Positions 1 through 64,000 of a stretch of 64,000 nt of DNA are shown piece after piece; the first letter of the stretch is position 1; every line of letters starts with the position of its first letter. Below the pieces are notes generated by a model that saw nothing but the letters and a program-made list of their open reading frames with translations, did not search any database and was not told the origin of the DNA. Source of the stretch: Sphingobacteriales bacterium 50-39 (GTDB lineage Bacteria > Bacteroidota > Bacteroidia > Chitinophagales > Chitinophagaceae); assembly GCA_001898505.1 (NCBI GenBank), contig MKTZ01000011.1, forward strand, positions 434,001-498,000, written 5' to 3'. A program made the position numbers and the translations under genes.

Positions 1-154
1 TTGGGACACATCTGGTTGCATGCCCGAGTCCCCAATCCAGCGGAGCTAAGAGTATTTTGTAGGTTTTACTAGTGGGATTGTTAATTTTTAAAATTGATGC
101 CAAACAGCAATACTTTTTTTATTACAAAATAGTTAATTTACGAGACTAAAGCCA

Positions 155-295
155 ATGAAACCTTCGAAAGCGATATTGATCCTGTTATTATTATTTAGTA
201 GCATTGTAATAATTAGCTGCAGTTCGGGCAGGGGGATCGGTGGTAGCAGTAAGAAGTGTGGCTGTGGTATCAGTAAAGGTATGTCTGGTTATTAA
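155..295 (+). CDS. small Cys/Gly-rich putative lipoprotein (46 aa)
   Basis: ATG at 155 opens a 46-codon frame ending at TAA 293-295. Residues 5-20 are strongly hydrophobic and end in the lipobox-like 'IISC' with Cys22, so the product is probably an acylated lipoprotein. The mature part is only about 25 residues, Gly/Ser-rich, and carries a 'KKCGCG' motif that could bind metal or form a disulfide. It lies 13 bases upstream of the next small gene on the same strand and may be co-transcribed with it. I recognise no named family. The lipoprotein call is fairly secure if the frame is translated; function is unknown. Confidence 0.55.
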   Translation: MKPSKAILILLLLFSSIVIISCSSGRGIGGSSKKCGCGISKGMSGY

Positions 296-308
296 AATCT
301 AATAAAAA

Positions 309-557
309 ATGAAAACGTCTAACAGGGATTTGCTTGTTCTTGTGAAGGATGAACAAATGAGCGAACAGTCCATGGAGCAGGAGCTGGAGCAGCTGAACGA
401 GCTTTTATTCCATTTCGAAACGATCGATAGCTTCTGCACCGCCCACGAAGTGTTTGATGTCAATAGGCATAAAACACTTCACAAGCGCGACTCCATGCAA
501 AAGATCATTAGGGAGAAGGAATTGAAACCTTTTGTCTTCATCTGTAATAAGAACTAA
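309..557 (+). CDS. hypothetical protein (82 aa)
   Basis: Encodes 82 residues with no signal peptide or membrane segment. Residues 10-45 are rich in Glu, Gln and Leu and should form an amphipathic helix ('MEQELEQLNELLF'). The C-terminal half is basic and then hydrophobic. The gene follows the small lipoprotein gene by 13 bases and is preceded by an A-rich stretch, which is common before Bacteroidota start codons. It converges on the aminotransferase gene. I do not recognise a family, and the reality of the gene rests on frame length and context only. Confidence 0.45.
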   Translation: MKTSNRDLLVLVKDEQMSEQSMEQELEQLNELLFHFETIDSFCTAHEVFDVNRHKTLHKRDSMQKIIREKELKPFVFICNKN

Positions 558-573
558 TGATATAATTCGACAC

Positions 574-1839
574 TTACGAGCCCGGTGACAATTTCTTCAT
601 AGCATCTCTTAGTTTTCCAATCATCTCTTCGATGTCCTCAACATGACAGGTGCCGACACTCAGCCTATACCAGGGAGAATTTTTGGATGCGCCAAATGCA
701 GAGAAAGGTACTACTGCCAGTTTTGCCTCGTTCAATAGATAAGAGGTCACATCCTGCTGACTTGTCAATATATTTCCATCCTTGGTTTGCTGACCCGCAA
801 GATCGATTTTAATGGTAAGATAGATGGCTGCCTCGGGCGCCAATACATCCACGTTGAAACCTTCTTTTTTTAGCTGGGTAAAACCCGCATGAATTCGCCG
901 CAGCCTGTCGGATACCGCCGCCTTAAATGGATGCAGATATTCGTCGATCTTATTTTTTTCCAGTAGGAAGGCTGCCGTTGCCTTTTGTTCCGCCATCGGC
1001 GCCCAGGCCCCTATATGTGTGAGGATGGCCTTCATCTTGCCGATGATTTCCGAAGGACCAAATGACCAGCCTACCCGTACACCTGTTGCTGCAAATACTT
1101 TGCTGATGGCGTCTATATAGACAGTATACTCGCGCATGGCCGGATAAAGCGAGATGGGATCATAATGGCATATATCCCCATAGGTTAGCTGCCAGTACAT
1201 CTGATCATACAGAACAAATAATTTCTTTTCTCCTGCGCTGCGACGCTTATTTTCTTCCAGCACCAGCTCACAGATGGCCGAAAGGTCTTTTTTGGAAATA
1301 GTGGTCCCCGTTGGATTTTGAGGTGAGCAGAGACAGATGAGCGTCGCCTCTTTCACATGCGGCCGGATAGCCTCTGCTGTAGGCATAAAATTGTTTTCAG
1401 CATGCGCCTCGATGACAACATGCTCACCCCAGTTCAGATGCGTATAATGATTGTTGTTCCACGAAGGCACTGCATAGATAACCTTGTCGCCTTTGTCGAT
1501 CAATGTACGGAATAACGAATAGATCAACGGCCGCCCTCCGCTGGCCACCAGTATCTCATCGACGGTATATGTCAACCCCTCCCTGTCTTTCAGGAACCCG
1601 GCAATGGACTGGCGAAGATCGAGATTGCCTTCCGCCGCAGGATAATTGGTAAAATGTTTACGATAGGCATCGATAATACCTTCTTCCAGTGCTTTTGGGA
1701 TAGGAAAAATAGACGGATCGAAGTCTCCAACAGTGAAATTATAGATCCTTTCGCCCTGCCGGATCTTCTCGCGAATGTCCCCACCTAATTTGACGATCTC
1801 CGATCCGATAAGGGTTTCAGCCAAATGAGATAACTGCAT
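574..1839 (-). CDS. class I/II pyridoxal-phosphate aminotransferase
   Basis: A 421-residue fold-type I aminotransferase. 'SPQNPTGT' with Asn175, 'YDQMYWQ' with Asp212 and Tyr215, and 'DAISKVFAATG' with the Schiff-base Lys247 are the usual PLP-binding elements. 'YRLSVGTCH' near the C terminus holds the likely carboxylate-binding Arg. Length matches the aspartate/aromatic aminotransferase families (about 400). Cytosolic, with no signal sequence. Substrate cannot be fixed from sequence; aspartate or a related amino acid is the default annotation. It is a single gene flanked downstream by the small unknown genes and upstream by tRNA-Thr. Confidence 0.9.
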   Translation of the reverse strand: MQLSHLAETLIGSEIVKLGGDIREKIRQGERIYNFTVGDFDPSIFPIPKALEEGIIDAYRKHFTNYPAAEGNLDLRQSIAGFLKDREGLTYTVDEILVASGGRPLIYSLFRTLIDKGDKVIYAVPSWNNNHYTHLNWGEHVVIEAHAENNFMPTAEAIRPHVKEATLICLCSPQNPTGTTISKKDLSAICELVLEENKRRSAGEKKLFVLYDQMYWQLTYGDICHYDPISLYPAMREYTVYIDAISKVFAATGVRVGWSFGPSEIIGKMKAILTHIGAWAPMAEQKATAAFLLEKNKIDEYLHPFKAAVSDRLRRIHAGFTQLKKEGFNVDVLAPEAAIYLTIKIDLAGQQTKDGNILTSQQDVTSYLLNEAKLAVVPFSAFGASKNSPWYRLSVGTCHVEDIEEMIGKLRDAMKKLSPGS

Positions 1840-1861
1840 GACATGTTATATGTGTGAAGAG

Positions 1862-1934
1862 AGCCGCTCATCGGACTCGAACCGACGACCCTTTCATTAC
1901 GAATGAAATGCTCTACCAGCTGAGCTAGAGCGGC
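1862..1934 (-). tRNA. tRNA-Thr (anticodon CGU)
   Basis: The reverse strand folds into a full 73-nt cloverleaf. The acceptor stem is GCCGCTC with GAGCGGC, the D stem GCTC with GAGC, the anticodon stem TTTCA with TGAAA around loop TTCGTAA, and the T stem GTCGG with CCGAT around TTCGAGT. The anticodon CGT reads ACG (Thr). The discriminator base is T and no CCA is encoded. It stands alone between the aminotransferase and the alpha-galactosidase gene. Confidence 0.97.
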
Positions 1935-2030
1935 TTATATATAATATATATTAATATGCATTGGGGAGGCACATCGACGAATGTACGGTCCCGGGGCAGC
2001 AAATCTACAAAAACCCCTGACACCATCCAA

Positions 2031-2090
2031 ACGAACCAGCGGTTCGTCGCCGGGGCCGGACATTTTTGTAACTTCCGGGTCTAAAAGACC
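2031..2090. repeat. dispersed two-hairpin intergenic element, copy 1
   Basis: The first hairpin has arms ACGAACC (2031-2037) and GGTTCGT (2041-2047) around AGC. The second, GGTCT/AGACC around AAA, spans 2078-2090 and ends 7 bases before the GH27 start. The first hairpin closely matches those at 7619-7637 and 26849-26865, each also followed by a short GC-rich hairpin. Three similar copies between unrelated genes suggest an extragenic palindromic repeat family rather than a gene-specific operator. Confidence 0.55.
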
Positions 2091-2096
2091 GGCGTT

Positions 2097-4427
2097 ATGT
2101 TGAAAATTGTCCCTTTCTTCCCGTCCCTGCTCTTATCCCTTTCCATTTTCTCCCTTTCTTTGTCCGCACAGGACATTTCCATCCGTGACGGCTGGAAATT
2201 CAAAACAGGCGACCAACCCACCTATGCGTCCTCAACCCTCAGAGACTCCGACTGGGCCCCCATACACATAGGCGCACCCTGGGAAACACAAGGTTATAAA
2301 GGATACGATGGCTTTGCGTGGTACCGTCTCCATATCGTCATCCCCTCCTCCATAAAAGACAAAGCCTTTTTAAAAGAAAAGCTGCGTTTTGACCTGGGCA
2401 AGATCGATGACGGCGATGAATTCTACCTCAATGGATTTCTCATAGGCCGTAATGCGGGAGTCCCTGGCCCAATCCAAAACGGAAACTGGGAACAACAACG
2501 TACTTATACCCTCCCCTTAACGGATGGGCGTATTCATTGGGACAACGACAACGTCATCGCCATCCGGGTCTATGACCGCGACGGGGACGGGGGCATGTAT
2601 GACGGTGAATATGGTATCAGCATCATGGATGTCACGGATTACATCACTCTCAATACCACGGCGGATGAATTTCACTTCTCCGGCACGACAGGACGCGGAT
2701 GCAGTAAAAAGATCGTCTTGCAATCCTCCAGCGAAAAATATGATTTCACGGGCAAGCTAAATATCCGGGTAATAGACCCGTTCACGGGTACTGCTGTTTA
2801 CAAACAGACCATCGGCGCAGACTTTGCCCACAACAGACCTTTTGAATTTACCTTTAAGACAACCCTTCCGGAATCAGGACCTTACAGAGTGGATTATAAC
2901 TTTGAAGAAGGAAGAAGCAAAAAAACGGTGACGGCCTCCGAAGAAGTGCCATATATCCTCACCCCGGCCGCTCCCGCCACCCCTCATATCAACTCCCCGG
3001 AAGTTTATGGCGTGCGACCGGGCGCCGCCTTTCTCTATAAGATACCGGCCACGGGAGAAAAACCTATGACCTATGCTGTGACTGGTCTTCCTGCGGGTCT
3101 AACCCTCGACAAACAAACGGGCATCATTACGGGCACCCTTTCCAAAAAAGGGAATTATCCCGTGCAATTCACGGTAAAGAACAAGCTGGGCTCAGCTACC
3201 CGTCGCCTTACGATCGTGTGTGGCGATAAGATGGCGCTTACTCCGGCACTGGGATGGAATAGTTGGAATTGCTGGGCACTTAGCGTTAGTGACGAAAAGA
3301 TCAAAGCTTCTGCCGCCGCTATGGTATCACTCCTGGCGGACTATGGCTGGTCCTATATCAATATCGACGACGGCTGGGAGGCAGAAAAAAGAGATGACAA
3401 AGGCGAGATCGTCCCCAACAATAAATTCCCGGACATGAAGGCGCTTTGTGACCATGTACATGGACTGGGTCTCAAAATAGGCATCTATTCTTCTCCCGGC
3501 CCCCGCACCTGCGGCGGCTACCTGGGCAGCTATCAGCACGAGGAGCAGGATGCGGCTACTTATGCCCGTTGGGGTATCGATTACCTGAAATACGACTGGT
3601 GCTCCTACGGCCAAATCGCGCTCAAACCTACCCTGGACGACATGAAAAAGCCCTATATCCTTATGCGACAGGCGCTCGACAAGACGGGAAGGGATATACT
3701 TTACAGCCTCTGTCAATATGGAATGGGGGATGTATGGAAATGGGGCGGTGAGATTGGGGCCAATTCCTGGCGTACCACGGGTGATATCACGGATACCTGG
3801 GGCAGCATGGCGGGTATCGGCTTCCACCAGGACAAGGCGGCGCCTTATACGGCTCCGGGCAACTTCAATGACCCGGACATGCTGGTAGTTGGCAAAGTAG
3901 GATGGGGCCCCAGCTTGCATAATTCCCGCCTGACCCCGGATGAGCAATACACACATATCAGCCTTTGGTGTCTCTTGTCTGCGCCGCTCCTCATAGGCTG
4001 TGACATGAGCCATATGGATAAATTCACACTTGGCCTGCTGACCAATAGCGAGGTACTGGCCGTCGACCAGGACGCTCTGACCAGGCCGGCAGGAAAGGTC
4101 TGGGAAAAAGACGGCATTGAAGTTTGGGTAAAAGAGTTAAAGGATGGCAGCAAGGCGGTAGGGGTCTTTAACAGGACGGAACAGGCGACTACACCGACCA
4201 TCCCCTTTTCCAGCATCGGCCTTTCGGGGCCTGGGCAGACCGGCTTCACCCGCCAATCGGCGGGAGGTTCCAACCAGGGAAGAGCGGGAGCGCGGAGCCC
4301 GGTGTCAGGCCAATTGAGTGTGCGGGACCTCTGGCGCCAGCAGGATTTGGCTGCTTCAGGCAGTGCGCTCACCCCCCGCCTGCCGGCTCATGGGTGCGTA
4401 TTGCTGAGAGTCCGGAAGAAGGCGTAG
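2097..4427 (+). CDS. secreted alpha-galactosidase, GH27, with N-terminal sandwich and Ig-like domains
   Basis: 776 residues. Residues 1-24 are a signal peptide ending '...LSAQD'. Residues 25-185 resemble the sugar-binding jelly-roll of GH2-type enzymes ('DDGDEFYLNG'). Residues 295-375 form a putative Ig-fold ('LPAGLTLDKQTGIITGTL'). The GH27 barrel starts near 380 with 'PALGWNSWNCWA'. Asp500 in 'YLKYDWC' fits the nucleophile and Asp563 in 'WRTTGDI' fits the acid/base; 'NDPDMLVVG' is the usual GH27 substrate-site motif. It should release terminal alpha-linked galactose from plant glycans in the periplasm or outside. The C-terminal 60 residues include an odd Gly/Ser/Gln-rich stretch. No transporter gene adjoins it. 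Confidence 0.93.
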   Translation: MLKIVPFFPSLLLSLSIFSLSLSAQDISIRDGWKFKTGDQPTYASSTLRDSDWAPIHIGAPWETQGYKGYDGFAWYRLHIVIPSSIKDKAFLKEKLRFDLGKIDDGDEFYLNGFLIGRNAGVPGPIQNGNWEQQRTYTLPLTDGRIHWDNDNVIAIRVYDRDGDGGMYDGEYGISIMDVTDYITLNTTADEFHFSGTTGRGCSKKIVLQSSSEKYDFTGKLNIRVIDPFTGTAVYKQTIGADFAHNRPFEFTFKTTLPESGPYRVDYNFEEGRSKKTVTASEEVPYILTPAAPATPHINSPEVYGVRPGAAFLYKIPATGEKPMTYAVTGLPAGLTLDKQTGIITGTLSKKGNYPVQFTVKNKLGSATRRLTIVCGDKMALTPALGWNSWNCWALSVSDEKIKASAAAMVSLLADYGWSYINIDDGWEAEKRDDKGEIVPNNKFPDMKALCDHVHGLGLKIGIYSSPGPRTCGGYLGSYQHEEQDAATYARWGIDYLKYDWCSYGQIALKPTLDDMKKPYILMRQALDKTGRDILYSLCQYGMGDVWKWGGEIGANSWRTTGDITDTWGSMAGIGFHQDKAAPYTAPGNFNDPDMLVVGKVGWGPSLHNSRLTPDEQYTHISLWCLLSAPLLIGCDMSHMDKFTLGLLTNSEVLAVDQDALTRPAGKVWEKDGIEVWVKELKDGSKAVGVFNRTEQATTPTIPFSSIGLSGPGQTGFTRQSAGGSNQGRAGARSPVSGQLSVRDLWRQQDLAASGSALTPRLPAHGCVLLRVRKKA

Positions 4428-4469
4428 CGCCCCTCCAATGGGTAAATGCTGTGAAGTAAAGAAAATGAC

Positions 4470-5348
4470 CTAAAATGGCTCCTGCTGCTCTATTTCTGAA
4501 CCGAGCCATGGCAGTATCGCCATCATATCCTTGTCTCCCCAGTCGGGTGTGGCTTCGCGGAAGCACTCTTCTATGGCCAGGCCGGCAGGAGTCTGCAGAC
4601 CCTGTTCCTTTGCCAGTCGCAGGTCCTTTGCCAGCAGCTTCAGGGCAAATGCGGGCTGATACTGATCGCTCTCGATAAGAGGAGTTTTGATCTTGATGAG
4701 TGCGTTGCTAACTGCGCTCTCATTGATGATGGCCAGCATGTCCTTGGGTGCGATGCCATTTTGCCGGGCAAAGAGTATGGATTCGGCCAGTCCCTGTGTA
4801 TTAAAAGCCAGGAGTAAATTGATCGCCAGCTTGGCGCTATTGCCTGCCCCGTGTTCACCCAACAGAAAGGATACTTTTCCCAGCTTTTCAAAAATGGGCC
4901 GGGCGGATTCATAAACGGGTCTTTTACCACCCACCATGATCACAAGCTGTCCCGTTTCGGCAGGTTTTACGCTGCCGGAGACAGGCGCATCCAGGTATTC
5001 CACCCCTTCCGCTGCTAATAGTGTTGCCAGCTCACGGGTTGTGACGGGAGAGACGGTGCTCATATCGATGACGGTCTTGCCGGCAGGGGCGGTTTCCAAT
5101 AGCCGGCCGCTGCCTTTGTATATATCATGAAGAGCGGCGTCATCGGCTACCATGGTGATCAGCACATCCGCCCTATCCCATAGATCGCTGGGGTGGGTTA
5201 CCAGTCCGGCCCCTTCTGCTACCAGCGCCTGGGCCTTGGAGGCAGTACGATTATAAACTGTCACGGGAAAGCCTGCCGTTAAAAGATTACGTACCATGGG
5301 TGTCCCCATATTCCCCAGTCCTATCCAGCCGATGCGTTGCTTGTTCAT
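4470..5348 (-). CDS. NAD(P)-dependent beta-hydroxyacid dehydrogenase (3-hydroxyisobutyrate dehydrogenase family)
   Basis: 292 residues from the Met of 'MNKQRIGWIGLGNMG'; a longer frame starts at 5369, but the Rossmann strand fixes the start at 5348. 'GLGNMG' is the dinucleotide-binding loop and 'YNRT' suggests NADP preference. 'DAPVSGSVKPAETG' is the substrate-binding loop and 'GNSAKLAINLLL' carries the catalytic Lys. Length and motif order match GarR/MmsB/glyoxylate reductase proteins, so it oxidises or reduces a short beta-hydroxyacid in the cytosol. The exact substrate is not decidable. It may share a transcript with the upstream membrane protein gene, 23 bases away. Confidence 0.88.
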   Translation of the reverse strand: MNKQRIGWIGLGNMGTPMVRNLLTAGFPVTVYNRTASKAQALVAEGAGLVTHPSDLWDRADVLITMVADDAALHDIYKGSGRLLETAPAGKTVIDMSTVSPVTTRELATLLAAEGVEYLDAPVSGSVKPAETGQLVIMVGGKRPVYESARPIFEKLGKVSFLLGEHGAGNSAKLAINLLLAFNTQGLAESILFARQNGIAPKDMLAIINESAVSNALIKIKTPLIESDQYQPAFALKLLAKDLRLAKEQGLQTPAGLAIEECFREATPDWGDKDMMAILPWLGSEIEQQEPF

Positions 5349-5371
5349 GATCTTCGATTTAAAGGTCAAAT

Positions 5372-6031
5372 TTACTTCTCCGTGCGGGCAAACTGCTTTT
5401 TATATTTTGCGACGGTCCTAAATATCAGCGGTCCCCCGATCGCAGTGGGCAGCAACCACGTGATCCATTCCGGATTGAGGCGCACATTCACCACCACAAA
5501 AGCGGTAACGGTGGCGATATAGCCCCCGCACATACCCGCGATATGGGTGAACCACCAATGCATTTTCTCCGTGGGCGGACGCAGGAACTTCCGGATATCG
5601 CTGATCAGAAAGCTGGAACCAAGGCCCCCGAACACCATACCTACATAGCCAAAACCATTCCCCACTGTTGCCTGTATAATACCCCATATCACGAGATAGA
5701 AAACAAAACCAGCTGCAGCCAGGATGATCGCCCAATCCAGCGTACCGGCCTTTTGCCCCCTCCCCAGTTTTTTAAGGTACAGGGCCCGATAGCCCCTTAC
5801 CACCATGTAATAGCTAAAAAATCCGACCATCAGCAGAAAAGGGATATGATGGGCGACAGATAAAATAACCGCGCTGATGAATACGGCGGTCATTCCTCCA
5901 AAATAGATCTTGCCATTCAACCGATGGACTCGGCCACCCTTCCGGGTGAGCATGGCGAGGGCGCCGGTCACCAAGGCGCTAAATCCCCCTAAAATGTGAA
6001 GGATCAATACGATGTGCAAGAAAATTGTCAT
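5372..6031 (-). CDS. multi-pass membrane protein of unknown function
   Basis: 219 residues starting at 'MTIFLHIVLILHILGG'. The open frame extends upstream to 6118, but that part would overlap the LytTR gene and has no membrane character, so I place the start at 6031. About six hydrophobic segments are visible: residues 5-25, 40-60, 64-80, 100-120, 130-150 and 180-200. A His in the first helix and 'GRVHRLNGKIYF' after it resemble DUF2306-like membrane proteins of Bacteroidota. It lies 40 bases after the LytTR gene on the same strand, which hints at a shared transcript. Confidence 0.65.
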   Translation of the reverse strand: MTIFLHIVLILHILGGFSALVTGALAMLTRKGGRVHRLNGKIYFGGMTAVFISAVILSVAHHIPFLLMVGFFSYYMVVRGYRALYLKKLGRGQKAGTLDWAIILAAAGFVFYLVIWGIIQATVGNGFGYVGMVFGGLGSSFLISDIRKFLRPPTEKMHWWFTHIAGMCGGYIATVTAFVVVNVRLNPEWITWLLPTAIGGPLIFRTVAKYKKQFARTEK

Positions 6032-6071
6032 AGTGCAGTTTTTTCTGCAAACTACAGGGACGTTGGGTCCC

Positions 6072-6941
6072 TTACAAGTCGCCGGGACGTTTGGGAAGGC
6101 TTTTGGGACGAGTGACAAGACTTGCTATCTGCCCATTCAGGCTGCGACTAACGGGGATCATCTGCCCGACACCCTCCAGGTGGAGTTTATAGCCCTGGGC
6201 ATTGCCACTGATATGTACTACTTTATCCAGATTGACCAGATAAGTACGATGGCAACGGAAGATCCGCTCGTTCCACTGGAATGACTCCTCCAACTGCTTG
6301 AGCGTGCTCCTGATCAATTGCTGCTCCCCGGTGTAAAAGACCTTTACATAATTGTCGGCGGACACGGCATAGAGGAATTCTCCTGACCGATGGGGCGTTG
6401 ATGAACCTTTCGGACTGTCAGGTGTCGATGGCCCCTCCTGGGTTCCGGACCGGACCTCCTCCAATTGCCTGTCCAGCTCGGCGGCCTGCCTGCCAAAGGT
6501 TTTCATTAGACTTATTTGCCGGAGCAATACCATCAGGGTAATGGGTAGAATGCTCACTATAAAGGTCCACCATAGGAACCGCAGCACCAGATCGCTGCCA
6601 AATGCTTCGTGAAAGTAGAAGTGCGTGAAGAGGATATTACCGCCACAGACAGCCATTACACAGAACAGTGTATGCACTATTTCTTTCCAGACGGTCCAGG
6701 TGGCTTCGCGAAAAATTTGGGGGAGCAGGAGGGGTATTAAAAGAAAACAACACATGAGCACTCCAAAACAGACGAGGCCATAGAAGAATGTCACTTTTAC
6801 CAATGGTCCGGTCCGCATATGCTCCAATCCGAAAGGCCGGAAAATGAGTAGAAATAAAAACACGAACAGCCCGAAACCCAGGGCTGTTCGTAATCTATGA
6901 GCCACGTGTGTAGAACGCGGAAATGGTTGTTGTAATAACAC
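6072..6941 (-). CDS. membrane-anchored LytTR transcriptional regulator
   Basis: 289 residues. Four hydrophobic segments (about 18-36, 48-73, 90-108, 120-140) precede a charged linker with a possible coiled coil (residues 150-170). The C-terminal LytTR DNA-binding domain (about 190-280) shows 'YVKVFYTGEQQLIRSTL', 'FRCHRTYLVNLDKV' and 'IPVSRS', all typical. There is no receiver domain, so it is a one-component membrane regulator with an unknown signal. It is 6 bases downstream of msrB and upstream of a membrane protein gene. The order msrB-LytTR-membrane protein suggests one transcript; targets cannot be read from sequence. Confidence 0.88.
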   Translation of the reverse strand: MLLQQPFPRSTHVAHRLRTALGFGLFVFLFLLIFRPFGLEHMRTGPLVKVTFFYGLVCFGVLMCCFLLIPLLLPQIFREATWTVWKEIVHTLFCVMAVCGGNILFTHFYFHEAFGSDLVLRFLWWTFIVSILPITLMVLLRQISLMKTFGRQAAELDRQLEEVRSGTQEGPSTPDSPKGSSTPHRSGEFLYAVSADNYVKVFYTGEQQLIRSTLKQLEESFQWNERIFRCHRTYLVNLDKVVHISGNAQGYKLHLEGVGQMIPVSRSLNGQIASLVTRPKSLPKRPGDL

Positions 6942-6947
6942 GGGCCT

Positions 6948-7529
6948 TTATTGCTTGTCCGCGTTGTATTTTTTCTCCGCCTCTTTTGCTTTTTCAAAAT
7001 CCAATACTACACCATTGATACAGTAACGGAGATGCGTGGGTGGCGGACCGTCATTGAAGACATGGCCCAAATGCGACTTGCACCGGCCACACATCACTTC
7101 TGTCCTGTCCATGCCATAAGAGTGGTCGGCGGCATAGATAATGCTCGATTTGCTGATGGGCTGATAAAAGCTGGGCCAGCCGCAGCCACTCTCAAACTTC
7201 GTATCGCTCTTGAAAAGAGGATTGCCACAGACAGCGCAGTAATAAGTGCCTACATCTTTCAGCTCTTCCAGGGGGCTGGTCCAGGCACGCTCCGTACCTT
7301 TTTGTCTTGCCACCTCATATACATCCTTCGGCAATATCTTCTTCCACTGTTCATTCGTCAAATTGACGGGGGTATTGTCCGTGTGGGAATAGGCCGGGTT
7401 GTTTGTTTTTTTTGAAGTATCCATAGTATTAGTATTCGAGTTTGGTAGACTGGAAGACTGGGAATAAGAGCATTGCTGTAGCAGCAAGGCCAGTACAAAG
7501 ATGGCGGTATTTTTTATGAGAGTGTTCAT
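6948..7529 (-). CDS. msrB: peptide-methionine (R)-S-oxide reductase, exported
   Basis: 193 residues. The N terminus (1-20) is a signal sequence ending in 'LLLQQC', so the enzyme is probably a lipoprotein or periplasmic. The MsrB domain covers residues 53-185. Zinc ligands are Cys98/Cys101 ('YCAVCG') and Cys147/Cys150 ('CGRC'); catalytic Cys170 is in 'LRYCING'; 'GCGWPSFY' binds substrate. It repairs methionine R-sulfoxide in proteins, here outside the cytoplasm. A Ser/Asn/Thr-rich linker joins signal and domain. A good -7 box lies at 7549-7556. Confidence 0.95.
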   Translation of the reverse strand: MNTLIKNTAIFVLALLLQQCSYSQSSSLPNSNTNTMDTSKKTNNPAYSHTDNTPVNLTNEQWKKILPKDVYEVARQKGTERAWTSPLEELKDVGTYYCAVCGNPLFKSDTKFESGCGWPSFYQPISKSSIIYAADHSYGMDRTEVMCGRCKSHLGHVFNDGPPPTHLRYCINGVVLDFEKAKEAEKKYNADKQ

Positions 7530-7548
7530 GTCTTGTTATTATATACAA

Positions 7549-7556
7549 CAAATTTA
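7549..7556 (-). promoter_or_regulatory. putative -7 box of msrB
   Basis: On the minus strand this reads TAAATTTG, a full match to the Bacteroidota -7 consensus TAnnTTTG, 19 bases before the msrB ATG. No convincing -33 TTTG is seen at the right distance. Confidence 0.5.
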
Positions 7557-7561
7557 CGCAG

Positions 7562-7757
7562 TCCGGGTTCTCCCGGATTGTCAATAATTGGACAGATCGG
7601 AGGCCTTAACATTTCCAAAACGAACCATGGGTTCGTTGTCCAGGACCGAAAGGTCCCGGCGGAGGAGGAGGGTAACCGAGTGGAGCGAAGGTTACGATCG
7701 AGAAGGACCGTGACGAAGCAGGTCCGACGAAGATCTAAGCAGCTCCGACGAAGGTCT
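7562..7757. repeat. cluster of six hairpins in the 343-bp msrB-adk intergenic region
   Basis: No gene is seen in 7530-7872. Six inverted repeats follow one another: TCCGGG/CCCGGA (7562-7577); AACGAACC/GGTTCGTT (7619-7637, copy 2 of the dispersed element); GGACC/GGTCC with a GAAA loop (7643-7656); GTAACC/GGTTAC (7672-7695); GGACC/GGTCC (7705-7725); AGATCT/AGGTCT with one wobble pair (7731-7757). The heptamer GACGAAG recurs at 7712, 7726 and 7747. The stretch could be a structured RNA or nested extragenic palindromes. It ends about 80 bases before the adk promoter. Confidence 0.5.
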
Positions 7758-7838
7758 ACAGACATTTGATCTTTCCGGAAGACGGGGTAAATTTGCAGAA
7801 AAGCCCGGATTCCGGACATATATTTTCCATTCATAGCT

Positions 7839-7846
7839 TATATTTG
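7839..7846 (+). promoter_or_regulatory. putative -7 box of adk
   Basis: TATATTTG, a full match to TAnnTTTG, 26 bases before the adk ATG. No clear -33 TTTG precedes it. Confidence 0.5.
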
Positions 7847-7872
7847 CCCACTCACAAGGGTAAGTAGTACAT

Positions 7873-8454
7873 ATGTTCAATTTAATTCTATTCGGACCGC
7901 CAGGCAGCGGAAAGGGGACTCAGTCGGAAAAGCTTATATCAAAGTATGGATTAAAGCATCTTAGCACGGGGGACCTGTTACGCAGCGAAATTGCGGGTCA
8001 GACACCACTGGGTCTGGCCGCCAAGAGCTTTATGGACAAAGGCCAGTTGGTGCCGGATGAGGTTGTAATTGAAATGATTAGCTCTGCTCTTGACAACAAT
8101 CCACAGGCATACGGCTTCCTGTTCGACGGATTCCCCCGTACAACGGCACAGGCCGAGGCCCTGGATAAGCTACTCTCTCAAAAAGGCACTTCTATTGCCG
8201 TGGTGCTGGCTCTTCAAGTCGGTCAGAATGAACTGGTTAAACGCCTGCTCAACCGTGGTCTCACCTCCGGAAGGTCCGACGATACCAAAGAGGACGTTAT
8301 CCTCGCCCGTCTGATCGAGTATGAAAAAAAGACGGCTGCAGTGGCTGACCACTATAAAAAATACGATAAAGTGGTCTATGTCAAGGGCGAAGGCAGTATC
8401 GACGAGATCTTCGACGACCTTTCCTCCGCTATTGATAAGCGAAGCAGGGCCTAA
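7873..8454 (+). CDS. adk: adenylate kinase, short form
   Basis: 193 residues. 'GPPGSGKGT' (8-16) is the P-loop, 'LSTGDLLR' the AMP-binding segment and 'LFDGFPRT' the adenylate kinase signature. 'RGLTSGRSDDTKED' is a short lid without the zinc-binding insertion, giving the short-type enzyme seen in many Bacteroidota. It interconverts ATP + AMP and 2 ADP in the cytosol. It has its own promoter and converges end to end with htrA, two bases apart. Confidence 0.96.
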   Translation: MFNLILFGPPGSGKGTQSEKLISKYGLKHLSTGDLLRSEIAGQTPLGLAAKSFMDKGQLVPDEVVIEMISSALDNNPQAYGFLFDGFPRTTAQAEALDKLLSQKGTSIAVVLALQVGQNELVKRLLNRGLTSGRSDDTKEDVILARLIEYEKKTAAVADHYKKYDKVVYVKGEGSIDEIFDDLSSAIDKRSRA

Positions 8455-8456
8455 CT

Positions 8457-9446
8457 TTACTTCATTTCACCGGGGATCACGTTTACGACGGACCTGTGGC
8501 CGCCACGCAACACTTCCAGCTTGATGGCCCGGCCGATGTAATATTCGCTAAGCTGCTTGTGCAGTTCGTCCACCGTTCCTATAGGGGTATGCTCGAATGA
8601 TACGATGATGTCTCCTTGCTGTAATTCATTATTATAGGCCGGTTGATCAGGAACTACTTCGGAAATATAGACACCTGTGCTTTTCTCCAGCCTATTGGCG
8701 GCAATCATTCTTCCCGTGAGATTGACAACCTGTCCGGCTATACCCAGATAGGCGCGCTTTACCCGACCTTCCATGATCAGCTTCCCGGCAACAAAGGCCG
8801 CCAGGTTGGAGGATACTGCAAAGCAAAGTCCCTGTGCGGATATGATGGTGGCGGTATTCACCCCAATGACCTGTCCAAAAGAATTAACCAGGGGACCTCC
8901 TGAATTGCCGGGGTTCAGCGAAGCATCGGTCTGTATGATATCGTCTATCAACCGTCCATTATTGGCCCTGAGTGTCCGTCCCAGCGCGCTGACGACCCCC
9001 GCAGTCACGGTATGCTGTAAACCCAGCGGATTGCCGATGGCAATGGCTATCTGTCCTGGCTGCAGGGATTCTGAATTGGCAAAGCTCAGCGCCTTCAACC
9101 CCGACTCGTATATTTTCAGTACGGCAATGTCGGTGGAAGGATCTGTGCCTTTCAATTCGGCATTGACTGTTCGCCCATCCGCCAGCGAAACCTTTATATC
9201 TCTGGCATTTTCAATGACGTGATTGTTGGTTACGATAAAGCCGTCGGAAGAAATGACAAACCCGGAACCGGAGCCCGGAGCCAATTTCTGACCACTCTTT
9301 TTGTCATTGGCGGGTTTTTGGACCTGGATATGTACGACGGCCTCTGCTACCTGGCCGACGACCCCGGTGATCGTCCTGGAATAAGCATCCAGCAGCGAAT
9401 GATCGGTATGGGGCGTATAATCGATGAATGAATAATTATTTTCCAT
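8457..9446 (-). CDS. HtrA/DegP-type serine protease with PDZ domain, no signal peptide
   Basis: 329 residues from 'MENNYSFIDYTPHTDHS'. The frame stays open to 9554, but the extra part is low in coding character. The catalytic triad is His76 ('VTNNHVI'), Asp106 ('STDIAVL') and Ser182 ('LNPGNSGGPLV'). A single PDZ domain fills about 235-325 ('GVYISEVVPDQPAYN'). Unlike DegP/DegQ there is no signal peptide or membrane anchor in the chosen frame, so the protease may be cytosolic; leaderless HtrA-like proteins with one PDZ occur in Bacteroidota. It diverges from paaZ. Confidence 0.9.
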   Translation of the reverse strand: MENNYSFIDYTPHTDHSLLDAYSRTITGVVGQVAEAVVHIQVQKPANDKKSGQKLAPGSGSGFVISSDGFIVTNNHVIENARDIKVSLADGRTVNAELKGTDPSTDIAVLKIYESGLKALSFANSESLQPGQIAIAIGNPLGLQHTVTAGVVSALGRTLRANNGRLIDDIIQTDASLNPGNSGGPLVNSFGQVIGVNTATIISAQGLCFAVSSNLAAFVAGKLIMEGRVKRAYLGIAGQVVNLTGRMIAANRLEKSTGVYISEVVPDQPAYNNELQQGDIIVSFEHTPIGTVDELHKQLSEYYIGRAIKLEVLRGGHRSVVNVIPGEMK

Positions 9447-9569
9447 GGAAAGGAGCATCCAAATGATGAACCAATCCATTGGGGATGACAGACTGGCATC
9501 CAGGAGGCGGCGATGGTCCATTGTACATGACCGATGGTCCATCCCTTCCGGCAAACGATAAAGTTTTTC

Positions 9570-9577
9570 TACATTTG
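9570..9577 (+). promoter_or_regulatory. putative -7 box of paaZ
   Basis: TACATTTG is a full match to TAnnTTTG. It ends only two bases before an ATG at 9580, so transcription from it would begin inside that start codon or after it. This favours the next in-frame ATG at 9604 as the paaZ start. No CTAACA palindrome like those at paaA and paaR is present here. Confidence 0.5.
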
Positions 9578-9603
9578 TTATGAAGAAACAAACGATCGTT
9601 AGT

Positions 9604-11655
9604 ATGCCATCGAAACTCGGAAACTACATCACTGGCAGCTGGATCACCGGCGACGGAGAGGGGCAGGCCCTCTATAATGCCGTCACGGGTGACACCATAG
9701 CCTATGCCAGCACCAAAGGCCTGGATCTTGGCGCCGCCCTGACCTATGCCCGGGAGAAAGGCAATCCGGCCCTTCGTAAGATGACTTTCCCGGAAAGGGG
9801 GCGAATGCTCCGCGCTCTGGCCCTTCATCTGAGGGAACAACTGGATAAATTCTACAAGATCAGCTATCTCACGGGCGCCACTCGTCCGGACGGCTGGATA
9901 GATATTGAAGGGGGTATCGGCAATCTTTTTTCCTATGCTTCCTTGCGGCGCAAATTCTCCAATGAACCTTTTTGCCTGGATGGCGAGGGTATGAGCCTGG
10001 GGAAGGGGGGCACATTTATGGGGCAACATATCCTCGTCCCTAAGGAAGGAGTAGCTATCCATATTAATGCCTTCAATTTCCCCGTATGGGGCATGCTGGA
10101 AAAGATCGCGGTCAATCTGCTGGCAGGGGTACCCGCGGTGGTCAAGCCGGCTACAGTCACTTCCTTCCTTACGGAGGCGGTGGTAAGAGAGATCATTGCA
10201 TCAGGCATCCTTCCACCCGGGGCGCTACAGCTCATCTGCGGCAGCGCCGGCGACCTCCTGGATCATGTGACGGCACAGGATGTAGTGACCTTTACGGGAT
10301 CGGCCTCCACGGGCCACCAGCTAAAATCCCATCCCGCCATACTCCGGGAAAATACTCCTTTCAATATGGAGGCGGACTCGCTCAATTGTTTGATCCTGGG
10401 AGAAGACGTGGATCCTTCCATGCCTGAGTGGGACCTGTTCATAAAAGAACTGCGAAAGGAAATGACGGTCAAGGCGGGGCAGAAATGTACGGCGGTGCGT
10501 CGCATATTTGTCCCGGCATCCAAAATGGAGGACGCCTGGAAGGCTCTGACAAAGGCACTATCCCAGACCACCATCGGCAATCCGGAAAATGAAAAAGTAC
10601 GCATGGGTTCCCTGGCGGGTAATACGCAACGGGAAGAGGTAAGGGCGCAGGTAAATAAACTACTGGCATCTTCGCAGATCCTGTACGGCTCGCTGGATAG
10701 TGTAGAGCTCATCGATGCGGACAATATAAAAGGAGCCTTTCTCAGTCCGTTGTTGCTGTTGAATGAAAAGCCCCTCACCAGCGAGGAACCTCATACGATC
10801 GAGGCTTTTGGTCCTGTCAGCACCATCATGCCTTATACCAGCGCGGCGGAGGCCATCGAACTGTCCAGGAAGGGTAAAGGCTCGCTCTGCAGCACCATCG
10901 TAACGGCGGATGCACGTCAGGCTCGTGATTATGTATTGGGCGCGGCTACCCATCATGGTCGTATATTAATATTGAATAGCGAATGCGCTAAAGAAAGTAC
11001 GGGGCATGGAAGTCCGCTACCTTTGCTGGTACATGGCGGACCGGGCCGGGCAGGCGGTGGAGAGGAAATGGGCGGTCTTCGCGGCGTCAAACACTATATG
11101 CAGCGGGTGGCGGTGCAAGGGTCTCCTACCATGATCACGGTGCTGACCCATACCTGGCAACCTCATGCAGAGCAGCATACAGAGGATAAACACCCTTTCC
11201 GAAAATATTTCGAGGAATTGCAGATAGGCGACGCCGTGATCACACACAAACGCACGGTGACAGAGGCGGATATCACGAACTTCGCGAACATCAGCTGGGA
11301 CCATTTTTATGCACATACCGACCATACTTCTTTGGAAGGGACATTGTTTGAAAAACCCGTTGCGCACGGTTACTTTATCCTCAGCGCTGCCGCAGGGCTG
11401 TTTGTAGATGCTGGGAAGGGGCCTGTCATGCTGAACTATGGATTGGAAGAATGTCGATTTCTCAAACCCGTCTATGCGGGGACAACCATCGGGGTCCGGC
11501 TCACCTGTAAGGAAAAGATCGAACAGGAGAAAAGAGAGGAAACGGATGTGCCAAGGGGTATCGTAAAATGGTATGTGGATGTCTATGATCAGACGGGGGA
11601 GAGTGTGGCGGTCGCGACAATACTAACTATGGTACAAAAGAAATCATCAATATGA
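9604..11655 (+). CDS. paaZ: bifunctional oxepin-CoA hydrolase / 3-oxo-5,6-dehydrosuberyl-CoA semialdehyde dehydrogenase
   Basis: 683 residues from '[13 protein letters not shown]'; an ATG at 9580 would add eight residues but sits on the promoter. Residues 1-520 are an aldehyde dehydrogenase domain: '[15 protein letters not shown]' (cofactor), 'FTGSASTG', and catalytic Cys295 in '[10 protein letters not shown]'. Residues about 540-675 are a MaoC-like hotdog hydratase ('[11 protein letters not shown]', '[13 protein letters not shown]'). This two-domain order is diagnostic for PaaZ, which opens the oxepin-CoA ring and oxidises the aldehyde in aerobic phenylacetate breakdown. Its stop overlaps the next start (ATGA). 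It lies about 27 kb from the main paa cluster. Confidence 0.94.
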
Positions 11656-12425
11656 TCACCGGAAACACAAAAGACGGTTACGTAAAGACCGAGCATCATC
11701 GTGGCATCACTACGATAGAGTTTTTTCATCCTCAAAGCAATTCCCTGCCAGGCATTCTGCTGGAACAGCTGGCACACGCCATTCACGGGGCCGGTAACGA
11801 CAAAGAGACCAAGGTGATCATCCTTCGGGCGGGAGGGGAAAAAGCCTTTTGCGCCGGAGCCTCCTTCGACGAGCTGCTGGCGGTCGAGAATGCCGAACAG
11901 GGTTTTCAATTCTTTATTGGTTTTGCGCATTTGATCAATGCCATGCGCAAGTGTCCTCAATTTATCATTGCACGTATCCATGGCAAGTGTGTAGGTGGCG
12001 CGGTGGGACTGGCGGCAGCGGCCGACTATGCGATTGCGGTGCATGGCGCGGACGTAAAGCTCAGCGAGCTGGCTGTGGGCATCGGCCCCTTTGTCGTTGG
12101 CCCCGCTGTGGAGAGAAAGATGGGGCTGGCGGCCTTTAGCACCCTTTCCATCGATGCGACCATGTGGCGTAGTGCAGAGTGGGCGCACAGAAAAGGTCTT
12201 TATGCAGAGCTGCATAACAGCGTAGAGGAAATGGATGAGGCCGTCCACCGCCTGGCAGATCATCTCTTGCATTCCAACCCTCATGCTATGGCCCTGATGA
12301 AGGAGATGTTCTGGAAGGGTACGGAACACTGGGATACATTGCTGGCGGAAAGGGCATCGTTTAGCGGCCGGCTGGTGCTGAGCGAATTCAGCAGACACGC
12401 CATTCAGCAGTTCAAGAAAAAATAA
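11652..12425 (+). CDS. enoyl-CoA hydratase/isomerase family protein (Paa pathway?)
   Basis: 257 residues of the crotonase fold. 'EKAFCAGASFDEL' is the first oxyanion-hole segment and 'IHGKCVGGAVGLAAAADYAIA' the CoA-binding/second oxyanion segment. 'VKLSELAVGIGPFVVGP' replaces the usual E-x-G-L-P loop, with Glu present in SEL. The start overlaps the paaZ stop by four bases, so the two are translationally coupled. That makes a step after ring opening in phenylacetate beta-oxidation (PaaF-like) likely, but the exact reaction is inference. A strong terminator follows directly. Confidence 0.82.
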   Translation: MITGNTKDGYVKTEHHRGITTIEFFHPQSNSLPGILLEQLAHAIHGAGNDKETKVIILRAGGEKAFCAGASFDELLAVENAEQGFQFFIGFAHLINAMRKCPQFIIARIHGKCVGGAVGLAAAADYAIAVHGADVKLSELAVGIGPFVVGPAVERKMGLAAFSTLSIDATMWRSAEWAHRKGLYAELHNSVEEMDEAVHRLADHLLHSNPHAMALMKEMFWKGTEHWDTLLAERASFSGRLVLSEFSRHAIQQFKKK

Positions 12426-12446
12426 AGGGGCCATGTGCGGCCCCTT
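12425..12446. terminator. hairpin ending the paaZ operon
   Basis: Eight-bp arms AAGGGGCC and GGCCCCTT around loop ATGTGC, starting on the last base of the hydratase stop codon. T-rich on both sides, so it may also end the convergent carbonic anhydrase transcript. Confidence 0.75.
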
Positions 12447-12465
12447 CTCCTGGTAAGGATATTTG

Positions 12466-13101
12466 TCATAGGTCGTCGTACTTATATAATGGGTCGATGG
12501 GTGCTCCTGCATCCATATGGAAGACGGGATTGATAATGCCGTCTTTCAGGCCATATACCCATCCGTGCAGCTGCGGGCGCTGATCTTTTACCCAGGCACG
12601 TTGGATGATCGAGGTCTTGGCGAGGTGCAATACCTGCTCCTTAACATTCAGTTCCACCAGCTTGTCCGCTCTTTGTTCATCGTCGCAGATGGAATCCAGC
12701 TCGTCGCTGTACAGCCGGTAGACATCCTTGATATTCCGCAGCCACATGTTCAGCACATATTTGAAATCGTGATTGGTCATTGCAGCCTTGACCCCGCCAC
12801 AGCCATAATGGCCGCAGACGATGACATGCTCCACTTTCAGATGATTCACGGCATAATCCAGCACGCTGAGAACATTCACATCGGTGTGGATGACCAGGTT
12901 GGCGATATTGCGATGAACAAAGATCTCACCGGGCTGTGTACCGGTGATCTTATCGGCAGGTACACGGCTGTCGCTGCAGCCAATCCAGAGGAACTTCGGT
13001 GTTTGCAGATGCGCCAGCCTTTCAAAATAACCGGGATCATCGGCTTTGACCTCACTCGCCCAGGCTTTGTTCTCCAATAATAATTTTTCTATCGGTGACA
13101 T
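12466..13101 (-). CDS. beta-class carbonic anhydrase
   Basis: 211 residues. 'CSDSR' gives Cys42, Asp44 and Arg46, and 'CGHYGCGG' gives His98 and Cys101; these match the zinc ligands and the Asp-Arg dyad of the E. coli Can type. The enzyme hydrates CO2 to bicarbonate in the cytosol. It lies 33 bases downstream of a SulP transporter on the same strand, which suggests linked bicarbonate uptake and conversion. No signal peptide. Confidence 0.95.
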   Translation of the reverse strand: MSPIEKLLLENKAWASEVKADDPGYFERLAHLQTPKFLWIGCSDSRVPADKITGTQPGEIFVHRNIANLVIHTDVNVLSVLDYAVNHLKVEHVIVCGHYGCGGVKAAMTNHDFKYVLNMWLRNIKDVYRLYSDELDSICDDEQRADKLVELNVKEQVLHLAKTSIIQRAWVKDQRPQLHGWVYGLKDGIINPVFHMDAGAPIDPLYKYDDL

Positions 13102-13134
13102 ATGATTATTTTCTTTTTTGTAAATATAAAGTCT

Positions 13135-14715
13135 TTATGCGGCTTGTTCATCGAATTCTTTCCCAATGACCAGCTGATGGAGGGATTTAAAAGCGCTCTT
13201 TTTTACCTCTACCTTAATATTTTTCAGGCCGGCATGATGCATGAACTCGTTGATGACATCGATGATGTCCTTGTCGATGAAGTCGGCCCGGGTAATATCG
13301 ATGAGCACAAATGAATTCTCCGGCACCTGCTCCAATTTTTCCTTTATAATGGGTTTGTTGAGGAAAGAGACATCCTTCCTTAACCTTACCAGGTACTTGT
13401 TCTCATCGTTTACGATCATCACTGCCGAGTGAAAATTGCTGCGCAGCAGGAAAAAGAGAGAGACGCCCATGCCGACGAGTATACCTATCAACAGGTCGGT
13501 GAGCAGTATGGCTACAATGGTCACGACAAAAGGAATGAGCTGATCCCATCCCTTTTGATGGAATTCCCGGAAGAGTGCAGGTTTTGCCAGCTTGTAACCC
13601 GTGGCGATAAGAATGGCCGCCAGGGCGCTCAGCGGGATCATGTTCAACAGGCCGGGGATGAACAGCACGCTCATCAGCAGTAAGAGACCATGGAACATGG
13701 TGGACAGTCGTGTTTTACCGCCCGCATTGACATTGGCAGAGCTTCGTACGATGACAGATGTGATAGGCAGCCCACCCAGCAATCCTGATACAAGGTTGCC
13801 TATGCCCTGGGCCTTTAGCTCCCGATTGGTAGGAGTACGTCTGTTGTACGGGTCCAGTTTGTCGACGGCTTCGATACTGAGTAATGTCTCCAGACTTGCT
13901 ACGAGCGCAATGGTGACACCGGTGATCCATATCTGTGGATTGCCGAGATACTGCCATTGAGGATAACGCAACAACTCACCCGCGGAAGAAAGCCCCGCTG
14001 TTACCGGCAGCTTCACCAGGTGATTGGCATCCAGGGCCCAGACATGTCCAAAGCCACCGAGGAATTTATAGAGAAGAACACCTGCGAATACCACTACCAG
14101 CGGACCGGGAATAAACTTGAACAATGGCCGGCTCTTGATAAACTTCCTGTCCCATATCCACAGGATGATCAGGGATATCAGCCCTATCACGATAGCTGCG
14201 GGCGAAAGATAGTTTATCGAATAGATGATCTCGGAAAAGGTATTTCTCCTGTCAATTTGTATAAAGGCCTCGTCTCCCTGAAAATCTTTGTCGAATCCAA
14301 CGAGGTGTGGCAGCTGTTTCAGAATAAGGATGATGCCGATGGCGGCCAGCATTCCCCGTATAACGGAGTTGGGAACATAGTCGCCGATGATGCCTGCCCG
14401 CAGGAATCCAAGTAATATTTGCAGGACGCCGGCAATAACCACGGACAAGAGAAATGCTTCAAATGCGGGCATCTTGCCGATGGCAACGGCCACCACTGCC
14501 GTAAGACCCGCGGCAGGACCGCTGACACTTAAGGACGAACCGCTGAGCGCACCGATGACAAGACCGCCGATGATGCCGGCGATGATGCCGGAAAATAAAG
14601 GTGCATTGGAGCCAAGGGCCACACCCAGACACAAGGGCAGGGCTACGAGAAAGACTACCACGGCCGCAGGGATATCCGAAGCCGCATTGGATAATGGGTT
14701 TTTACGTTGAGTCAT
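13135..14715 (-). CDS. SulP-family anion transporter with STAS domain
   Basis: 526 residues with about 11-12 hydrophobic segments through residue 425, then a STAS domain (about 435-520, 'PENSFVLIDITRADFIDKDII'). 'SVSGPAAGLTAVV' is the conserved SulP core motif. Family members carry sulfate, bicarbonate or other anions in the inner membrane. Being followed by a carbonic anhydrase gene favours bicarbonate, as in BicA-like systems, but this is inference from context. Confidence 0.9.
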   Translation of the reverse strand: MTQRKNPLSNAASDIPAAVVVFLVALPLCLGVALGSNAPLFSGIIAGIIGGLVIGALSGSSLSVSGPAAGLTAVVAVAIGKMPAFEAFLLSVVIAGVLQILLGFLRAGIIGDYVPNSVIRGMLAAIGIILILKQLPHLVGFDKDFQGDEAFIQIDRRNTFSEIIYSINYLSPAAIVIGLISLIILWIWDRKFIKSRPLFKFIPGPLVVVFAGVLLYKFLGGFGHVWALDANHLVKLPVTAGLSSAGELLRYPQWQYLGNPQIWITGVTIALVASLETLLSIEAVDKLDPYNRRTPTNRELKAQGIGNLVSGLLGGLPITSVIVRSSANVNAGGKTRLSTMFHGLLLLMSVLFIPGLLNMIPLSALAAILIATGYKLAKPALFREFHQKGWDQLIPFVVTIVAILLTDLLIGILVGMGVSLFFLLRSNFHSAVMIVNDENKYLVRLRKDVSFLNKPIIKEKLEQVPENSFVLIDITRADFIDKDIIDVINEFMHHAGLKNIKVEVKKSAFKSLHQLVIGKEFDEQAA

Positions 14716-14770
14716 TTGTGTTATTTTAAAGGATGGTCAAATGGCAGGTTGGGGCCATGACGTGACAGGT

Positions 14771-14793
14771 CCTGTGTTCGTAACCGAACAAGG
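14771..14793. other. inverted repeat between the sulP start and the small upstream gene
   Basis: TGTTCG (14775-14780) and CGAACA (14785-14790) flank TAAC, extended by CCT and AGG with one bulged base. There is no T run, so it may be a weak terminator for the gene ending at 14820, or an operator before sulP. Confidence 0.35.
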
Positions 14794-14819
14794 ATGCATT
14801 GATCTTCTGCGAAAATGAC

Positions 14820-15134
14820 TCACGAGTTGGGTGGGGGAGCGAAAATATCGTCTGCATGCCTGGCTTCCAGGGCTTCTACCTGGTGAGGGATGGGCTTGTG
14901 CGCACTGATGAGAATGGATTGGATGAGGGTTGGATGTACAACGGGCAAAAAGTGCTTGGTAAGATCATCTCCGGAATGTTTACCACCGTCGTCGGCATGC
15001 ACGAGCTCTTCCGTTGCCTGACCGCCTAAGAGCCAGGAAATAGTCTGCTTCAACGGTAACAGCTGTATGCTGAGTACCAATAGTAAAAATACAGATATGA
15101 TCTTTTTAGTCGCCAAGGCCTGGCGAAGATACAA
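14820..15134 (-). CDS. small secreted protein with C-terminal PPPN motif
   Basis: Up to 104 residues. No ATG is present at the 5' end; candidate starts are TTG at 15134 and TTG at 15116. A hydrophobic segment ('IISVFLLLVLSIQLLP') lies about 12 residues in and acts as signal peptide or anchor. The rest is polar, and the end reads 'DDIFAPPPNS'. I recall short Bacteroidota proteins with an N-terminal hydrophobic segment and a C-terminal 'PPP' motif, of unknown role. It follows fabG by 30 bases on the same strand; its upstream 'TATCTTCG' is one base off a -7 box. Confidence 0.55.
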   Translation of the reverse strand: MYLRQALATKKIISVFLLLVLSIQLLPLKQTISWLLGGQATEELVHADDGGKHSGDDLTKHFLPVVHPTLIQSILISAHKPIPHQVEALEARHADDIFAPPPNS

Positions 15135-15164
15135 TAATCTTTGGGATGGTCTGCTACGTAAGTG

Positions 15165-15917
15165 TTAAATATTCAAACCGCCGCATACGCTAATTGCCTG
15201 GCCTGTAATATAAGAGCTCATGTCACTGGCAAGGAATAATGTAGTGTTGGCAATTTCTTCCCCGCTGCCAAATCTGCCCAGCGGGATCCTTTCCAAAAAG
15301 GCCTTGGCGCCTTCGCCTTCTTTAAGATAATGCGTCATATCCGTCTCCACAAATCCGGGAGCTATGGCATTGCAACGAATGTTACGGCTGCCCAGCTCGA
15401 GCGCTACAGACTTGGTGAAACCGATGATCCCGGCCTTGGAGGCGGCGTAGCTGCTTTGACCCGCATTGCCGCGAATGCCTACGATGGAACTCATATTGAT
15501 GATCGATCCTTTCCGCGCCTTCATCATGGGACGGATCACCTGTTTGGTCATGTTGAATACACTTTTCAGGTTGATGTCCATCACCTCGTCCCATTGCTCG
15601 GGTGTCAGGCGTAGTAACAGATTGTCTTTTGATATACCGGCATTGTTCACACACACGTCCACTACCCCAAACTCTTTTATCACATCGTTCACGAGTGTCT
15701 CGCATTCTGCATATACACCGGCATTGCTTTTATAGGCTTTGGCTTTTACACCAAATCCTTTCAACTTATCCTCCAGCGCCCTGGCCTTTTCCTCGCTGCT
15801 GAGGTAGGTAAAGGCGATATTTGCCCCCTGTTCGGCTAATTTTACGGCAATAGCTTCTCCGATACCGCGGCTGGCGCCGGTGACAATAGCAATTTTTCCT
15901 TCCAGTAGTTTATTCAT
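15165..15917 (-). CDS. fabG: 3-oxoacyl-[acyl-carrier-protein] reductase
   Basis: 250 residues, short-chain dehydrogenase. 'TGASRGIG' binds NADP(H), 'NNAG' supports the fold, and Ser in 'INMSSIVG' with 'SSYAASKAG' gives the catalytic Ser-Tyr-Lys set. 'QAISVCGGLNI' is the normal FabG end. It reduces 3-oxoacyl-ACP in fatty acid elongation. A full -7 box (TATATTTG) lies four bases before the ATG, so the mRNA is probably leaderless. It diverges from the membrane protein gene at 15948. Confidence 0.94.
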   Translation of the reverse strand: MNKLLEGKIAIVTGASRGIGEAIAVKLAEQGANIAFTYLSSEEKARALEDKLKGFGVKAKAYKSNAGVYAECETLVNDVIKEFGVVDVCVNNAGISKDNLLLRLTPEQWDEVMDINLKSVFNMTKQVIRPMMKARKGSIINMSSIVGIRGNAGQSSYAASKAGIIGFTKSVALELGSRNIRCNAIAPGFVETDMTHYLKEGEGAKAFLERIPLGRFGSGEEIANTTLFLASDMSSYITGQAISVCGGLNI

Positions 15918-15921
15918 GGGT

Positions 15922-15942
15922 CAAATATAAATATTTATTTTG
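15922..15942. promoter_or_regulatory. back-to-back promoter boxes of fabG and the 15948 gene
   Basis: Minus strand 15929-15922 reads TATATTTG, four bases before the fabG ATG. Plus strand 15936-15942 reads TATTTTG (one base shorter than consensus), five bases before the ATG at 15948. The two start codons are only 30 bases apart, leaving room for nothing but the two -7 boxes, and both transcripts would begin at or near the start codon. Confidence 0.5.
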
Positions 15943-15947
15943 CATCA

Positions 15948-17192
15948 ATGACCCCCCGCCGATACACCGGACTGCTTATTGCTTTCGCTGTAGAAACACT
16001 GTCCTCCACCTGGCTGCTGAAGATGAGTGGATGGGTTCCTTTTCTTTCTATCCTGTATTTCCTTTCGGGGATTGCGCTTGCATGGCTGCTGTTGTCCTTC
16101 CCCGTTGTAAGGTTGGTGAGGCCTGCACGAGGTTGGTGGAAAACCCATACGATCCATTACCGGCTGATCATCATCGGCATGATAGCCCTTGCCATGTATA
16201 GCTGGTGCCGCTATTGGTTCGAAGAGATACCGATCGACATCAGCAATGCGGATATGCTGCCTATCATCAAAGTGATGGGTGAGCGCTTTGTCGCGGGCCA
16301 TCATAAGCAAGTCTACGATGTGATCCCCTGGATATGGAATGGCATACAGCCTATCTATCTCCCGGCCATGTGGCTGCCCTACGTGCCGGCTATCGCGCTG
16401 GGTCTGGACATCCGCTGGATCACGATGGCGGGGCTGCTCTTTTCTTTTGCAGTATTCCTTCTCCTTTACCGACCGGAGATACACCGCTACCTATCCTTTT
16501 TCACAGCGGTGCTGGCCTTTCTTTTGTTCTGGTGGATACTGGCGGACAATACGCCGGGGATCATCAGCGTATCGGAAGAAGGGGTGGTGGTCGCCTATTA
16601 TGTGCTGCTGGTATTGGCATTGGCATCGGGCAACCCCTGGTGGATAGGCATAACGGCCAGCCTGTGTATGTTGAGCCGATATTCGCTGGTAGGATGGATA
16701 CCGGCCTATACCTTGTATCTGCTGCTGGGGAAAAAATGGAAACGTATCGGCATATTTGCTTTTGCGGGTATCCTGTGTTTTATCCTGCTGTTCCTGCTAC
16801 CGGTGGGGGGACAAACGGTTATGAGACTGGCAAAGCTGCCGGGTAATTACATTCCCTTTGCCGCCCGTGTATGGCATGACAGCCCGGGTGTATTCTCGAC
16901 ATCTCCGGCGTTTGCCTGGTTCTTCGGACCGGGCAGGGTCATATTGCTACATAGGGTGCTTATCGCGTTTAGCTTTATCGTGCCGTCTGCCTGGGTTTGG
17001 TATGGGTATAGTAAAAAGAAGGCCAATATACCGCTGGCGACCTTAAAGCTCAGTCTGGTGATCTTTTACTGCTTCATCGACGTACCCTATCTCTATCTTT
17101 TTTATACTTCTTCGTTTGTGAGTCTTGTCATCGTCACGATGCTGGTGCGGAAGCCGGATGAGTCGCCTCCGGCGGTGATGCCAGAGGCATGA
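15948..17192 (+). CDS. polytopic membrane protein, possibly GT-C-like
   Basis: 414 residues with roughly ten or more hydrophobic segments over the whole length. After the second segment comes a periplasm-facing stretch 'EEIPIDISNADMLPIIKVMG' and then '...KQVYDVIPWIWNG', resembling the acidic first loop of GT-C type membrane glycosyltransferases, but I see no diagnostic DxD. The C terminus is short and cytosolic. Single gene, divergent from fabG and convergent with the GH3 gene. Function unassigned. Confidence 0.7.
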   Translation: MTPRRYTGLLIAFAVETLSSTWLLKMSGWVPFLSILYFLSGIALAWLLLSFPVVRLVRPARGWWKTHTIHYRLIIIGMIALAMYSWCRYWFEEIPIDISNADMLPIIKVMGERFVAGHHKQVYDVIPWIWNGIQPIYLPAMWLPYVPAIALGLDIRWITMAGLLFSFAVFLLLYRPEIHRYLSFFTAVLAFLLFWWILADNTPGIISVSEEGVVVAYYVLLVLALASGNPWWIGITASLCMLSRYSLVGWIPAYTLYLLLGKKWKRIGIFAFAGILCFILLFLLPVGGQTVMRLAKLPGNYIPFAARVWHDSPGVFSTSPAFAWFFGPGRVILLHRVLIAFSFIVPSAWVWYGYSKKKANIPLATLKLSLVIFYCFIDVPYLYLFYTSSFVSLVIVTMLVRKPDESPPAVMPEA

Positions 17193-17211
17193 CCCGGGAT
17201 GATGTCGGGAG

Positions 17212-18735
17212 CTATGCCTGGCTCAGAGGGGAAATGAGCGCGCAGATCTCTTCAATATACCTTCTGTCATTAGACAGCCGCGGCACTTTGTGCTGGCCGC
17301 CGAGCTTGCCTTTGCTTTTCAGCCAGGTGGTGAATACGCCTTTGTCCAGTGCATGGAGTATGGGAGCACGGAGGGCGATATTCTTATGCCGCTTGGCCTC
17401 GTAGTCGCTGTTGATACTTTGCAGGGCCATATCCAGCTGGTAGGTGAACTGTTCCAGGCTGGCGGGCTCTTTTTCAAATTCTATCAGCCATTCGTGGGCG
17501 CCATTGCCCTGGTCGTTAAAATAAACGGGCGCTGCGGTATAATCATTAACCACCGCACCGGTGTTCTGGCAGGCGATGGCGATGGCCTTATCGGTATTGT
17601 CTACGATGACCTCTTCACCAAAGGCGTTGATAAAATGCTTCAACCTTCCGCTGACTTTGATACGGAAGGGGTATTTGGACGTGAACTGGATGGTATCGCC
17701 CAGCAAGTATCTCCAAAGTCCGCCGTTGGTGTTGATGACCAATGCATAATTCTTTCCCAGCTCCACATCGGTGAGGCCGATGGTCTCGGGGTTGGGTTTG
17801 CCATATTCCTCTACAGGCATAAATTCCATAAAGATGCCATGGTCCAAAAACAGCAGCATGCCATCGTCGTTGGGACTGGCCTGGGCCGCAAAGAACCCTT
17901 CGCTGGCATTGTACATGTCAAGGTAATGGACGTCTTTTCCGATGAGCTTTTTGAATTGCTCCTGGTAGGGGGTAAAAGATACTCCGCCATGAATATACAG
18001 TTCCAGCGATGGCCACACTTGAGCCAACGTGGATTTGCCCGTGATCTCCAATATTCTTCTGATCAATACCAGCGTCCAGGTAGGTACGCCTGAGATGGAG
18101 GTTACGTTTTCTGCGATCGTATTACGAGCTAACCTTTCGATCTTATCTTCCCATTCGTCCAGGAGGGCAATGCTCAGCTCGGGTGTTCGGATCCAATGAC
18201 CCCAGAAAGGGGAGTTTTGTAAGAGCACGGCGCTGAGGTCCCCATAGTGTACGTCGTCATTCACCTGGTGGACGGTATGGCTTCCCCCGATGACGAGGCC
18301 TTTGCCTGTCAGCAGGTCGGAGTCGGGATTGAAATTATAATACATGGTCAGCACGTCCTTGGCGCCTTTGTAGTGGCAGTCCTTCAGGCTGTCTTCGCTG
18401 ACGGGAATGAACTTGCTCTTGTCGCTGGTGGTGCCGCTGCTTTTGGCAAACCAGTTGACGGGGGTATTCCAGAGGATATTCTCCTCCCCATTCATGATGC
18501 GCTGGATATAGGGCTTCAGGTCGTCGTATTCATGGATGGGAACGGCCTGTTTGAACTCCCGGATCGAGAAGATCTTTGAGAAGTTGTATTTCCGGCCAAA
18601 TTCGGTATACTGGGCAGACGTTACGAGATGTTGCAGGACTTCGCGTTGCGTTGCCACCGGATGGTGCATCCACTGTTCGATGCGCCAAAGCCGGAACCTG
18701 GCAAGTCTTGATATGGCAGGGCTAAGAAGTCTCAT
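17212..18735 (-). CDS. GH3 family acyl-acid-amido synthetase-like protein
   Basis: 507 residues. 'FAKSSGTTSDKSKFIPVS' is the ATP/AMP-binding motif of the GH3 branch of adenylating enzymes. 'YNASEGFFA' is the second nucleotide motif, and 'LINTNGGLWRYLLGDTIQF' the third. Plant homologues conjugate amino acids to acyl acids by adenylation; the substrate of the Bacteroidota members is not established to my knowledge. Cytosolic. Minus-strand 'TATTTTG' about 35 bases upstream may be its -7 box. Confidence 0.88.
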   Translation of the reverse strand: MRLLSPAISRLARFRLWRIEQWMHHPVATQREVLQHLVTSAQYTEFGRKYNFSKIFSIREFKQAVPIHEYDDLKPYIQRIMNGEENILWNTPVNWFAKSSGTTSDKSKFIPVSEDSLKDCHYKGAKDVLTMYYNFNPDSDLLTGKGLVIGGSHTVHQVNDDVHYGDLSAVLLQNSPFWGHWIRTPELSIALLDEWEDKIERLARNTIAENVTSISGVPTWTLVLIRRILEITGKSTLAQVWPSLELYIHGGVSFTPYQEQFKKLIGKDVHYLDMYNASEGFFAAQASPNDDGMLLFLDHGIFMEFMPVEEYGKPNPETIGLTDVELGKNYALVINTNGGLWRYLLGDTIQFTSKYPFRIKVSGRLKHFINAFGEEVIVDNTDKAIAIACQNTGAVVNDYTAAPVYFNDQGNGAHEWLIEFEKEPASLEQFTYQLDMALQSINSDYEAKRHKNIALRAPILHALDKGVFTTWLKSKGKLGGQHKVPRLSNDRRYIEEICALISPLSQA

Positions 18736-18808
18736 ACAGTGTGTTCGGAGGTAAATTAAGGAAAATAGGCAAAATACCGGGCGGCGCTAGTAGCTTATTT
18801 TAGGGCTA

Positions 18809-20008
18809 CTACATAACTTCCTGGAAGGCCGGATTTTTCACGTATAGGAGGAGTTTATCCAACAGCTGTTTGTTATCCGTCAGGTGGTCCTTGAACTGTT
18901 CCAGGCGGCTCCAGTTACCCCAGGCCCCAAAGACAGGCCCATCGCCTCCGGCGATATCGTCGAGGGTCTCACCGGGAGCGAAATAATCACGGGCGTTAAG
19001 CACTTTCAGTTGACTGGCGACTTCGGTGATCTTTGGCTGCTGCTGCTCTTTCCCATAGGTGATCAGGGATTCTTTTATCTCCTTGAAAAACCGGGTATAA
19101 TCGTCAAAATCAACATCCTGGCTGTCGGTGTCATGGCCCTTTATAGCGGACTGAAGAATGGTGTCTGTGTCACGAATGAGGTATTCCAGGGACTGCTGCA
19201 TTTTTTCCGGATGGATAATTCCGGGGGTGGGGGGCATTTCCTGCAGACCCATGCGTGCTTCTTCGTGCAGATAGTCCTTCCGCCTGAGTTCGAAATTCCT
19301 TCCCAGATAGAGACGGCGTACCTGTTCGTCCTCGGCCAGTTCTTCGGCTGTGCCGTGCTTAAATATTTTTCCGTCAATGAGAAGATAAGCCCTGTCACAA
19401 ATGGAAAGGGTCTCATTTACATTGTGGTCGGTGATCAGGATGCCGATGTTCCTAAATTTCAAGCGGGCCACTACGGTCTGTATATCCTCTACTGCAATGG
19501 GGTCGACACCGGCAAAAGGTTCGTCGAGCAGGATGAATTTGGGGTCAACGGCAAGCGCCCTGGCAATTTCGGTACGTCTTCTTTCACCACCGCTGAGGGA
19601 GTCCCCATTGTTCTTCCGTACGTGGTGGAGATGGAACTCGTCGAGGAGGGATTCCAATTTATCCTTTTGTTCGGCCCGGGTGAGCTTTGTCATTTCGAGC
19701 ACTGCCTTAAGATTATCCTCCACGCTCAGCTTCCGGAATACCGAAGCCTCCTGGGGCAGATAGCCAATCCCCATCTGAGCCCTCTTATACATGGGCATCC
19801 GGGTGATATCCACGTTGTCTAAAAATACCTGACCGGAGTCAGGCTTGATGAGTCCAACCACCATATAGAAAGTGGTGGTCTTTCCGGCCCCATTGGGCCC
19901 CAACAATCCTACTATCTCCCCTTGTTCCAGATTGACGGAGACATGATTTACCACGGTACGGTTCCGATAGCTCTTTACAAGATCTTGTGAGTGAATGGTC
20001 AGGCTCAT
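18809..20008 (-). CDS. lptB: LPS export ABC transporter ATP-binding protein with C-terminal extension
   Basis: 399 residues. Residues 1-245 are a complete LptB: Walker A 'GPNGAGKTT', Q-loop 'YLPQEAS', signature 'LSGGERRR', Walker B '[10 protein letters not shown]' and H-loop 'ITDHNV'. LptB powers extraction of lipopolysaccharide from the inner membrane with LptFGC. After about residue 250 comes a further 150-residue helical, acidic extension ('[19 protein letters not shown]...') absent from E. coli LptB. I cannot name that domain. 'GAACTTTG' (20021-20014) five bases before the ATG may be a weak leaderless promoter. Confidence 0.92.
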
Positions 20009-20056
20009 GGCCCCAAAGTTCCATATAAACCTGTAATATTCACGTCAAAAAACCGT

Positions 20057-20123
20057 TATTTTGCTCACAAAATGGGTGAGTTGTGACCCGGAATACCGGT
20101 GGCGGCCCATAACACTCTGATTT
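20057..20123 (+). promoter_or_regulatory. metF promoter and short structured leader
   Basis: TATTTTG at 20057-20063 resembles other -7 boxes here. The 60-nt leader then holds overlapping inverted repeats: TCACAA/TTGTGA, CTCAC/GTGAG, and CCGG-AATA-CCGG. It also contains a four-codon ORF (ATG, three codons, TGA). No known SAM riboswitch consensus is visible. Regulation by this leader is only a possibility. Confidence 0.3.
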
Positions 20124-21077
20124 ATGAAGGTTATAGAACATATACAGCAGGCGAAAGACACATTAGTTTCATTTGAGATCTTACCCCCCCTGAAAGGAAG
20201 GACGATCAATTCAATATACGAGCATCTCGACCCTTTAATGGCATTCAAGCCGGCCTTTATCAACGTGACCTACCATCGCAGCGAGAGCATGTTCAAAAAG
20301 AAGGCGGATGGCACCTTTGAAAAGGTCGAGGTCCGCAAGCGGCCAGGTACGGTAGGTATTTGCGCGGCGATCATGGGCCATTACCGGGTGGATGCGGTAC
20401 CGCACCTCATCTGCGGCGGTTTCGCCAAGCGGGAAACCGAGGATGCCCTGATAGACCTCCACTTCCTTGGCATTGATAACGTGCTGGTACTGAGGGGTGA
20501 TGCGGCTAAGAATGAAAGCTCCTTCGAGCCGGAGCCGGACGGGCACCGCTATGCCATCGACCTGCTGAAGCAGGTGGTATGCCTCAATCACGGCATGTAT
20601 CTCGAAGAAGATATCAAGAATGGGGGCAAGACCAATTTCTGCATTGGCGTCGCTGGCTATCCGGAGAAGCATTTCGAAGCGCCCAACCTGGACACGGATA
20701 TGATGTACCTGAAGGCTAAGGTAGAGGCGGGCGCTGAATATATCACCACGCAGATGTTCTTCGACAATCAGAAATATTTTGATTTTGTAAGACTATGCAG
20801 GGAACAGGGCATCAACGTTCCTGTCATACCGGGTCTGAAACCCATCACCAACCGCAAGCAGCTGAGCATGTTGCCGAAGGTCTTCCATGTGGACCTTCCC
20901 ACGGAGCTTTCCAATGAGATCCTGAAATGCAAGACGGATGAAGAAGTTGAAAAGGTTGGGGAGGAATGGCTGATCCACCAGAGCAGGGAATTGAAGAAAG
21001 CGGGCGTGCCGGTGCTTCATTACTATACGCTGGGCAAGCCCAAGGTCATCGAGAACGTGGTAAAGGCGGTATTTTAA
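20124..21077 (+). CDS. metF: methylenetetrahydrofolate reductase
   Basis: 317 residues, FAD-dependent MetF type. 'TLVSFEILPPLKGRTI' holds the conserved Glu, 'FINVTYHRS' follows, 'NVLVLRGDAAKN' is the folate/FAD motif, 'FCIGVAGYPEKH' another family signature, and 'ITTQMFFDNQKYFDFV' closes the active site. It makes 5-methyltetrahydrofolate for methionine synthesis in the cytosol. Length fits the bacterial enzyme (about 300). Single gene, convergent with the isomerase gene. Confidence 0.95.
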   Translation: MKVIEHIQQAKDTLVSFEILPPLKGRTINSIYEHLDPLMAFKPAFINVTYHRSESMFKKKADGTFEKVEVRKRPGTVGICAAIMGHYRVDAVPHLICGGFAKRETEDALIDLHFLGIDNVLVLRGDAAKNESSFEPEPDGHRYAIDLLKQVVCLNHGMYLEEDIKNGGKTNFCIGVAGYPEKHFEAPNLDTDMMYLKAKVEAGAEYITTQMFFDNQKYFDFVRLCREQGINVPVIPGLKPITNRKQLSMLPKVFHVDLPTELSNEILKCKTDEEVEKVGEEWLIHQSRELKKAGVPVLHYYTLGKPKVIENVVKAVF

Positions 21078-21120
21078 GACCCGGTGGACAAGGGCTTTGG
21101 CCCGGACCCGCGACTGGTGA

Positions 21121-23058
21121 CTATTTTGGAAGGCTGGCGAATACTTTTTCATCCACGGCCACGGGGTATTTCTTTCTCAACCCAGCTATCCATTCATCTT
21201 CCAGCCACGTCTGATAGTCATTGATGACAAATCCTCTCGCATCCCTGTAATTACGCGGGCTGCGTCCTGGGTATACATTCAGTATATAAGCAAAGCTGAT
21301 GGTATTATCTCCTTTGTTGACTACATCGGGTGTCAGCGTATTTGGGCCGGGAGTAATTTTTTCCAGGGTGGGTATCTGGGAGATCTCGTATCTGCCGGAG
21401 TCGGCCTGTATGGTGGTCCCGATGCTGTCAGTGTATCTTCTCCAGTCATTGGGGTTGGCGGCTATATGTGTACGCAGGGTCTGTCCGGTGCGTTCGTTGC
21501 TGCAGGTGAACAGAAGGGCGTCTGCGCTGGATTCCCACCAATATTTATTCTGGTGCGCGTCGTAATATTTATGAAGCCCGGCGCTGTCGGTGGAGGCCTT
21601 GTCCCAAACTTTTCGCTGCATGACCTCGAAGAGAAGGTTGCCCTCTTTGAACTCGGTGAGCTGAAATGCAAAATCCTTATTGTATTCTTCCAGGTGCATA
21701 CGGTAATAATCCATGGCGGTCCTGCCAATGAACTGATCGAAAAGGGCTTTATTGGATAAGTTCCGGGCCCTGCCTGACCCCTTGACGACGCGGACATAGT
21801 CCAGCCAGTTCTGTACCCGAAACTCTTGTTGCGGGAAGCTGAGCAGGACAGAGGAAGTGCTTAGACTGCGATAGGAGCCAAGACCCATATTCTTCATGGC
21901 GCTGTCTGTAAAAGCCCAGAGCTCGGGTTCGGAGAAGTCGGATCTTCTCATGCCTGTCTGCTGATAGATACGATGAAGCAACACTTGTCTGGATATCTCG
22001 GCCCTTCCGTCGGATGCTACCTGTTGCTTTATCTGGGCTGCTGTCTCCTGATCGAATGTTTTGGGGAAAGGGGTTCGTCCCAATCGCTTGATGATATGAT
22101 ATCCAAAAGATGTGGCGAAGGGCCGGCTGATGACGCCATCCTTGTCCAATGCAAAGGCGGTTGCTTCAAATGCAGAGTCATAACGGCCAATCCCAAATTC
22201 GGGCAGCTCGCCGCCACTCTGATAAGAGAGATTGTCTCCGCTGTATGTCTTTGCCAACTGTGCAAAATCCCCACCTTTTTGCAGCAGGTTATAAATGGAG
22301 TCAGCTCTGCGACGGCTGTCCTCTTTGGCGGCAGCGGTGGCGTTGGGTGGGAAGGAGATCAGTATCTGGGCTGCCCGCATCTTTCCCAGGGCCCGGCGCT
22401 CACCCAGGTTTTTAAAGATATGATACCCCCCCCGGCTGTGATAGGGTTTGGATATCTGACCCTCGGGAGTGGAGTAAGCCAGCGTCTCCAGCTCATAAGG
22501 CAGGGTGAACAGCGTGATATAGCCGATGTCGCCTCCATTGCTCTTTACGGAGGGGTCTTCGGACCACATAATGGCGGCTTCGGAAAACTTCTTTCCTTTT
22601 TTTAGGGCATTATAGGCTGTCAGGACCTTTTGATAGGCTTTTGAAGTGTCGGCGGGATCGCTGCCCGCGGGCAAGGCGATAAAGATATGTGCGAGGTGAA
22701 TGTCTTTTTGTCCACGGGTGAACGCTTCATTTACCAGCTTGTCCAGGCTGGCATCGTCCTTCATATAGGAGTCGGCCACCTGCTGGCGGAAGTTCTGCAG
22801 TTCGGACCGCTGGTTGGCCAATGTATCCAATTGCATATCCAGGGCTGCCCGCACTTTCAATTTGTATCGAATATATAATTCCAGGTAATCCCGATAGGAC
22901 CGCTCTGTAGGCTTTTCATTCGCACTATTCTTGTTATATGCTTTCAGGAAATCCTCTTTGCTGACGCCTCTGCCATCGTAGGTGAAGAGCGTTTGAGCAG
23001 AAAGGGCAGATGAGAGGAACAGGAAAAAAACTATCAATCTTACAACATGACCATTCAT
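21121..23058 (-). CDS. periplasmic peptidyl-prolyl isomerase, two parvulin domains
   Basis: 645 residues from 'MNGHVVRLIVFFLFLSSALS'; a second ATG four codons earlier (23070) would overlap the upstream gene by 11 bases. A signal peptide precedes a helical chaperone-like region (about 25-110). Two parvulin (PpiC) domains follow, one around 115-225 ('DIGYITLFTLPYELE', 'GGYHIFK') and one around 230-335 ('GGELPEFGIGRYDSAFE', 'FGYHIIKRLG'). The C-terminal 300 residues are helical and unique. The layout is SurA-like, so a role in outer-membrane protein folding is likely. Same operon as the TlpA-like gene. Confidence 0.87.
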   Translation of the reverse strand: MNGHVVRLIVFFLFLSSALSAQTLFTYDGRGVSKEDFLKAYNKNSANEKPTERSYRDYLELYIRYKLKVRAALDMQLDTLANQRSELQNFRQQVADSYMKDDASLDKLVNEAFTRGQKDIHLAHIFIALPAGSDPADTSKAYQKVLTAYNALKKGKKFSEAAIMWSEDPSVKSNGGDIGYITLFTLPYELETLAYSTPEGQISKPYHSRGGYHIFKNLGERRALGKMRAAQILISFPPNATAAAKEDSRRRADSIYNLLQKGGDFAQLAKTYSGDNLSYQSGGELPEFGIGRYDSAFEATAFALDKDGVISRPFATSFGYHIIKRLGRTPFPKTFDQETAAQIKQQVASDGRAEISRQVLLHRIYQQTGMRRSDFSEPELWAFTDSAMKNMGLGSYRSLSTSSVLLSFPQQEFRVQNWLDYVRVVKGSGRARNLSNKALFDQFIGRTAMDYYRMHLEEYNKDFAFQLTEFKEGNLLFEVMQRKVWDKASTDSAGLHKYYDAHQNKYWWESSADALLFTCSNERTGQTLRTHIAANPNDWRRYTDSIGTTIQADSGRYEISQIPTLEKITPGPNTLTPDVVNKGDNTISFAYILNVYPGRSPRNYRDARGFVINDYQTWLEDEWIAGLRKKYPVAVDEKVFASLPK

Positions 23059-23059
23059 A

Positions 23060-24502
23060 TTATTTTCCATTGTGCAATTTCAGGTTTATTACTTCATCCA
23101 ACTGCTGATAGGAAAGTTTTTTGGCAATGATACGCTTGTCCTTATCCAGCAAATAAAGCATCGGCGTTTGGTATACGTCATATAATTGGCGATAGCTCGC
23201 CTGACCCGCAGCCTCTACGGAATCCTGGTGAGCTTTGGTCTCATAAACGTGTATCCAGTCCTTTAAATTGTGATCCTTAATGAATTGCAGCCAGGCTTCC
23301 TTTCCGCCATCCACCATGACGCCGTATAATTTTACCCCTTCCTGTTTCCATTTGGCCTGGAAGATGGAGTCCACTTTGGGGACTGTCTCCTTGCAATGCC
23401 CGCAGGTGGCATCCCAGAAGCAGATGACAACAAAAGGCGCATTTATTTCATACAGGGGGTGGGACATGTTGAGTGTATCCACCATTTCGAGATTGGCGGC
23501 GGGCTGTCCGATGAGGTTTGCCATGAGGCTATAGGCCCTGTTGTTAAGATATGTTCTGTATTTGTCGGTGAAGAACTCGGCTTGACCTGTGTTGATATAC
23601 TTTTCAAAAAGATGGACGAATACGGCATCCTGTCCCATGTATTCGGGGTTCACATATTTCTGGACAAAATAAACGAGCAGGTACTGGAACATGGGTTTGC
23701 TGACCCTGGCCTGCAGGAGCATCATGTCGGCCTCCCTTTCGATGGAGTCGACCTGGGGGGAGACGAGGTCCTTGAAATATTTGTCCAGCCGGGGTTCAAA
23801 GACGGGTGTACGGGTGAGTCTATCGTCCGTGAAATCTATGCTGTCCCAATAGTGGGCTTTGAAATAATGATACGGGAAAAGGCTGTCCACCGCTCGGCCG
23901 CCAGTCTTTGGGGTGGGTGGGACCACGGGTTCTTTCATGACATAAAAGAGGGCGGTGAGCAGGGAGTGAGGGTATTTGGAAATAATCCGCTGGCGGTATT
24001 GCTGGACCTCGTCATTGAGGGTTTTTATCTTATCCCTTATGCGGATCGAGTCCTTCCTGTCGTGCGTGGTTGTCAGCTCTTTCTGGCTGGCGACGATGTC
24101 CGAACCCTTTTTGTTGGTAAAAACGGTGTATTCATGGAAGAGGGTGTTGTCGGGGGAGCCGGTGAAGGCGATGCTGCCGGGCAGGCTGGTGGTGTCGGCC
24201 GAAAGGGAGAAATGCTGCTGGCTGTCTAAAAGCATCTCGAAGAGAATGGTCCTGGAGGGGGATACGATGAAATAGACACCGCCTGTGAGCTTTTCTTTAC
24301 CCGCGAAGTGTCCGGTGCTGTTCTCGTCCAGGATGGTGGAGTCGGCGACTGCCTTGATCTTGCCATAATAGTAGCCCAGATATATTTTGCTGTTCTTATA
24401 TGGCTTTAGTGTGACCTGGATGTCATACGCGTTCTGAGCTTGGGCGGCGTTCAAAAGGCACAAACAGGTTGTCAGGGACAATAGGATTTTATTCATACGC
24501 AT
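23060..24502 (-). CDS. TlpA-like thioredoxin-fold protein with DUF4369-type N-terminal domain
   Basis: 480 residues. Signal peptide to about residue 22 ('LLNAAQAQ'). Residues 25-130 resemble DUF4369 ('DIQVTLKPYKNSKIYLGYYYG' is the usual first strand pair). A helical middle resembling DUF5106 follows (about 140-330). The thioredoxin domain (about 335-475) has 'FWDATCGHCKETVPK' with active-site Cys-Gly-His-Cys. A periplasmic disulfide oxidoreductase of the kind abundant in Bacteroidota. It overlaps the start region of the SurA-like isomerase gene, and a joint role in envelope protein maturation is plausible. Confidence 0.87.
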   Translation of the reverse strand: MRMNKILLSLTTCLCLLNAAQAQNAYDIQVTLKPYKNSKIYLGYYYGKIKAVADSTILDENSTGHFAGKEKLTGGVYFIVSPSRTILFEMLLDSQQHFSLSADTTSLPGSIAFTGSPDNTLFHEYTVFTNKKGSDIVASQKELTTTHDRKDSIRIRDKIKTLNDEVQQYRQRIISKYPHSLLTALFYVMKEPVVPPTPKTGGRAVDSLFPYHYFKAHYWDSIDFTDDRLTRTPVFEPRLDKYFKDLVSPQVDSIEREADMMLLQARVSKPMFQYLLVYFVQKYVNPEYMGQDAVFVHLFEKYINTGQAEFFTDKYRTYLNNRAYSLMANLIGQPAANLEMVDTLNMSHPLYEINAPFVVICFWDATCGHCKETVPKVDSIFQAKWKQEGVKLYGVMVDGGKEAWLQFIKDHNLKDWIHVYETKAHQDSVEAAGQASYRQLYDVYQTPMLYLLDKDKRIIAKKLSYQQLDEVINLKLHNGK

Positions 24503-24530
24503 GTAAAAATAGCTATTAGACGAGACATTG

Positions 24531-24538
24531 TATCTTTG
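24531..24538 (+). promoter_or_regulatory. -7 box abutting the rlmD start
   Basis: TATCTTTG, a full match to TAnnTTTG, with exactly four bases between it and GTG 24543. The same four-base distance is seen at fabG. This implies a leaderless mRNA beginning at the start codon. Confidence 0.5.
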
Positions 24539-24542
24539 CGCG

Positions 24543-25949
24543 GTGCGAAAAAAACATAAAAATGTAATTCTGAAGCAGGTGCTGGTGGAGGACTATGCAG
24601 CTGAGGGCAAATCGCTGGCCAGGGTGGACGGGAAGGTCATCTTTATAGAAAATGCCATACCAGGGGACGTTGTGGATATCAGGCTGGGGAAGAATAAGAA
24701 GGACTGGGCCGAAGGTTTTGTCACCGGCTGGCACAAATATTCTCCCGACAGGGTAGAGCCGTTCTGCTCCCATTTCGGGGTTTGCGGCGGCTGTCGCTGG
24801 CAAATGCTACCCTATCCCAAACAATTGGAATACAAGCAAAAACAGGTGGTGGATAATCTTCAGCGCATCGGCAAGGTTGAGCTGCCGCCTATCCAGCCTA
24901 TCCTGGGCGCGGAGCAGTCTACCCGGTATAGAAATAAGATCGAATACACTTTTTCCAGCAGGCGGTTCCTCCTGCCGGGGGAATTGCACAATCCTGATAT
25001 AACTTCCGAGCAGAATGTGGCGGGCTTCCACGCCAGGGGGCTTTTTGACAAAGTGGTCGATATCCAGACCTGTCATTTGCAGGAAGAGCCTACGAACCAG
25101 CTGCGGCTGGCGGTAAGGGTCTTTGCGCTGAGCCGTAATTTTTCTTTTTATGATATAAAATCTCATCAGGGCTGGCTGCGTACCATGCAGGTGCGTATCT
25201 GTACGACGGGTGAGGTCATGGTCAATATCGTATTTGGTCATGAGGACGAATCTGCCCGGGAGGCTTTGCAGGAGCATATCCTTCGGCAGTTTCCGGGACT
25301 GACCACGCTGCTTTATACGATCAATCCCAAATGGAATGACAGTATCACGGATCTGGAGCCGCGTGTAGTACATGGGAAGGGGTATGTGATCGAAAAGTTG
25401 GAAGATTTTCGGTTCAAGGTGGGGCCCAAATCCTTTTTCCAGACGAATACACGTCAGGGGGAAAGGCTTTACCAGGTGACCAGGGAATTTGCCGGGCTGA
25501 CGGGCAGCCAGACGGTATATGATCTTTATTGCGGAACGGGGAGCATCGGCATTTTTGTCAGCAGACAGGCTGCCCGGGTCATTGGCGTGGAGGTGATCCC
25601 CGAAGCTATCGAGGATGCCCGGGAAAATGCGGAGCTCAATGGTATCCGGCATGCCCGATTTTTCTCAGGGGATGTGGCGGAGATCTGTAATGACGGGTTC
25701 TTTTCAGCGGAAGGCCGTCCGGATGTCATCATTACGGACCCGCCGAGGGCCGGCATGCATGAAAAGCTGGTTAGGAAGATACTGGATATGGAGGCTGAGA
25801 CTGTTGTCTACGTTAGTTGTAATCCTGCCACCCAGGCCAGGGACCTGCAACTGCTGGATGAAAAATATGCTGTTACCCGTGTCCAGCCGGTGGATATGTT
25901 CCCGCATACGCATCATATTGAGAATATCGTACAGCTAAAGAAAAGATGA
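24543..25949 (+). CDS. rlmD: 23S rRNA (uracil-5-)-methyltransferase, RlmD type
   Basis: 468 residues from GTG 24543 ('MRKKHKNVILKQVLVEDYA'); the frame is open to a TTG at 24528, but that lies inside the promoter box. The N-terminal TRAM-like domain covers residues 8-65. Cys residues in 'CSHFGVCGGCRW' plus one in 'IQTCHLQEEP' are the [4Fe-4S] ligands. The SAM fold shows 'YDLYCGTGSIGIF'; 'ITDPPRAGMH' and catalytic Cys in 'YVSCNPATQARD' are definitive for the RlmD/TrmA family. It methylates U in 23S rRNA; which position is not decidable by eye. Confidence 0.93.
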   Translation: MRKKHKNVILKQVLVEDYAAEGKSLARVDGKVIFIENAIPGDVVDIRLGKNKKDWAEGFVTGWHKYSPDRVEPFCSHFGVCGGCRWQMLPYPKQLEYKQKQVVDNLQRIGKVELPPIQPILGAEQSTRYRNKIEYTFSSRRFLLPGELHNPDITSEQNVAGFHARGLFDKVVDIQTCHLQEEPTNQLRLAVRVFALSRNFSFYDIKSHQGWLRTMQVRICTTGEVMVNIVFGHEDESAREALQEHILRQFPGLTTLLYTINPKWNDSITDLEPRVVHGKGYVIEKLEDFRFKVGPKSFFQTNTRQGERLYQVTREFAGLTGSQTVYDLYCGTGSIGIFVSRQAARVIGVEVIPEAIEDARENAELNGIRHARFFSGDVAEICNDGFFSAEGRPDVIITDPPRAGMHEKLVRKILDMEAETVVYVSCNPATQARDLQLLDEKYAVTRVQPVDMFPHTHHIENIVQLKKR

Positions 25950-26051
25950 CCGGGTGCCCGGCATTGGGGTTATTGGGAATAAATTAACAGATTAGACAGC
26001 AATGCCGCGATTTTTGGAGTGTTAAATAGTAATTTGCGCTGATAGGCGCCT

Positions 26052-26078
26052 GACCAAGTCGGCGGAGCCGACTTGGTC
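26052..26078. other. 12-bp perfect inverted repeat upstream of a rhomboid gene
   Basis: Arms GACCAAGTCGGC (26052-26063) and GCCGACTTGGTC (26067-26078) flank GGA. There is no T run, and the next gene starts 37 bases later. It could end rlmD transcription or act as a leader structure or operator of the rhomboid gene. Confidence 0.5.
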
Positions 26079-26115
26079 GCCGAAGAGGGCAGTTAAACAA
26101 TAAGAATTTAAGAAT

Positions 26116-26841
26116 ATGACAGAGTTTCGTCCAAGGGGCTTTTTTCACATACCGCCGGTAATAAAAAACATAATCATTATCAACGTGCTGGTCTTTTTGG
26201 CTCAGCAGACGATGGGTCCGAGAATAGAACAAGAGATCCTTAACAGATTTGCTCTGCATGATGTCAGCTCTTATTTTTTCGCTCCCCACCAGTTGATAAC
26301 CTACTTATTTCTTCATGGCAGCTGGCCGCATGTGCTGATGAATATGTTCGTTTTGTGGATGTTCGGGTCCATTTTGGAGGATTACTGGGGGCCGAAACGA
26401 TTTCTTATTTTTTATGTCGTTTGTGGTATTGGCGCCGCAGTTGCACAGCTGACGGTGCAGCATATGGAGTTGGCGGATATCTGGCGGCAGATACATAGCA
26501 TGCCATTGTCGAGTGACGATAGAGAAATATTGGAGAGTCCTGGGGCAACGATAGGAGGTTACGCCATCAACGCCCCCACCCTCGGCGCATCGGGTGCCGT
26601 ATTTGGCTGTATGGCTGCCTTTGGTTATTTATTCCCCAATAACGAGCTGTTGATCATTCCTATCCCCTTCCCGATAAAGGCCAAATGGTTTGTGCTGGGA
26701 TATGCCGCCATCGAGCTGTTCGCGGGCATCGAGCCTACAGCAAGCGACAATGTGGCACACTGGGCCCACTTGGGCGGGGGGCTCGTAGGATTGTTGCTGG
26801 TCATTTACTGGAACAGGAGCAATAGACGGAATTTTTATTAA
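26116..26841 (+). CDS. rhomboid intramembrane serine protease
   Basis: 241 residues with six membrane segments. Conserved elements are 'HGSWPHVLMNMFVLWMFG' (oxyanion His/Asn), catalytic Ser159 in 'GASGAVFG' and catalytic His218 in 'WAHLGGG'. It cleaves membrane proteins within the inner membrane; the substrate is unknown. The insert at about 105-150 between helices is longer than in GlpG. The next gene encodes a rhomboid-like protein without these residues, so the two may act together. Confidence 0.93.
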   Translation: MTEFRPRGFFHIPPVIKNIIIINVLVFLAQQTMGPRIEQEILNRFALHDVSSYFFAPHQLITYLFLHGSWPHVLMNMFVLWMFGSILEDYWGPKRFLIFYVVCGIGAAVAQLTVQHMELADIWRQIHSMPLSSDDREILESPGATIGGYAINAPTLGASGAVFGCMAAFGYLFPNNELLIIPIPFPIKAKWFVLGYAAIELFAGIEPTASDNVAHWAHLGGGLVGLLLVIYWNRSNRRNFY

Positions 26842-26848
26842 ATCTTAA

Positions 26849-26865
26849 ATGAACCACCGATTCGT
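26849..26865. repeat. dispersed two-hairpin element, copy 3 (imperfect)
   Basis: ATGAACC ... GATTCGT around ACC, with two mismatched pairs relative to copies 1 and 2, followed by CGGA/TCCG about 12 bases on. It lies between the two rhomboid genes. Confidence 0.4.
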
Positions 26866-26936
26866 CGTGCCATAGAACGGACCTTTTCCGAACATAAAAC
26901 CTCAGACAGCTGTTGTAATTTCATATCATCAATTGT

Positions 26937-27866
26937 ATGCGAGTAATGGAAGATAGCTATAGAAAAAAGATGATGCTTGGGCAGGATGGGAATGCATTGG
27001 TGCAGCTCGTCGTTATCAATGCGGTGCTCTTCATTGTCCTGAAATTCATCTATCTTATCTATAACCTGAATCCCGGCGGTACGCAGCTTTTTCTCAGTAA
27101 GATCTTCTCCTGGTTTGCTCTCCCAGCCGGCTTTGACAAGCTGCTGTCGCGTCCCTGGACTGTCCTGAGCTATATGTTCTCCGAATGGGACGTCTTCCGA
27201 TTCATCGGCAATATGGTGTGGCTCTGGGGTTTTGGCTATGTCCTACAGGACCTTATGGGCAATCGTAAGCTGGTGCCGCTGTACCTGTATGGCGGGGTGG
27301 TGGCCGCGGCTTTTTATATAGTGTCCTATTCCCTTTTCCCGGGGCTGAAGGCAGGAGTTGCCGCGGTGAGCCTGTCGGGGGCCAACGCTTCGGTGATGGC
27401 CATAGCCATTGCTACGACCACCCTGGCGCCGGACTATCGCATCTTCCCTATGATCAATGGCGGCATACCGCTGTGGATATTCACTCTGATCTATGTCATC
27501 ATTGATTTTGGTACGGGCATACGGCATGGAGATTATGGCCTGTATATCGCCAATCTTTCCGGCGCGGCCACGGGCTTTTTCTTTGTATTACTGATGCGCA
27601 GGGGTCTTGACGGGAGTATCTGGATGAACCGGGTCTTCGATTGGTGCAATGACCTTTTCAACCCCAATAAGAAACATAAAATAAAGCATCGCAAAGAAGA
27701 ATTTTACTATAAGGTCTCCGGCACCCAACCCTATAAAAGGATACCCAATATCACTCAGCAGCGCATCGACGAGATCCTGGATAAGATCAATCAACAAGGC
27801 TACCGTTTTCTCACCGACGAGGAAAAAGACATCCTCAAACGGGCAGCAGACGAAGAAGATTTGTAA
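26937..27866 (+). CDS. catalytically inactive rhomboid-like membrane protein
   Basis: 309 residues, about six membrane segments, then a soluble tail of about 70 residues ('IPNITQQRIDEILDKINQQG') typical of Bacteroidota rhomboids. The position of the catalytic Ser motif reads 'LSGANASV', aligning Asn150 with the Ser of 'GASGAV'. The His motif reads 'YIANLSGAATG', aligning Asn206 with the His of 'AHLGG'. Both catalytic residues are therefore missing, though the fold signature 'GNMVWLWGFG' remains. Probably an iRhom-like pseudoprotease that binds rather than cuts. Start 26937 chosen; ATG 26946 is possible. Confidence 0.82.
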   Translation: MRVMEDSYRKKMMLGQDGNALVQLVVINAVLFIVLKFIYLIYNLNPGGTQLFLSKIFSWFALPAGFDKLLSRPWTVLSYMFSEWDVFRFIGNMVWLWGFGYVLQDLMGNRKLVPLYLYGGVVAAAFYIVSYSLFPGLKAGVAAVSLSGANASVMAIAIATTTLAPDYRIFPMINGGIPLWIFTLIYVIIDFGTGIRHGDYGLYIANLSGAATGFFFVLLMRRGLDGSIWMNRVFDWCNDLFNPNKKHKIKHRKEEFYYKVSGTQPYKRIPNITQQRIDEILDKINQQGYRFLTDEEKDILKRAADEEDL

Positions 27867-27878
27867 CTTAGGTCATCC

Positions 27879-29027
27879 ATGGCGACAATTCGAAACTTCT
27901 CCCGCCGCCTGTTCGTCATATCGAATATCGTTGCGGTGACCCTGTTCCTGCTGGCCTGCGCCAATTCTTTTTTGCATCCGGGCCGATGGTGGTTTATTTC
28001 TCTGTTAGGACTGGTTTTCCCATTGTTGCTGCTCCTCGTACTGGCCCTTTTTATCTTTAGTCTTTTTTTCAGATCCTGCCGTCGCTGGTCCCTTTTTTCG
28101 CTGGTGGCCCTGATCCTGGGCTGGCCCAATATTCACGCCTTTTGGGCTTTTCATCCCGGCGAGCATTTTCAACAGGAAAAGCCGCCTAATTCCCTGCGTG
28201 TGCTGACCTGGAATTGCCGCAGCTTCGATGAATTCATTACCAAAAAACGGGGTAGCTCTGGTCACCGCCCCAAAATGCTGGACTTTATCGGTGAGCAGGA
28301 TGCGGATGTTGTCTGCCTCCAGGAGTTCTTCAATGACCGTAAGGGGCAGGATACCAACATCACCTTTATTCGCGACCGGCTCCACTACCCTTATTACTAC
28401 TTTTCCAAGGATTATGGCCATCTGGACGGCATGTATGAGGCTGGGATAGTGATCTTTTCCAGGTATCCTTTTACGGACTCCCTTATCATGCGCTATCCCC
28501 TGCGGAATGGGATGCGTACAACCGAAAGCCTTATTGCGGCCGATATTAAGGTCGGTGGGGACACGATAAGGGTATTTACGACCCATTTACAATCGGTGCT
28601 GTTCAAGTCGAAGGATTTCCATGACATCGAGATCATCAAGAATGTCAATGACAGTATCCTGGCGGCATCCCGCTCCATCGCCAAAAAGCTCAGCTATGCC
28701 TTTCGCCAACGGGGAGACCAGGCCGAACAGGTTCGGGCGCAACTGGATAAAAGTCCCCATCCTGCCATCATATGCGGTGATTTTAATGATGTCCCTAACT
28801 CCTATACCTATTTCACCATCCGTGGCAATTGGAAGGACGCCTATATCTCAAGAGGCTTTGGCATCGGTCGTACTTACGTCCATATATCCCCTACGCTGCG
28901 GATTGACTACATTTTGGCGGACCCCCGTCTACCGGTGCTCCAGTGCCGGAAATTTTCCCTTCCTTACTCAGACCATAATCCGGTGATGGCGGACCTGCAG
29001 TTGCCGGACACGGTCGCGACCCGGTGA
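27879..29027 (+). CDS. membrane-anchored endonuclease/exonuclease/phosphatase family protein
   Basis: 382 residues. Three hydrophobic segments in the first 95 residues anchor it; the EEP domain lies outside or inside depending on topology. Metal and catalytic motifs are 'LTWNCRSFD', 'VVCLQEFF', 'THLQS', 'ICGDFNDVPNS', 'DYILAD' and 'SDHNPV'. The family hydrolyses phosphodiesters of nucleic acids or lipids; substrate unknown. It follows the pseudo-rhomboid by 12 bases and is probably in the same transcript. Confidence 0.9.
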   Translation: MATIRNFSRRLFVISNIVAVTLFLLACANSFLHPGRWWFISLLGLVFPLLLLLVLALFIFSLFFRSCRRWSLFSLVALILGWPNIHAFWAFHPGEHFQQEKPPNSLRVLTWNCRSFDEFITKKRGSSGHRPKMLDFIGEQDADVVCLQEFFNDRKGQDTNITFIRDRLHYPYYYFSKDYGHLDGMYEAGIVIFSRYPFTDSLIMRYPLRNGMRTTESLIAADIKVGGDTIRVFTTHLQSVLFKSKDFHDIEIIKNVNDSILAASRSIAKKLSYAFRQRGDQAEQVRAQLDKSPHPAIICGDFNDVPNSYTYFTIRGNWKDAYISRGFGIGRTYVHISPTLRIDYILADPRLPVLQCRKFSLPYSDHNPVMADLQLPDTVATR

Positions 29028-29208
29028 CCAGAGCGGACACATTGACTATGTACGGGCCAGCCTGCTGCGGGAACGACATCCTCCGTTGGCTGACATGCGA
29101 AGCATTCACCGAGACCTTTGAAAAGACATTAACTACCGAGGTAAATATATTATCTTCGGGGGTTCGGAGACCGACTGCTAAAGAGGCTGCCGGCCCGACA
29201 CAATCGAT

Positions 29209-30705
29209 ATGAGCGCATCAGTACTAAAGGTTTTCAACTCCTATTCGCGAAAGAAAGAAGAGTTTATTCCCATCACACCGGGCCATGTGGGTATGTATGT
29301 CTGTGGACCGACGGTGAGCGGAGAAAGTCATCTGGGTCATGCCCGGCCGTTTATAACCTTTGATTTTATCTATCGGTACCTGCTTCATTTGGGATACAAG
29401 GTGCGCTATGTACGTAATATCACGGATGCGGGTCATTTCGAAGAAGAAGGTCGCGAAGCCGAAGATAAGATCGCAAAGAAGGCGATCATTGAAAAGCTTG
29501 AGCCGATGGAGCTGGTGCAGAAATATACCAATCTTTTTCACTGGGCCATGCATAGGTTCAATAACCTGGACCCCAGCATCGAACCCACCGCCACAGGACA
29601 TATTGTAGAGCAGATCGTCATGATCGAAAAGATCATCGAGGAAGGATACGCGTATGTGGTGAATGGGTCTGTCTACTTTGATGTAAAAAAATATGCCGCC
29701 CACTACCCATATGGTAAGCTCAGCGGAAGGATACTGGACGACCTGCTGGAGACCACTCGTGATCTGGATGGACAGGATGAGAAACGCAACCGGCAGGATT
29801 TTGCCCTTTGGAAAGCGGCGCCGGAAGAACATATCATGCGCTGGAAAAGCCCCTGGGGCGAGGGTTTCCCTGGCTGGCATATAGAGTGCTCGGCCATGAG
29901 TACCAAATACCTGGGTGGTGAGTTCGACATCCATGGAGGTGGGATGGACCTTCAATTCCCGCATCATGAGAGCGAGATCGCGCAGAGCACCATCTGCAAC
30001 AAGCATGTACCGGCACGCTACTGGCTTCATAACAACATGATCACGCTCAATGGGAAAAAGATGGGTAAGAGCTATGGCAACCAGATCATGCTGACACAGA
30101 TGTTCTCGGGTAATCATCCTTTGCTGACGCAGGGGTATTCGCCTATGACCATACGCTTTTTTATCCTGCAGACGCATTACCGCAGCACGCTGGATTTTAG
30201 CAATGAAGCCCTTCAGGCGGCCGAGAAAGGATTGAAGCGATTGTGGGAAGCATACGAGGTGTTGAAAAAGCTGGAACCGGGGACGGGCGCTGGCACGGAT
30301 GCGGAGCTGACGCCCAAGGTGAACAAGCTGCTGGATGAGTTCGATGAGTTCATGAATGACGACTTCAATACGGCCAAGGTGCTGGCGAATATGTTCGAGC
30401 TGACACCGGTGATCAATTCCATCAAGAGCGGGCACATTGCACCGGACGCGCTGTCGGCACCCGTGCTGGAGCGTCTGAAAAAATATTTCCATGTCTATCT
30501 GGAAGACATATTCGGATTGAAGGACGAGAGCGCTGCGGATGATAATAAGCTCACGGGGGTAGTGGATCTCCTGATCGATATTCGCAAGGATGCCCGAAAA
30601 AGGAAGGATTATGCTACTTCGGACAAGATCCGCAACCAGCTGCTTGAGCTGGGGATCGTTCTGAAGGACGAGAAGGATGGGGGGGTGAGCTATAGCTTTA
30701 GCTGA
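29209..30705 (+). CDS. cysS: cysteine--tRNA ligase
   Basis: 498 residues, class I synthetase. '[18 protein letters not shown]' contains the HIGH-like 'HLGH' and the first zinc Cys; '[10 protein letters not shown]' and 'HHESEIAQS' supply further zinc ligands; 'KKMGKSYGN' is the KMSKS loop. The C-terminal helical DALR-type domain ends in '[17 protein letters not shown]'-like sequence. Charges tRNA-Cys in the cytosol. The 180 bases upstream hold only a near-consensus -7 box (TATCTTCG, 29151-29158). The fragment downstream on the other strand is a decayed mnmD. Confidence 0.96.
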
Positions 30706-30711
30706 GCCCGG

Positions 30712-31117
30712 ACTATTTCTTTTTTTCCCGGGGGCCAGCTGACGGGACAGGCGCCCGAACGTGGGTGCGCTCCACAGCTCCGGCTGCACTATGGGGTCGA
30801 ATGCATCATAGTAGACCAGCTCTGCTGCCTGCTGCAGCGTACGGCTTCATAGTACACGGGGAGCTGCATGGTCTCCACCTCTGACAGGGTCAGCAATGCA
30901 TTCAGCCCTGTGCCAAGCCCCAGCTCAAAGACCCGCACCGGCTTGTCCGACACATGTCCATCCGGGATATGCCCGCGGGTAGCCAGCGATCCCAAACCCC
31001 TGTCGATATAGATATGCGGGACTCCTGCAGGGCGCCAAAAGTGGAATGATAGGTTACCCCCTCCTGCCATTCGACAGAATGCGATCCATCCCCCGTAACA
31101 ATTATCTTTCGCGACAC
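30712..31117 (-). pseudogene. mnmD: remnant of tRNA methyltransferase MnmD-like gene
   Basis: Three pieces of one protein lie in three frames. From GTG 31117: 'KIIVTGDGSHSVEWQEG' and 'TYHSTFGALQES'. Then, shifted: 'HIYIDRGLG' and 'VRVFELGLGTGLNALLTL', ending 'PVYYEAV'. Then, shifted again: 'LVYYDAFDPIVQPELW' and 'RLSRQLAPG'. This is the order in MnmD, the SAM-dependent methylase that finishes mnm5s2U34 in tRNA. The segment normally between 'YYEA' and 'YYDAF' (some 70-80 residues) is deleted and the C-terminal end is lost into the cysS 3' side. It cannot make a working enzyme. Confidence 0.85.
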
Positions 31118-31159
31118 AAAACAAAAATATAACTTACAGGAATATAATAAGGTAGCCTC

Positions 31160-31789
31160 ATGGACTATCGTACTCATCTGGAAAAGGACAAAAAGCTAAA
31201 GAAACTGATGGCCGGACATGAAGACTTTCACGTCAGCCGGCGGAAGGACATCATATATTATCTGGTTGTCTCCATCATGAGCCAGCAACTATCTTCCAAG
31301 GCGGCCGGCACCATTCACCGGCGATTTCTGGACCTCTACAAGGGGCGTGTTCCTCGACCGGAAGAGATCCTCGCAACTCCCGTGGAGGTATTGCGTGGCG
31401 TGGGGCTCTCCAATGCAAAAGCTTCCTATCTGCACAATGTGGCGCGTTTTGCCCTCGAGCAGGGTTTCGATCACCGCAAACTGCAAAAAATGAATGACGA
31501 GGAGGCGATCGGCTATATCACCCAGATAAAGGGGGTGGGCAGGTGGACAGCGGAAATGCTGCTCATGTTTGCGCTGGGAAGGAAAGATGTGTTCTCTCCC
31601 GATGATATTGGCATACAAAATGCGATGATACATCTCTACAAGCTGGACAATACCGACAAAAAAGCCTTTCGAACAGAGTTATTACGTATTTCACAAGCCT
31701 GGAGTCCCTACAGGACCTATGCCTGTCTGCATTTGTGGCATTGGAAGGACAATAGCCCCTCCGCTAAAAAACCTGCCGGCAAGAAGTAA
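31160..31789 (+). CDS. DNA-3-methyladenine glycosylase II-like (HhH-GPD) protein
   Basis: 209 residues. 'IMSQQLSSKAAGTIHRRF' is the first HhH-GPD helix pair, 'IKGVGRWTAEMLLMFAL' is the helix-hairpin-helix, and 'FSPDDIGIQ' carries the catalytic Asp. It matches the AlkA/MAG subfamily without the N-terminal AlkA domain. It removes alkylated bases from DNA. The Lys-rich tail 'PSAKKPAGKK' is typical of DNA-binding enzymes. It diverges from the mnmD remnant. Confidence 0.9.
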   Translation: MDYRTHLEKDKKLKKLMAGHEDFHVSRRKDIIYYLVVSIMSQQLSSKAAGTIHRRFLDLYKGRVPRPEEILATPVEVLRGVGLSNAKASYLHNVARFALEQGFDHRKLQKMNDEEAIGYITQIKGVGRWTAEMLLMFALGRKDVFSPDDIGIQNAMIHLYKLDNTDKKAFRTELLRISQAWSPYRTYACLHLWHWKDNSPSAKKPAGKK

Positions 31790-31865
31790 ATATCGCCCGG
31801 CAACCAGCTGCAGCATATTCGCGTATCGCTAAAAGCGATCCGACATCTAATTCTTAACCTTTAAA

Positions 31866-32411
31866 ATGTATAATGTGAAAAATCTGAAACTTCTTGTACT
31901 GGCAGCGCTGACAACAGGTTTTTTTATGACCATGAGCTGTAAAAAAGGCGATAGAGGCCCTGCCGGGCCAGCCGGGCCGGATAGTGTAATGTATTCCAAC
32001 TGGATAACCCTTAGCTTCAGCAAGGTATATGACCAGACGACGGGGGACAGCGCCTGGGGTTCAACCGTGACAGCGCCACAGATAACTTCTAAAGTGTTGA
32101 ACACGGGTACGGTTGTCGGGTACCTGCTGTTGAAAGACCCGCTCAGCCAGGATTCCAGCATCGTCAATGCTATCAATTATGTGACGGAGTATTTCACTCC
32201 CGGCTATATAGATATATTTGCAGGTTCTGACTTCAGCGGTATCCCTTACAGATATGTTATCGTCCCCGGAAAGGTAACCATTACGGACAGCAAGGGGAAT
32301 CCGCAGACGTATACGAGCGATCAGATAAAGAAAATGGACTATACCACTATCACCGGATTGTTGAATATACCGGCAAAGGGTAGTGGAAGTAATCAGATAT
32401 CGTTGCCCTGA
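31866..32411 (+). CDS. lipoprotein with short collagen-like motif
   Basis: 181 residues. The lipobox 'MTMSCKKG' places the lipid on Cys25, and 'DRGPAGPAGPDS' follows directly. The mature part is beta-rich and ends 'LNIPAKGSGSNQISLP'. Proteins with 'CKKGDxGPAGPAG' heads are common surface or periplasmic lipoproteins in Bacteroidota; I know no function. Single gene with a strong hairpin overlapping its stop codon. Confidence 0.8.
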   Translation: MYNVKNLKLLVLAALTTGFFMTMSCKKGDRGPAGPAGPDSVMYSNWITLSFSKVYDQTTGDSAWGSTVTAPQITSKVLNTGTVVGYLLLKDPLSQDSSIVNAINYVTEYFTPGYIDIFAGSDFSGIPYRYVIVPGKVTITDSKGNPQTYTSDQIKKMDYTTITGLLNIPAKGSGSNQISLP

Positions 32412-32431
32412 TTGGCCACTGCCAATCAGGG
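32406..32431. terminator. 11-bp hairpin overlapping the lipoprotein stop codon
   Basis: CCCTGATTGGC (32406-32416) and GCCAATCAGGG (32421-32431) around CACT. A T-rich stretch follows only 20 bases later, so it probably ends transcripts from both converging genes. Confidence 0.65.
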
Positions 32432-32453
32432 GAAGGGGCGCTTAGCTCCTTTT

Positions 32454-34631
32454 TTATTTGGCGACGGCTGGCCGAACCAGCTTTAGCTCGTTGATAATAT
32501 TTGACGCGCCTCCCAGCTTGTCGATGCACCATAGTACGTAGCGTATGTCTACGCAGATGGTGCGGTTATAGGTGGCGTCAAAGGCAATCTTATGACTGAG
32601 AGCCTCGTAATTGCCGTCGAATGCCAGGCCGATGAGCTCGCCATTGGCGTTCAGCACGGGTGAACCTGAATTGCCGCCGGTGATATCATTGGTAGTGATA
32701 AAGGCGACGACAAGGTCATTGCGTTGTTTGTCGATGTACTGTCCAAAATCTTTCTTTTTTGCCAGGTCCAGGAGATGCACGGGCAGATCAAACTCATAAT
32801 CACCAGGAACATATTTTTCAAGGACGCCCGTCATCGTGGTGACATAATCGTAATGTACAGCGTCGCGGGGAGTATAGGACTTTACATTCCCATAGGTCAC
32901 GCGCATGGTGAAGGTGGCATCCGGATAGCGGACCTTTTTTGGATCTTTTTCCATGATGCCCTTCAGGTATAGTCTTCCCAGCTCATTGTTCCTGGACTGG
33001 AATTGCTTGTAGAAGGAGGCGTATTTGGTCTGCCAGTTATGTATAAAGGCGCTGAAATGTTTGTACGCCGGATCGGCTTGCAAAACTTCTGCTTCGGGGC
33101 GTGTCATAAAAGCATTCCAGCGGGCATCGTCCAGGAGCATCGTTCCTGAGAAGACCGCGGCGGCATATTTCTGATAAGTGGCATCCTCGTTCAGGGGACC
33201 ATAAGAGGATTGTAGCTCATTGTAAAAACCAATGGGCTGTTGGTTCTTATCGATGTCGTTATAGTACATCCGCGTAATGGAGGCCAGTATATGCTGATCG
33301 GAAGGTTTGTTCTCGTCTTTGAGAAATGCCTTGCGAGCCTCGTCGGCTGCCTGCAGTGTTTTTTTCAGATCGCCTCCGCCAGGGCGTACGAGGGCGTATT
33401 CCACGGCTTGCAGGCTACCGGCCAGGTTTATCAGCGGGCTTGCCAGGATCCCTTCCGAACTAATATATACTCTGTGCCGGCTGTATGGACGCCAGTCGTC
33501 ATAGGCTTTGGCCCAGTCCTTAAAAATACCCTCATACTCGGGTTTGTTGTCGGCCCATTGCAGGAAGGCGGCCTCCTGCGCCTTCTTCTGATCATAGATA
33601 TGATATTTTATCAGCTGTTTGGTCTCGCCGTCATAAAACTTCCAGTAATTGGCGATATTGGCATAGTTGGAGGCTAGCTGTAGCTTGATGGCCGGATCTT
33701 TTTTCATCTCTTCAAACATGTATTTCAGCCGGATGTCCCTGAGTTTGACGAGGGTGGGGTTGTCGATGTCGATCTTTTGTTTGACGCCATAAGAGGTCTC
33801 ATATCTATTCGTACTTCCCGGATAGCCGTAGATCATGGCGTAGTCCCCATCCTTTAGTCCTTTCAAAGATACGGGGAGGAAATATTTGGGTTTGAGGGGG
33901 ACATCGTCTGTCGAATATTCACCTGGCTGACCATCTTTTTTGGCGTATACCCTAAAAATGGAGAAGTCTCCGGTATGGCGGGGCCATTCCCAATTATCTG
34001 TGTCGCCGCCGAACTTGCCTACGCTCTCGGGTGGTGCGCCTACCAGCCGTATATCGCTGTAGCGCTGGTATACAAAGACGAGGAATTGATTGCCTTTGAA
34101 CAAAGGGCTTACTAAACCCCGTATGCTTTTTCCTGTGTCAGCGTAGCGATTGGCAATGGAGACGAGTACGCTCTGCTGTCGGGTGGCCCGATCGTCCCCT
34201 GTAAGGCCTTTAAGGGAATCGTTCACTTCCTTTGTTACGTCTTCGATCTTCAGGAGGAAGTCGGCTGTGAGCCCTTTGGCGGGGATCTCTTCTTGTCTGC
34301 TTTTGGCATAAAATCCGTCATGAAGATAGTTGTGCTCGATGGAGCTGTTAGACGCGATGGCGTCATAGCCGCAATGATGATTGGTAAAGATGAGTCCGTC
34401 GCCGCTTACGATCTCTCCCGTGCAGCCTCTCCCGAAGATAATGATGGCATCCTTCAGCGAGGCTTTGTTGATACTGTAGAGCTGTTCTTTGGTAAGCTTC
34501 AGCCCTTTCTTCACCATATCATTGTACACCTGCTCACCCAGCAGCAGTGGCAGCCACATACCCTCGTCGGCCATGCTGCGCAGCAAAATAGTAGATAGAA
34601 CAATCGTTAGAAGAACTCTTTTAACGTTCAT
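32454..34631 (-). CDS. S46 family dipeptidyl-peptidase, DPP7-like
   Basis: 725 residues from 'MNVKRVLLTIVLSTILLRS'; the open frame extends to 34673, but the signal peptide fixes this start. The catalytic residues are His85 in 'TNHHCGYDAI', an Asp in 'HTGDFSIFR' (about 222) and Ser655 in 'GGNSGSPV'. S46 enzymes release dipeptides from the N termini of peptides in the periplasm. Eighteen residues after the Ser is a Gly ('AFDGN'); from memory DPP7 has Gly and DPP11 Arg here, which favours hydrophobic P1 preference. Single gene. Confidence 0.92.
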   Translation of the reverse strand: MNVKRVLLTIVLSTILLRSMADEGMWLPLLLGEQVYNDMVKKGLKLTKEQLYSINKASLKDAIIIFGRGCTGEIVSGDGLIFTNHHCGYDAIASNSSIEHNYLHDGFYAKSRQEEIPAKGLTADFLLKIEDVTKEVNDSLKGLTGDDRATRQQSVLVSIANRYADTGKSIRGLVSPLFKGNQFLVFVYQRYSDIRLVGAPPESVGKFGGDTDNWEWPRHTGDFSIFRVYAKKDGQPGEYSTDDVPLKPKYFLPVSLKGLKDGDYAMIYGYPGSTNRYETSYGVKQKIDIDNPTLVKLRDIRLKYMFEEMKKDPAIKLQLASNYANIANYWKFYDGETKQLIKYHIYDQKKAQEAAFLQWADNKPEYEGIFKDWAKAYDDWRPYSRHRVYISSEGILASPLINLAGSLQAVEYALVRPGGGDLKKTLQAADEARKAFLKDENKPSDQHILASITRMYYNDIDKNQQPIGFYNELQSSYGPLNEDATYQKYAAAVFSGTMLLDDARWNAFMTRPEAEVLQADPAYKHFSAFIHNWQTKYASFYKQFQSRNNELGRLYLKGIMEKDPKKVRYPDATFTMRVTYGNVKSYTPRDAVHYDYVTTMTGVLEKYVPGDYEFDLPVHLLDLAKKKDFGQYIDKQRNDLVVAFITTNDITGGNSGSPVLNANGELIGLAFDGNYEALSHKIAFDATYNRTICVDIRYVLWCIDKLGGASNIINELKLVRPAVAK

Positions 34632-34730
34632 ATGGATAAATTTTTTCGGGACAAACCTCCGAAAAAATACCAATATGGCCTACGCACCGGCGGGACAATT
34701 TATGAACTGCCCGGAGGGGTTGACAGACGC

Positions 34731-35158
34731 TTATTTAAGCTGGGTGACTACCACGTCCTCGATCACACGGGTATCGATCTCGAAGCTTCGTACGATCTCA
34801 TCCTTGCCGCTGCGGATAATGAAGCTGAGCTTGCTTTTTTCTGTTTGGGCAGGCGGAACTGTTTGTTGAAGAACCTGTCGTGAAAACTGTGCTGGTAGAG
34901 TTCCGAGCCATCCTGATCCCGTACGATGAGGTTGAAAGAGGAGCCCTGGGGGTTGGGGTGGGCGATGTGGAATATGACCTGGTCGTCCTGTATTCCCAGG
35001 TATTTGATGGTGGTGGAATCCTGGGGAGTATCTTGTACTGGGACGGAACCCTGTGCCGGGACGGAATTTTTTGCGTGGATAGGATCCTGTGCATAAACCG
35101 CTGAACTGATCAGTAAGAACAGACCGCTGAAAATGGTGGTGGAGAGTAGCTTCTTCAT
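34731..35158 (-). pseudogene. frameshifted gene for a small secreted protein
   Basis: From ATG 35158 a signal peptide ('MKKLLSTTIFSGLFLLISS') and a beta-rich domain ('HIAHPNPQGSSFNLIVRDQDG', 'FNKQFRLPK') read in one frame. The natural continuation, 'EKSKLSFIIRSGKDEIVRSF' ending 'DVVVTQLK' at 34731, is in the next frame. One missing base near 34840-34850, beside an A-rich run, would restore 'RLPKxEKSKLSF'. The whole resembles a small secreted Bacteroidota family of unknown role. Either a real recent frameshift or a base-calling error; frame 1 alone would end in an unrelated tail. Confidence 0.75.
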
Positions 35159-35371
35159 ATAATGGGTTTTTGATGATGGATCTATTATATGACGGAGCAA
35201 GCGCTGCGGCAATCAATCAGAAAGTTGGCAGCAACTGGGGAGGGGAGGAGTATGATACATTTATAAATGTAAATGTATAAATAGATATTGATCCAGACAA
35301 ACCCGGGGTGTAAACTTTCCGTTAAGAAGAGGACATTGTGCTGTCCGGCATTTACGTTCGGCGAGACCCTG

Positions 35372-36400
35372 CTATGCTCCCGGCTGAGCGCCCTGGGCGC
35401 CTTCAGGCGGCGTATTCAGCACCTTCCACAGCAAGTCCTTGAGCTCGGTGAGGCCCTGCTGAGTGACGGAAGAGATGAACAGATGAGGGATATTTTCGGG
35501 CAGCTCTTTGGCGATAGCTTCTTTGAGCTCTGCATCGAGCATGTCCGACTTGCTGATGGCGATGATGAACTGTTTGTGGAGCAGTTCGGGGTTGTATTTT
35601 TCCAGTTCCTTGACCAGGATACGGAATTCCTCTCCGTGGTCCTTGCTGTCGGCGGGAATGAGAAAGAGCAGAACGGGGTTTCTTTCTATATGACGAAGGA
35701 ATCGATGACCCAGTCCCTTTCCTTCTGCGGCCCCTTCGATGATCCCAGGGAGATCTGCCATACAGAAGCTGCGGCCATCCCTGTAATCTACCATGCCCAG
35801 TTGGGGAGTCAGGGTGGTAAAGGCATAATCGGCGATCTTGGGCTTGGCGGCGGTGATCACGGAGAGCAGAGTGGATTTGCCGGCATTGGGAAAGCCTACG
35901 AGGCCTACGTCGGCCAACACTTTTAGTTCCAGCACCTTCCAGCCTTCTACGCCGGGTAGTCCCGGTTGTGCATGTTCTGGCGCCTGGTTGGTCGGGGTGG
36001 CGAAATTGGCATTGCCGAGACCTCCTTTTCCGCCCTTCATCCAAATGATCTCCTGCCCGTCATCCAATATTTCGGCCTCCTTCCTGCCTGTCTCTTCATC
36101 CCGAGCGATGGTTCCCAGGGGCACTTCAATGATGATGTCCTTGCCAAAGCGGCCGGTGCAGTTGTTACCGCTGCCTGCCTCGCCATTTTCGGCCAGCACG
36201 TTCTTATAATAACGCAGGTGTAAAAGGGTCCAGAGGTGCTTGCTGCCCCGAAGGATGATATGACCGCCCCTGCCGCCGTCGCCGCCATCGGGACCTGCCA
36301 TGGCATTGAACTTGGTGCGCATGAAATGCTTGCTGCCGGCGCCGCCGTGCCCGCTCCGGGCAAAGATCCTGATCTGGTCAACAAAGTTTGATTTTTCCAC
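35372..36400 (-). CDS. obgE: Obg GTPase
   Basis: 342 residues from GTG 36400 ('[14 protein letters not shown]'); the frame runs on to 36574, but upstream sequence overlaps the TPR gene and lacks family similarity. The Obg fold (1-157) has the Gly-rich loops '[10 protein letters not shown]' and '[11 protein letters not shown]'. The G domain has 'GFPNAGKST', 'DLPGIIEG' and 'SKSD'. It acts in 50S ribosome assembly and stress response. A full -7 box lies 27 bases upstream. The C-terminal extension found in some Obg proteins is absent. Confidence 0.95.
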
Positions 36401-36427
36401 CTGTGCTTTACTTTTTCTGGAAGGGTG

Positions 36428-36435
36428 CAAAGATA
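36428..36435 (-). promoter_or_regulatory. putative -7 box of obgE
   Basis: Minus strand reads TATCTTTG, full consensus, 27 bases before GTG 36400. It supports the GTG start. Confidence 0.55.
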
Positions 36436-36477
36436 CGGATTCCGGGCCAGCCTGACTGCAGGCGAATGGTGCCTTGC

Positions 36478-37350
36478 CTAGTCCAGGTTGAACTTCTCTG
36501 ATCTGCATTCTTTCGAAATCCTCCCCTGGGCATAGGGCGAACCCAGCGACCTGGCTTTGGACCAGTCTTCGCAAGCGCCGTTCCTGTCGCCCAGATTAAA
36601 TTTTGTATTGCCTCTGTTAAAATAGGCTGTGCTACTCTCCGGCGCAACTTCTATTGCCTTATTGTAATCTTTCAGAGCTTCTTCATAGTTCCCCCGTTCG
36701 TCATTATTAGCCCCTCTGGCAGTCAGTGCGTCAACGAAACCAGGGTCCAGTTTCAAGGCTTCGTCGTAATCTTTCATGGCACCGTTGTAACTATAGATTT
36801 GCTCTTTGCAATACCCTTTGGCATACCATATCGATGCGTCAGTGGGTTCCAATTCAAGGGCGGCTGCAAAACAGATGATCGCAGCACCAAAATTGCTTTT
36901 ATTGATTGCGTCGATGCCCTTATTATAAAAACTTTTGGCTGTCTCCCCCTCCAGTTGTAGGAATTCTATATTATCAGGGTCGTAGAGAGATCCATATCCA
37001 GTGAACCTGCAATCAAATTTGTAGCCTTTAACATAGAGGTCCAGGACCCAGTACAATAGCTTCTCTTCGTTATATGACTGGCTCACCGACGTACCTGTCA
37101 GGATCCAATGTCTCTTCTCTTTTTTGACCTCATCCATTTTGAATCCATAATTGTCTGACAAGAACAGGCTTAGTTCCCCGAGCTTTTCCTTTTTATCAGA
37201 AATGAAATCAAAATCAAAAACACGAAGGATATTTTCCTGCGATCCTTTCTCCGACATTCGTGCATAAAGTGCTAAAGCATTATTTATTTCTGTGTCATAG
37301 TTATTTATAAACTCTTTTTCAGGAAAAAATTTTTTGTCTCTTTTGAACAT
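36478..37350 (-). CDS. protein with RraB-like N-terminal domain and TPR repeats
   Basis: 290 residues, no signal peptide. Residues 35-135 resemble the RraB/DUF695 fold ('[15 protein letters not shown]', then '[15 protein letters not shown]', like the 'YDGWG' end of RraB). Residues 140-275 contain about four TPR units ('[20 protein letters not shown]', '[16 protein letters not shown]', '[20 protein letters not shown]'). RraB proteins inhibit RNase E in proteobacteria, but Bacteroidota copies have no known role, so the function is open. It sits just upstream of obgE on the same strand. Confidence 0.7.
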
Positions 37351-37525
37351 AAGTATCCTTTTAAATGAAGCTATTCGTCAACCTCTATAGATATGGTTAA
37401 CTGATAAAAAGACAGTCCAGCCAGGCAAGGAAGATAATGAAGATTATAAAAGAAGTAACGGGTTAGCAATGAAATAATTAGCTGTCAATCGAGAAGGTTT
37501 ATTATTAAAAATCTAATATTTATTG

Positions 37526-37537
37526 TTTATCGATAAA
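37526..37537. promoter_or_regulatory. palindrome before the DUF2975/HTH pair
   Basis: TTTATCGATAAA is a perfect 12-bp palindrome, nested in a larger inverted repeat with arms AATATTTAT and ATAAATATT. It lies 46 bases before the DUF2975 start and is a natural candidate operator for the HTH protein encoded in the same unit. Confidence 0.45.
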
Positions 37538-37583
37538 TATTTATTATTTTTACCCTGTCAGTCGTTAAATAAACAATTCAAGT

Positions 37584-38132
37584 ATGAAAATTACTACCCA
37601 AGAAATCCTGAAAGTATTATACATCTTTTCATGGATCATATTCGTCGGCGTATGCATCGAGGCGGGCGGCTTTATATTCAACACCTTCTTTACGCTGGTG
37701 GTCAACCCCGTCGATGCGAAACATTTTTGGGAAGGCCTGGACCTGTCGTCCCTTTACCAGCATGACCCCGGCTTTTTTTTGGTGATAACCTCGATGATGT
37801 GCACCGCGGCGGTGATGAGGGCCTTGTTATTTTACTGGATCGTAAAGATCCTGCACGATAAAAAGCTGGATATGTCGCAGCCTTTCAGCAAGGATGTCCA
37901 GCGTTTCATCTTCCGGATATCGTATCTGTCCTTGTTCATCGGGGTGTGTTCCTGGTGGGGAGCTAAATACTCGGCATGGATGGTCAAACAGGGGGTAGTC
38001 ATGCCGGATTTACAATACTTGCGCCTGGGCGGGGCGGACGTATGGCTGTTCATGGGTGTTACCCTTTTTGTCATTGCACAGATCTTCAAGAGGGGTATCG
38101 AAATTCAAACAGAAAATGAATTAACCGTATAA
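37584..38132 (+). CDS. DUF2975 family membrane protein
   Basis: 182 residues with four membrane segments (about 12-35, 60-85, 110-130, 155-175) and a short charged tail. 'DVQRFIFRISYLSLFIGVCSW' and 'ADVWLFMGVTLFVIAQIFKRG' are typical of DUF2975 proteins. These are almost always encoded next to a small Xre/YozG-like regulator, as here with a 4-base gap. The role is unknown; a sensor or effector for the regulator is a common guess. Confidence 0.85.
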   Translation: MKITTQEILKVLYIFSWIIFVGVCIEAGGFIFNTFFTLVVNPVDAKHFWEGLDLSSLYQHDPGFFLVITSMMCTAAVMRALLFYWIVKILHDKKLDMSQPFSKDVQRFIFRISYLSLFIGVCSWWGAKYSAWMVKQGVVMPDLQYLRLGGADVWLFMGVTLFVIAQIFKRGIEIQTENELTV

Positions 38133-38136
38133 AATT

Positions 38137-38343
38137 ATGCCGATCGTTGTAAATCTCGACGTGATGATGGCCAGGCGGAAGATGTCGTTGAACGAGCTGT
38201 CGGATAAAGTAGGCTTGACATTATCGAATCTTTCCATACTCAAGACAGGTAAGGCAAAGGCTATACGGTTCAGTACGCTGGAAGCCATTTGTAAAGCGCT
38301 GGAGTGCCAGCCTGCGGATATTTTGGAATACAAGGAGGAGTAA
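38137..38343 (+). CDS. YozG-like helix-turn-helix regulator
   Basis: 68 residues, a single Cro/CI-type HTH: 'SLNELSDKVGLTLSNLSILK' gives the recognition helix, followed by 'FSTLEAICKALECQPADILEY'. It begins 4 bases after the DUF2975 stop and must share its transcript. It probably represses its own unit through the palindrome upstream. Confidence 0.88.
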   Translation: MPIVVNLDVMMARRKMSLNELSDKVGLTLSNLSILKTGKAKAIRFSTLEAICKALECQPADILEYKEE

Positions 38344-38370
38344 TTTGCGTGGACGGGTCGCCGGCGGACG

Positions 38371-38961
38371 TTATTTCCACGGCTTGTATAAAGGCGATGT
38401 CTGGCCTTGTGCAGGGTCTTCTTTCGGAGGCTCAGTGAGCGGCGCACACTCCTTCCAGCTTGCCCGCATGTCTCCGGGGAGGGCCTGGTACAGGGCGGTC
38501 CCTTCTGTCTTCCATTGGATCATCTCATCGGACACCTCCTTGATGATGACTCCGGGATTGCCGACGATCATACTTCGGCGGGGGATATCCATGCCGGCCT
38601 TTATAAAGGTGAGGGCGCCTACGATACATTCTTCTCCCAGCCGCACATTATCCATGATGACGCTGTTCATTCCCACCAGACAGTTGCGTCCAATGACGGC
38701 TCCATGGATGACGGCCCCATGTCCGATGTGCGCGCCTTCGTGCAGCCATACGGTGACGCCGGGGAACATATGCACGGTGCAGTTCTCCTGGATATTGCAC
38801 CCATTTTCTATGATGATACGTCCCCAATCGCCGCGAATGGCTGCGCCGGGACCGACGTAAACATTCTTCCCAATGATGACATTACCTGTCACGGCGGCCT
38901 GTGGGTGGACGAATGCCGCGGGGTCGACCACCGGTCTGTATCCTTTGAATTCGTAGATCAT
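38371..38961 (-). CDS. paaY: PaaY-like hexapeptide-repeat protein
   Basis: 196 residues of left-handed beta-helix repeats ('IIGKNVYVGPGAAIRGDWGR', 'IGHGAVIHGAVIGRNCLVGM'). His residues in 'CTVHMFPG', 'HEGAHIGHG' fit the metal site of gamma carbonic anhydrase-like proteins. E. coli PaaY is a thioesterase linked to the Paa pathway that clears dead-end CoA adducts. Last gene of the cluster, 12 bases after paaI. The Pro/Glu-rich C-terminal tail is slightly longer than usual. Confidence 0.9.
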   Translation of the reverse strand: MIYEFKGYRPVVDPAAFVHPQAAVTGNVIIGKNVYVGPGAAIRGDWGRIIIENGCNIQENCTVHMFPGVTVWLHEGAHIGHGAVIHGAVIGRNCLVGMNSVIMDNVRLGEECIVGALTFIKAGMDIPRRSMIVGNPGVIIKEVSDEMIQWKTEGTALYQALPGDMRASWKECAPLTEPPKEDPAQGQTSPLYKPWK

Positions 38962-38973
38962 ACATGTTGTTTT

Positions 38974-39396
38974 TTACACCTGCCATTCCTCGGCCTTGCG
39001 ATAGACGGTGCCTTTGAACAGCGCTACCAACTCTCCGTCTTCTTCTTTTTCTACCCTCACTTCATAGATGGAGATCTTGTTGCCGGCGCTGACCTCTTTT
39101 GCCGTGGCAATGATCCCGTCCTCTGCCTGTAAAGGGCGTATGTGGGAAATCGAGGTCTCGATGGATACGGCATGCCGCCCCTTGTTGTTGGATGCAAAAG
39201 CCAGGGCGCTGTCGGCAAGCGAATAAGTAATGCCGCCATGCGCGATACCAAATCCATTGCACATTTCAGGACGAACGACCATTTGCAAACGGCAATAACC
39301 TTCCTTTTCCTCCAGCCGGATGATGCCCAGCCACTGGCTGAAATGATCTTTCTCCATCATGGCATCGACGATGCGGGTTGCTTTACTTTTATGCAT
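38974..39396 (-). CDS. paaI: phenylacetic acid degradation thioesterase PaaI
   Basis: 140 residues, hotdog fold. 'GFGIAHGGITYSLADSALAFASN' is the PaaI signature with the catalytic Asp and substrate Asn/Gly; 'GRHAVSIETSISHIRPL' follows. It hydrolyses ring-hydroxylated phenylacetyl-CoA, freeing trapped CoA. Located between paaG and paaY, 70 bases after paaG; no separate promoter is obvious. Confidence 0.92.
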   Translation of the reverse strand: MHKSKATRIVDAMMEKDHFSQWLGIIRLEEKEGYCRLQMVVRPEMCNGFGIAHGGITYSLADSALAFASNNKGRHAVSIETSISHIRPLQAEDGIIATAKEVSAGNKISIYEVRVEKEEDGELVALFKGTVYRKAEEWQV

Positions 39397-39466
39397 AGTG
39401 ATAATATGTTACTGCCCAACCATGGGCGTTTATCTTTCCTGGCGCGGGGGCTTTTGGCGGTCCGGC

Positions 39467-40243
39467 TCACTCCCCTTTGAATTCGGCCGGCCTTTTTTGC
39501 AGAAAAGACTGTACGCCTTCTGCATAATCCTTTGTCCTCGCTGCCTGCTGCTGCAACTCATCCTCCAACAACAATTGAGCTTCGAGTGAGTTGCCGGCGG
39601 AATTATTGAGCGCATGTTTCGTATACGCCAGCGCCTTTGTGGGCAGTTGTGCCAGCACGGATGCCAGTGTCATTGTTGCGCCCTCGAATTCACCATCATC
39701 ATACATCTTATATATCATCCCCATCTTTTCGGCCTCTGCAGCGCCGATCCTGTCACCCAGCATGGCAATCGCGGAAGCGCGCTGCCAGCCTATGAGCCTT
39801 GGCAGGAAATAAGTGCCGCCGCTGTCGGGGATGAGCCCGATCTTGGAAAATGCCTGTATGAACGATGCGGAGGCGGATGCTACCACCACATCACAGCAAA
39901 GAGCAATATTGGCGCCTGCCCCCGCAGCAACTCCCCTGACAGCCGCGAGAACGGGTTTGGGAAGATGGCGGATCCGGGTGATGATAGGATTATAATGCTG
40001 TGCCAGCAGGGTAGACATGGGAGGACCATTGGGGTCGGCAACCTCTGCCAGGTCCTGACCGGCGGAGAAACCCTTGCCGGCGCCCGTGAGGTATACGGCC
40101 CTGACTTCATGAAGGCTGGCGCATTCATCCAGCCTGTTCTGCAACAAGAGAGCCATTTCCCTATTAAATGAATTTAGTTTCTCTGGCCTGTTGAGTGTGA
40201 TAAAGGCGATGTGATCGCGGATCTCGAATAATACAGAAGACAT
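39467..40243 (-). CDS. paaG: epoxyphenylacetyl-CoA isomerase, PaaG-like
   Basis: 258 residues, crotonase fold. 'KGFSAGQDLAEV' and 'VRGVAAGAGANIALCCDVV' form the oxyanion hole, and 'FSKIGLIPDSGGTYFLPRLIG' has the Asp used by PaaG in place of the hydratase Glu. It turns ring-1,2-epoxyphenylacetyl-CoA into oxepin-CoA. It follows paaD by four bases, so context and motif agree. Confidence 0.92.
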   Translation of the reverse strand: MSSVLFEIRDHIAFITLNRPEKLNSFNREMALLLQNRLDECASLHEVRAVYLTGAGKGFSAGQDLAEVADPNGPPMSTLLAQHYNPIITRIRHLPKPVLAAVRGVAAGAGANIALCCDVVVASASASFIQAFSKIGLIPDSGGTYFLPRLIGWQRASAIAMLGDRIGAAEAEKMGMIYKMYDDGEFEGATMTLASVLAQLPTKALAYTKHALNNSAGNSLEAQLLLEDELQQQAARTKDYAEGVQSFLQKRPAEFKGE

Positions 40244-40247
40244 ATTA

Positions 40248-40751
40248 TCAGTGGCATTTGAAATAATCGAAGGGCTCCTTACAATCCATGCATTTGTACA
40301 AGGACTTACAGGCGGTGCTCCCGAACTCGCTGATCAGGCTGGTATGATAGCTCCCGCAATGCGGACATTGTACGGCCTCTTCCCGATGGAAGGGTCTGAT
40401 CTGGCATACCTGCTGCAACGGATTGGGCGGGGCGATACCGTAAGCTTTTAGTTTATCCTTCCCCTCCTGGCTCATCCATTCCGTCGTCCAGGCCGGAGAA
40501 AGTACGGTAGTGACCTTAACTTGCCCGTACCCGTGCTGATCAAGCGTAGTCACTATCTGCTGCCGGATCATATCCATTGCGGGACAGCCGCTATACGTGG
40601 GGGTTATGACTATTTCCAGGCCCCCCTCCACCCGGATGTCACGAACGATGCCCAGGTCCAATATGGTTAGTACGGGCACTTCCGGATCGTGGACCTCTCC
40701 CAGCAACTTCCGGACCTCGGTAATATCTATATTTTTATTTGTCGTCACCAT
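40248..40751 (-). CDS. paaD: phenylacetyl-CoA epoxidase maturation subunit PaaD
   Basis: 167 residues. A MIP18/DUF59 domain comes first ('EVHDPEVPVLTILDLGIVRD', 'YSGCPAMDMI'). A C-terminal zinc-ribbon-like segment has 'CPHCGS' and 'CMDCKEPF' and ends 'YFKCH'. PaaD is thought to help assemble or load the iron centres of the epoxidase. It overlaps paaC by seven bases. Confidence 0.93.
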   Translation of the reverse strand: MVTTNKNIDITEVRKLLGEVHDPEVPVLTILDLGIVRDIRVEGGLEIVITPTYSGCPAMDMIRQQIVTTLDQHGYGQVKVTTVLSPAWTTEWMSQEGKDKLKAYGIAPPNPLQQVCQIRPFHREEAVQCPHCGSYHTSLISEFGSTACKSLYKCMDCKEPFDYFKCH

Positions 40752-41575
40752 TCACATCCGGGATAAGCTCTTTGTAAAAATTGCATTTCCGCGAGGACAT
40801 ACCCTAAATGTTCTGTATGCCTGCCCTCTTTTCCGCCTGTCTGCATCCATACGGAGGGCGGATAGGTGATCCCCGCTTCGTCAAATACTTCTTTTACTTT
40901 TTCTTTCCATAAGGGCTGCAGCGTTGAAAGGTCGGGGCTGATGGCTTTGGCGGCTGTTTCCAGTTCATATGTAGCTGCCGTATGCAATTCCCCTGTGAAC
41001 TTCCAAAGTTCATCCAGGGCATTATTCATCCGGGTGTGACTCTCCTCTGTGCCATCGCCCAGACGGATGACCCACTCGCTGCTCCAGCGAAGGTGATATA
41101 CGCCTTCCTTATAGGATTTGGCGGCAATGGCGGCGAGGGTCTTATCCCTGCTTTGCGCCAATTTTTCATAAAGGGTGGTCTGGTAGGCGCTGAAGAGGAA
41201 TTGCCGGAGAATGGTTTTGGCCCAATCGCCATTGCCCTGTTCTACCAGGAGACAATTTTTAAAATCCCAGCCGTCGCGGAGATAAGCAAGCTGGTCTTCT
41301 GTCACTGGACTGCGCGGGCCGTCCGAGAGACCAGGTCCCATGGCGGGGTTCGATATGTTCGAGGGGCCGGACAGGCCACCAATGTTGATCAGTTCGGCCG
41401 CATATTGATAGAAATTCCTGGCCTGTCCTATCAGGTCCAGGGCAATATTGGAAAGCGCGATGTCCTGCTCTAAGATAGGCCCATGCCCTGTCCACTCGCT
41501 GTTGCGATGACCCAGGATCAGGCCATCGTCTGCCAGGTGCAGGGTATAATGAATAAGCGCTGTTGAATGAGTCAT
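40745..41575 (-). CDS. paaC: phenylacetyl-CoA epoxidase subunit PaaC
   Basis: 276 residues, ferritin-like helical fold. 'LGHRNSEWTGHGPILEQDIA' opens the diagnostic N terminus; 'YHLRWSSEWVIRLGDGTEES' is another family signature. PaaC is the structural partner of catalytic PaaA. Start and stop overlap its neighbours (one base with paaB, seven with paaD), which shows tight coupling. Confidence 0.95.
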   Translation of the reverse strand: MTHSTALIHYTLHLADDGLILGHRNSEWTGHGPILEQDIALSNIALDLIGQARNFYQYAAELINIGGLSGPSNISNPAMGPGLSDGPRSPVTEDQLAYLRDGWDFKNCLLVEQGNGDWAKTILRQFLFSAYQTTLYEKLAQSRDKTLAAIAAKSYKEGVYHLRWSSEWVIRLGDGTEESHTRMNNALDELWKFTGELHTAATYELETAAKAISPDLSTLQPLWKEKVKEVFDEAGITYPPSVWMQTGGKEGRHTEHLGYVLAEMQFLQRAYPGCEW

Positions 41576-41862
41576 TACATATGCTTTAATTCGTCGGGCA
41601 GATCGTAAAAGGTCGGATGCCTATACACCTTGTCATTGGCAGGTTCATAAAAGGAGGTTGCATCATCGGGACTGGAGGCATGAACATATTTGCTTTCCAC
41701 CACCCAGATGCTCACCCCTTCCATCCGGCGGGTATAGACATCCCGGGCATTTTCGATAGCCATCTGTGCGTCTGCAGCATGCAGGCTGCCTGCGTGTTTG
41801 TGATCGAGGCCCTGTTTGCTGCGGATAAATACTTCCCATAGGGGCCATTGATTTTCTGCCAT
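41575..41862 (-). CDS. paaB: phenylacetyl-CoA epoxidase subunit PaaB
   Basis: 95 residues from 'MAENQWPLWEVFIRSKQG'. The frame is open to 42006, but that stretch is antisense-like, Arg-rich and overlaps paaA. 'HAGSLHAADAQMAIENARDV' and 'YTRRMEGVSIWVV' are typical. PaaB bridges the PaaAC heterodimers. Two bases separate it from the paaA stop. Confidence 0.94.
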   Translation of the reverse strand: MAENQWPLWEVFIRSKQGLDHKHAGSLHAADAQMAIENARDVYTRRMEGVSIWVVESKYVHASSPDDATSFYEPANDKVYRHPTFYDLPDELKHM

Positions 41863-41864
41863 AA

Positions 41865-42806
41865 CTATGCGCGGTCTTTTTTTAATTCTCTTTTTTCTGC
41901 GTGTGCGGTCGCGGCCTCTCTCACCCAGGCGCCTTCCTCGTGCGCGCGTACCCTGGCGGCCAGCCTTTCTTTGTTGCAAGGCCCATTGCCTTTTACGACA
42001 TTCCAAAACTCGTCCCAGTCGATGGCGCCAAAATCATAGTGCTGGCGCTGTTCATTCCATTTCAGGTCAGGGTCGGGGATAGTCATACCCAGTATCTTGA
42101 CCTGCTCCGCACATATATCTACAAAACGCTGACGCAGCTCGTCATTGGAGAATCGCTTGATCTTCCATTGCATGCTCTGCGCGGTATGCGGGGATGCATC
42201 GTCATTAGGACCAAACATCATGACGGAAGGCCACCACCAGCGGTCGATGGCATCCTGGCACATCCTGCGCTGTCCTGCGCTGCCCTTGCTGAGCGTGAGC
42301 AGTATCTCGAACCCCTGTCGCTGATGAAAGCTTTCTTCTTTACAGATACGCACCATCGCCCGCGCATAAGGGCCATAGGACGCCCTGCACAAAGGTACCT
42401 GGTTCATGATCGCGGCTCCATCCACGAGCCAGCCGATAGCCCCCATATCCGCCCAGGTGAGGGTAGGGTAATTGAAGATGGAGGAATATTTGGCTTTACC
42501 GGTGTGCAGCTGCTCCAATAGCTCTTCCCGGCCGGCGCCCAGGGTTTCGGTGGCTGCATAAAGATAAAGTCCATGTCCGGCCTCATCCTGCACCTTGGCT
42601 ATCAGGGTTGCCTTGCGGCGAAGAGTGGGGGCGCGCGTGATCCAGTTGGCTTCTGGCAACATACCCACGATCTCACTATGGGCATGCTGGGACATCTGCC
42701 GGATAAGGGTTTTACGATAGGCATCGGGCATCCAATCCTTTGGCTCGATGCGAATGTCAGCGTCTATCTTATCCTGGAATATCTTTTCAAGGTCCTGCAC
42801 AGACAT
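41865..42806 (-). CDS. paaA: phenylacetyl-CoA epoxidase catalytic subunit PaaA
   Basis: 313 residues from ATG 42806 ('[18 protein letters not shown]'); an upstream TTG at 42827 is less likely and overlaps the promoter. The di-iron ligands come from Glu/His in '[18 protein letters not shown]', '[13 protein letters not shown]', '[13 protein letters not shown]' and 'DIDRWWWP'-like helices. The oxygenase forms the ring epoxide of phenylacetyl-CoA. A perfect palindrome lies 44 bases upstream. Confidence 0.96.
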
Positions 42807-42823
42807 GTGATGAATATTTACCC

Positions 42824-42831
42824 GCAAGGTA
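42824..42831 (-). promoter_or_regulatory. weak -7 box of paaA
   Basis: Minus strand reads TACCTTGC, six of eight consensus positions, 17 bases before ATG 42806. The palindrome ends 18 bases upstream of it, so a bound repressor would cover the -33 region. Confidence 0.4.
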
Positions 42832-42849
42832 CCTTTTTTTAGCGAAAAA

Positions 42850-42867
42850 AACTAACAGGTGTTAGTT
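42850..42867. promoter_or_regulatory. palindromic operator candidate before paaA
   Basis: AACTAACA and TGTTAGTT form perfect 8-bp arms around GG. The core CTAACA-nn-TGTTAG recurs at 44604-44617 in front of the TetR gene and nowhere else that I found. TetR-family proteins bind such short palindromes as dimers, so this is probably the PaaR site. Confidence 0.75.
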
Positions 42868-42886
42868 GGGGAAGCGCCCCTGGCGG

Positions 42887-43978
42887 CTACTTTGAGTCAA
42901 AGTCAATAACGACCTTTTCGGTGCGGGGATGGGACTGGCAGGTAAGGATAAAACCCGCCTTGAGCTCTTCTTCTTCCAGGGCATAGTTCACTTCCATTTC
43001 AACCTTCCCTTCGAGCAGCCTGGCCCGGCAAGTACAACATACGCCTCCCTTGCAGGCGAAGGGAAGATCGGCTCCCTGCATCAGGGCGCCATCCAGGATG
43101 GAGTCACCATCGACCGGCAATTCAAAATCGAAGCTGTTACCATCGAGCCGTATGGTAACCTGGCTGGTCTTGCCTTCCAGGGGAGCTGTGGTTGTCGTAT
43201 CTGCTGTTGTTGTGCGGCCGGCGGCTTTCCCTTCCTGTGTATGGAAGAGCTCAAAATGGATCTTTCTGGGGTCGAAGGCTTTTTCTTCCAGCCAGCTTTT
43301 TATGGTGAAGATCATTTCTGCCGGTCCGCAGAGAAATATTTCATCCGTCCCATTGAGATCGATGAGCTTCCCGCACAGCTCTCCGCATTTGGCGGCGTCG
43401 ATCCTGCCCTGGTGGAGTCCGATATCCACTTTTTCGCGGCTGAGGATATGATGTAACGCGAAGCGGTGCATATAGCGGTTTTTCAGGCCCTCCAGCTCTT
43501 CCCTGAATATGATGGAAGGTCGGTGCCTGTTGCCATATACGAGGGTAAAATGGCTTTCGGGTTCGGTGGCCAGCGTGGTCTTGATCAGGGAGAGGATGGG
43601 TGTAATACCGCTGCCTGCCGCAAAGGCGAGGTAATGTTTGGGCTTCGAGGGGTCCAGCTGTGTGTAGAACCTGCCGGTGGGTGGGAGCACGTCCAGCTCA
43701 TCGCCTACGTGCAGCTGGTCATTGGCGTAGGTGGAGAAAAGCCCTCGGGGTACTTTTTTTACGGCGATGCGAAGCTCCTTATCGAAAGGGCTGCTGCAGA
43801 TGGAATAGCTGCGGCGTATCTCCTCTCCTTCTATGCGGGTCCTTATGGTGATATTCTGTCCCTGTATGAAACGGAAGGTCTCGTGCAGATGCTCCGGTAC
43901 GGCGAAGGCTATGGAGACACAATCTTCTGTCTCCCGTCGAATGTCCGCTACCTGTAATTTGGCGAAATGACTGGCCAT
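42887..43978 (-). CDS. paaE: phenylacetyl-CoA epoxidase reductase PaaE
   Basis: 363 residues. Residues 1-240 are a ferredoxin-NADP reductase module: 'RRSYSICSSP' binds FAD, 'AAGSGITPILS' and 'FLCGPAEMI' bind NADP. Residues 270-360 are a plant-type [2Fe-2S] domain with 'CKGGVCCTCRA' and a distal Cys in 'ILTCQSHP'. It passes electrons from NADPH to PaaA. It sits upstream of paaA, next to paaR, rather than after paaD as in many clusters. Confidence 0.95.
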   Translation of the reverse strand: MASHFAKLQVADIRRETEDCVSIAFAVPEHLHETFRFIQGQNITIRTRIEGEEIRRSYSICSSPFDKELRIAVKKVPRGLFSTYANDQLHVGDELDVLPPTGRFYTQLDPSKPKHYLAFAAGSGITPILSLIKTTLATEPESHFTLVYGNRHRPSIIFREELEGLKNRYMHRFALHHILSREKVDIGLHQGRIDAAKCGELCGKLIDLNGTDEIFLCGPAEMIFTIKSWLEEKAFDPRKIHFELFHTQEGKAAGRTTTADTTTTAPLEGKTSQVTIRLDGNSFDFELPVDGDSILDGALMQGADLPFACKGGVCCTCRARLLEGKVEMEVNYALEEEELKAGFILTCQSHPRTEKVVIDFDSK

Positions 43979-43986
43979 GTTGGATG

Positions 43987-44577
43987 CTATTTCTTTAGTC
44001 CTTCGATGAGGTATTTTACCATGTTGGATTCCAGCGCTTCGGCGCCGGTGGTTTTACGGCTGCGTTGCCAGGAGTCTATGCCACTGACTGCGGAGAGTAT
44101 GATCAGCACGGCCACGTAGGGGTCGATATGTTTCATTTCGCCTTTGGCGATACCTTCTTCTATGATATCTCCCAATCTTTTGCGATAGTTGCGCCGCTGG
44201 TTGAGAAAGTTGGAGAGATAGGGTTCGGGCAGATGACGCCATTCATGGTCGGCGATATAAATGTACTCGTATTGGTCGAGCATCATGCGTATATGCAGCC
44301 GGATGATGGATTCCATCTTTTTTAGGGTGGACTGGTTGCTGACCTCCACTTGCTCGAGGTTGGTCATAAATTCGTTGGCGACCTTGAAACAGATGGTCTG
44401 GAGTATCTCCGCCTTGGACTGGATATGGTTGTACAGGCTGGCTGCTTCTACTCCTACGTGTTCGGCCAGATCGCGCATAGAGGCAGCTCCGAACCCTTTT
44501 TCACGGAAGAGCTTGGATGCCTTTTCAATGATGACTTCCTTCTTAGTGCTGTTCTTTTTACTTTGGATCTTTGCCAT
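43987..44577 (-). CDS. paaR: TetR-family regulator of the paa cluster
   Basis: 196 residues from 'MAKIQSKKNSTKKEVIIEKA'; an ATG at 44610 would start inside the operator palindrome. The HTH is 'RDLAEHVGVEAASLYNHIQS'. The C-terminal ligand domain is typical of the family (about 190 residues). It lies 8 bases before paaE. By analogy with PaaR of other bacteria the inducer is probably phenylacetyl-CoA; that is inference. Confidence 0.88.
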   Translation of the reverse strand: MAKIQSKKNSTKKEVIIEKASKLFREKGFGAASMRDLAEHVGVEAASLYNHIQSKAEILQTICFKVANEFMTNLEQVEVSNQSTLKKMESIIRLHIRMMLDQYEYIYIADHEWRHLPEPYLSNFLNQRRNYRKRLGDIIEEGIAKGEMKHIDPYVAVLIILSAVSGIDSWQRSRKTTGAEALESNMVKYLIEGLKK

Positions 44578-44586
44578 AGACGGTTG

Positions 44587-44594
44587 TAAAGGTA
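44587..44594 (-). promoter_or_regulatory. -7 box of paaR
   Basis: Minus strand reads TACCTTTA, seven of eight consensus positions, nine bases before ATG 44577. The operator palindrome starts nine bases upstream of the box, which fits autorepression. Confidence 0.45.
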
Positions 44595-44602
44595 TAAAAA
44601 AC

Positions 44603-44618
44603 GCTAACAAGTGTTAGT
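44603..44618. promoter_or_regulatory. palindromic operator candidate before paaR
   Basis: CTAACA and TGTTAG around AG (44604-44617), the same core as at 42850-42867. It lies between divergent paaR and the sugar kinase gene, whose -7 box is 23 bases away, so both might respond. Confidence 0.72.
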
Positions 44619-44640
44619 CAATTTTGTAGGGAAATTATTG

Positions 44641-44648
44641 TAGGTTTG
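44641..44648 (+). promoter_or_regulatory. -7 box of the PfkB kinase gene
   Basis: TAGGTTTG, full consensus, 50 bases before ATG 44699. Confidence 0.5.
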
Positions 44649-44698
44649 CACCGCATAAAAATGGGCCAGAGCCCGGCCTGTCACATAAAATCAAGCAA

Positions 44699-45622
44699 AT
44701 GTCTTTAATCGTTGTAGGTTCCATGGCGTACGATGCAATTGAAACGCCTTTCGGAAAAACAGACTGGATCGTAGGTGGGGCGGCTACTTATGCTGCCTAT
44801 GCCGCCAGCAATTTCATCAAGCCCATCAACCAGGTATCTATTGTAGGGTATGATTTTGCAAAAGAGGAAATGGACGAATTAAAGAAGAGAGGGGTAAACC
44901 TGGAAGGGGTAGAGGTGGTCAAGGACAAGAAGTCGTTCTTCTGGAGCGGCCGGTATCACCTGGATATGAATAGCCGGGACACGCTCGTTACGGACCTCAA
45001 TGTGCTGGCTGATTTCAATCCTATCATTCCGGAAAGCTACCAGGGTAGCGAGTTCCTGATGCTGGGCAATGTATTGCCGAGCCTGCAGATCAGTGTGGTA
45101 GAGCAATTGAAGACCCGCCCCAAGTTGATCGCGATGGATACCATGAACTTCTGGATGGATAATGCCCTGGATGATCTGAAAAGGCTGTTGACGATGGTGG
45201 ATGTGCTCCTGGTAAATGACAGCGAAGCCCGTCAGCTCAGCGGTCAGTTCTCGCTGGTCAAGGCGGCAAAAGAGATACAGAAGATGGGCCCTAAATACCT
45301 TGTGATCAAAAAAGGCGAACATGGAGCCCTGCTCTTTCATAAGGACCAGGTGTTCTTTGCGCCGGCGTTGCCTTTGGAAGAAGTTTTCGATCCCACGGGT
45401 GCGGGGGATACCTTCGCGGGCGGCTTTATCGGTCATATCGCACAGACGCGGGATGTGTCTTTTGAGAATATGAAGACGGCGATCATCGTAGGCTCTGCCA
45501 TGGCGTCGTTCTGCGTAGAGAAGTTCGGACCTACCCGTCTGAAAGAGATCACCAAAGCTGATATCGATGGCAGGATACGGCAGTTTGTCGATCTGGTGAA
45601 TTTTGATATCGAGCTGGTATAG
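44699..45622 (+). CDS. PfkB-family carbohydrate or nucleoside kinase
   Basis: 307 residues. The N-terminal 'VGSMAYDAIETPFG' and 'VGGAATYAAYAAS' are the substrate-side signature. 'DPTGAGDTFAGGFIGHI' has the catalytic Asp and anion hole. 'LLVNDSEARQLSG' is the second conserved stretch. The family phosphorylates ribose, fructose, adenosine and similar substrates; specificity cannot be read. It diverges from paaR but has no evident pathway link. It was probably acquired into this position independently. Confidence 0.9.
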   Translation: MSLIVVGSMAYDAIETPFGKTDWIVGGAATYAAYAASNFIKPINQVSIVGYDFAKEEMDELKKRGVNLEGVEVVKDKKSFFWSGRYHLDMNSRDTLVTDLNVLADFNPIIPESYQGSEFLMLGNVLPSLQISVVEQLKTRPKLIAMDTMNFWMDNALDDLKRLLTMVDVLLVNDSEARQLSGQFSLVKAAKEIQKMGPKYLVIKKGEHGALLFHKDQVFFAPALPLEEVFDPTGAGDTFAGGFIGHIAQTRDVSFENMKTAIIVGSAMASFCVEKFGPTRLKEITKADIDGRIRQFVDLVNFDIELV

Positions 45623-45684
45623 GACCCGGCGATCCACTATCGGCGGTGGCCGCGTCGGCGATTGGGGCACTACGGCTAAATAAA

Positions 45685-45716
45685 TTTGGATATTCTTACT
45701 TTCATGCCTAATTTTG
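45685..45716 (+). promoter_or_regulatory. promoter of the asd leader
   Basis: -33 TTTG at 45685-45688 and -7 TAATTTTG at 45709-45716, separated by 20 bases, the best full promoter match in the window. Transcription should start at about 45721-45723, only a few bases before the leader ATG at 45725. Confidence 0.75.
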
Positions 45717-45724
45717 GCGGCGTT

Positions 45725-45793
45725 ATGAAAATGATAATGAAACATACAAAGAAGCAGACCAAGAAGATGTTCCCGCGGCGGGAAGGGGTTTGA
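45725..45793 (+). CDS. leader peptide rich in Met, Lys, Thr (22 aa)
   Basis: Starts MKMIMKHTKKQTKKM and ends seven residues later at TGA 45791-45793. Thirteen of the first 15 codons are for Met (4), Lys (6), Thr (2) or Ile (1), all made from aspartate semialdehyde, the product of the downstream asd gene. The control codons stop exactly at segment 1 (45770) of the attenuator. Too short for standard gene finders. The peptide itself probably has no other role; its translation is the signal. Confidence 0.82.
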   Translation: MKMIMKHTKKQTKKMFPRREGV

Positions 45794-45850
45794 TTGTTTT
45801 GTATGACAAGATAACGAGAGCCTTCCCGGATTGGGGAGGCTCTTTTTTTT
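45770..45850 (+). promoter_or_regulatory. transcription attenuator of asd
   Basis: Four RNA segments: 1 = TTCCCG (45770-45775), 2 = CGGGAAGG (45779-45786), 3 = CCTTCCC within the terminator 5' arm (45821-45827), 4 = the terminator 3' arm (45833-45843). 1:2 is a perfect 6-bp hairpin with loop CGG; 2:3 pairs GGGAAGG with CCTTCCC perfectly; 3:4 is the intrinsic terminator. Each pairing excludes the next. Ribosome stalling on Lys/Thr/Met codons would mask 1, free 2 to pair with 3, and let asd be transcribed. Confidence 0.8.
45817..45850 (+). terminator. intrinsic terminator of the asd attenuator
   Basis: AGAGCCTTCCC and GGGGAGGCTCT form an 11-bp stem with one wobble pair around GGATT, followed by eight T. 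It lies 126 bases before asd with no gene in between that it could end except the leader peptide. Confidence 0.9.
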
Positions 45851-45976
45851 GACCATGGCCCGGGGACAAACAGGCTTGTGGTTCGTTAAAAGGGACGCTA
45901 GATCTTTTAAACAATAAATAAAAAAACAATGCTTCCTGCCTCGTATGGCATATCGGAAGCCAAAAACGTAAAAAAA

Positions 45977-46966
45977 ATGAAAGTTGCAATCGTAGGCGCC
46001 ACTGGTCTGGTGGGCACCAAAATGTTAGAGGTACTCGCGGAAAGGAATTTCCCTGTCACGGAATTGATCCCTGTAGCCTCGGAAAGGTCGGTTGGTAAGG
46101 AAGTTGAATTCAAGGGGAAGAAATACAAGGTCGTGAGCGCCACCGATGCGATTGCAGCAAAACCTGCCGTAGCCATCTTCTCTGCCGGTGGTGGTACATC
46201 CCTGGAATGGGCCCCGAAATTTGCAGCGGCGGGCATCACGGTCATCGACAACTCCTCTGCTTGGAGAATGGACCCGACCAAGAAGCTGGTAGTGCCCGAG
46301 CTGAATGCGGATGCCTTGACAAAAGAGGACAAGATCATTGCCAACCCCAATTGCTCTACCATCCAGATGGTGGTGGCGCTGAACCCGCTGCATAAGAAGT
46401 ACAAGGTAAAAAGGATTGTAGTATCGACTTACCAGAGTGTCACGGGTACGGGTGTGAAGGCTGTGACGCAGTTGATGAATGAAAGGAAAGGTGTACAGGG
46501 CGAGATGGCGTATAAATACCCCATTGACCTGAATGTCATTCCCCAGATAGATGTATTCCTCGATAATGGATATACGAAGGAAGAGATGAAGATGGTTAAC
46601 GAGACCAGGAAGATCATGCGCGATGACTCCATCCGGGTGACGGCGACGACTGTTCGCATCCCTGTGGTGGGTGGTCATAGCGAGGCGGTGAATGTGGAGT
46701 TTGAAAATGACTTTGACCTGGCGGAGGTCAAGCAGCTGTTGTCCAGGGCGCCGGGTGTGGTGGTAGTGGATGATCCTTCGACACAGCAATATCCGATGCC
46801 TAAGGACGCGCATGATAAGGACGATGTTTTTGTGGGCAGGCTGAGAAGGGACGAGACACAGCCGAATACGCTGAATATGTGGGTGGTGAGCGATAACCTG
46901 CGCAAGGGGGCAGCTACGAATGCGGTGCAGATAGCGGAGTATTTGCTGGGACAAAAATTGATTTAG
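45977..46966 (+). CDS. asd: aspartate-semialdehyde dehydrogenase
   Basis: 329 residues from 'MKVAIVGATGLVG'; an in-frame ATG at 45929 would add 16 residues that lack family similarity. 'GATGLVG' binds NADP, Cys126 in 'NPNCSTIQ' is the nucleophile, 'STYQSVTGTG' and 'RIPVVGGHSEAVN' (with the catalytic His and Arg) complete the site. It reduces aspartyl phosphate, feeding Lys, Met, Thr and Ile synthesis. Transcription passes through the attenuator upstream, so it is probably controlled by supply of those amino acids. Confidence 0.96.
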   Translation: MKVAIVGATGLVGTKMLEVLAERNFPVTELIPVASERSVGKEVEFKGKKYKVVSATDAIAAKPAVAIFSAGGGTSLEWAPKFAAAGITVIDNSSAWRMDPTKKLVVPELNADALTKEDKIIANPNCSTIQMVVALNPLHKKYKVKRIVVSTYQSVTGTGVKAVTQLMNERKGVQGEMAYKYPIDLNVIPQIDVFLDNGYTKEEMKMVNETRKIMRDDSIRVTATTVRIPVVGGHSEAVNVEFENDFDLAEVKQLLSRAPGVVVVDDPSTQQYPMPKDAHDKDDVFVGRLRRDETQPNTLNMWVVSDNLRKGAATNAVQIAEYLLGQKLI

Positions 46967-46990
46967 AAAAAGGGGCGTGAGCCCCTTTTT
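46967..46990 (+). terminator. terminator of asd
   Basis: AAAAAGGGGC and GCCCCTTTTT around GTGA, directly after the asd stop. A near copy follows the next gene (49057-49083). Confidence 0.9.
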
Positions 46991-47022
46991 TTATATATTT
47001 ACCCCTAACCAACTGATCTCTT

Positions 47023-49023
47023 ATGAAATATCTCTCCCGGGGGGCGTTCCTGCTCTATTTATCGATGAACAGCATTTCCTCTGCCTTTTCACAGGAAGTG
47101 GTTCCCCTGACTTTCGGGAAAGTGGCGGCGAAGGACTTTACGCTTTCTGCTACCAATCTGATAGACAGCAACACCAATGCTGTTGTCATTGCCGATGTGG
47201 GAGGTATAAACTTCATCGGGAACAAGGATAATAATTGGGTCTCCTATGTCTTTAAGCAAAACATGCGGATAAAGATCTTAAAGAGGCAGGCGCTTGATCT
47301 TGCGACTGTCCAGGTCTTGTTACGCGGCAATGGAAAATATGCTGATAGAATAGATAGTCTGCAGGCATCGACCTATAACCTGGAGAATGGCCAGGTGGTG
47401 GAAACCAAATTGAATTTACAGGACGTATACCGGGATACGCTTAACAGGGGCACAGTAGCGGTAAAATTTAGCCTGCCGGCGGTGAAAGAAGGCAGCATCA
47501 TCGAATATACCTATAAAACTATCACCCATCGTTTCCGGCATCTACCTTACTGGAATTTTCAGCATTATTACTATCCTTGCTTATATAACAAATATGAGGT
47601 AGCCATCCCCAACATGCTCGGATATCTAACGTTGCTTCACGGGAGGGATTCTTTTGCGGTAAACAAACTGGAAAAAACCAAGGAGAGATATGTCATGTCC
47701 ACGGTTGATGTGAAGGCGGAGGTAACAAAGCACACCTGGGTAATGAAAAATATACCACCCTTCAAAACGGAGCCGTTCCTGAAACATCCATATAATTATA
47801 TGGACGCCATCGAATTTTATTTACTTCAGACCTATAATGGGGACGAGGTTTCAGGGAATACCAACTGGACCGCCATCAACAAGGAATTGTTGGAGGATGA
47901 GGATTTTGGCCAGCCCATTTCGCTGGATGGCTCCACTTCACTTGTCAATACGGTGGAAAGGGTAACTACCCCTCATGCCGGATATATGCAATCCGCAAGA
48001 GAGATATACGCATATATCAGGGATAATTTCACCTGTGTACCGAGTGATTATACCTATATCACCGATGCTCTTTACAATATAAACAAAAAAAAGAAGGGCA
48101 CTGCGACGGACCTGAACATGCTGCTTGTCGCGATGCTCCGGCAAAAATCCATCAATGCCAGTCCGGTGCTTCTGAGCACCACGGAATATGGGACCAATCC
48201 GGCAGATTACCCGGTGCTGGAGAAAATGAATTATGTCATCTGCATGATGAAAATGGGCGGTGAAACCATTTACCTGGATGCGTCACGCCCAATGCTCGGT
48301 TTTGGCAAACTGCCACTGGACTGCTATAATGGTCATGGCAGAGTTATCAGTGATCACGACAGCGCCTCGGTCTTTTTCAATCCGAATGATATCAAGGAGC
48401 AGGAAGCTGCCACCGTCTTTATTGTCAACGATGATAAGGAAAAAGGGAAAATGAGCGGGACGGTGGAGATCGTGCCGGGTTATCTTGGATCCTACAATGT
48501 AAGAACAGCGGTAAAGAGAAATGGTGAAAAAAATTTTTTCAAGGATATGCTGGATGGATACGGCCCGGATGTGAAGATAGAAAACAAGGGTATTGACTCA
48601 TTAGGGAAGCTGGAGGAGCCCGTAAAGATCCACTATGATCTTAGTTTTAAGATGGATCAGGATATCGCTTATTTTACGCCGATTGTTTCCTCTCCTTTCA
48701 GGGAGAATCCCTTAAAATCGGCCAGCCGGAGCTATCCGGTGGAAATGAACTATCCGCTGGATGAATTTTATGTTTTTTCAATGGAAATTCCGGAGGGGTA
48801 TATAGTCGATGAGCTTCCCAAGTCTGTAAAAGTATTCTATAACAGCAATGAGGGCTTTTTTGAATATTTGATTCAGAAGGAGGAGTCCAATCTGCAGTTG
48901 CGTGTCCATATAAAGTTGAACAAAGCAGACTTTTCCGCAGACGATTACAATTCGTTGCGGGACTTTTTTGCTTATGTGGTAAAAAAGCAGGGGGAACCCT
49001 TTGTGTTCAAAAAGAAGAAATGA
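47023..49023 (+). CDS. DUF3857/transglutaminase-like secreted protein, catalytic Cys not conserved
   Basis: 666 residues. Signal peptide to about residue 23 ('ISSAFSQ'). DUF3857 covers about 55-225 ('EGSIIEYTYKTITHR'). The transglutaminase-like fold covers about 285-410; where family members usually have Gly-Asp-Cys this protein reads 'KKGTATDLNMLLVAML', so the nucleophile is Thr or absent. A C-terminal DUF3858-like beta domain follows. Proteins of this layout are widespread in Bacteroidota with no known substrate. It stands alone between two matching terminators. Confidence 0.82.
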   Translation: MKYLSRGAFLLYLSMNSISSAFSQEVVPLTFGKVAAKDFTLSATNLIDSNTNAVVIADVGGINFIGNKDNNWVSYVFKQNMRIKILKRQALDLATVQVLLRGNGKYADRIDSLQASTYNLENGQVVETKLNLQDVYRDTLNRGTVAVKFSLPAVKEGSIIEYTYKTITHRFRHLPYWNFQHYYYPCLYNKYEVAIPNMLGYLTLLHGRDSFAVNKLEKTKERYVMSTVDVKAEVTKHTWVMKNIPPFKTEPFLKHPYNYMDAIEFYLLQTYNGDEVSGNTNWTAINKELLEDEDFGQPISLDGSTSLVNTVERVTTPHAGYMQSAREIYAYIRDNFTCVPSDYTYITDALYNINKKKKGTATDLNMLLVAMLRQKSINASPVLLSTTEYGTNPADYPVLEKMNYVICMMKMGGETIYLDASRPMLGFGKLPLDCYNGHGRVISDHDSASVFFNPNDIKEQEAATVFIVNDDKEKGKMSGTVEIVPGYLGSYNVRTAVKRNGEKNFFKDMLDGYGPDVKIENKGIDSLGKLEEPVKIHYDLSFKMDQDIAYFTPIVSSPFRENPLKSASRSYPVEMNYPLDEFYVFSMEIPEGYIVDELPKSVKVFYNSNEGFFEYLIQKEESNLQLRVHIKLNKADFSADDYNSLRDFFAYVVKKQGEPFVFKKKK

Positions 49024-49056
49024 CTGAGCGGGAGGGTGGAACAAGAATTGATGCAG

Positions 49057-49083
49057 AAAAAGGGGGTGTGAGTCCCTTTTTTT
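49057..49083 (+). terminator. terminator of the DUF3857 gene
   Basis: AAAAAGGGG pairs with TCCCTTTTT (one wobble) and is followed by more T. Flanking bases also resemble the asd terminator, suggesting duplication of the region. Confidence 0.85.
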
Positions 49084-49122
49084 AACCAACATTGTTAACC
49101 AGCTCGTTTTCAATCGATTGAT

Positions 49123-49992
49123 ATGCGAGGCCTCTTTGTTATTACTGCTTTTGTTATTTGCCTACTGGCATGTAAGAAAGATCCGGTCCGGCCCGCCCCA
49201 AAACCGGGAGATTCCACCACAAAACCAATCGACTCTATCAAAAAGCCGGTCGATACTGAATTTGTAGAAACGGCGGCGCCGCTGCTTTTGCCGGTAAACG
49301 ACTCCATCAATTCGGACATCGGCGGGTATTATGTCGCCCTCCCCACTCATTATCTAACGTCAGGAAAAAAATACCCATTGTTATTCTTTAGTTCCGGGGC
49401 AGGCGTATATGGAAATGGCAGTAGTGATCTTCCCAAAATGCTAAAAGAGGCCCTTCCGCTGTTGTTGAAAGAAAATCTTTTCCCGCCCGACTTTTTGGTA
49501 AACGGCAAGCATTTTTCTTTCATCGTCATGTGCCCTCAATTCAAGAGCTATCCGGAAAATCCCCATATTGTGATGGACGCTGTTGCATTGGCCATGACAA
49601 AATACCCTGTAGATCGAAGCCGTGTATATCTCACAGGGATCAGCAACGGATCAGTCGCCAATGGCTATTTAGCTGCGGCTAATCCTTCACTGTTTGCAGC
49701 TTTCGTTCCTATTGCGGGCATCGATGTCGATACTATGGGGTGCCAAAGCATGGTAAATGCGAACCTGCCCATCTGGGCGTTCCACAATAACGATGATCAG
49801 CGCATAAGCACCAGTTACACCACCAATTTTATCGCATTGTACAATTCCATGCATCCTGCTATTCCTGCACGGCTGACGTTATTTCCTCCTTACGGGTGGT
49901 ACAATCATGATGCCTGGACAAAGGCAATGAATCCTACTTATAAAGAAAACGGGATGAATATGTACGAGTGGATGTTGCAGTATACGAGATGA
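49123..49992 (+). CDS. lipoprotein alpha/beta hydrolase, copy 1
   Basis: 289 residues. Lipobox 'VICLLACKKD' puts the lipid on Cys17. A Pro/Lys/Thr linker precedes an alpha/beta-hydrolase of the esterase/PHB depolymerase type. The nucleophile elbow reads 'LTGISNGSVANGY' (Ser in G-x-S-x-G-like form) and the catalytic His is probably in 'YNHDAWTKAMNP'. 'PLLFFSSGAGVYGNG' is the oxyanion strand. Substrate unknown; surface esterase acting on glycans is plausible. The next gene is a close paralogue. Confidence 0.8.
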   Translation: MRGLFVITAFVICLLACKKDPVRPAPKPGDSTTKPIDSIKKPVDTEFVETAAPLLLPVNDSINSDIGGYYVALPTHYLTSGKKYPLLFFSSGAGVYGNGSSDLPKMLKEALPLLLKENLFPPDFLVNGKHFSFIVMCPQFKSYPENPHIVMDAVALAMTKYPVDRSRVYLTGISNGSVANGYLAAANPSLFAAFVPIAGIDVDTMGCQSMVNANLPIWAFHNNDDQRISTSYTTNFIALYNSMHPAIPARLTLFPPYGWYNHDAWTKAMNPTYKENGMNMYEWMLQYTR

Positions 49993-50037
49993 GATTGCGG
50001 AGCATCAGGTGGAACAAGAATTGCTAAAGATATTGTT

Positions 50038-50889
50038 ATGCGGCGCTTGTTTATTTTATCCGCTTTTGTTACTAGCCTGTTGGCATGCAAGAAAGAATCT
50101 TCGTTCGAACCTTCCTCAATATCGGCTAACACCATTGGCAGGGCCGTCACCCAAATTGTGGAAACGCAACCGAATTTGCTTTATCCGGTGATCGACTCGA
50201 CGATCAATTCTTATATTGGCGGGTACTATATCGCCGTCCCGGCCCACTATTGGGTGTCAGGACAAAGATATCCGTTTATTTTCTATACCTGTGGGGATGG
50301 AGTATATGGAAATGGCACTACTGATCTTTACAAAGTTCTAAATGAGGGGCTCCCACTTCTGTTGAAGGAAAAGGTTTTTCCCCCCAACTTTTTGGTAAAC
50401 GGCCAGAATTATTCCTTCGTCGTTGCGGCACCTCAGTTTAAGAGGTATCCAGACAACCCTAACGTGATACAGGCGGCCGTTGACAGGGTAAAGAAGTTTT
50501 TTCGTATAGATACGACCAGAATGTATCTCACCGGGATCAGTCTCGGGTCGATCGCTAACGGCTATCTAGCTGCGGCGTATCCAAAAAAGTATGCGGCATT
50601 TGTCCCCATTGCAGGGATGGCGCTCAATTCGTACTACGTCCAATATATAGTTCGGGCTAATTTGCCCGTCTGGGCGTTCACCAACATCGGTGATTGGGCA
50701 ATACCCGCCAGTTACACGGTAAATTTTGTAAGGTCGTACAATTCCATGAACCCTACTATCCCCGCCAGGCTGACGTTACTTCCTAATTACGGATGGGATA
50801 ATCATGATGCATGGACGAAGGCCATGAATCCTGCCTATACAGAAGACGGGAAGAATATATATCAATGGATGTTGCAGTATAAGAGATGA
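50038..50889 (+). CDS. lipoprotein alpha/beta hydrolase, copy 2
   Basis: 283 residues. Parallel to copy 1 throughout: lipobox 'VTSLLACKKE', 'PFIFYTCGDGVYGNG', elbow 'LTGISLGSIANGYLAAAYP', and 'WDNHDAWTKAMNPAY' for the His. More than half the positions look identical by eye. The linker after the lipid site is shorter. A 16-base sequence (GGTGGAACAAGAATTG) lies before both genes, at 49035 and 50008, so the pair arose by tandem duplication including its upstream region. Confidence 0.8.
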   Translation: MRRLFILSAFVTSLLACKKESSFEPSSISANTIGRAVTQIVETQPNLLYPVIDSTINSYIGGYYIAVPAHYWVSGQRYPFIFYTCGDGVYGNGTTDLYKVLNEGLPLLLKEKVFPPNFLVNGQNYSFVVAAPQFKRYPDNPNVIQAAVDRVKKFFRIDTTRMYLTGISLGSIANGYLAAAYPKKYAAFVPIAGMALNSYYVQYIVRANLPVWAFTNIGDWAIPASYTVNFVRSYNSMNPTIPARLTLLPNYGWDNHDAWTKAMNPAYTEDGKNIYQWMLQYKR

Positions 50890-50893
50890 GCAA

Positions 50894-51559
50894 TCATTCC
50901 ACACTTCGATTGAGGAAGTCTATAAATTCCTTCATCGCAGCAAATGTGTTCAATGTTTCTTTTAACAAGGATTTGGAAGAGAGGTCAGCGTCCGTAAGAT
51001 CATGGGTGACGATATAGCATTTCATCTTGAGGTACTCGATGGCGGGGTTTTGGTCATCGTATCCTTTGGGGGGTCTGGACAACACTTCGATGCCTTCTAC
51101 GCCATTGGGAAATATCTTTTTAAAATTCTTGTTTCCGACGATCTTTTTCCATTCCTCGAAGTTATAATCTATCTCCTGCCGGACTTTGGCAAGGTGCGGT
51201 GGCATCGGCATCCACAGTCCGCCGCCAGTCATACTTTGTCCGCCGGGCTCGCAGTGAAAATAATAGCCTGCCGTAGGGACTTTTTTGCCGCCCCTGTTAA
51301 AGCTGGCGCCCATATTCGTTTTATAGGGTGTCTTGTCTTTGGAGAATCTAACGTCGCGATAGATACGGAAAATACAGTCTTTCGGTTGGAGTGTGGCAAT
51401 GTCAGGATCAATTTTTCCCAACCCTTCGATCACCTGTTGCACAAATTGTTCTACATCCTCTTTGGCGTTCTGATAAGCAGTCTTATTTTTTTCGAACCAG
51501 GGCTTGTTGTTGTTCTTCTTAAGATCTTTTAAAAACTTGATCGTTGCGGGCTGTAGCAT
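50894..51559 (-). CDS. DUF2461 family protein
   Basis: 221 residues. 'FLKDLKKNNNKPWFEKNKTAY' opens the diagnostic N terminus, followed by 'FRIYRDVRFSKDKTPYKTNMGA' and 'GYYFHCEPGGQSMTGGGLWMP'. Length fits the TIGR02453 family. Cytosolic; function unknown, though structural kinship to nucleotide-binding proteins has been suggested. Convergent with the hydrolase pair. Confidence 0.92.
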   Translation of the reverse strand: MLQPATIKFLKDLKKNNNKPWFEKNKTAYQNAKEDVEQFVQQVIEGLGKIDPDIATLQPKDCIFRIYRDVRFSKDKTPYKTNMGASFNRGGKKVPTAGYYFHCEPGGQSMTGGGLWMPMPPHLAKVRQEIDYNFEEWKKIVGNKNFKKIFPNGVEGIEVLSRPPKGYDDQNPAIEYLKMKCYIVTHDLTDADLSSKSLLKETLNTFAAMKEFIDFLNRSVE

Positions 51560-51606
51560 ATGTGTTTTTTCCTGTCTGGTGTCTCAATTCCTATGGGTAG
51601 CCGGGA

Positions 51607-52170
51607 CTATCTGATCCTGCCCCAATTCTCCCCGCTCTTGATACGGTACATGGTCATTTCGCTGACGTTGTATTTCTCCGCCAGTTTTTTGATCGTCAGC
51701 TGACGATTCTTGCTGCTCAAGGTTTTCTTGATGGTCTTGACCTGATTGGCTGTGAGCTTCAATCCCACGGTGCGATTGGCCTGAACTTTTTTGTAAGCGA
51801 TCTTGGCGGGGCTCTTTTGCTGATGATCGATCATCTCTTCGAGTGTTGCCCACTTCAGGTTCTTCGCTGCATTGTCCAGTTTGTTGTGATTCACGTGGAT
51901 CACATATTTATGTTTGGGAGAACCTTTCGCCAGGAAGAGGCGCGCGATCTCGCGGTGGATATACAGCGTACCATTATTTCCGGGGCGGTGAAGGTTCAGC
52001 GTTTTGTAGCCTGTAGTGAGGCTACCGTTGAGCAGCTTGCCGTCCTCAACCACATCCTCCGAGTAGCTGGCAACGCGACCCATGGAGGAGAGTGCATATT
52101 TTTTTCGGAGTTGTTTCCAGCCGGGAAACTGCAGAGGTTTCCACGATTCGCCGGAGAGTTTTCTAATCAT
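51607..52170 (-). CDS. HNH endonuclease with NUMOD4-like and HTH regions
   Basis: 187 residues. Residues 9-45 resemble NUMOD4 ('YALSSMGRVASYSED'), residues 70-115 an HNH_3 domain ('LYIHREIARLFL', 'VIHVNHNKLDNAAKNLKWAT'), residues 140-185 a resolvase-like HTH ('LTIKKLAEKYNVSEMTMYRI'). This is the layout of free-standing homing-type nucleases and phage proteins. No intron, intein or prophage gene is seen nearby; it sits 64 bases from ligA. A resident mobile-like gene or a domesticated one. Confidence 0.82.
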   Translation of the reverse strand: MIRKLSGESWKPLQFPGWKQLRKKYALSSMGRVASYSEDVVEDGKLLNGSLTTGYKTLNLHRPGNNGTLYIHREIARLFLAKGSPKHKYVIHVNHNKLDNAAKNLKWATLEEMIDHQQKSPAKIAYKKVQANRTVGLKLTANQVKTIKKTLSSKNRQLTIKKLAEKYNVSEMTMYRIKSGENWGRIR

Positions 52171-52234
52171 GCCTACAATTTTCTTAAAGTTACGAAAAAG
52201 ATTTTCGAATTACCAGTGACGTAAGAAAATATTC

Positions 52235-54403
52235 TTATATGTTAACCATCTTTATAAACTCGTCTTCTGTGAGTATTTTGATAGAAGGTATTTTTTTGGC
52301 TTTTTCCAATTTACTACCGGCATCCTCACCTACGATGAGGTAATTCAATTTGCTGCTGACGCCGCTGAGAAGCTTGCCTCCATTCTTTTCCACTATTTCT
52401 TCGGCATCGCTGCGCTTGAGCCGGTTTAGGGTGCCCGTGAATAAGAACGTTTGCCCGTTCAGGTTGCCTTCTGTGGATGGGGCAGCCTTCTGGCTCTTCA
52501 GGTTCAATCCCAACGACTCCAGTTTTTCCAGCAGGGCCTTATTATCCTTATTGTGGAAAAACTGGTACACACTTGTGGCTACTTTTGGACCTACGTCTTC
52601 CAGGTTTTGCAGGTCTTCCAGGGAATACTCCGTAAAGTCGGATAAATGGCTGACGGCTGCGGCCAGGGTCTTGGCGGTGGTCTCCCCAACATAACGGATA
52701 CCCAATCCGAAGATCAGCCGGTGGAGGGGTTGCTGTTTGGATGTCTCGATGGCTGTCTGCAGGTTGCCAACACTCTTTTCCCCAAACCCTTCCAACTCCC
52801 TGATCTTGTCATAGGGCAGGTGATAGATACCGGGCACATCTTTCAGGAACCCCAGCTCATAGAATTTACGGACATTGGCATCTCCAAAGCTGCGGATATC
52901 CATCGCATCCTTGCTGGCAAAGTGTATGATCCTTTCGACCACTTGTGCGGGACAGTTGATATTCACACAACGCCATACGGCCTCCCCTTCCGGCTTGACG
53001 AGCTTGTCGCCGCAGACGGGGCAGTGAGTGGGGAAGACGATGGAGGTTTCCTTACCGGTGCGAACATCGGTCAAAGGCTTTACGATATAAGGGATTACAT
53101 CTCCGGCCCTTTCCACCAGTACCTGGTCGCCGATCTTCAAATCCTTCTCCCGCACTACCTCCTCGTTAAAAAGACTGACGGAGCTAACGGTGACACCCCC
53201 GAGCGGCACAGGGTCGAGTTTGGCCACGGGAGTTATGCTGCCGGTGCGGCCTACCTGGAACTCTACCTTTCTCAGCGTGCTGGTGGCCTGCCTGGCCTTG
53301 AACTTAAAGGCAATGGCCCAGCGGGGGTGATGTGTTGTCATACCCATCTTATCCTGCAGGGCAATAGAATTCACCTTTATCACCATGCCATCTATCTCAT
53401 AGGGAAGGTTATCTCTTTGTTTTTCAAATTCATGACAATAGTCTACTACAGCCTGGATACCTTTCACCACTTTCTTCTCTTTCTGCGGACTTCTAAAACC
53501 AAGGTCCCACAATAATTGCAGACTGCCGCTATGGGTCTTTAGTGCGGGGTGCACGGGCATATCCTTCGACCGGACCTTCCCCATATCCTCTCCTTCGGGA
53601 CCCGCCAAATGCCCATCTGTCATCTGCCAGCCTTCGAGCGTAGTGAAATAGCTGATGTGGTAGAGAAAGGCTTCGAGGTTCCGTCTGCTGACTTCCTTCG
53701 GATCCTTGATACGTAAAGATCCGGCCGCCGCATTCCGGGGGTTGGCGAGGGGCGCCAGGTTCTGTTCGGCCAGTTGCTCGTTGTATTTTTTAAAGTTGTT
53801 TTTGTTCATCAGTATTTCTCCCCGTATCTCTACGACCTGAAGTCCATATTTGGAAAAGCTGGCGCTGAGTGGCACGGAACGTATCTGACGGATATTGGTA
53901 GTGATCTCATCACCGGCTACGCCATCCCCACGGGTGACGCCACGGAGTAGCATATCATTCTCATAAGTAAGGGAAATGCTGGCGCCGTCGAATTTGGGTT
54001 CCACGCAATATTCCAGCTCTTCCAATCCTGAAAGCTCACGGGCGCGGCGGTCCCAGTCCAACAGATCCTGTTCGTTGTAGGAGTTTTCCAGGGACAACAT
54101 GGGCACGAGGTGCTGCATGGTGGGAAATTCTTTGGTCAGTCCTTTGGCCACCCGTTGGGATGGGGAGTCGGCGGTGACCAGATCGGGATGCGCGGTCTCG
54201 ATATGCTCCAGTTGCTTGTACAACCCATCGTATTCGAAATCCGAGATCAGGGGATCGTTCATGATGGCATACCGGTATTCATGGAATCGCAGTACATCTT
54301 TCAGCTCTTCTAACTTGCTCTTTTCTACAGGATGAGTCTTGCTGGCTGCCAATAAGTTGTTCGTCAGTTGCTGTAATTTTTTTGTCTGTTCGGGAGAATA
54401 CAT
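52235..54403 (-). CDS. ligA: NAD-dependent DNA ligase
   Basis: 722 residues. The adenylation Lys137 lies in 'CVEPKFDG'. The nucleotidyltransferase, OB fold, four-Cys zinc finger ('CPVCGDKLVKPEG', 'CVNINCPAQV'), HhH region and C-terminal BRCT ('LNGQTFLFTGTLNRLKRSDA') follow in order. It is about 50 residues longer than E. coli LigA, with an insert near 265-300 ('GEDMGKVRSKDMPVHPAL' region). Essential for replication and repair. Confidence 0.96.
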   Translation of the reverse strand: MYSPEQTKKLQQLTNNLLAASKTHPVEKSKLEELKDVLRFHEYRYAIMNDPLISDFEYDGLYKQLEHIETAHPDLVTADSPSQRVAKGLTKEFPTMQHLVPMLSLENSYNEQDLLDWDRRARELSGLEELEYCVEPKFDGASISLTYENDMLLRGVTRGDGVAGDEITTNIRQIRSVPLSASFSKYGLQVVEIRGEILMNKNNFKKYNEQLAEQNLAPLANPRNAAAGSLRIKDPKEVSRRNLEAFLYHISYFTTLEGWQMTDGHLAGPEGEDMGKVRSKDMPVHPALKTHSGSLQLLWDLGFRSPQKEKKVVKGIQAVVDYCHEFEKQRDNLPYEIDGMVIKVNSIALQDKMGMTTHHPRWAIAFKFKARQATSTLRKVEFQVGRTGSITPVAKLDPVPLGGVTVSSVSLFNEEVVREKDLKIGDQVLVERAGDVIPYIVKPLTDVRTGKETSIVFPTHCPVCGDKLVKPEGEAVWRCVNINCPAQVVERIIHFASKDAMDIRSFGDANVRKFYELGFLKDVPGIYHLPYDKIRELEGFGEKSVGNLQTAIETSKQQPLHRLIFGLGIRYVGETTAKTLAAAVSHLSDFTEYSLEDLQNLEDVGPKVATSVYQFFHNKDNKALLEKLESLGLNLKSQKAAPSTEGNLNGQTFLFTGTLNRLKRSDAEEIVEKNGGKLLSGVSSKLNYLIVGEDAGSKLEKAKKIPSIKILTEDEFIKMVNI

Positions 54404-54485
54404 ACGAAGGATTTGATGCGATAAAGTTAAGCCGAAGGCCGGGCATCTGCGCTATATTCAGAAAAGGAATTAAATTCGTAGCTCT

Positions 54486-55250
54486 ATGAGCCTTAAAATA
54501 CCCTCCGATACAGTATCTGAAACTCCAGGCAGCGCCAGCGCGCATAAGAATGTCACGACGATCCTCAAACAGCTGGAGTCCGATGGGATCATCGGTATCT
54601 CGGTGGACTGTGTGATATTCGGATTTGACGACAATGAGCTAAAGGTGCTCCTTATCAAGTCCGACATGGAGAGATATGATAATAAGTGGTCCCTGCTGGG
54701 CGATCTTGTCAATAACCATGAGGACCTGGATCAGGCGGCTTATCGTATCCTGAAAGAACGTACAGGGCTGGACGATGTATATCTGGAGCAAGTAAAAGGC
54801 TTTGGCGCGGTGGGCAGACACCCGGCCGCCCGCGTAGTCACGATCGCGTATTGCTCACTCATCAATATTGAGCATCATAAATTAAAAATTCTGGACAACG
54901 AGCTGCACTGGCATCGGGTAACGACCCTCTCGGAGATGGCTTTCGACCACCGGCAGATACTGGACGTATGCTATGAATGGCTGCAGAAACGGATCCAGGA
55001 GCATCCGCTGGGGTTCAGTCTGCTGCCCAAGCAGTTCTCTCTCCGCGAGCTTCAAAACCTCTACGAAGCCATTCTGGATGTAAAGCTGGATCGCCGAAAC
55101 TTCCGTAAGAAATTCTTTTCCATGGGCTTGCTGGAAGATACGGGCGAATTGGAGTCGGATGTCCCACACCGTCCGGGCAAGCTTTACAAGTTTAACTACG
55201 ACAAATACCAAAAGAAGGAAAGAAAGAAGTGGTTCGGCATCGACTTCTAG
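54486..55250 (+). CDS. Nudix-type transcriptional regulator (NrtR/AraR-like)
   Basis: 254 residues. Residues 30-165 are a Nudix fold ('DCVIFGFDDNELKVLLI'), but the Nudix box is degenerate: 'GDLVNNHEDLDQAAYRILKE' lacks the catalytic REXXEE. Residues 175-250 are a winged helix ('FSLRELQNLYEAILD', 'RRNFRKKFFSMG'). NrtR-family regulators, such as AraR of Bacteroides, use the Nudix domain as sugar sensor. It lies upstream of the Sus locus on the same strand and probably controls it via the palindromes at 55331-55390. Confidence 0.88.
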   Translation: MSLKIPSDTVSETPGSASAHKNVTTILKQLESDGIIGISVDCVIFGFDDNELKVLLIKSDMERYDNKWSLLGDLVNNHEDLDQAAYRILKERTGLDDVYLEQVKGFGAVGRHPAARVVTIAYCSLINIEHHKLKILDNELHWHRVTTLSEMAFDHRQILDVCYEWLQKRIQEHPLGFSLLPKQFSLRELQNLYEAILDVKLDRRNFRKKFFSMGLLEDTGELESDVPHRPGKLYKFNYDKYQKKERKKWFGIDF

Positions 55251-55330
55251 CCGAATAGGGGCGCCCTATATCGATTTAGCAAATAAAATCTCCATGAAAA
55301 TTGGCGGAATGAATTTTTTTCTTAAATATT

Positions 55331-55390
55331 GTGTATTGTTTACACATTAAAATGTGTTTTTTTAGACACCAAAATGTGTATTTTTTACAC
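55331..55390. promoter_or_regulatory. paired operator-like repeats before susC
   Basis: GTGTATTGTTTACAC (55331-55345) and GTGTATTTTTTACAC (55376-55390) are two copies of GTGTA-N5-TACAC, 45 bases apart. Between them ACACATT and AATGTGT form another inverted repeat (55342-55357), and AAAATGTGT occurs twice. 55379-55386 reads TATTTTTT, a possible -7 box inside the second site. Such a layout suits binding of a regulator to two sites, the Nudix-type protein being the obvious candidate. Confidence 0.65.
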
Positions 55391-55431
55391 GGTAGAAAAG
55401 TAAGTAACCAACTACTAAACAAAGACTATAT

Positions 55432-58428
55432 ATGAGAAAAAAACGATTGCTTGCAAGGCCATTGGCCTTACTGCTGGTGTTACTGCTATGCATGCACGCA
55501 TTCCCCCAAAACAAGGTTATAACCGGAAAAGTGACGGATTCCAAGGATGGCTCGCCTATACAAGGAGTTACGGTTGTGCCTAAGGGGTCGAGAACAGGGG
55601 CTACGACAGACGAAAAGGGATATTTCCATCTGACAGTGAAGAACAATGTATCTGTACTGGTATTTTCTTCCATCGGATTTACTGCAAAAGAGGTGGCTGT
55701 TACCGGTGCAGACCTGGCGGTCTCCCTCACTGCCTTCAATGCTTCTCTCAGCGAGGTCATCGTGGTAGCTTATGGCACCCGTCGGAAAGGTGATCTCACG
55801 GGGGCGGTAACATCCGTCACTGCCAAGGATTTTCAAAAAGGAGAAATTGCCTCTGCCGAACAACTGCTGCAAGGTAAGGTAGCGGGTCTGCAGATCACTC
55901 CGGGTGGTGGTGCTGCAGGGGGCGGTAGCCGGATCCGCATTCGTGGAGTTTCTTCCCTGAATGGCAGTAATGACCCACTGATCGTAATAGACGGGATGCC
56001 TATCGAGAGTAACAATCTGCCGGGTTCGGCTAATTATTTGAATACGATCAATCCTGACGACATCGAGTCGGTATCCGTACAGAAAGACGCCTCGGCCACG
56101 GCGCTCTACGGATCAAGGGCCTCCAATGGCGTGATCATCATCACTACCAAGAAGGGAGCAAAAGGCGGTGTGAAATATAGTTTCAATACGAAATTATCAC
56201 TGGCCCATTTAACCAAATACATCGATGTCCTTTCCGCGGATCAGGTAAGAAGTATCATCAACGCCGATGCCACCGCCACGGGGAATAACAGTTATAAGAA
56301 CCTATTGGGCACGTCCAGTACCAATTGGCAAAAGATGGTCTTCCGGGATGCTACGGCGTTCGATAATAATATCAGCGCCAGCGGAAGTCTTGCCAAGATC
56401 ATTCCTTTCCGTCTGTCTTTCGGCTATTTGAACCAAGAAGGTATTTTAAAAACAAATACGTTCGACAGGTATTCAACTGCCTTGAATTTATCACCAAAAT
56501 TTCTCGATGATCATTTATCGGTCAATGTTAATCTGAAGGCCGCTCATACGAACAACAGATTTGCAGACGAAGGCGCCATCGGTGCGGCTGTTTCTTTTGA
56601 TCCGACCCAACCGGTGTATGCCAAAAATAATTACGGTGGATATTTCGAGTGGCTGCAGGCGGATACCAAACCCATCGACCTCGCGACACGCAATCCGCTG
56701 GGCCTGCTGGACCTGAGGCATAATACATCGGGTGTCAACCGTTTTTTAGGAAATATCCAGCTGGATTACAAGCTGCATTTTTTCCCCGACCTGCATGTGC
56801 TCGTCAACCTGGGTCTGGATGACGCCAAGGGCAAAGGCAATGATAACATCGACTCTATTTCCGCGACTAATTACAAGACGCATGGGAAATTCACTTATTA
56901 CCAGCAGGAAAAAAGGAATACGCTCACGGGTATTTCCCTGCTCTATAGCAAAGAGATCCCTTCCGCCAAGAGCAAGGTGGATGTGCTGCTGACGCACGAA
57001 TACCAAGATTTCACTACCTATGCTTATAATTATGCTTCCTTCGGTGAGAGAGGCAACAAAGATACGGTGCCCGGTTCAGCTCCTCAGTTTGCGACCGACA
57101 AGCCGGAATATCGCCTTGAATCGTATTTAGGCAGGCTGAACTATACCTTCGCCGACAAATACCTGCTGACGGCCTCGCTCCGCAGAGATGCCAGCTCCAA
57201 GTTCTCTCCGGCCACACGGGTTGGTTATTTCCCCGCCTTTGCAGCGGCCTGGAAGCTAAAAGAAGAGTTTTTCAGCAACAGCGGCGTCATTTCGGAATTG
57301 AAATTGCGCGGAAGCTGGGGGATTACGGGACAGCAGGATGTCGGCAACCTATATCCCTACCTGGCAAGATATTCCCGCAGCACGAATTCGGCGGCGGAAT
57401 ACCAGTTTGGGAATACCTTCTACAATTTTCTCCGTCCGGTGGCCTATGATGCGAATATCAAATGGGAAACAACCACGGCTGCCGATCTGGGGATGGATTT
57501 CTCCTTCCTGAACAACCGGATCTCCGGTACGGTAGATGTATATCATAAAAAGACTAAAGATCTGCTGAGTGTCGTTCCGGTGCCGCCGGGCTCCAATTTC
57601 GATATTACTCTACTGACCAATGTGGGCAATATGGATAGCAAGGGGGTTGAGTTTACACTGAACACCACGCCTGTCCGTACGGGAACCGTTACATGGGACT
57701 TTGGATTCAATATCACCTATAACACTTCCAAGATCACCAAATTGCTGAAGCAGTCGGATCCAAATTTCACTGGTATCGATGTCAGCGCTGTGGGAGGTGG
57801 ATTGACGAACTATATTGGCAAATTCGCGGTTGGATATGCACCTTATGTTTTCAATGTATATAAACAGGTCTATGATCCCAAAACTGGGCTGCCGATCGAC
57901 GGCCTCTTTGAAGACAGGAACCGGGATGGACAGATCAATGACGCCGACCGCTATTTCTATAAGAAGCCTGCTCCGGATGTTCTGCTGGGGATCAACACAC
58001 AAGTGACCTATAAACAATGGAGCCTGGCTATGTCTGCTCATGGTACATTCGGTAACTATATGTACAACCAGTACAATTCCAATAATGGGGTGCTGAGGGC
58101 TGTAAAGAACCCGCTGCTCTTTATCCAGAACGGCGCTTCCAATTATCTGCAGACACAGTTTACAGGGAGCAATATCAATGAATATTTGTCGGATTATTAT
58201 ATCGAGAACGCCAGTTTTGTAAGGCTGGACAATATCAATGTGGGTTATAATGCTGGCAAAGTATTTAATAAAAAGGCTCGTTTGCGGGTGAATGCCAGTG
58301 TAAATAATGTATTCGTGATCACGAAATATAAAGGGCTGGATCCTGAAACTTCCGATGACAAGGGTCTGATGTTTACCATCTACTTCCGGCCACGGGTATT
58401 TACGCTGGGCGCCAGCATTGACTTTTAA
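55432..58428 (+). CDS. SusC-like TonB-dependent glycan importer
   Basis: 998 residues. Signal peptide to about 25 ('LLCMHAFPQ'), carboxypeptidase-regulatory-like domain (28-110, 'VITGKVTDSKDGSPIQGVTV'), plug (115-225) with 'RIRIRGVSSLNGSNDPLIVIDG' and 'SVQKDASATALYGSRASNGVI', then a 22-strand outer-membrane barrel ending 'FTLGASIDF'. It imports oligosaccharides across the outer membrane with its SusD partner, powered by TonB. First gene of the operon susC-susD-susE/F-like-amylase. Confidence 0.96.
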   Translation: MRKKRLLARPLALLLVLLLCMHAFPQNKVITGKVTDSKDGSPIQGVTVVPKGSRTGATTDEKGYFHLTVKNNVSVLVFSSIGFTAKEVAVTGADLAVSLTAFNASLSEVIVVAYGTRRKGDLTGAVTSVTAKDFQKGEIASAEQLLQGKVAGLQITPGGGAAGGGSRIRIRGVSSLNGSNDPLIVIDGMPIESNNLPGSANYLNTINPDDIESVSVQKDASATALYGSRASNGVIIITTKKGAKGGVKYSFNTKLSLAHLTKYIDVLSADQVRSIINADATATGNNSYKNLLGTSSTNWQKMVFRDATAFDNNISASGSLAKIIPFRLSFGYLNQEGILKTNTFDRYSTALNLSPKFLDDHLSVNVNLKAAHTNNRFADEGAIGAAVSFDPTQPVYAKNNYGGYFEWLQADTKPIDLATRNPLGLLDLRHNTSGVNRFLGNIQLDYKLHFFPDLHVLVNLGLDDAKGKGNDNIDSISATNYKTHGKFTYYQQEKRNTLTGISLLYSKEIPSAKSKVDVLLTHEYQDFTTYAYNYASFGERGNKDTVPGSAPQFATDKPEYRLESYLGRLNYTFADKYLLTASLRRDASSKFSPATRVGYFPAFAAAWKLKEEFFSNSGVISELKLRGSWGITGQQDVGNLYPYLARYSRSTNSAAEYQFGNTFYNFLRPVAYDANIKWETTTAADLGMDFSFLNNRISGTVDVYHKKTKDLLSVVPVPPGSNFDITLLTNVGNMDSKGVEFTLNTTPVRTGTVTWDFGFNITYNTSKITKLLKQSDPNFTGIDVSAVGGGLTNYIGKFAVGYAPYVFNVYKQVYDPKTGLPIDGLFEDRNRDGQINDADRYFYKKPAPDVLLGINTQVTYKQWSLAMSAHGTFGNYMYNQYNSNNGVLRAVKNPLLFIQNGASNYLQTQFTGSNINEYLSDYYIENASFVRLDNINVGYNAGKVFNKKARLRVNASVNNVFVITKYKGLDPETSDDKGLMFTIYFRPRVFTLGASIDF

Positions 58429-58453
58429 TTGAACAATAAAACAAAAATATTAT

Positions 58454-60097
58454 ATGAGCTCATCCATAATAAAAAAACTGTTGCTGGCCGCTGTTCCCGC
58501 ACTGCTGGTAACATCCTGCGCCAAAAAGCTGGATCTGTTTCCGCAAAACGACCTCACCTCGGCGACGACCTATGCCACGGCGGCTGGTTATAAGAGCGTG
58601 CTGGCTAAAGTATACGGCACGTTGGCCATTACGGGCAATACAGGTCCTGCGGGAGCGCCCGATATTGCGGGTGGCCTGGACGAAGGTTCACAGGTAGCTT
58701 TTATCCGTGGGTTCTTCAATTGTGAAGAACTGCCTACGGACGAGGCGGTAGTTGCCTGGAACGACCAGACTATTCACGATTTCCACAATTTGGCATGGAC
58801 CAGCGCAGACCCCTTTCTGAAAGGCATGTACGCCCGGCCTATTTATGATATCACGCTGGCGAATGAATATCTGCGGGAATCTACGGACGCCAAGGTGGCG
58901 TCGAGGGGTATCACGGGGGCGGATGCGGCGGATATCAAAAAGTCTCGGGCAGAAGTCCGATTCCTCCGGGCCTTTAATTATTGGGTCATGCTGGATCTTT
59001 TTGGTAAATCCACCTTTATAACCGAAGCCGACGGAATAGGCACTTACCTTCCAAAAGAGATATCCAGAGCGGATCTTTTCAACTATATAGAGAGTGAGCT
59101 CAAGGCCATCGACGGCGATCTGGCTCCGGCCAAGACGATCGAATACGGACGGGTGGATCAGTCCGCGGAATGGGCGTTGTTAGCACGTCTGTATCTGAAT
59201 GCGCAGGTATACATCGGAACGCCCAAATATACGGAGGCCATCACTTATGCATCGAAAGTGATAGGGGCAGGGTATCAGCTGCTGTCAGGGTATGGTAAAT
59301 TGTTCATGGCGGACAACGATAAAGAGACAGCGGAGATCATCTGGTCCATCAATTGTGACGGATTGCATACGCAAGCTTATGGGAACACCACTTTCTTCGT
59401 TCATGCTCCCTGTGGCGATGACCATAATGATTACGGAGTGGGAGGCGGCTGGAACGGCTACAGGGCTACCAGCGCACTCGCTGCCCTGTTCCCAAAAGAT
59501 GGGTCGGGCAATATAGATACCACGGGCGACAAGCGAGGTGCTTCATTTTACACTTCCAAGTATAAAGCAACCTCATCCCAGGTTGTCATTAAGGATGTCA
59601 GTGATTTTAGTAATGGTCTGCATGTAAAGAAATATATCAACATCCGCAGCGATGGGGGGCCTGTATCGGATGTCACCAATACTTTTTCGGATGTGGATTT
59701 CCCCGTCTTCCGTCTGTCGGAGATGTACCTGATCTATGCCGAGGCGTTCTTACGGGGTGGGACGGGCGCCGATGGCGCTACGGCGCTGAGCTATCTGAAC
59801 AAAATCAGATGGCGTGCATATGGCGATAGCTATGGTCCGGGCAATGCGGGTCAGCTGACCTCGGGCAACCTGACCTTGCAAACGGTGCTGGATGAAAGGG
59901 GCCGGGAGTTGTTTTGGGAAGGTCACCGTCGCACGGATCTGATCCGCTATGGACTGCTGACCTCAGGCACCTATTTGTGGCCCTGGAAAGGGGGTGTCCC
60001 TTCGGGCACTGCCGTTGACGACAAGTATAATCTGTTCGCCATACCTGCGACTAACAGGACGGCCAATCCAAACCTGAGTCAAAACACCGGATACTAA
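58454..60097 (+). CDS. SusD-like surface glycan-binding lipoprotein
   Basis: 547 residues. Lipobox 'LLVTSCAKKLDL' with Cys22. TPR-type helices and the RagB/SusD domain follow: 'SRAEVRFLRAFNYWVMLDLFG', 'FRLSEMYLIYAEAFLRGG' and 'LDERGRELFWEGHRRTDLIRYG'. It captures glycan and closes like a lid on SusC. Starts 25 bases after susC. Confidence 0.96.
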   Translation: MSSSIIKKLLLAAVPALLVTSCAKKLDLFPQNDLTSATTYATAAGYKSVLAKVYGTLAITGNTGPAGAPDIAGGLDEGSQVAFIRGFFNCEELPTDEAVVAWNDQTIHDFHNLAWTSADPFLKGMYARPIYDITLANEYLRESTDAKVASRGITGADAADIKKSRAEVRFLRAFNYWVMLDLFGKSTFITEADGIGTYLPKEISRADLFNYIESELKAIDGDLAPAKTIEYGRVDQSAEWALLARLYLNAQVYIGTPKYTEAITYASKVIGAGYQLLSGYGKLFMADNDKETAEIIWSINCDGLHTQAYGNTTFFVHAPCGDDHNDYGVGGGWNGYRATSALAALFPKDGSGNIDTTGDKRGASFYTSKYKATSSQVVIKDVSDFSNGLHVKKYINIRSDGGPVSDVTNTFSDVDFPVFRLSEMYLIYAEAFLRGGTGADGATALSYLNKIRWRAYGDSYGPGNAGQLTSGNLTLQTVLDERGRELFWEGHRRTDLIRYGLLTSGTYLWPWKGGVPSGTAVDDKYNLFAIPATNRTANPNLSQNTGY

Positions 60098-60116
60098 TCC
60101 TTCTAAATAAGACATT

Positions 60117-60950
60117 ATGCAAAAAAGATATCTTCATAAAATTTCGCTCGCCTGTCTTTGCAGTTTGCTTCTGGCGACTGCCTGTAAGAAAGACGAGGCA
60201 AAACTATATTATCAGGGAGGTACTACGCCGGCGTTGACGGCTTCCGCCTCGGATTCAGTGCCGCTGCATCCGGCGGATTCCAATAGTACGGCGGTGACCT
60301 TCAACTGGACCAATCCCAATTATCAATTCAGCGATGGCATCAGCTCGCAGAACGTGACTTATTATCTGCAGATCGATACGGCAGGGGCTAATTTCAGCAG
60401 CCCGAATATGCAAACGGTGGCTATCACGAATGACCTGAGCAAGTCGTTCACTGTAACGCAATTCAACACTTTATTGGGCAATGGCCTGTTATTGGCATTG
60501 GATCAGCCGCACCAGATCGAGGTGAGAATTGAATCTTTTTTGAGCTCCCAGACGGCGACTTTATTCTCCAATAAGATACCCTACCATGTCACGCCCTACG
60601 CGCCACCTCCTGCGGTAGATACTCCGTCATCGGGAAAATTATTCCTGGTAGGCGACGCTACGGCGGGTGGCTGGAATAATCCGGTGCCGGTGCCTTCTCA
60701 GCAGTTCACAAGGATCAGCGGCACTGAATACAAGATCACGGTGTCACTCGTTGGCGGAAAACAATATCTGTTCATACCTGTGAATGGTGACTGGAGTCAC
60801 AAATATGCAGGCCCGGATACGAATGATTCCGGACTGAACGGCCCAAGTCCATTCAAGAAAGATGGGCCAAATAATTTCATTGGTCCTGCCACCAGTGGAA
60901 CCTATACCATCGACGTGAATTTTCAAACGGGGAAATTTACGGTGCAATAG
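60117..60950 (+). CDS. SusE-like starch-binding lipoprotein, one C-terminal module
   Basis: 277 residues. Lipobox 'LLLATACKKD'. Residues 35-165 are the SusE N-terminal Ig-like domain ('VTFNWTNPNYQ'). Residues 175-277 are one SusE/F-type starch-binding module: 'LFLVGDATAGGWNNPVPVPS', 'KQYLFIPVNGDWSHKY'. Surface protein that holds alpha-glucan near SusCD. Lies 19 bases after susD. Confidence 0.88.
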   Translation: MQKRYLHKISLACLCSLLLATACKKDEAKLYYQGGTTPALTASASDSVPLHPADSNSTAVTFNWTNPNYQFSDGISSQNVTYYLQIDTAGANFSSPNMQTVAITNDLSKSFTVTQFNTLLGNGLLLALDQPHQIEVRIESFLSSQTATLFSNKIPYHVTPYAPPPAVDTPSSGKLFLVGDATAGGWNNPVPVPSQQFTRISGTEYKITVSLVGGKQYLFIPVNGDWSHKYAGPDTNDSGLNGPSPFKKDGPNNFIGPATSGTYTIDVNFQTGKFTVQ

Positions 60951-60982
60951 GCCGGTAAAGCTTCCTTTAAAAAAAAGAAATT

Positions 60983-62143
60983 ATGAACAATATATTTCAA
61001 AAGAGGTTTAACGGGCTTTTTACCGGCGTCTGCATGCTGCTCGCGGTACTGGCGGCCTGCACGAAACAGTCCAATCCATATTATACCAAGGGCACTGCGC
61101 CGGTGTTGTCGAGCTCGGTCACGAGCGTCGCGGCCAAGGCTTCGGATTCGCTGAAGAATGCAGTGGTCTTTTCCTGGACGAATCCAAAGTATTCGACAGA
61201 CTCTTCTACGGTGAAGTATGTCGTGCAGATAGATTCGTCGGGACGCAATTTCTCCAAAGCGGTGAGCATTATCCTGTCGGGTGTTCGGTTCGACTCCCTT
61301 ACCGCCAGGGATATCAATACGATAGCTTTAGGGTTTGGTTTTTCCTACAATGTGGCCTATAAGATGGATGTGCGGGTAGTATCTTCCTATGCGAACAACA
61401 ACGAACAATATAATTCCAATACGGTAACGCTGACAGTTACGCCGTATGTGACGCCGCCAAAGGTCACACCGCCGTCTTCGGGCGCCCTCTTCCTGGTTGG
61501 AGATGCCAGCCAGGGAGGATGGAACAACCCGGTGCCGGTGCCGAGCCAGCAGCTGGAAAAGATCGACTCCGTGACATACGGGGGTGTGTTCAAACTGAAT
61601 GGAGGCAAACAATACCTGTTGCTGCCTGTCAATGGCGACTGGTCCCACAAATATTCCGTGGCGGATAACACGGTGCCGGGGCTTAGCGCGGGGGGAAGTT
61701 TTGGCTATGATCTGAGCAGTAATTTCCCCGGCCCTGACGCTTCGGGCTGGTACAAGATCATCGTGAGCTTCCAGCACGGCACGTTCAGCGTTACGCCCTT
61801 TACGCAAGTCCTGCCGGATAGTCTCTTCATAGTAGGGGATGCCACGCCGGGGGGCTGGAATAACCCTGTTCCCGAGCCTTCCCAGGTTTTCACGCGTCTG
61901 AATTCGAGCCAGTTCACCCTGACCCTTTCATTGACGGGCGGCAAGCAGTATCTGCTTTTGCCGGTGAATGGCGACTGGTCCCAGAAGTTCGCGGTGGCGG
62001 ACAATAGCGTCTCGGGGCTGTCGGCGGGCGGAAGCTTTGGGTATTATACTTCCGGGGGAGCCAATTTCCCGGGGCCTGCCACGAGCGGAACCTATAAGAT
62101 AACGGCTGATTTTCTCAGTTATACATTCTGGGTCACCCAGTAA
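60983..62143 (+). CDS. SusE/SusF-like starch-binding lipoprotein, two C-terminal modules
   Basis: 386 residues. Lipobox 'LLAVLAACTKQ'. The same Ig-like domain as the preceding gene ('VVFSWTNPKYS') is followed by two starch-binding modules (about 168-270 and 272-386), each with 'GWNNPVP' and 'LLLPVNGDWS' motifs. It is a duplicate of the preceding gene with one extra module, so the pair plays the part of SusE and SusF. Confidence 0.88.
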   Translation: MNNIFQKRFNGLFTGVCMLLAVLAACTKQSNPYYTKGTAPVLSSSVTSVAAKASDSLKNAVVFSWTNPKYSTDSSTVKYVVQIDSSGRNFSKAVSIILSGVRFDSLTARDINTIALGFGFSYNVAYKMDVRVVSSYANNNEQYNSNTVTLTVTPYVTPPKVTPPSSGALFLVGDASQGGWNNPVPVPSQQLEKIDSVTYGGVFKLNGGKQYLLLPVNGDWSHKYSVADNTVPGLSAGGSFGYDLSSNFPGPDASGWYKIIVSFQHGTFSVTPFTQVLPDSLFIVGDATPGGWNNPVPEPSQVFTRLNSSQFTLTLSLTGGKQYLLLPVNGDWSQKFAVADNSVSGLSAGGSFGYYTSGGANFPGPATSGTYKITADFLSYTFWVTQ

Positions 62144-62190
62144 AGTTCCTGGGGCGGATGATAGCCGCGGCATGAATAAATGGCATTGGT

Positions 62191-64000
62191 ATGAAAAAAT
62201 GGTTTGTTCTCACAGGGTTGATGTTCTTATTGCGACCTCTGACTGCGCAGCTGCTGACCTCGACGCCTCTCTTTCCGGCGGATACGGGAACGGTGACGAT
62301 AGTAGTGGACTGCTCGAAGGGCAATCAGGGGTTATTCAATTACGCCAGTACCAGCGACGTGTATGTGCATACGGGTGTGATCACGAGTAACAGCACAAGT
62401 CAGACGGACTGGCGTTATGTGAAGTTTAGCCAGAATTTCAACCAGCCGAACCCCGCACTGGCGGCCACTTATCTGGGCAATAACAAATATTCATTTACCA
62501 TCCCCGGCATAAGGGCTTATTATGGAGTACCGGCCGGGGAAACCATACTGCGGGTAGCCATTCTTTTCCGCAGCGGAGATGGGTCGAAGGTGCAGCGGAA
62601 CAGTGATGGATCGGACATGTATGTCCGGGTGTATGATAACAGCAGCCTGGCGGCGCGATTTGTACTGCCTCCCTACCAGCCAAAATATACTCCTGTACCC
62701 GAAACGATCAATAAGGTGGTGGGGGACACGTTGAACGTAAGCTATGCCTCCAACAAGACGGCGTTGTTGCGACTCTACTTTAACGGTTCGCAGGTAGATT
62801 CGGCTGCCAGTGCGACTTCCCTTTCCTATACGCTACATGTAACGACTCCCGGAACGCAGCAGGTGATCGCTGTTGCCGATGATGGAACGACCACGCACTT
62901 CGACACATTGAGCTTTTTTGTTTCGGGTGCGGTGAACATCGCGCCGATACCTGCGGGGATGAAGGAGGGTATCAACTATCCTCCGGGCGATACGACTGCG
63001 GTGCTGGTGCTGTATGCGCCACATAAGAACAAGGTGCTGGTTGTAGGAGATTTTAATGGCTGGACCCAGCAGACGAACTATCTTATGAACAGGACGCCGG
63101 ATAGCAATTATTATTGGATCACGATCCAGGGGCTGACACCGGGTACTGAATATGCCTACCAGTATGTAGTGGACGACTCGCTGACGGTGGCAGATTACAA
63201 TACGGAGAAGGTGTTGGATAAGAATGTGGATCCTGGCATTCCTGCGGGTACCTATCCGGGGTTGAAGGCTTTTCCATCTCAGGCGACGGGCAGCCTTGCC
63301 AGTGTGCTGCAGACGGCGCGGCCTGCTTATACCTGGCAGGTAAATAATTTCCAGCGACCGGATAAGAAAACACTCGTTATCTATGAGCTGCTTGTCCGGG
63401 ACTTCACTTCGGCGGGTAGTTGGAAGGCGTTGCAGGACACGCTGGGCTATCTGAAGCATCTTGGCGTGAATGCCGTCGAAGTAATGCCCTTTAACAATTT
63501 TGAAGGGGGCAGCAGCTGGGGCTATAACCCTAATTTCTATTTCGCACCTGACAAGGTATATGGGACGGAGACGGCCCTGAAACAATTCATCGATGCCTGT
63601 CATCAGCAGGGGATGGCGGTCATCATGGACATGGTGCTGAACCATAGCTTTGGCAGCAGCCCGATGGTACAGTTATATTTCGACAATGCGGGTGGTGTGC
63701 CGGCGCTGAACAACCCCTGGTTCAATCAATATCCTACGCACGCCTATAATGTAGGATATCAGTTCAATCATGAGAGTGTCGCTACCAGGACCTTTACACA
63801 GCGAGTCATATCGTACTGGCTGAATAACTATCACATCGATGGATACCGGTTTGACCTGGCAAAAGGGTTTACGCAAAAACGTACCTGCGATGCCACGGGG
63901 AATAACTGTAATGTAGGGGCCTGGGGGAATTACGACAGTAGCAGGGTCGCTATCTGGGATACTATTTACAATCAGCTGCAGGCCATTTCTCCCGGTAGTT
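62191..64000 (+). CDS. secreted alpha-amylase family glycosidase, GH13 (cut by window end)
   Basis: 603 codons visible, no stop before the window ends. Signal peptide 'MKKWFVLTGLMFLLRPLTAQ'. Residues 20-250 are accessory beta domains, 265-350 a CBM48-like module ('VLVVGDFNGWTQQ'), and the GH13 barrel starts near 395 ('VIYELLVRDFTSAG'). Region I 'DMVLNH' and region II 'GYRFDLAKGF' with the nucleophile Asp555 are present. It cleaves alpha-1,4-glucan, in line with the Sus genes before it. Starts 48 bases after the previous stop. Confidence 0.92.
   Translation, partial: MKKWFVLTGLMFLLRPLTAQLLTSTPLFPADTGTVTIVVDCSKGNQGLFNYASTSDVYVHTGVITSNSTSQTDWRYVKFSQNFNQPNPALAATYLGNNKYSFTIPGIRAYYGVPAGETILRVAILFRSGDGSKVQRNSDGSDMYVRVYDNSSLAARFVLPPYQPKYTPVPETINKVVGDTLNVSYASNKTALLRLYFNGSQVDSAASATSLSYTLHVTTPGTQQVIAVADDGTTTHFDTLSFFVSGAVNIAPIPAGMKEGINYPPGDTTAVLVLYAPHKNKVLVVGDFNGWTQQTNYLMNRTPDSNYYWITIQGLTPGTEYAYQYVVDDSLTVADYNTEKVLDKNVDPGIPAGTYPGLKAFPSQATGSLASVLQTARPAYTWQVNNFQRPDKKTLVIYELLVRDFTSAGSWKALQDTLGYLKHLGVNAVEVMPFNNFEGGSSWGYNPNFYFAPDKVYGTETALKQFIDACHQQGMAVIMDMVLNHSFGSSPMVQLYFDNAGGVPALNNPWFNQYPTHAYNVGYQFNHESVATRTFTQRVISYWLNNYHIDGYRFDLAKGFTQKRTCDATGNNCNVGAWGNYDSSRVAIWDTIYNQLQAISPGS

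Follow-up and report, generated by a model that had tools for sequence, protein, structure and literature searches.

A conserved leader upstream of asd in Chitinophagaceae, predicted to act as a ribosome-mediated transcription attenuator with lysine and threonine control codons

The asd gene of Sphingobacteriales bacterium 50-39, located in the 64,000-nt stretch of DNA analyzed here (the window), is preceded by a leader that, judging from sequence comparison, is very probably a classical ribosome-mediated transcription attenuator responding to lysine together with threonine or isoleucine. Comparison with relatives supports the leader open reading frame (ORF), the position of its promoter, the terminator, antiterminator, and A:D helices described below, and the link to asd. 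The product, Asd, carries out the enzyme step common to the synthesis of lysine, threonine, methionine, and isoleucine. The leader is apparently a conserved and so far undescribed member of this classic mechanism in Chitinophagaceae.

Layout and conservation of the leader

The elements of the locus, in window coordinates, are as follows.

45685-45716, + strand: Bacteroidota-type promoter, with TTTG at 45685-45688, a 20-nt spacer, and TAATTTTG at 45709-45716
45725-45793, + strand: leader ORF of 22 codons, MKMIMKHTKKQTKKMFPRREGV followed by a stop codon, with homologues of its core KHTKRTKK
45743-45751, + strand: helix element A (the H-T-K codons), which pairs with D as part of the anti-antiterminator, as judged by swap tests
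45758-45766, + strand: putative sensor codons Thr-Lys-Lys (ACC AAG AAG), proposed from amino acid conservation, synonymous variation, and a position outside A:D
45770-45775, + strand: segment 1 (B), TTCCCG, which forms a weakly supported hairpin with the 5' portion of segment 2
45779-45786, + strand: segment 2 (C), CGGGAAGG, the 5' arm of the antiterminator
45797-45805, + strand: element D, TTTTGTATG, which pairs with A
45818-45828, + strand: segment 3 (E), common to the antiterminator and the terminator
45833-45850, + strand: segment 4 (F), GGGGAGGCTC at 45833-45842 followed by eight T at 45843-45850, the 3' arm of the terminator
45977-46966, + strand: asd, aspartate-semialdehyde dehydrogenase, the regulated gene, with matches to NF011456 and TIGR01296
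46964-46993, + strand: intrinsic terminator 3' of asd

An earlier reading of this DNA from its letters alone (the sequence-only reading) had picked out the promoter, the 22-codon ORF, in which 13 of the first 15 codons specify Met, Lys, Thr, or Ile, and the strong terminator with its run of T, and each is present as described; the arrangement exceeds chance by a wide margin. A -7 box with at most one mismatch is found in 108 of the 110 homologous leaders, its end lying mostly 7 to 9 nt 5' of the leader ATG. Placing the start site from the -12 to -5 box position reported for Flavobacterium (PMC9723704), we predict that transcription begins at about 45721, leaving a 5' untranslated region (UTR) of about 4 nt ahead of the leader ATG; in Bacteroides, 5' UTRs shorter than 10 nt make up only about 3.7% (PMC7366714).

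The identity of the downstream gene is clear, with its product scoring 453 bits against NF011456 (cut-off 223) and 431.9 bits against TIGR01296 (cut-off 324.2). Since asd has its own terminator, it forms with the leader a single-gene unit, as the sequence-only reading had held in speaking of a leader for asd alone; that description stands for the window and fails for nine relatives that carry a copy before dapA (see below). Terminator-like sites number 7 between 45600 and 47050, versus 1.5 expected, and the leader terminator heads the list. Directly 5' of the leader lies a gene for a PfkB-family sugar kinase (44699-45622) with weak matches to NCBIfam ribokinase models, and the C-terminal sequence of such a kinase is also found upstream of asd in several relatives. 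Farther away, on the minus strand (41865-44610), are genes resembling those for phenylacetyl-CoA epoxidase subunits, which we take to be paaA and paaE, beside a presumed TetR-type regulator.

We searched 195 genomes of the family, of which 184 have Asd, and analyzed the asd upstream regions of 129. The KHTKRTKK core and a terminator of one form occur together in 110 of the 129 regions, every one of the 110 leaders possessing that terminator; the remaining 19 have no recognizable leader. Thus, a short ORF with codons for amino acids of the pathway (Lys and Thr) is kept before asd, with an intrinsic terminator in between. The sequence-only reading had made its case depend on such conservation and had proposed the alignment of asd upstream regions from the family: that alignment yields the expected short ORF, with its core and terminator kept and both terminator and antiterminator covarying. 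A codon-degenerate search for KHTKRTKK in 84,980 genomes (one per species) returned 72 matches, 58 of which lie 128 to 270 nt 5' of asd on the same strand; one more runs off a contig end, and the other 13, mostly from other phyla, are followed by neither asd nor dapA. Terrimonas ferruginea, Lacibacter cauensis, and Sediminibacterium goheungense, which are cultivable, are among the carriers. Outside the core, the peptide varies in sequence, and its length ranges from 13 to 31 aa. A covariance search found no second copy in the window's own genome, the other 18 matches having E values of at least 0.06 and those inspected being unrelated terminator-like sequences. Across the phylum, covariance matches below about 50 bits are a mixture, in which thrA and ilvD leaders from other families stand beside terminators matched by chance.

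Competing helices and the proposed mechanism

The leader fold is more stable than all of 200 dinucleotide shuffles (z = -3.86). In the terminator, both sides have changed at 6 of 9 pairs and 96% of the alignment cells are paired; in the antiterminator, which is mutually exclusive with the terminator, the same kind of two-sided change is seen in 3 of 8 pairs, and 89% of the cells are paired. Because RNAalifold, which fits a single fold, cannot show exclusive helices, we turned to swap tests, in which the energy of natural partners is compared with that of partners exchanged between sequences. RNAalifold itself recovered the terminator alone, since D, in addition, varies in position, which a single fold cannot represent either. 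In the swap tests, the natural partners of C:E pair better than swapped ones (0/20000 permutations), and the same is true of the terminator, although the formal P values of all these tests are too small because the sequences are related to one another.

Among the best supported helices is one that the sequence-only reading had missed. The H-T-K codons, often with the next codon, pair in relatives with an element behind segment 2, which in the window lies 3' of the leader stop codon. The natural partners of this 9-bp A:D helix reach -10.5 kcal/mol, versus -7.9 kcal/mol for swapped ones (0/20000 permutations), and in 22 dissimilar representatives the result is still 0/20000, with the natural pairing better in 21. 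Replacement of CGC by TGC at codon 4 goes together with GCA in place of GCG in D (P = 0.0008), whereas pairing of the Thr-Lys-Lys codons with D, taken as a control, gives no signal (P = 0.78). As A:D crosses the antiterminator, the two should compete. The hairpin between segments 1 and 2 gives P values of 0.024 and 0.07 in the swap tests; it was left out of the alignment-column counts because it shifts by one base between sequences. Of the pairings that had been proposed for segment 2, that with segment 3 thus covaries and that with segment 1 is weakly supported. Likewise, of the three mutually exclusive stems that had been described, the terminator and antiterminator stand, and the structure sequestering the 5' arm of the antiterminator appears to be mainly A:D, a helix of control codons with a post-stop element, rather than the small 1:2 hairpin.

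From this arrangement we infer translation of the leader, stalling of the ribosome, the direction of control, and the amino acids sensed. RNA polymerase would start about 4 nt 5' of the leader ATG, and the leader would be translated while it is being transcribed. If charged Lys-tRNA or Thr-tRNA (or, in some relatives, Ile-tRNA) were scarce, the ribosome would stall at the Thr-Lys-Lys codons, covering A and segment 1, so that segment 2 could pair with segment 3 (45821-45828), block the terminator, and allow transcription of asd. With the tRNAs charged, the ribosome would reach the stop codon and cover segment 2, segments 3 and 4 would pair, and transcription would end near 45850. Should the ribosome be released, or should there be no translation, A:D and the 1:2 hairpin would restrain segment 2 and termination would be favored. 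The geometry is consistent with this scheme: in all 108 leaders analyzed, the start of segment 2 falls within the interval from 15 nt 5' to 6 nt 3' of the first stop-codon base, where a terminating ribosome would cover it. In a folding model, masking a ribosome at the stop codon covers segment 2 and removes the antiterminator, and masking one at the sensor codons lets segments 2 and 3 pair while segment 4 is still to be transcribed; the model is one of equilibrium, ignores kinetics, and does not tell stalling at earlier codons apart. Classical attenuators (trp, his, and thr) follow the same folding logic.

Other explanations of the same conservation fare poorly. One could suppose that the small peptide made from the ORF is itself functional, with a constitutive terminator behind it, given how strongly KHTKRTKK is conserved as a peptide. 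However, length and sequence vary beyond the core, the beginning of the core is constrained by its pairing with D, where compensatory changes occur, and segment 2, located at the ORF end or beyond it, covaries with segment 3, making this hardly plausible. We consider it equally implausible that the leader binds a metabolite or protein (as a lysine riboswitch, a T-box, or a target of an RNA-binding protein) and bears an incidental ORF. Mutually exclusive structures would suit such a leader, and lysine-pathway genes of other bacteria are under riboswitch control. Yet no Rfam family reaches its gathering score (the best weak match, Phe_leader, scores 23.6 bits against 55), relaxed thresholds add no relevant family, the window has no match to the Rfam lysine riboswitch aptamer, the leader is shorter than one would expect of a known aptamer, and the sensor codons vary synonymously. 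The terminated leader, a discrete RNA predicted to be about 130 nt long, might instead act in trans as a small RNA, as attenuator RNAs elsewhere have side roles in trans; since attenuation accounts for the conservation, we regard this as very improbable, if marginally less so than the preceding two.

Amino acids sensed and related leaders

If the leader is an attenuator, as we favor, the codons conserved at the control positions should indicate what it senses. Because leader ORFs were picked by a core profile, residue counts at the eight core positions are partly selected for; with that proviso, of the 110 asd leaders, 59 have Thr and 26 have Ile at codon 5, where Thr is written with each of its four codons. 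Lys, encoded by AAA or AAG, occupies codon 6 in 99 leaders and codon 7 in 95, making the tandem Lys the most constant part. At codon 5, Ser, Asn, Lys, and others replace Thr or Ile in the other 25. The leader in the window has one extra codon (K-K-Q-T-K-K), and so its triplet is placed at 45758-45766 and the profile scores its codon 5 as Gln. The first half of the core is constrained as RNA by A:D, so conservation of His there (and in part of Thr and Lys) says little about amino acids; moreover, the equilibrium model favors the antiterminator with a ribosome anywhere over A, so that the exact sensing position is putative. Methionine was considered as a sensed amino acid and dropped, being frequent only before the core and not conserved at control positions. 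Sensing would therefore be mainly of lysine, through the tandem Lys codons, and of threonine or isoleucine, through the codon before them, and not of methionine. The proposal of attenuation in the sequence-only reading thus gains support from conservation and covariation, while its set of sensed amino acids, which had included methionine, narrows.

A search with the asd-leader covariance model revealed copies of this attenuator 5' of dapA in nine genomes from five genera (L155, L185-L192). The dapA gene encodes the first step of the lysine branch. These copies keep Lys-Lys or Lys and have Val, Ser, or another residue in place of Thr/Ile. None of the nine has Thr or Ile at codon 5, versus 85 of the 110 asd leaders (P = 5e-6, kinship ignored; P = 0.0009 when counted over the five genera), the alignment being a judgement in two of the nine, where the dapA leader is shorter by a codon. 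In every one of these nine genomes, the asd leader has Thr or Ile there. Upstream regions of dapA outside the nine genomes, including that of the window genome, have no such leader, and dapA there is mostly directly behind another gene, which we take to be accA from its C terminus.

These counts also bear on a narrower version of the same attenuator, in which lysine would be the sole amino acid sensed and the Thr/Ile codon incidental. The constancy of the tandem Lys, the replacement of Thr/Ile in 25 leaders, and the occurrence in three other families of Lys-only, Lys-rich asd leaders with like terminators all speak for it; the prevalence of Thr/Ile at codon 5 of asd leaders, written with all four Thr codons, set against its complete absence from the dapA copies, speaks against it. 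We therefore think sensing of lysine alone unlikely, though deserving of real weight, and retain joint sensing of lysine and threonine/isoleucine.

Further leaders were seen before other genes. One family genome has a Lys-rich leader before lysA (MSLITSIKTIKTKKPYLYG; L196) that contains Thr codons, which blurs the argument for threonine sensing. Another has a Lys-rich leader (MTRKLHKSKKHLPNR; L200) before a gene for an aminotransferase related to aspartate aminotransferase, and a leader-like ORF (MSTIYTHTNCWKKHRYSEGYGIY; L195) with a terminator precedes a putative acyl-CoA thioesterase gene. In the window genome, a His leader (MKIRTHHHHHHFFLPNHMSGVRRW, then stop) with a terminator lies 5' of hisG (L002 1541-1690, G000:C25) and has the same promoter-to-ATG layout as the asd leader. 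In addition, a Thr-rich ORF that starts with GTG and ends in TTIITSTTTSTTR and a stop codon lies 5' of thrA (L181, C15), in the 300 nt or so that precede position 1506; a terminator is not obvious there. Leaders of thrA and ilvD were also found in other sampled Bacteroidota.

Relation to known systems and significance

Among known attenuators, thrL of Enterobacteriaceae resembles the asd leader in having Thr/Ile codons in a short ORF, a choice between terminator and antiterminator, and an aspartate-family gene downstream. However, it controls thrABC rather than asd and has no Lys codons, and the asd leader has no match to Thr_leader. The hisL and trpL leaders share control codons beside segment 1, a stop codon over segment 2, and a 3:4 terminator, but they serve other amino acids and genes, and in the asd leader an element 3' of the stop codon is the pairing partner of the first control codons. 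The asd RNA motif of Rfam is streptococcal, resembles the asd leader in name, and has no match in the window (PMC4448216). Closer by phylum are the leader-peptide attenuators upstream of amino acid biosynthesis operons in Flavobacterium psychrophilum, in the description of which the main text mentions neither asd nor lysine (PMC9723704).

The lysine riboswitch (L box), which controls lysine-pathway genes in other phyla, differs in sensing lysine directly by an aptamer, and none was found in the window. The open literature searched, which leaves one broad attenuator survey outside its scope, reports no asd leader and no lysine control codons; together with Rfam, it is in line with the sequence-only reading, which knew of no leader for asd alone in Bacteroidota. 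Given the his and thr leaders of the window genome, the thrA and ilvD leaders in Bacteroidota, and the Flavobacterium cases, the mechanism is ordinary for the phylum. The mechanism is thus known; the target gene, the Lys(+Thr) specificity, and the retuned copies appear to be new. On balance, we incline to the view that this is the first described attenuator with lysine control codons, that dapA acquired its copies from asd, with loss of the threonine codon retuning them, and that the 5' UTR is nearly absent.

In better-studied bacteria, the control of lysine usually relies on riboswitches, T-boxes, or repressors, and translation in Bacteroidota mostly begins without a Shine-Dalgarno sequence. 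With its ORF about 4 nt from the predicted transcript start, the leader would offer a tractable case of early initiation of this kind. If our interpretation is correct, lysine and the aspartate-family branch point would be added to the range of ribosome-mediated attenuation. Attenuator specificity would have evolved by codon replacement alone, visibly so within single genomes. Since the paired asd and dapA leaders of one genome differ in the Thr codon, specificity could be tested by single-codon changes, and the pairs would constitute a natural experiment on the amino acid specificity of attenuation.
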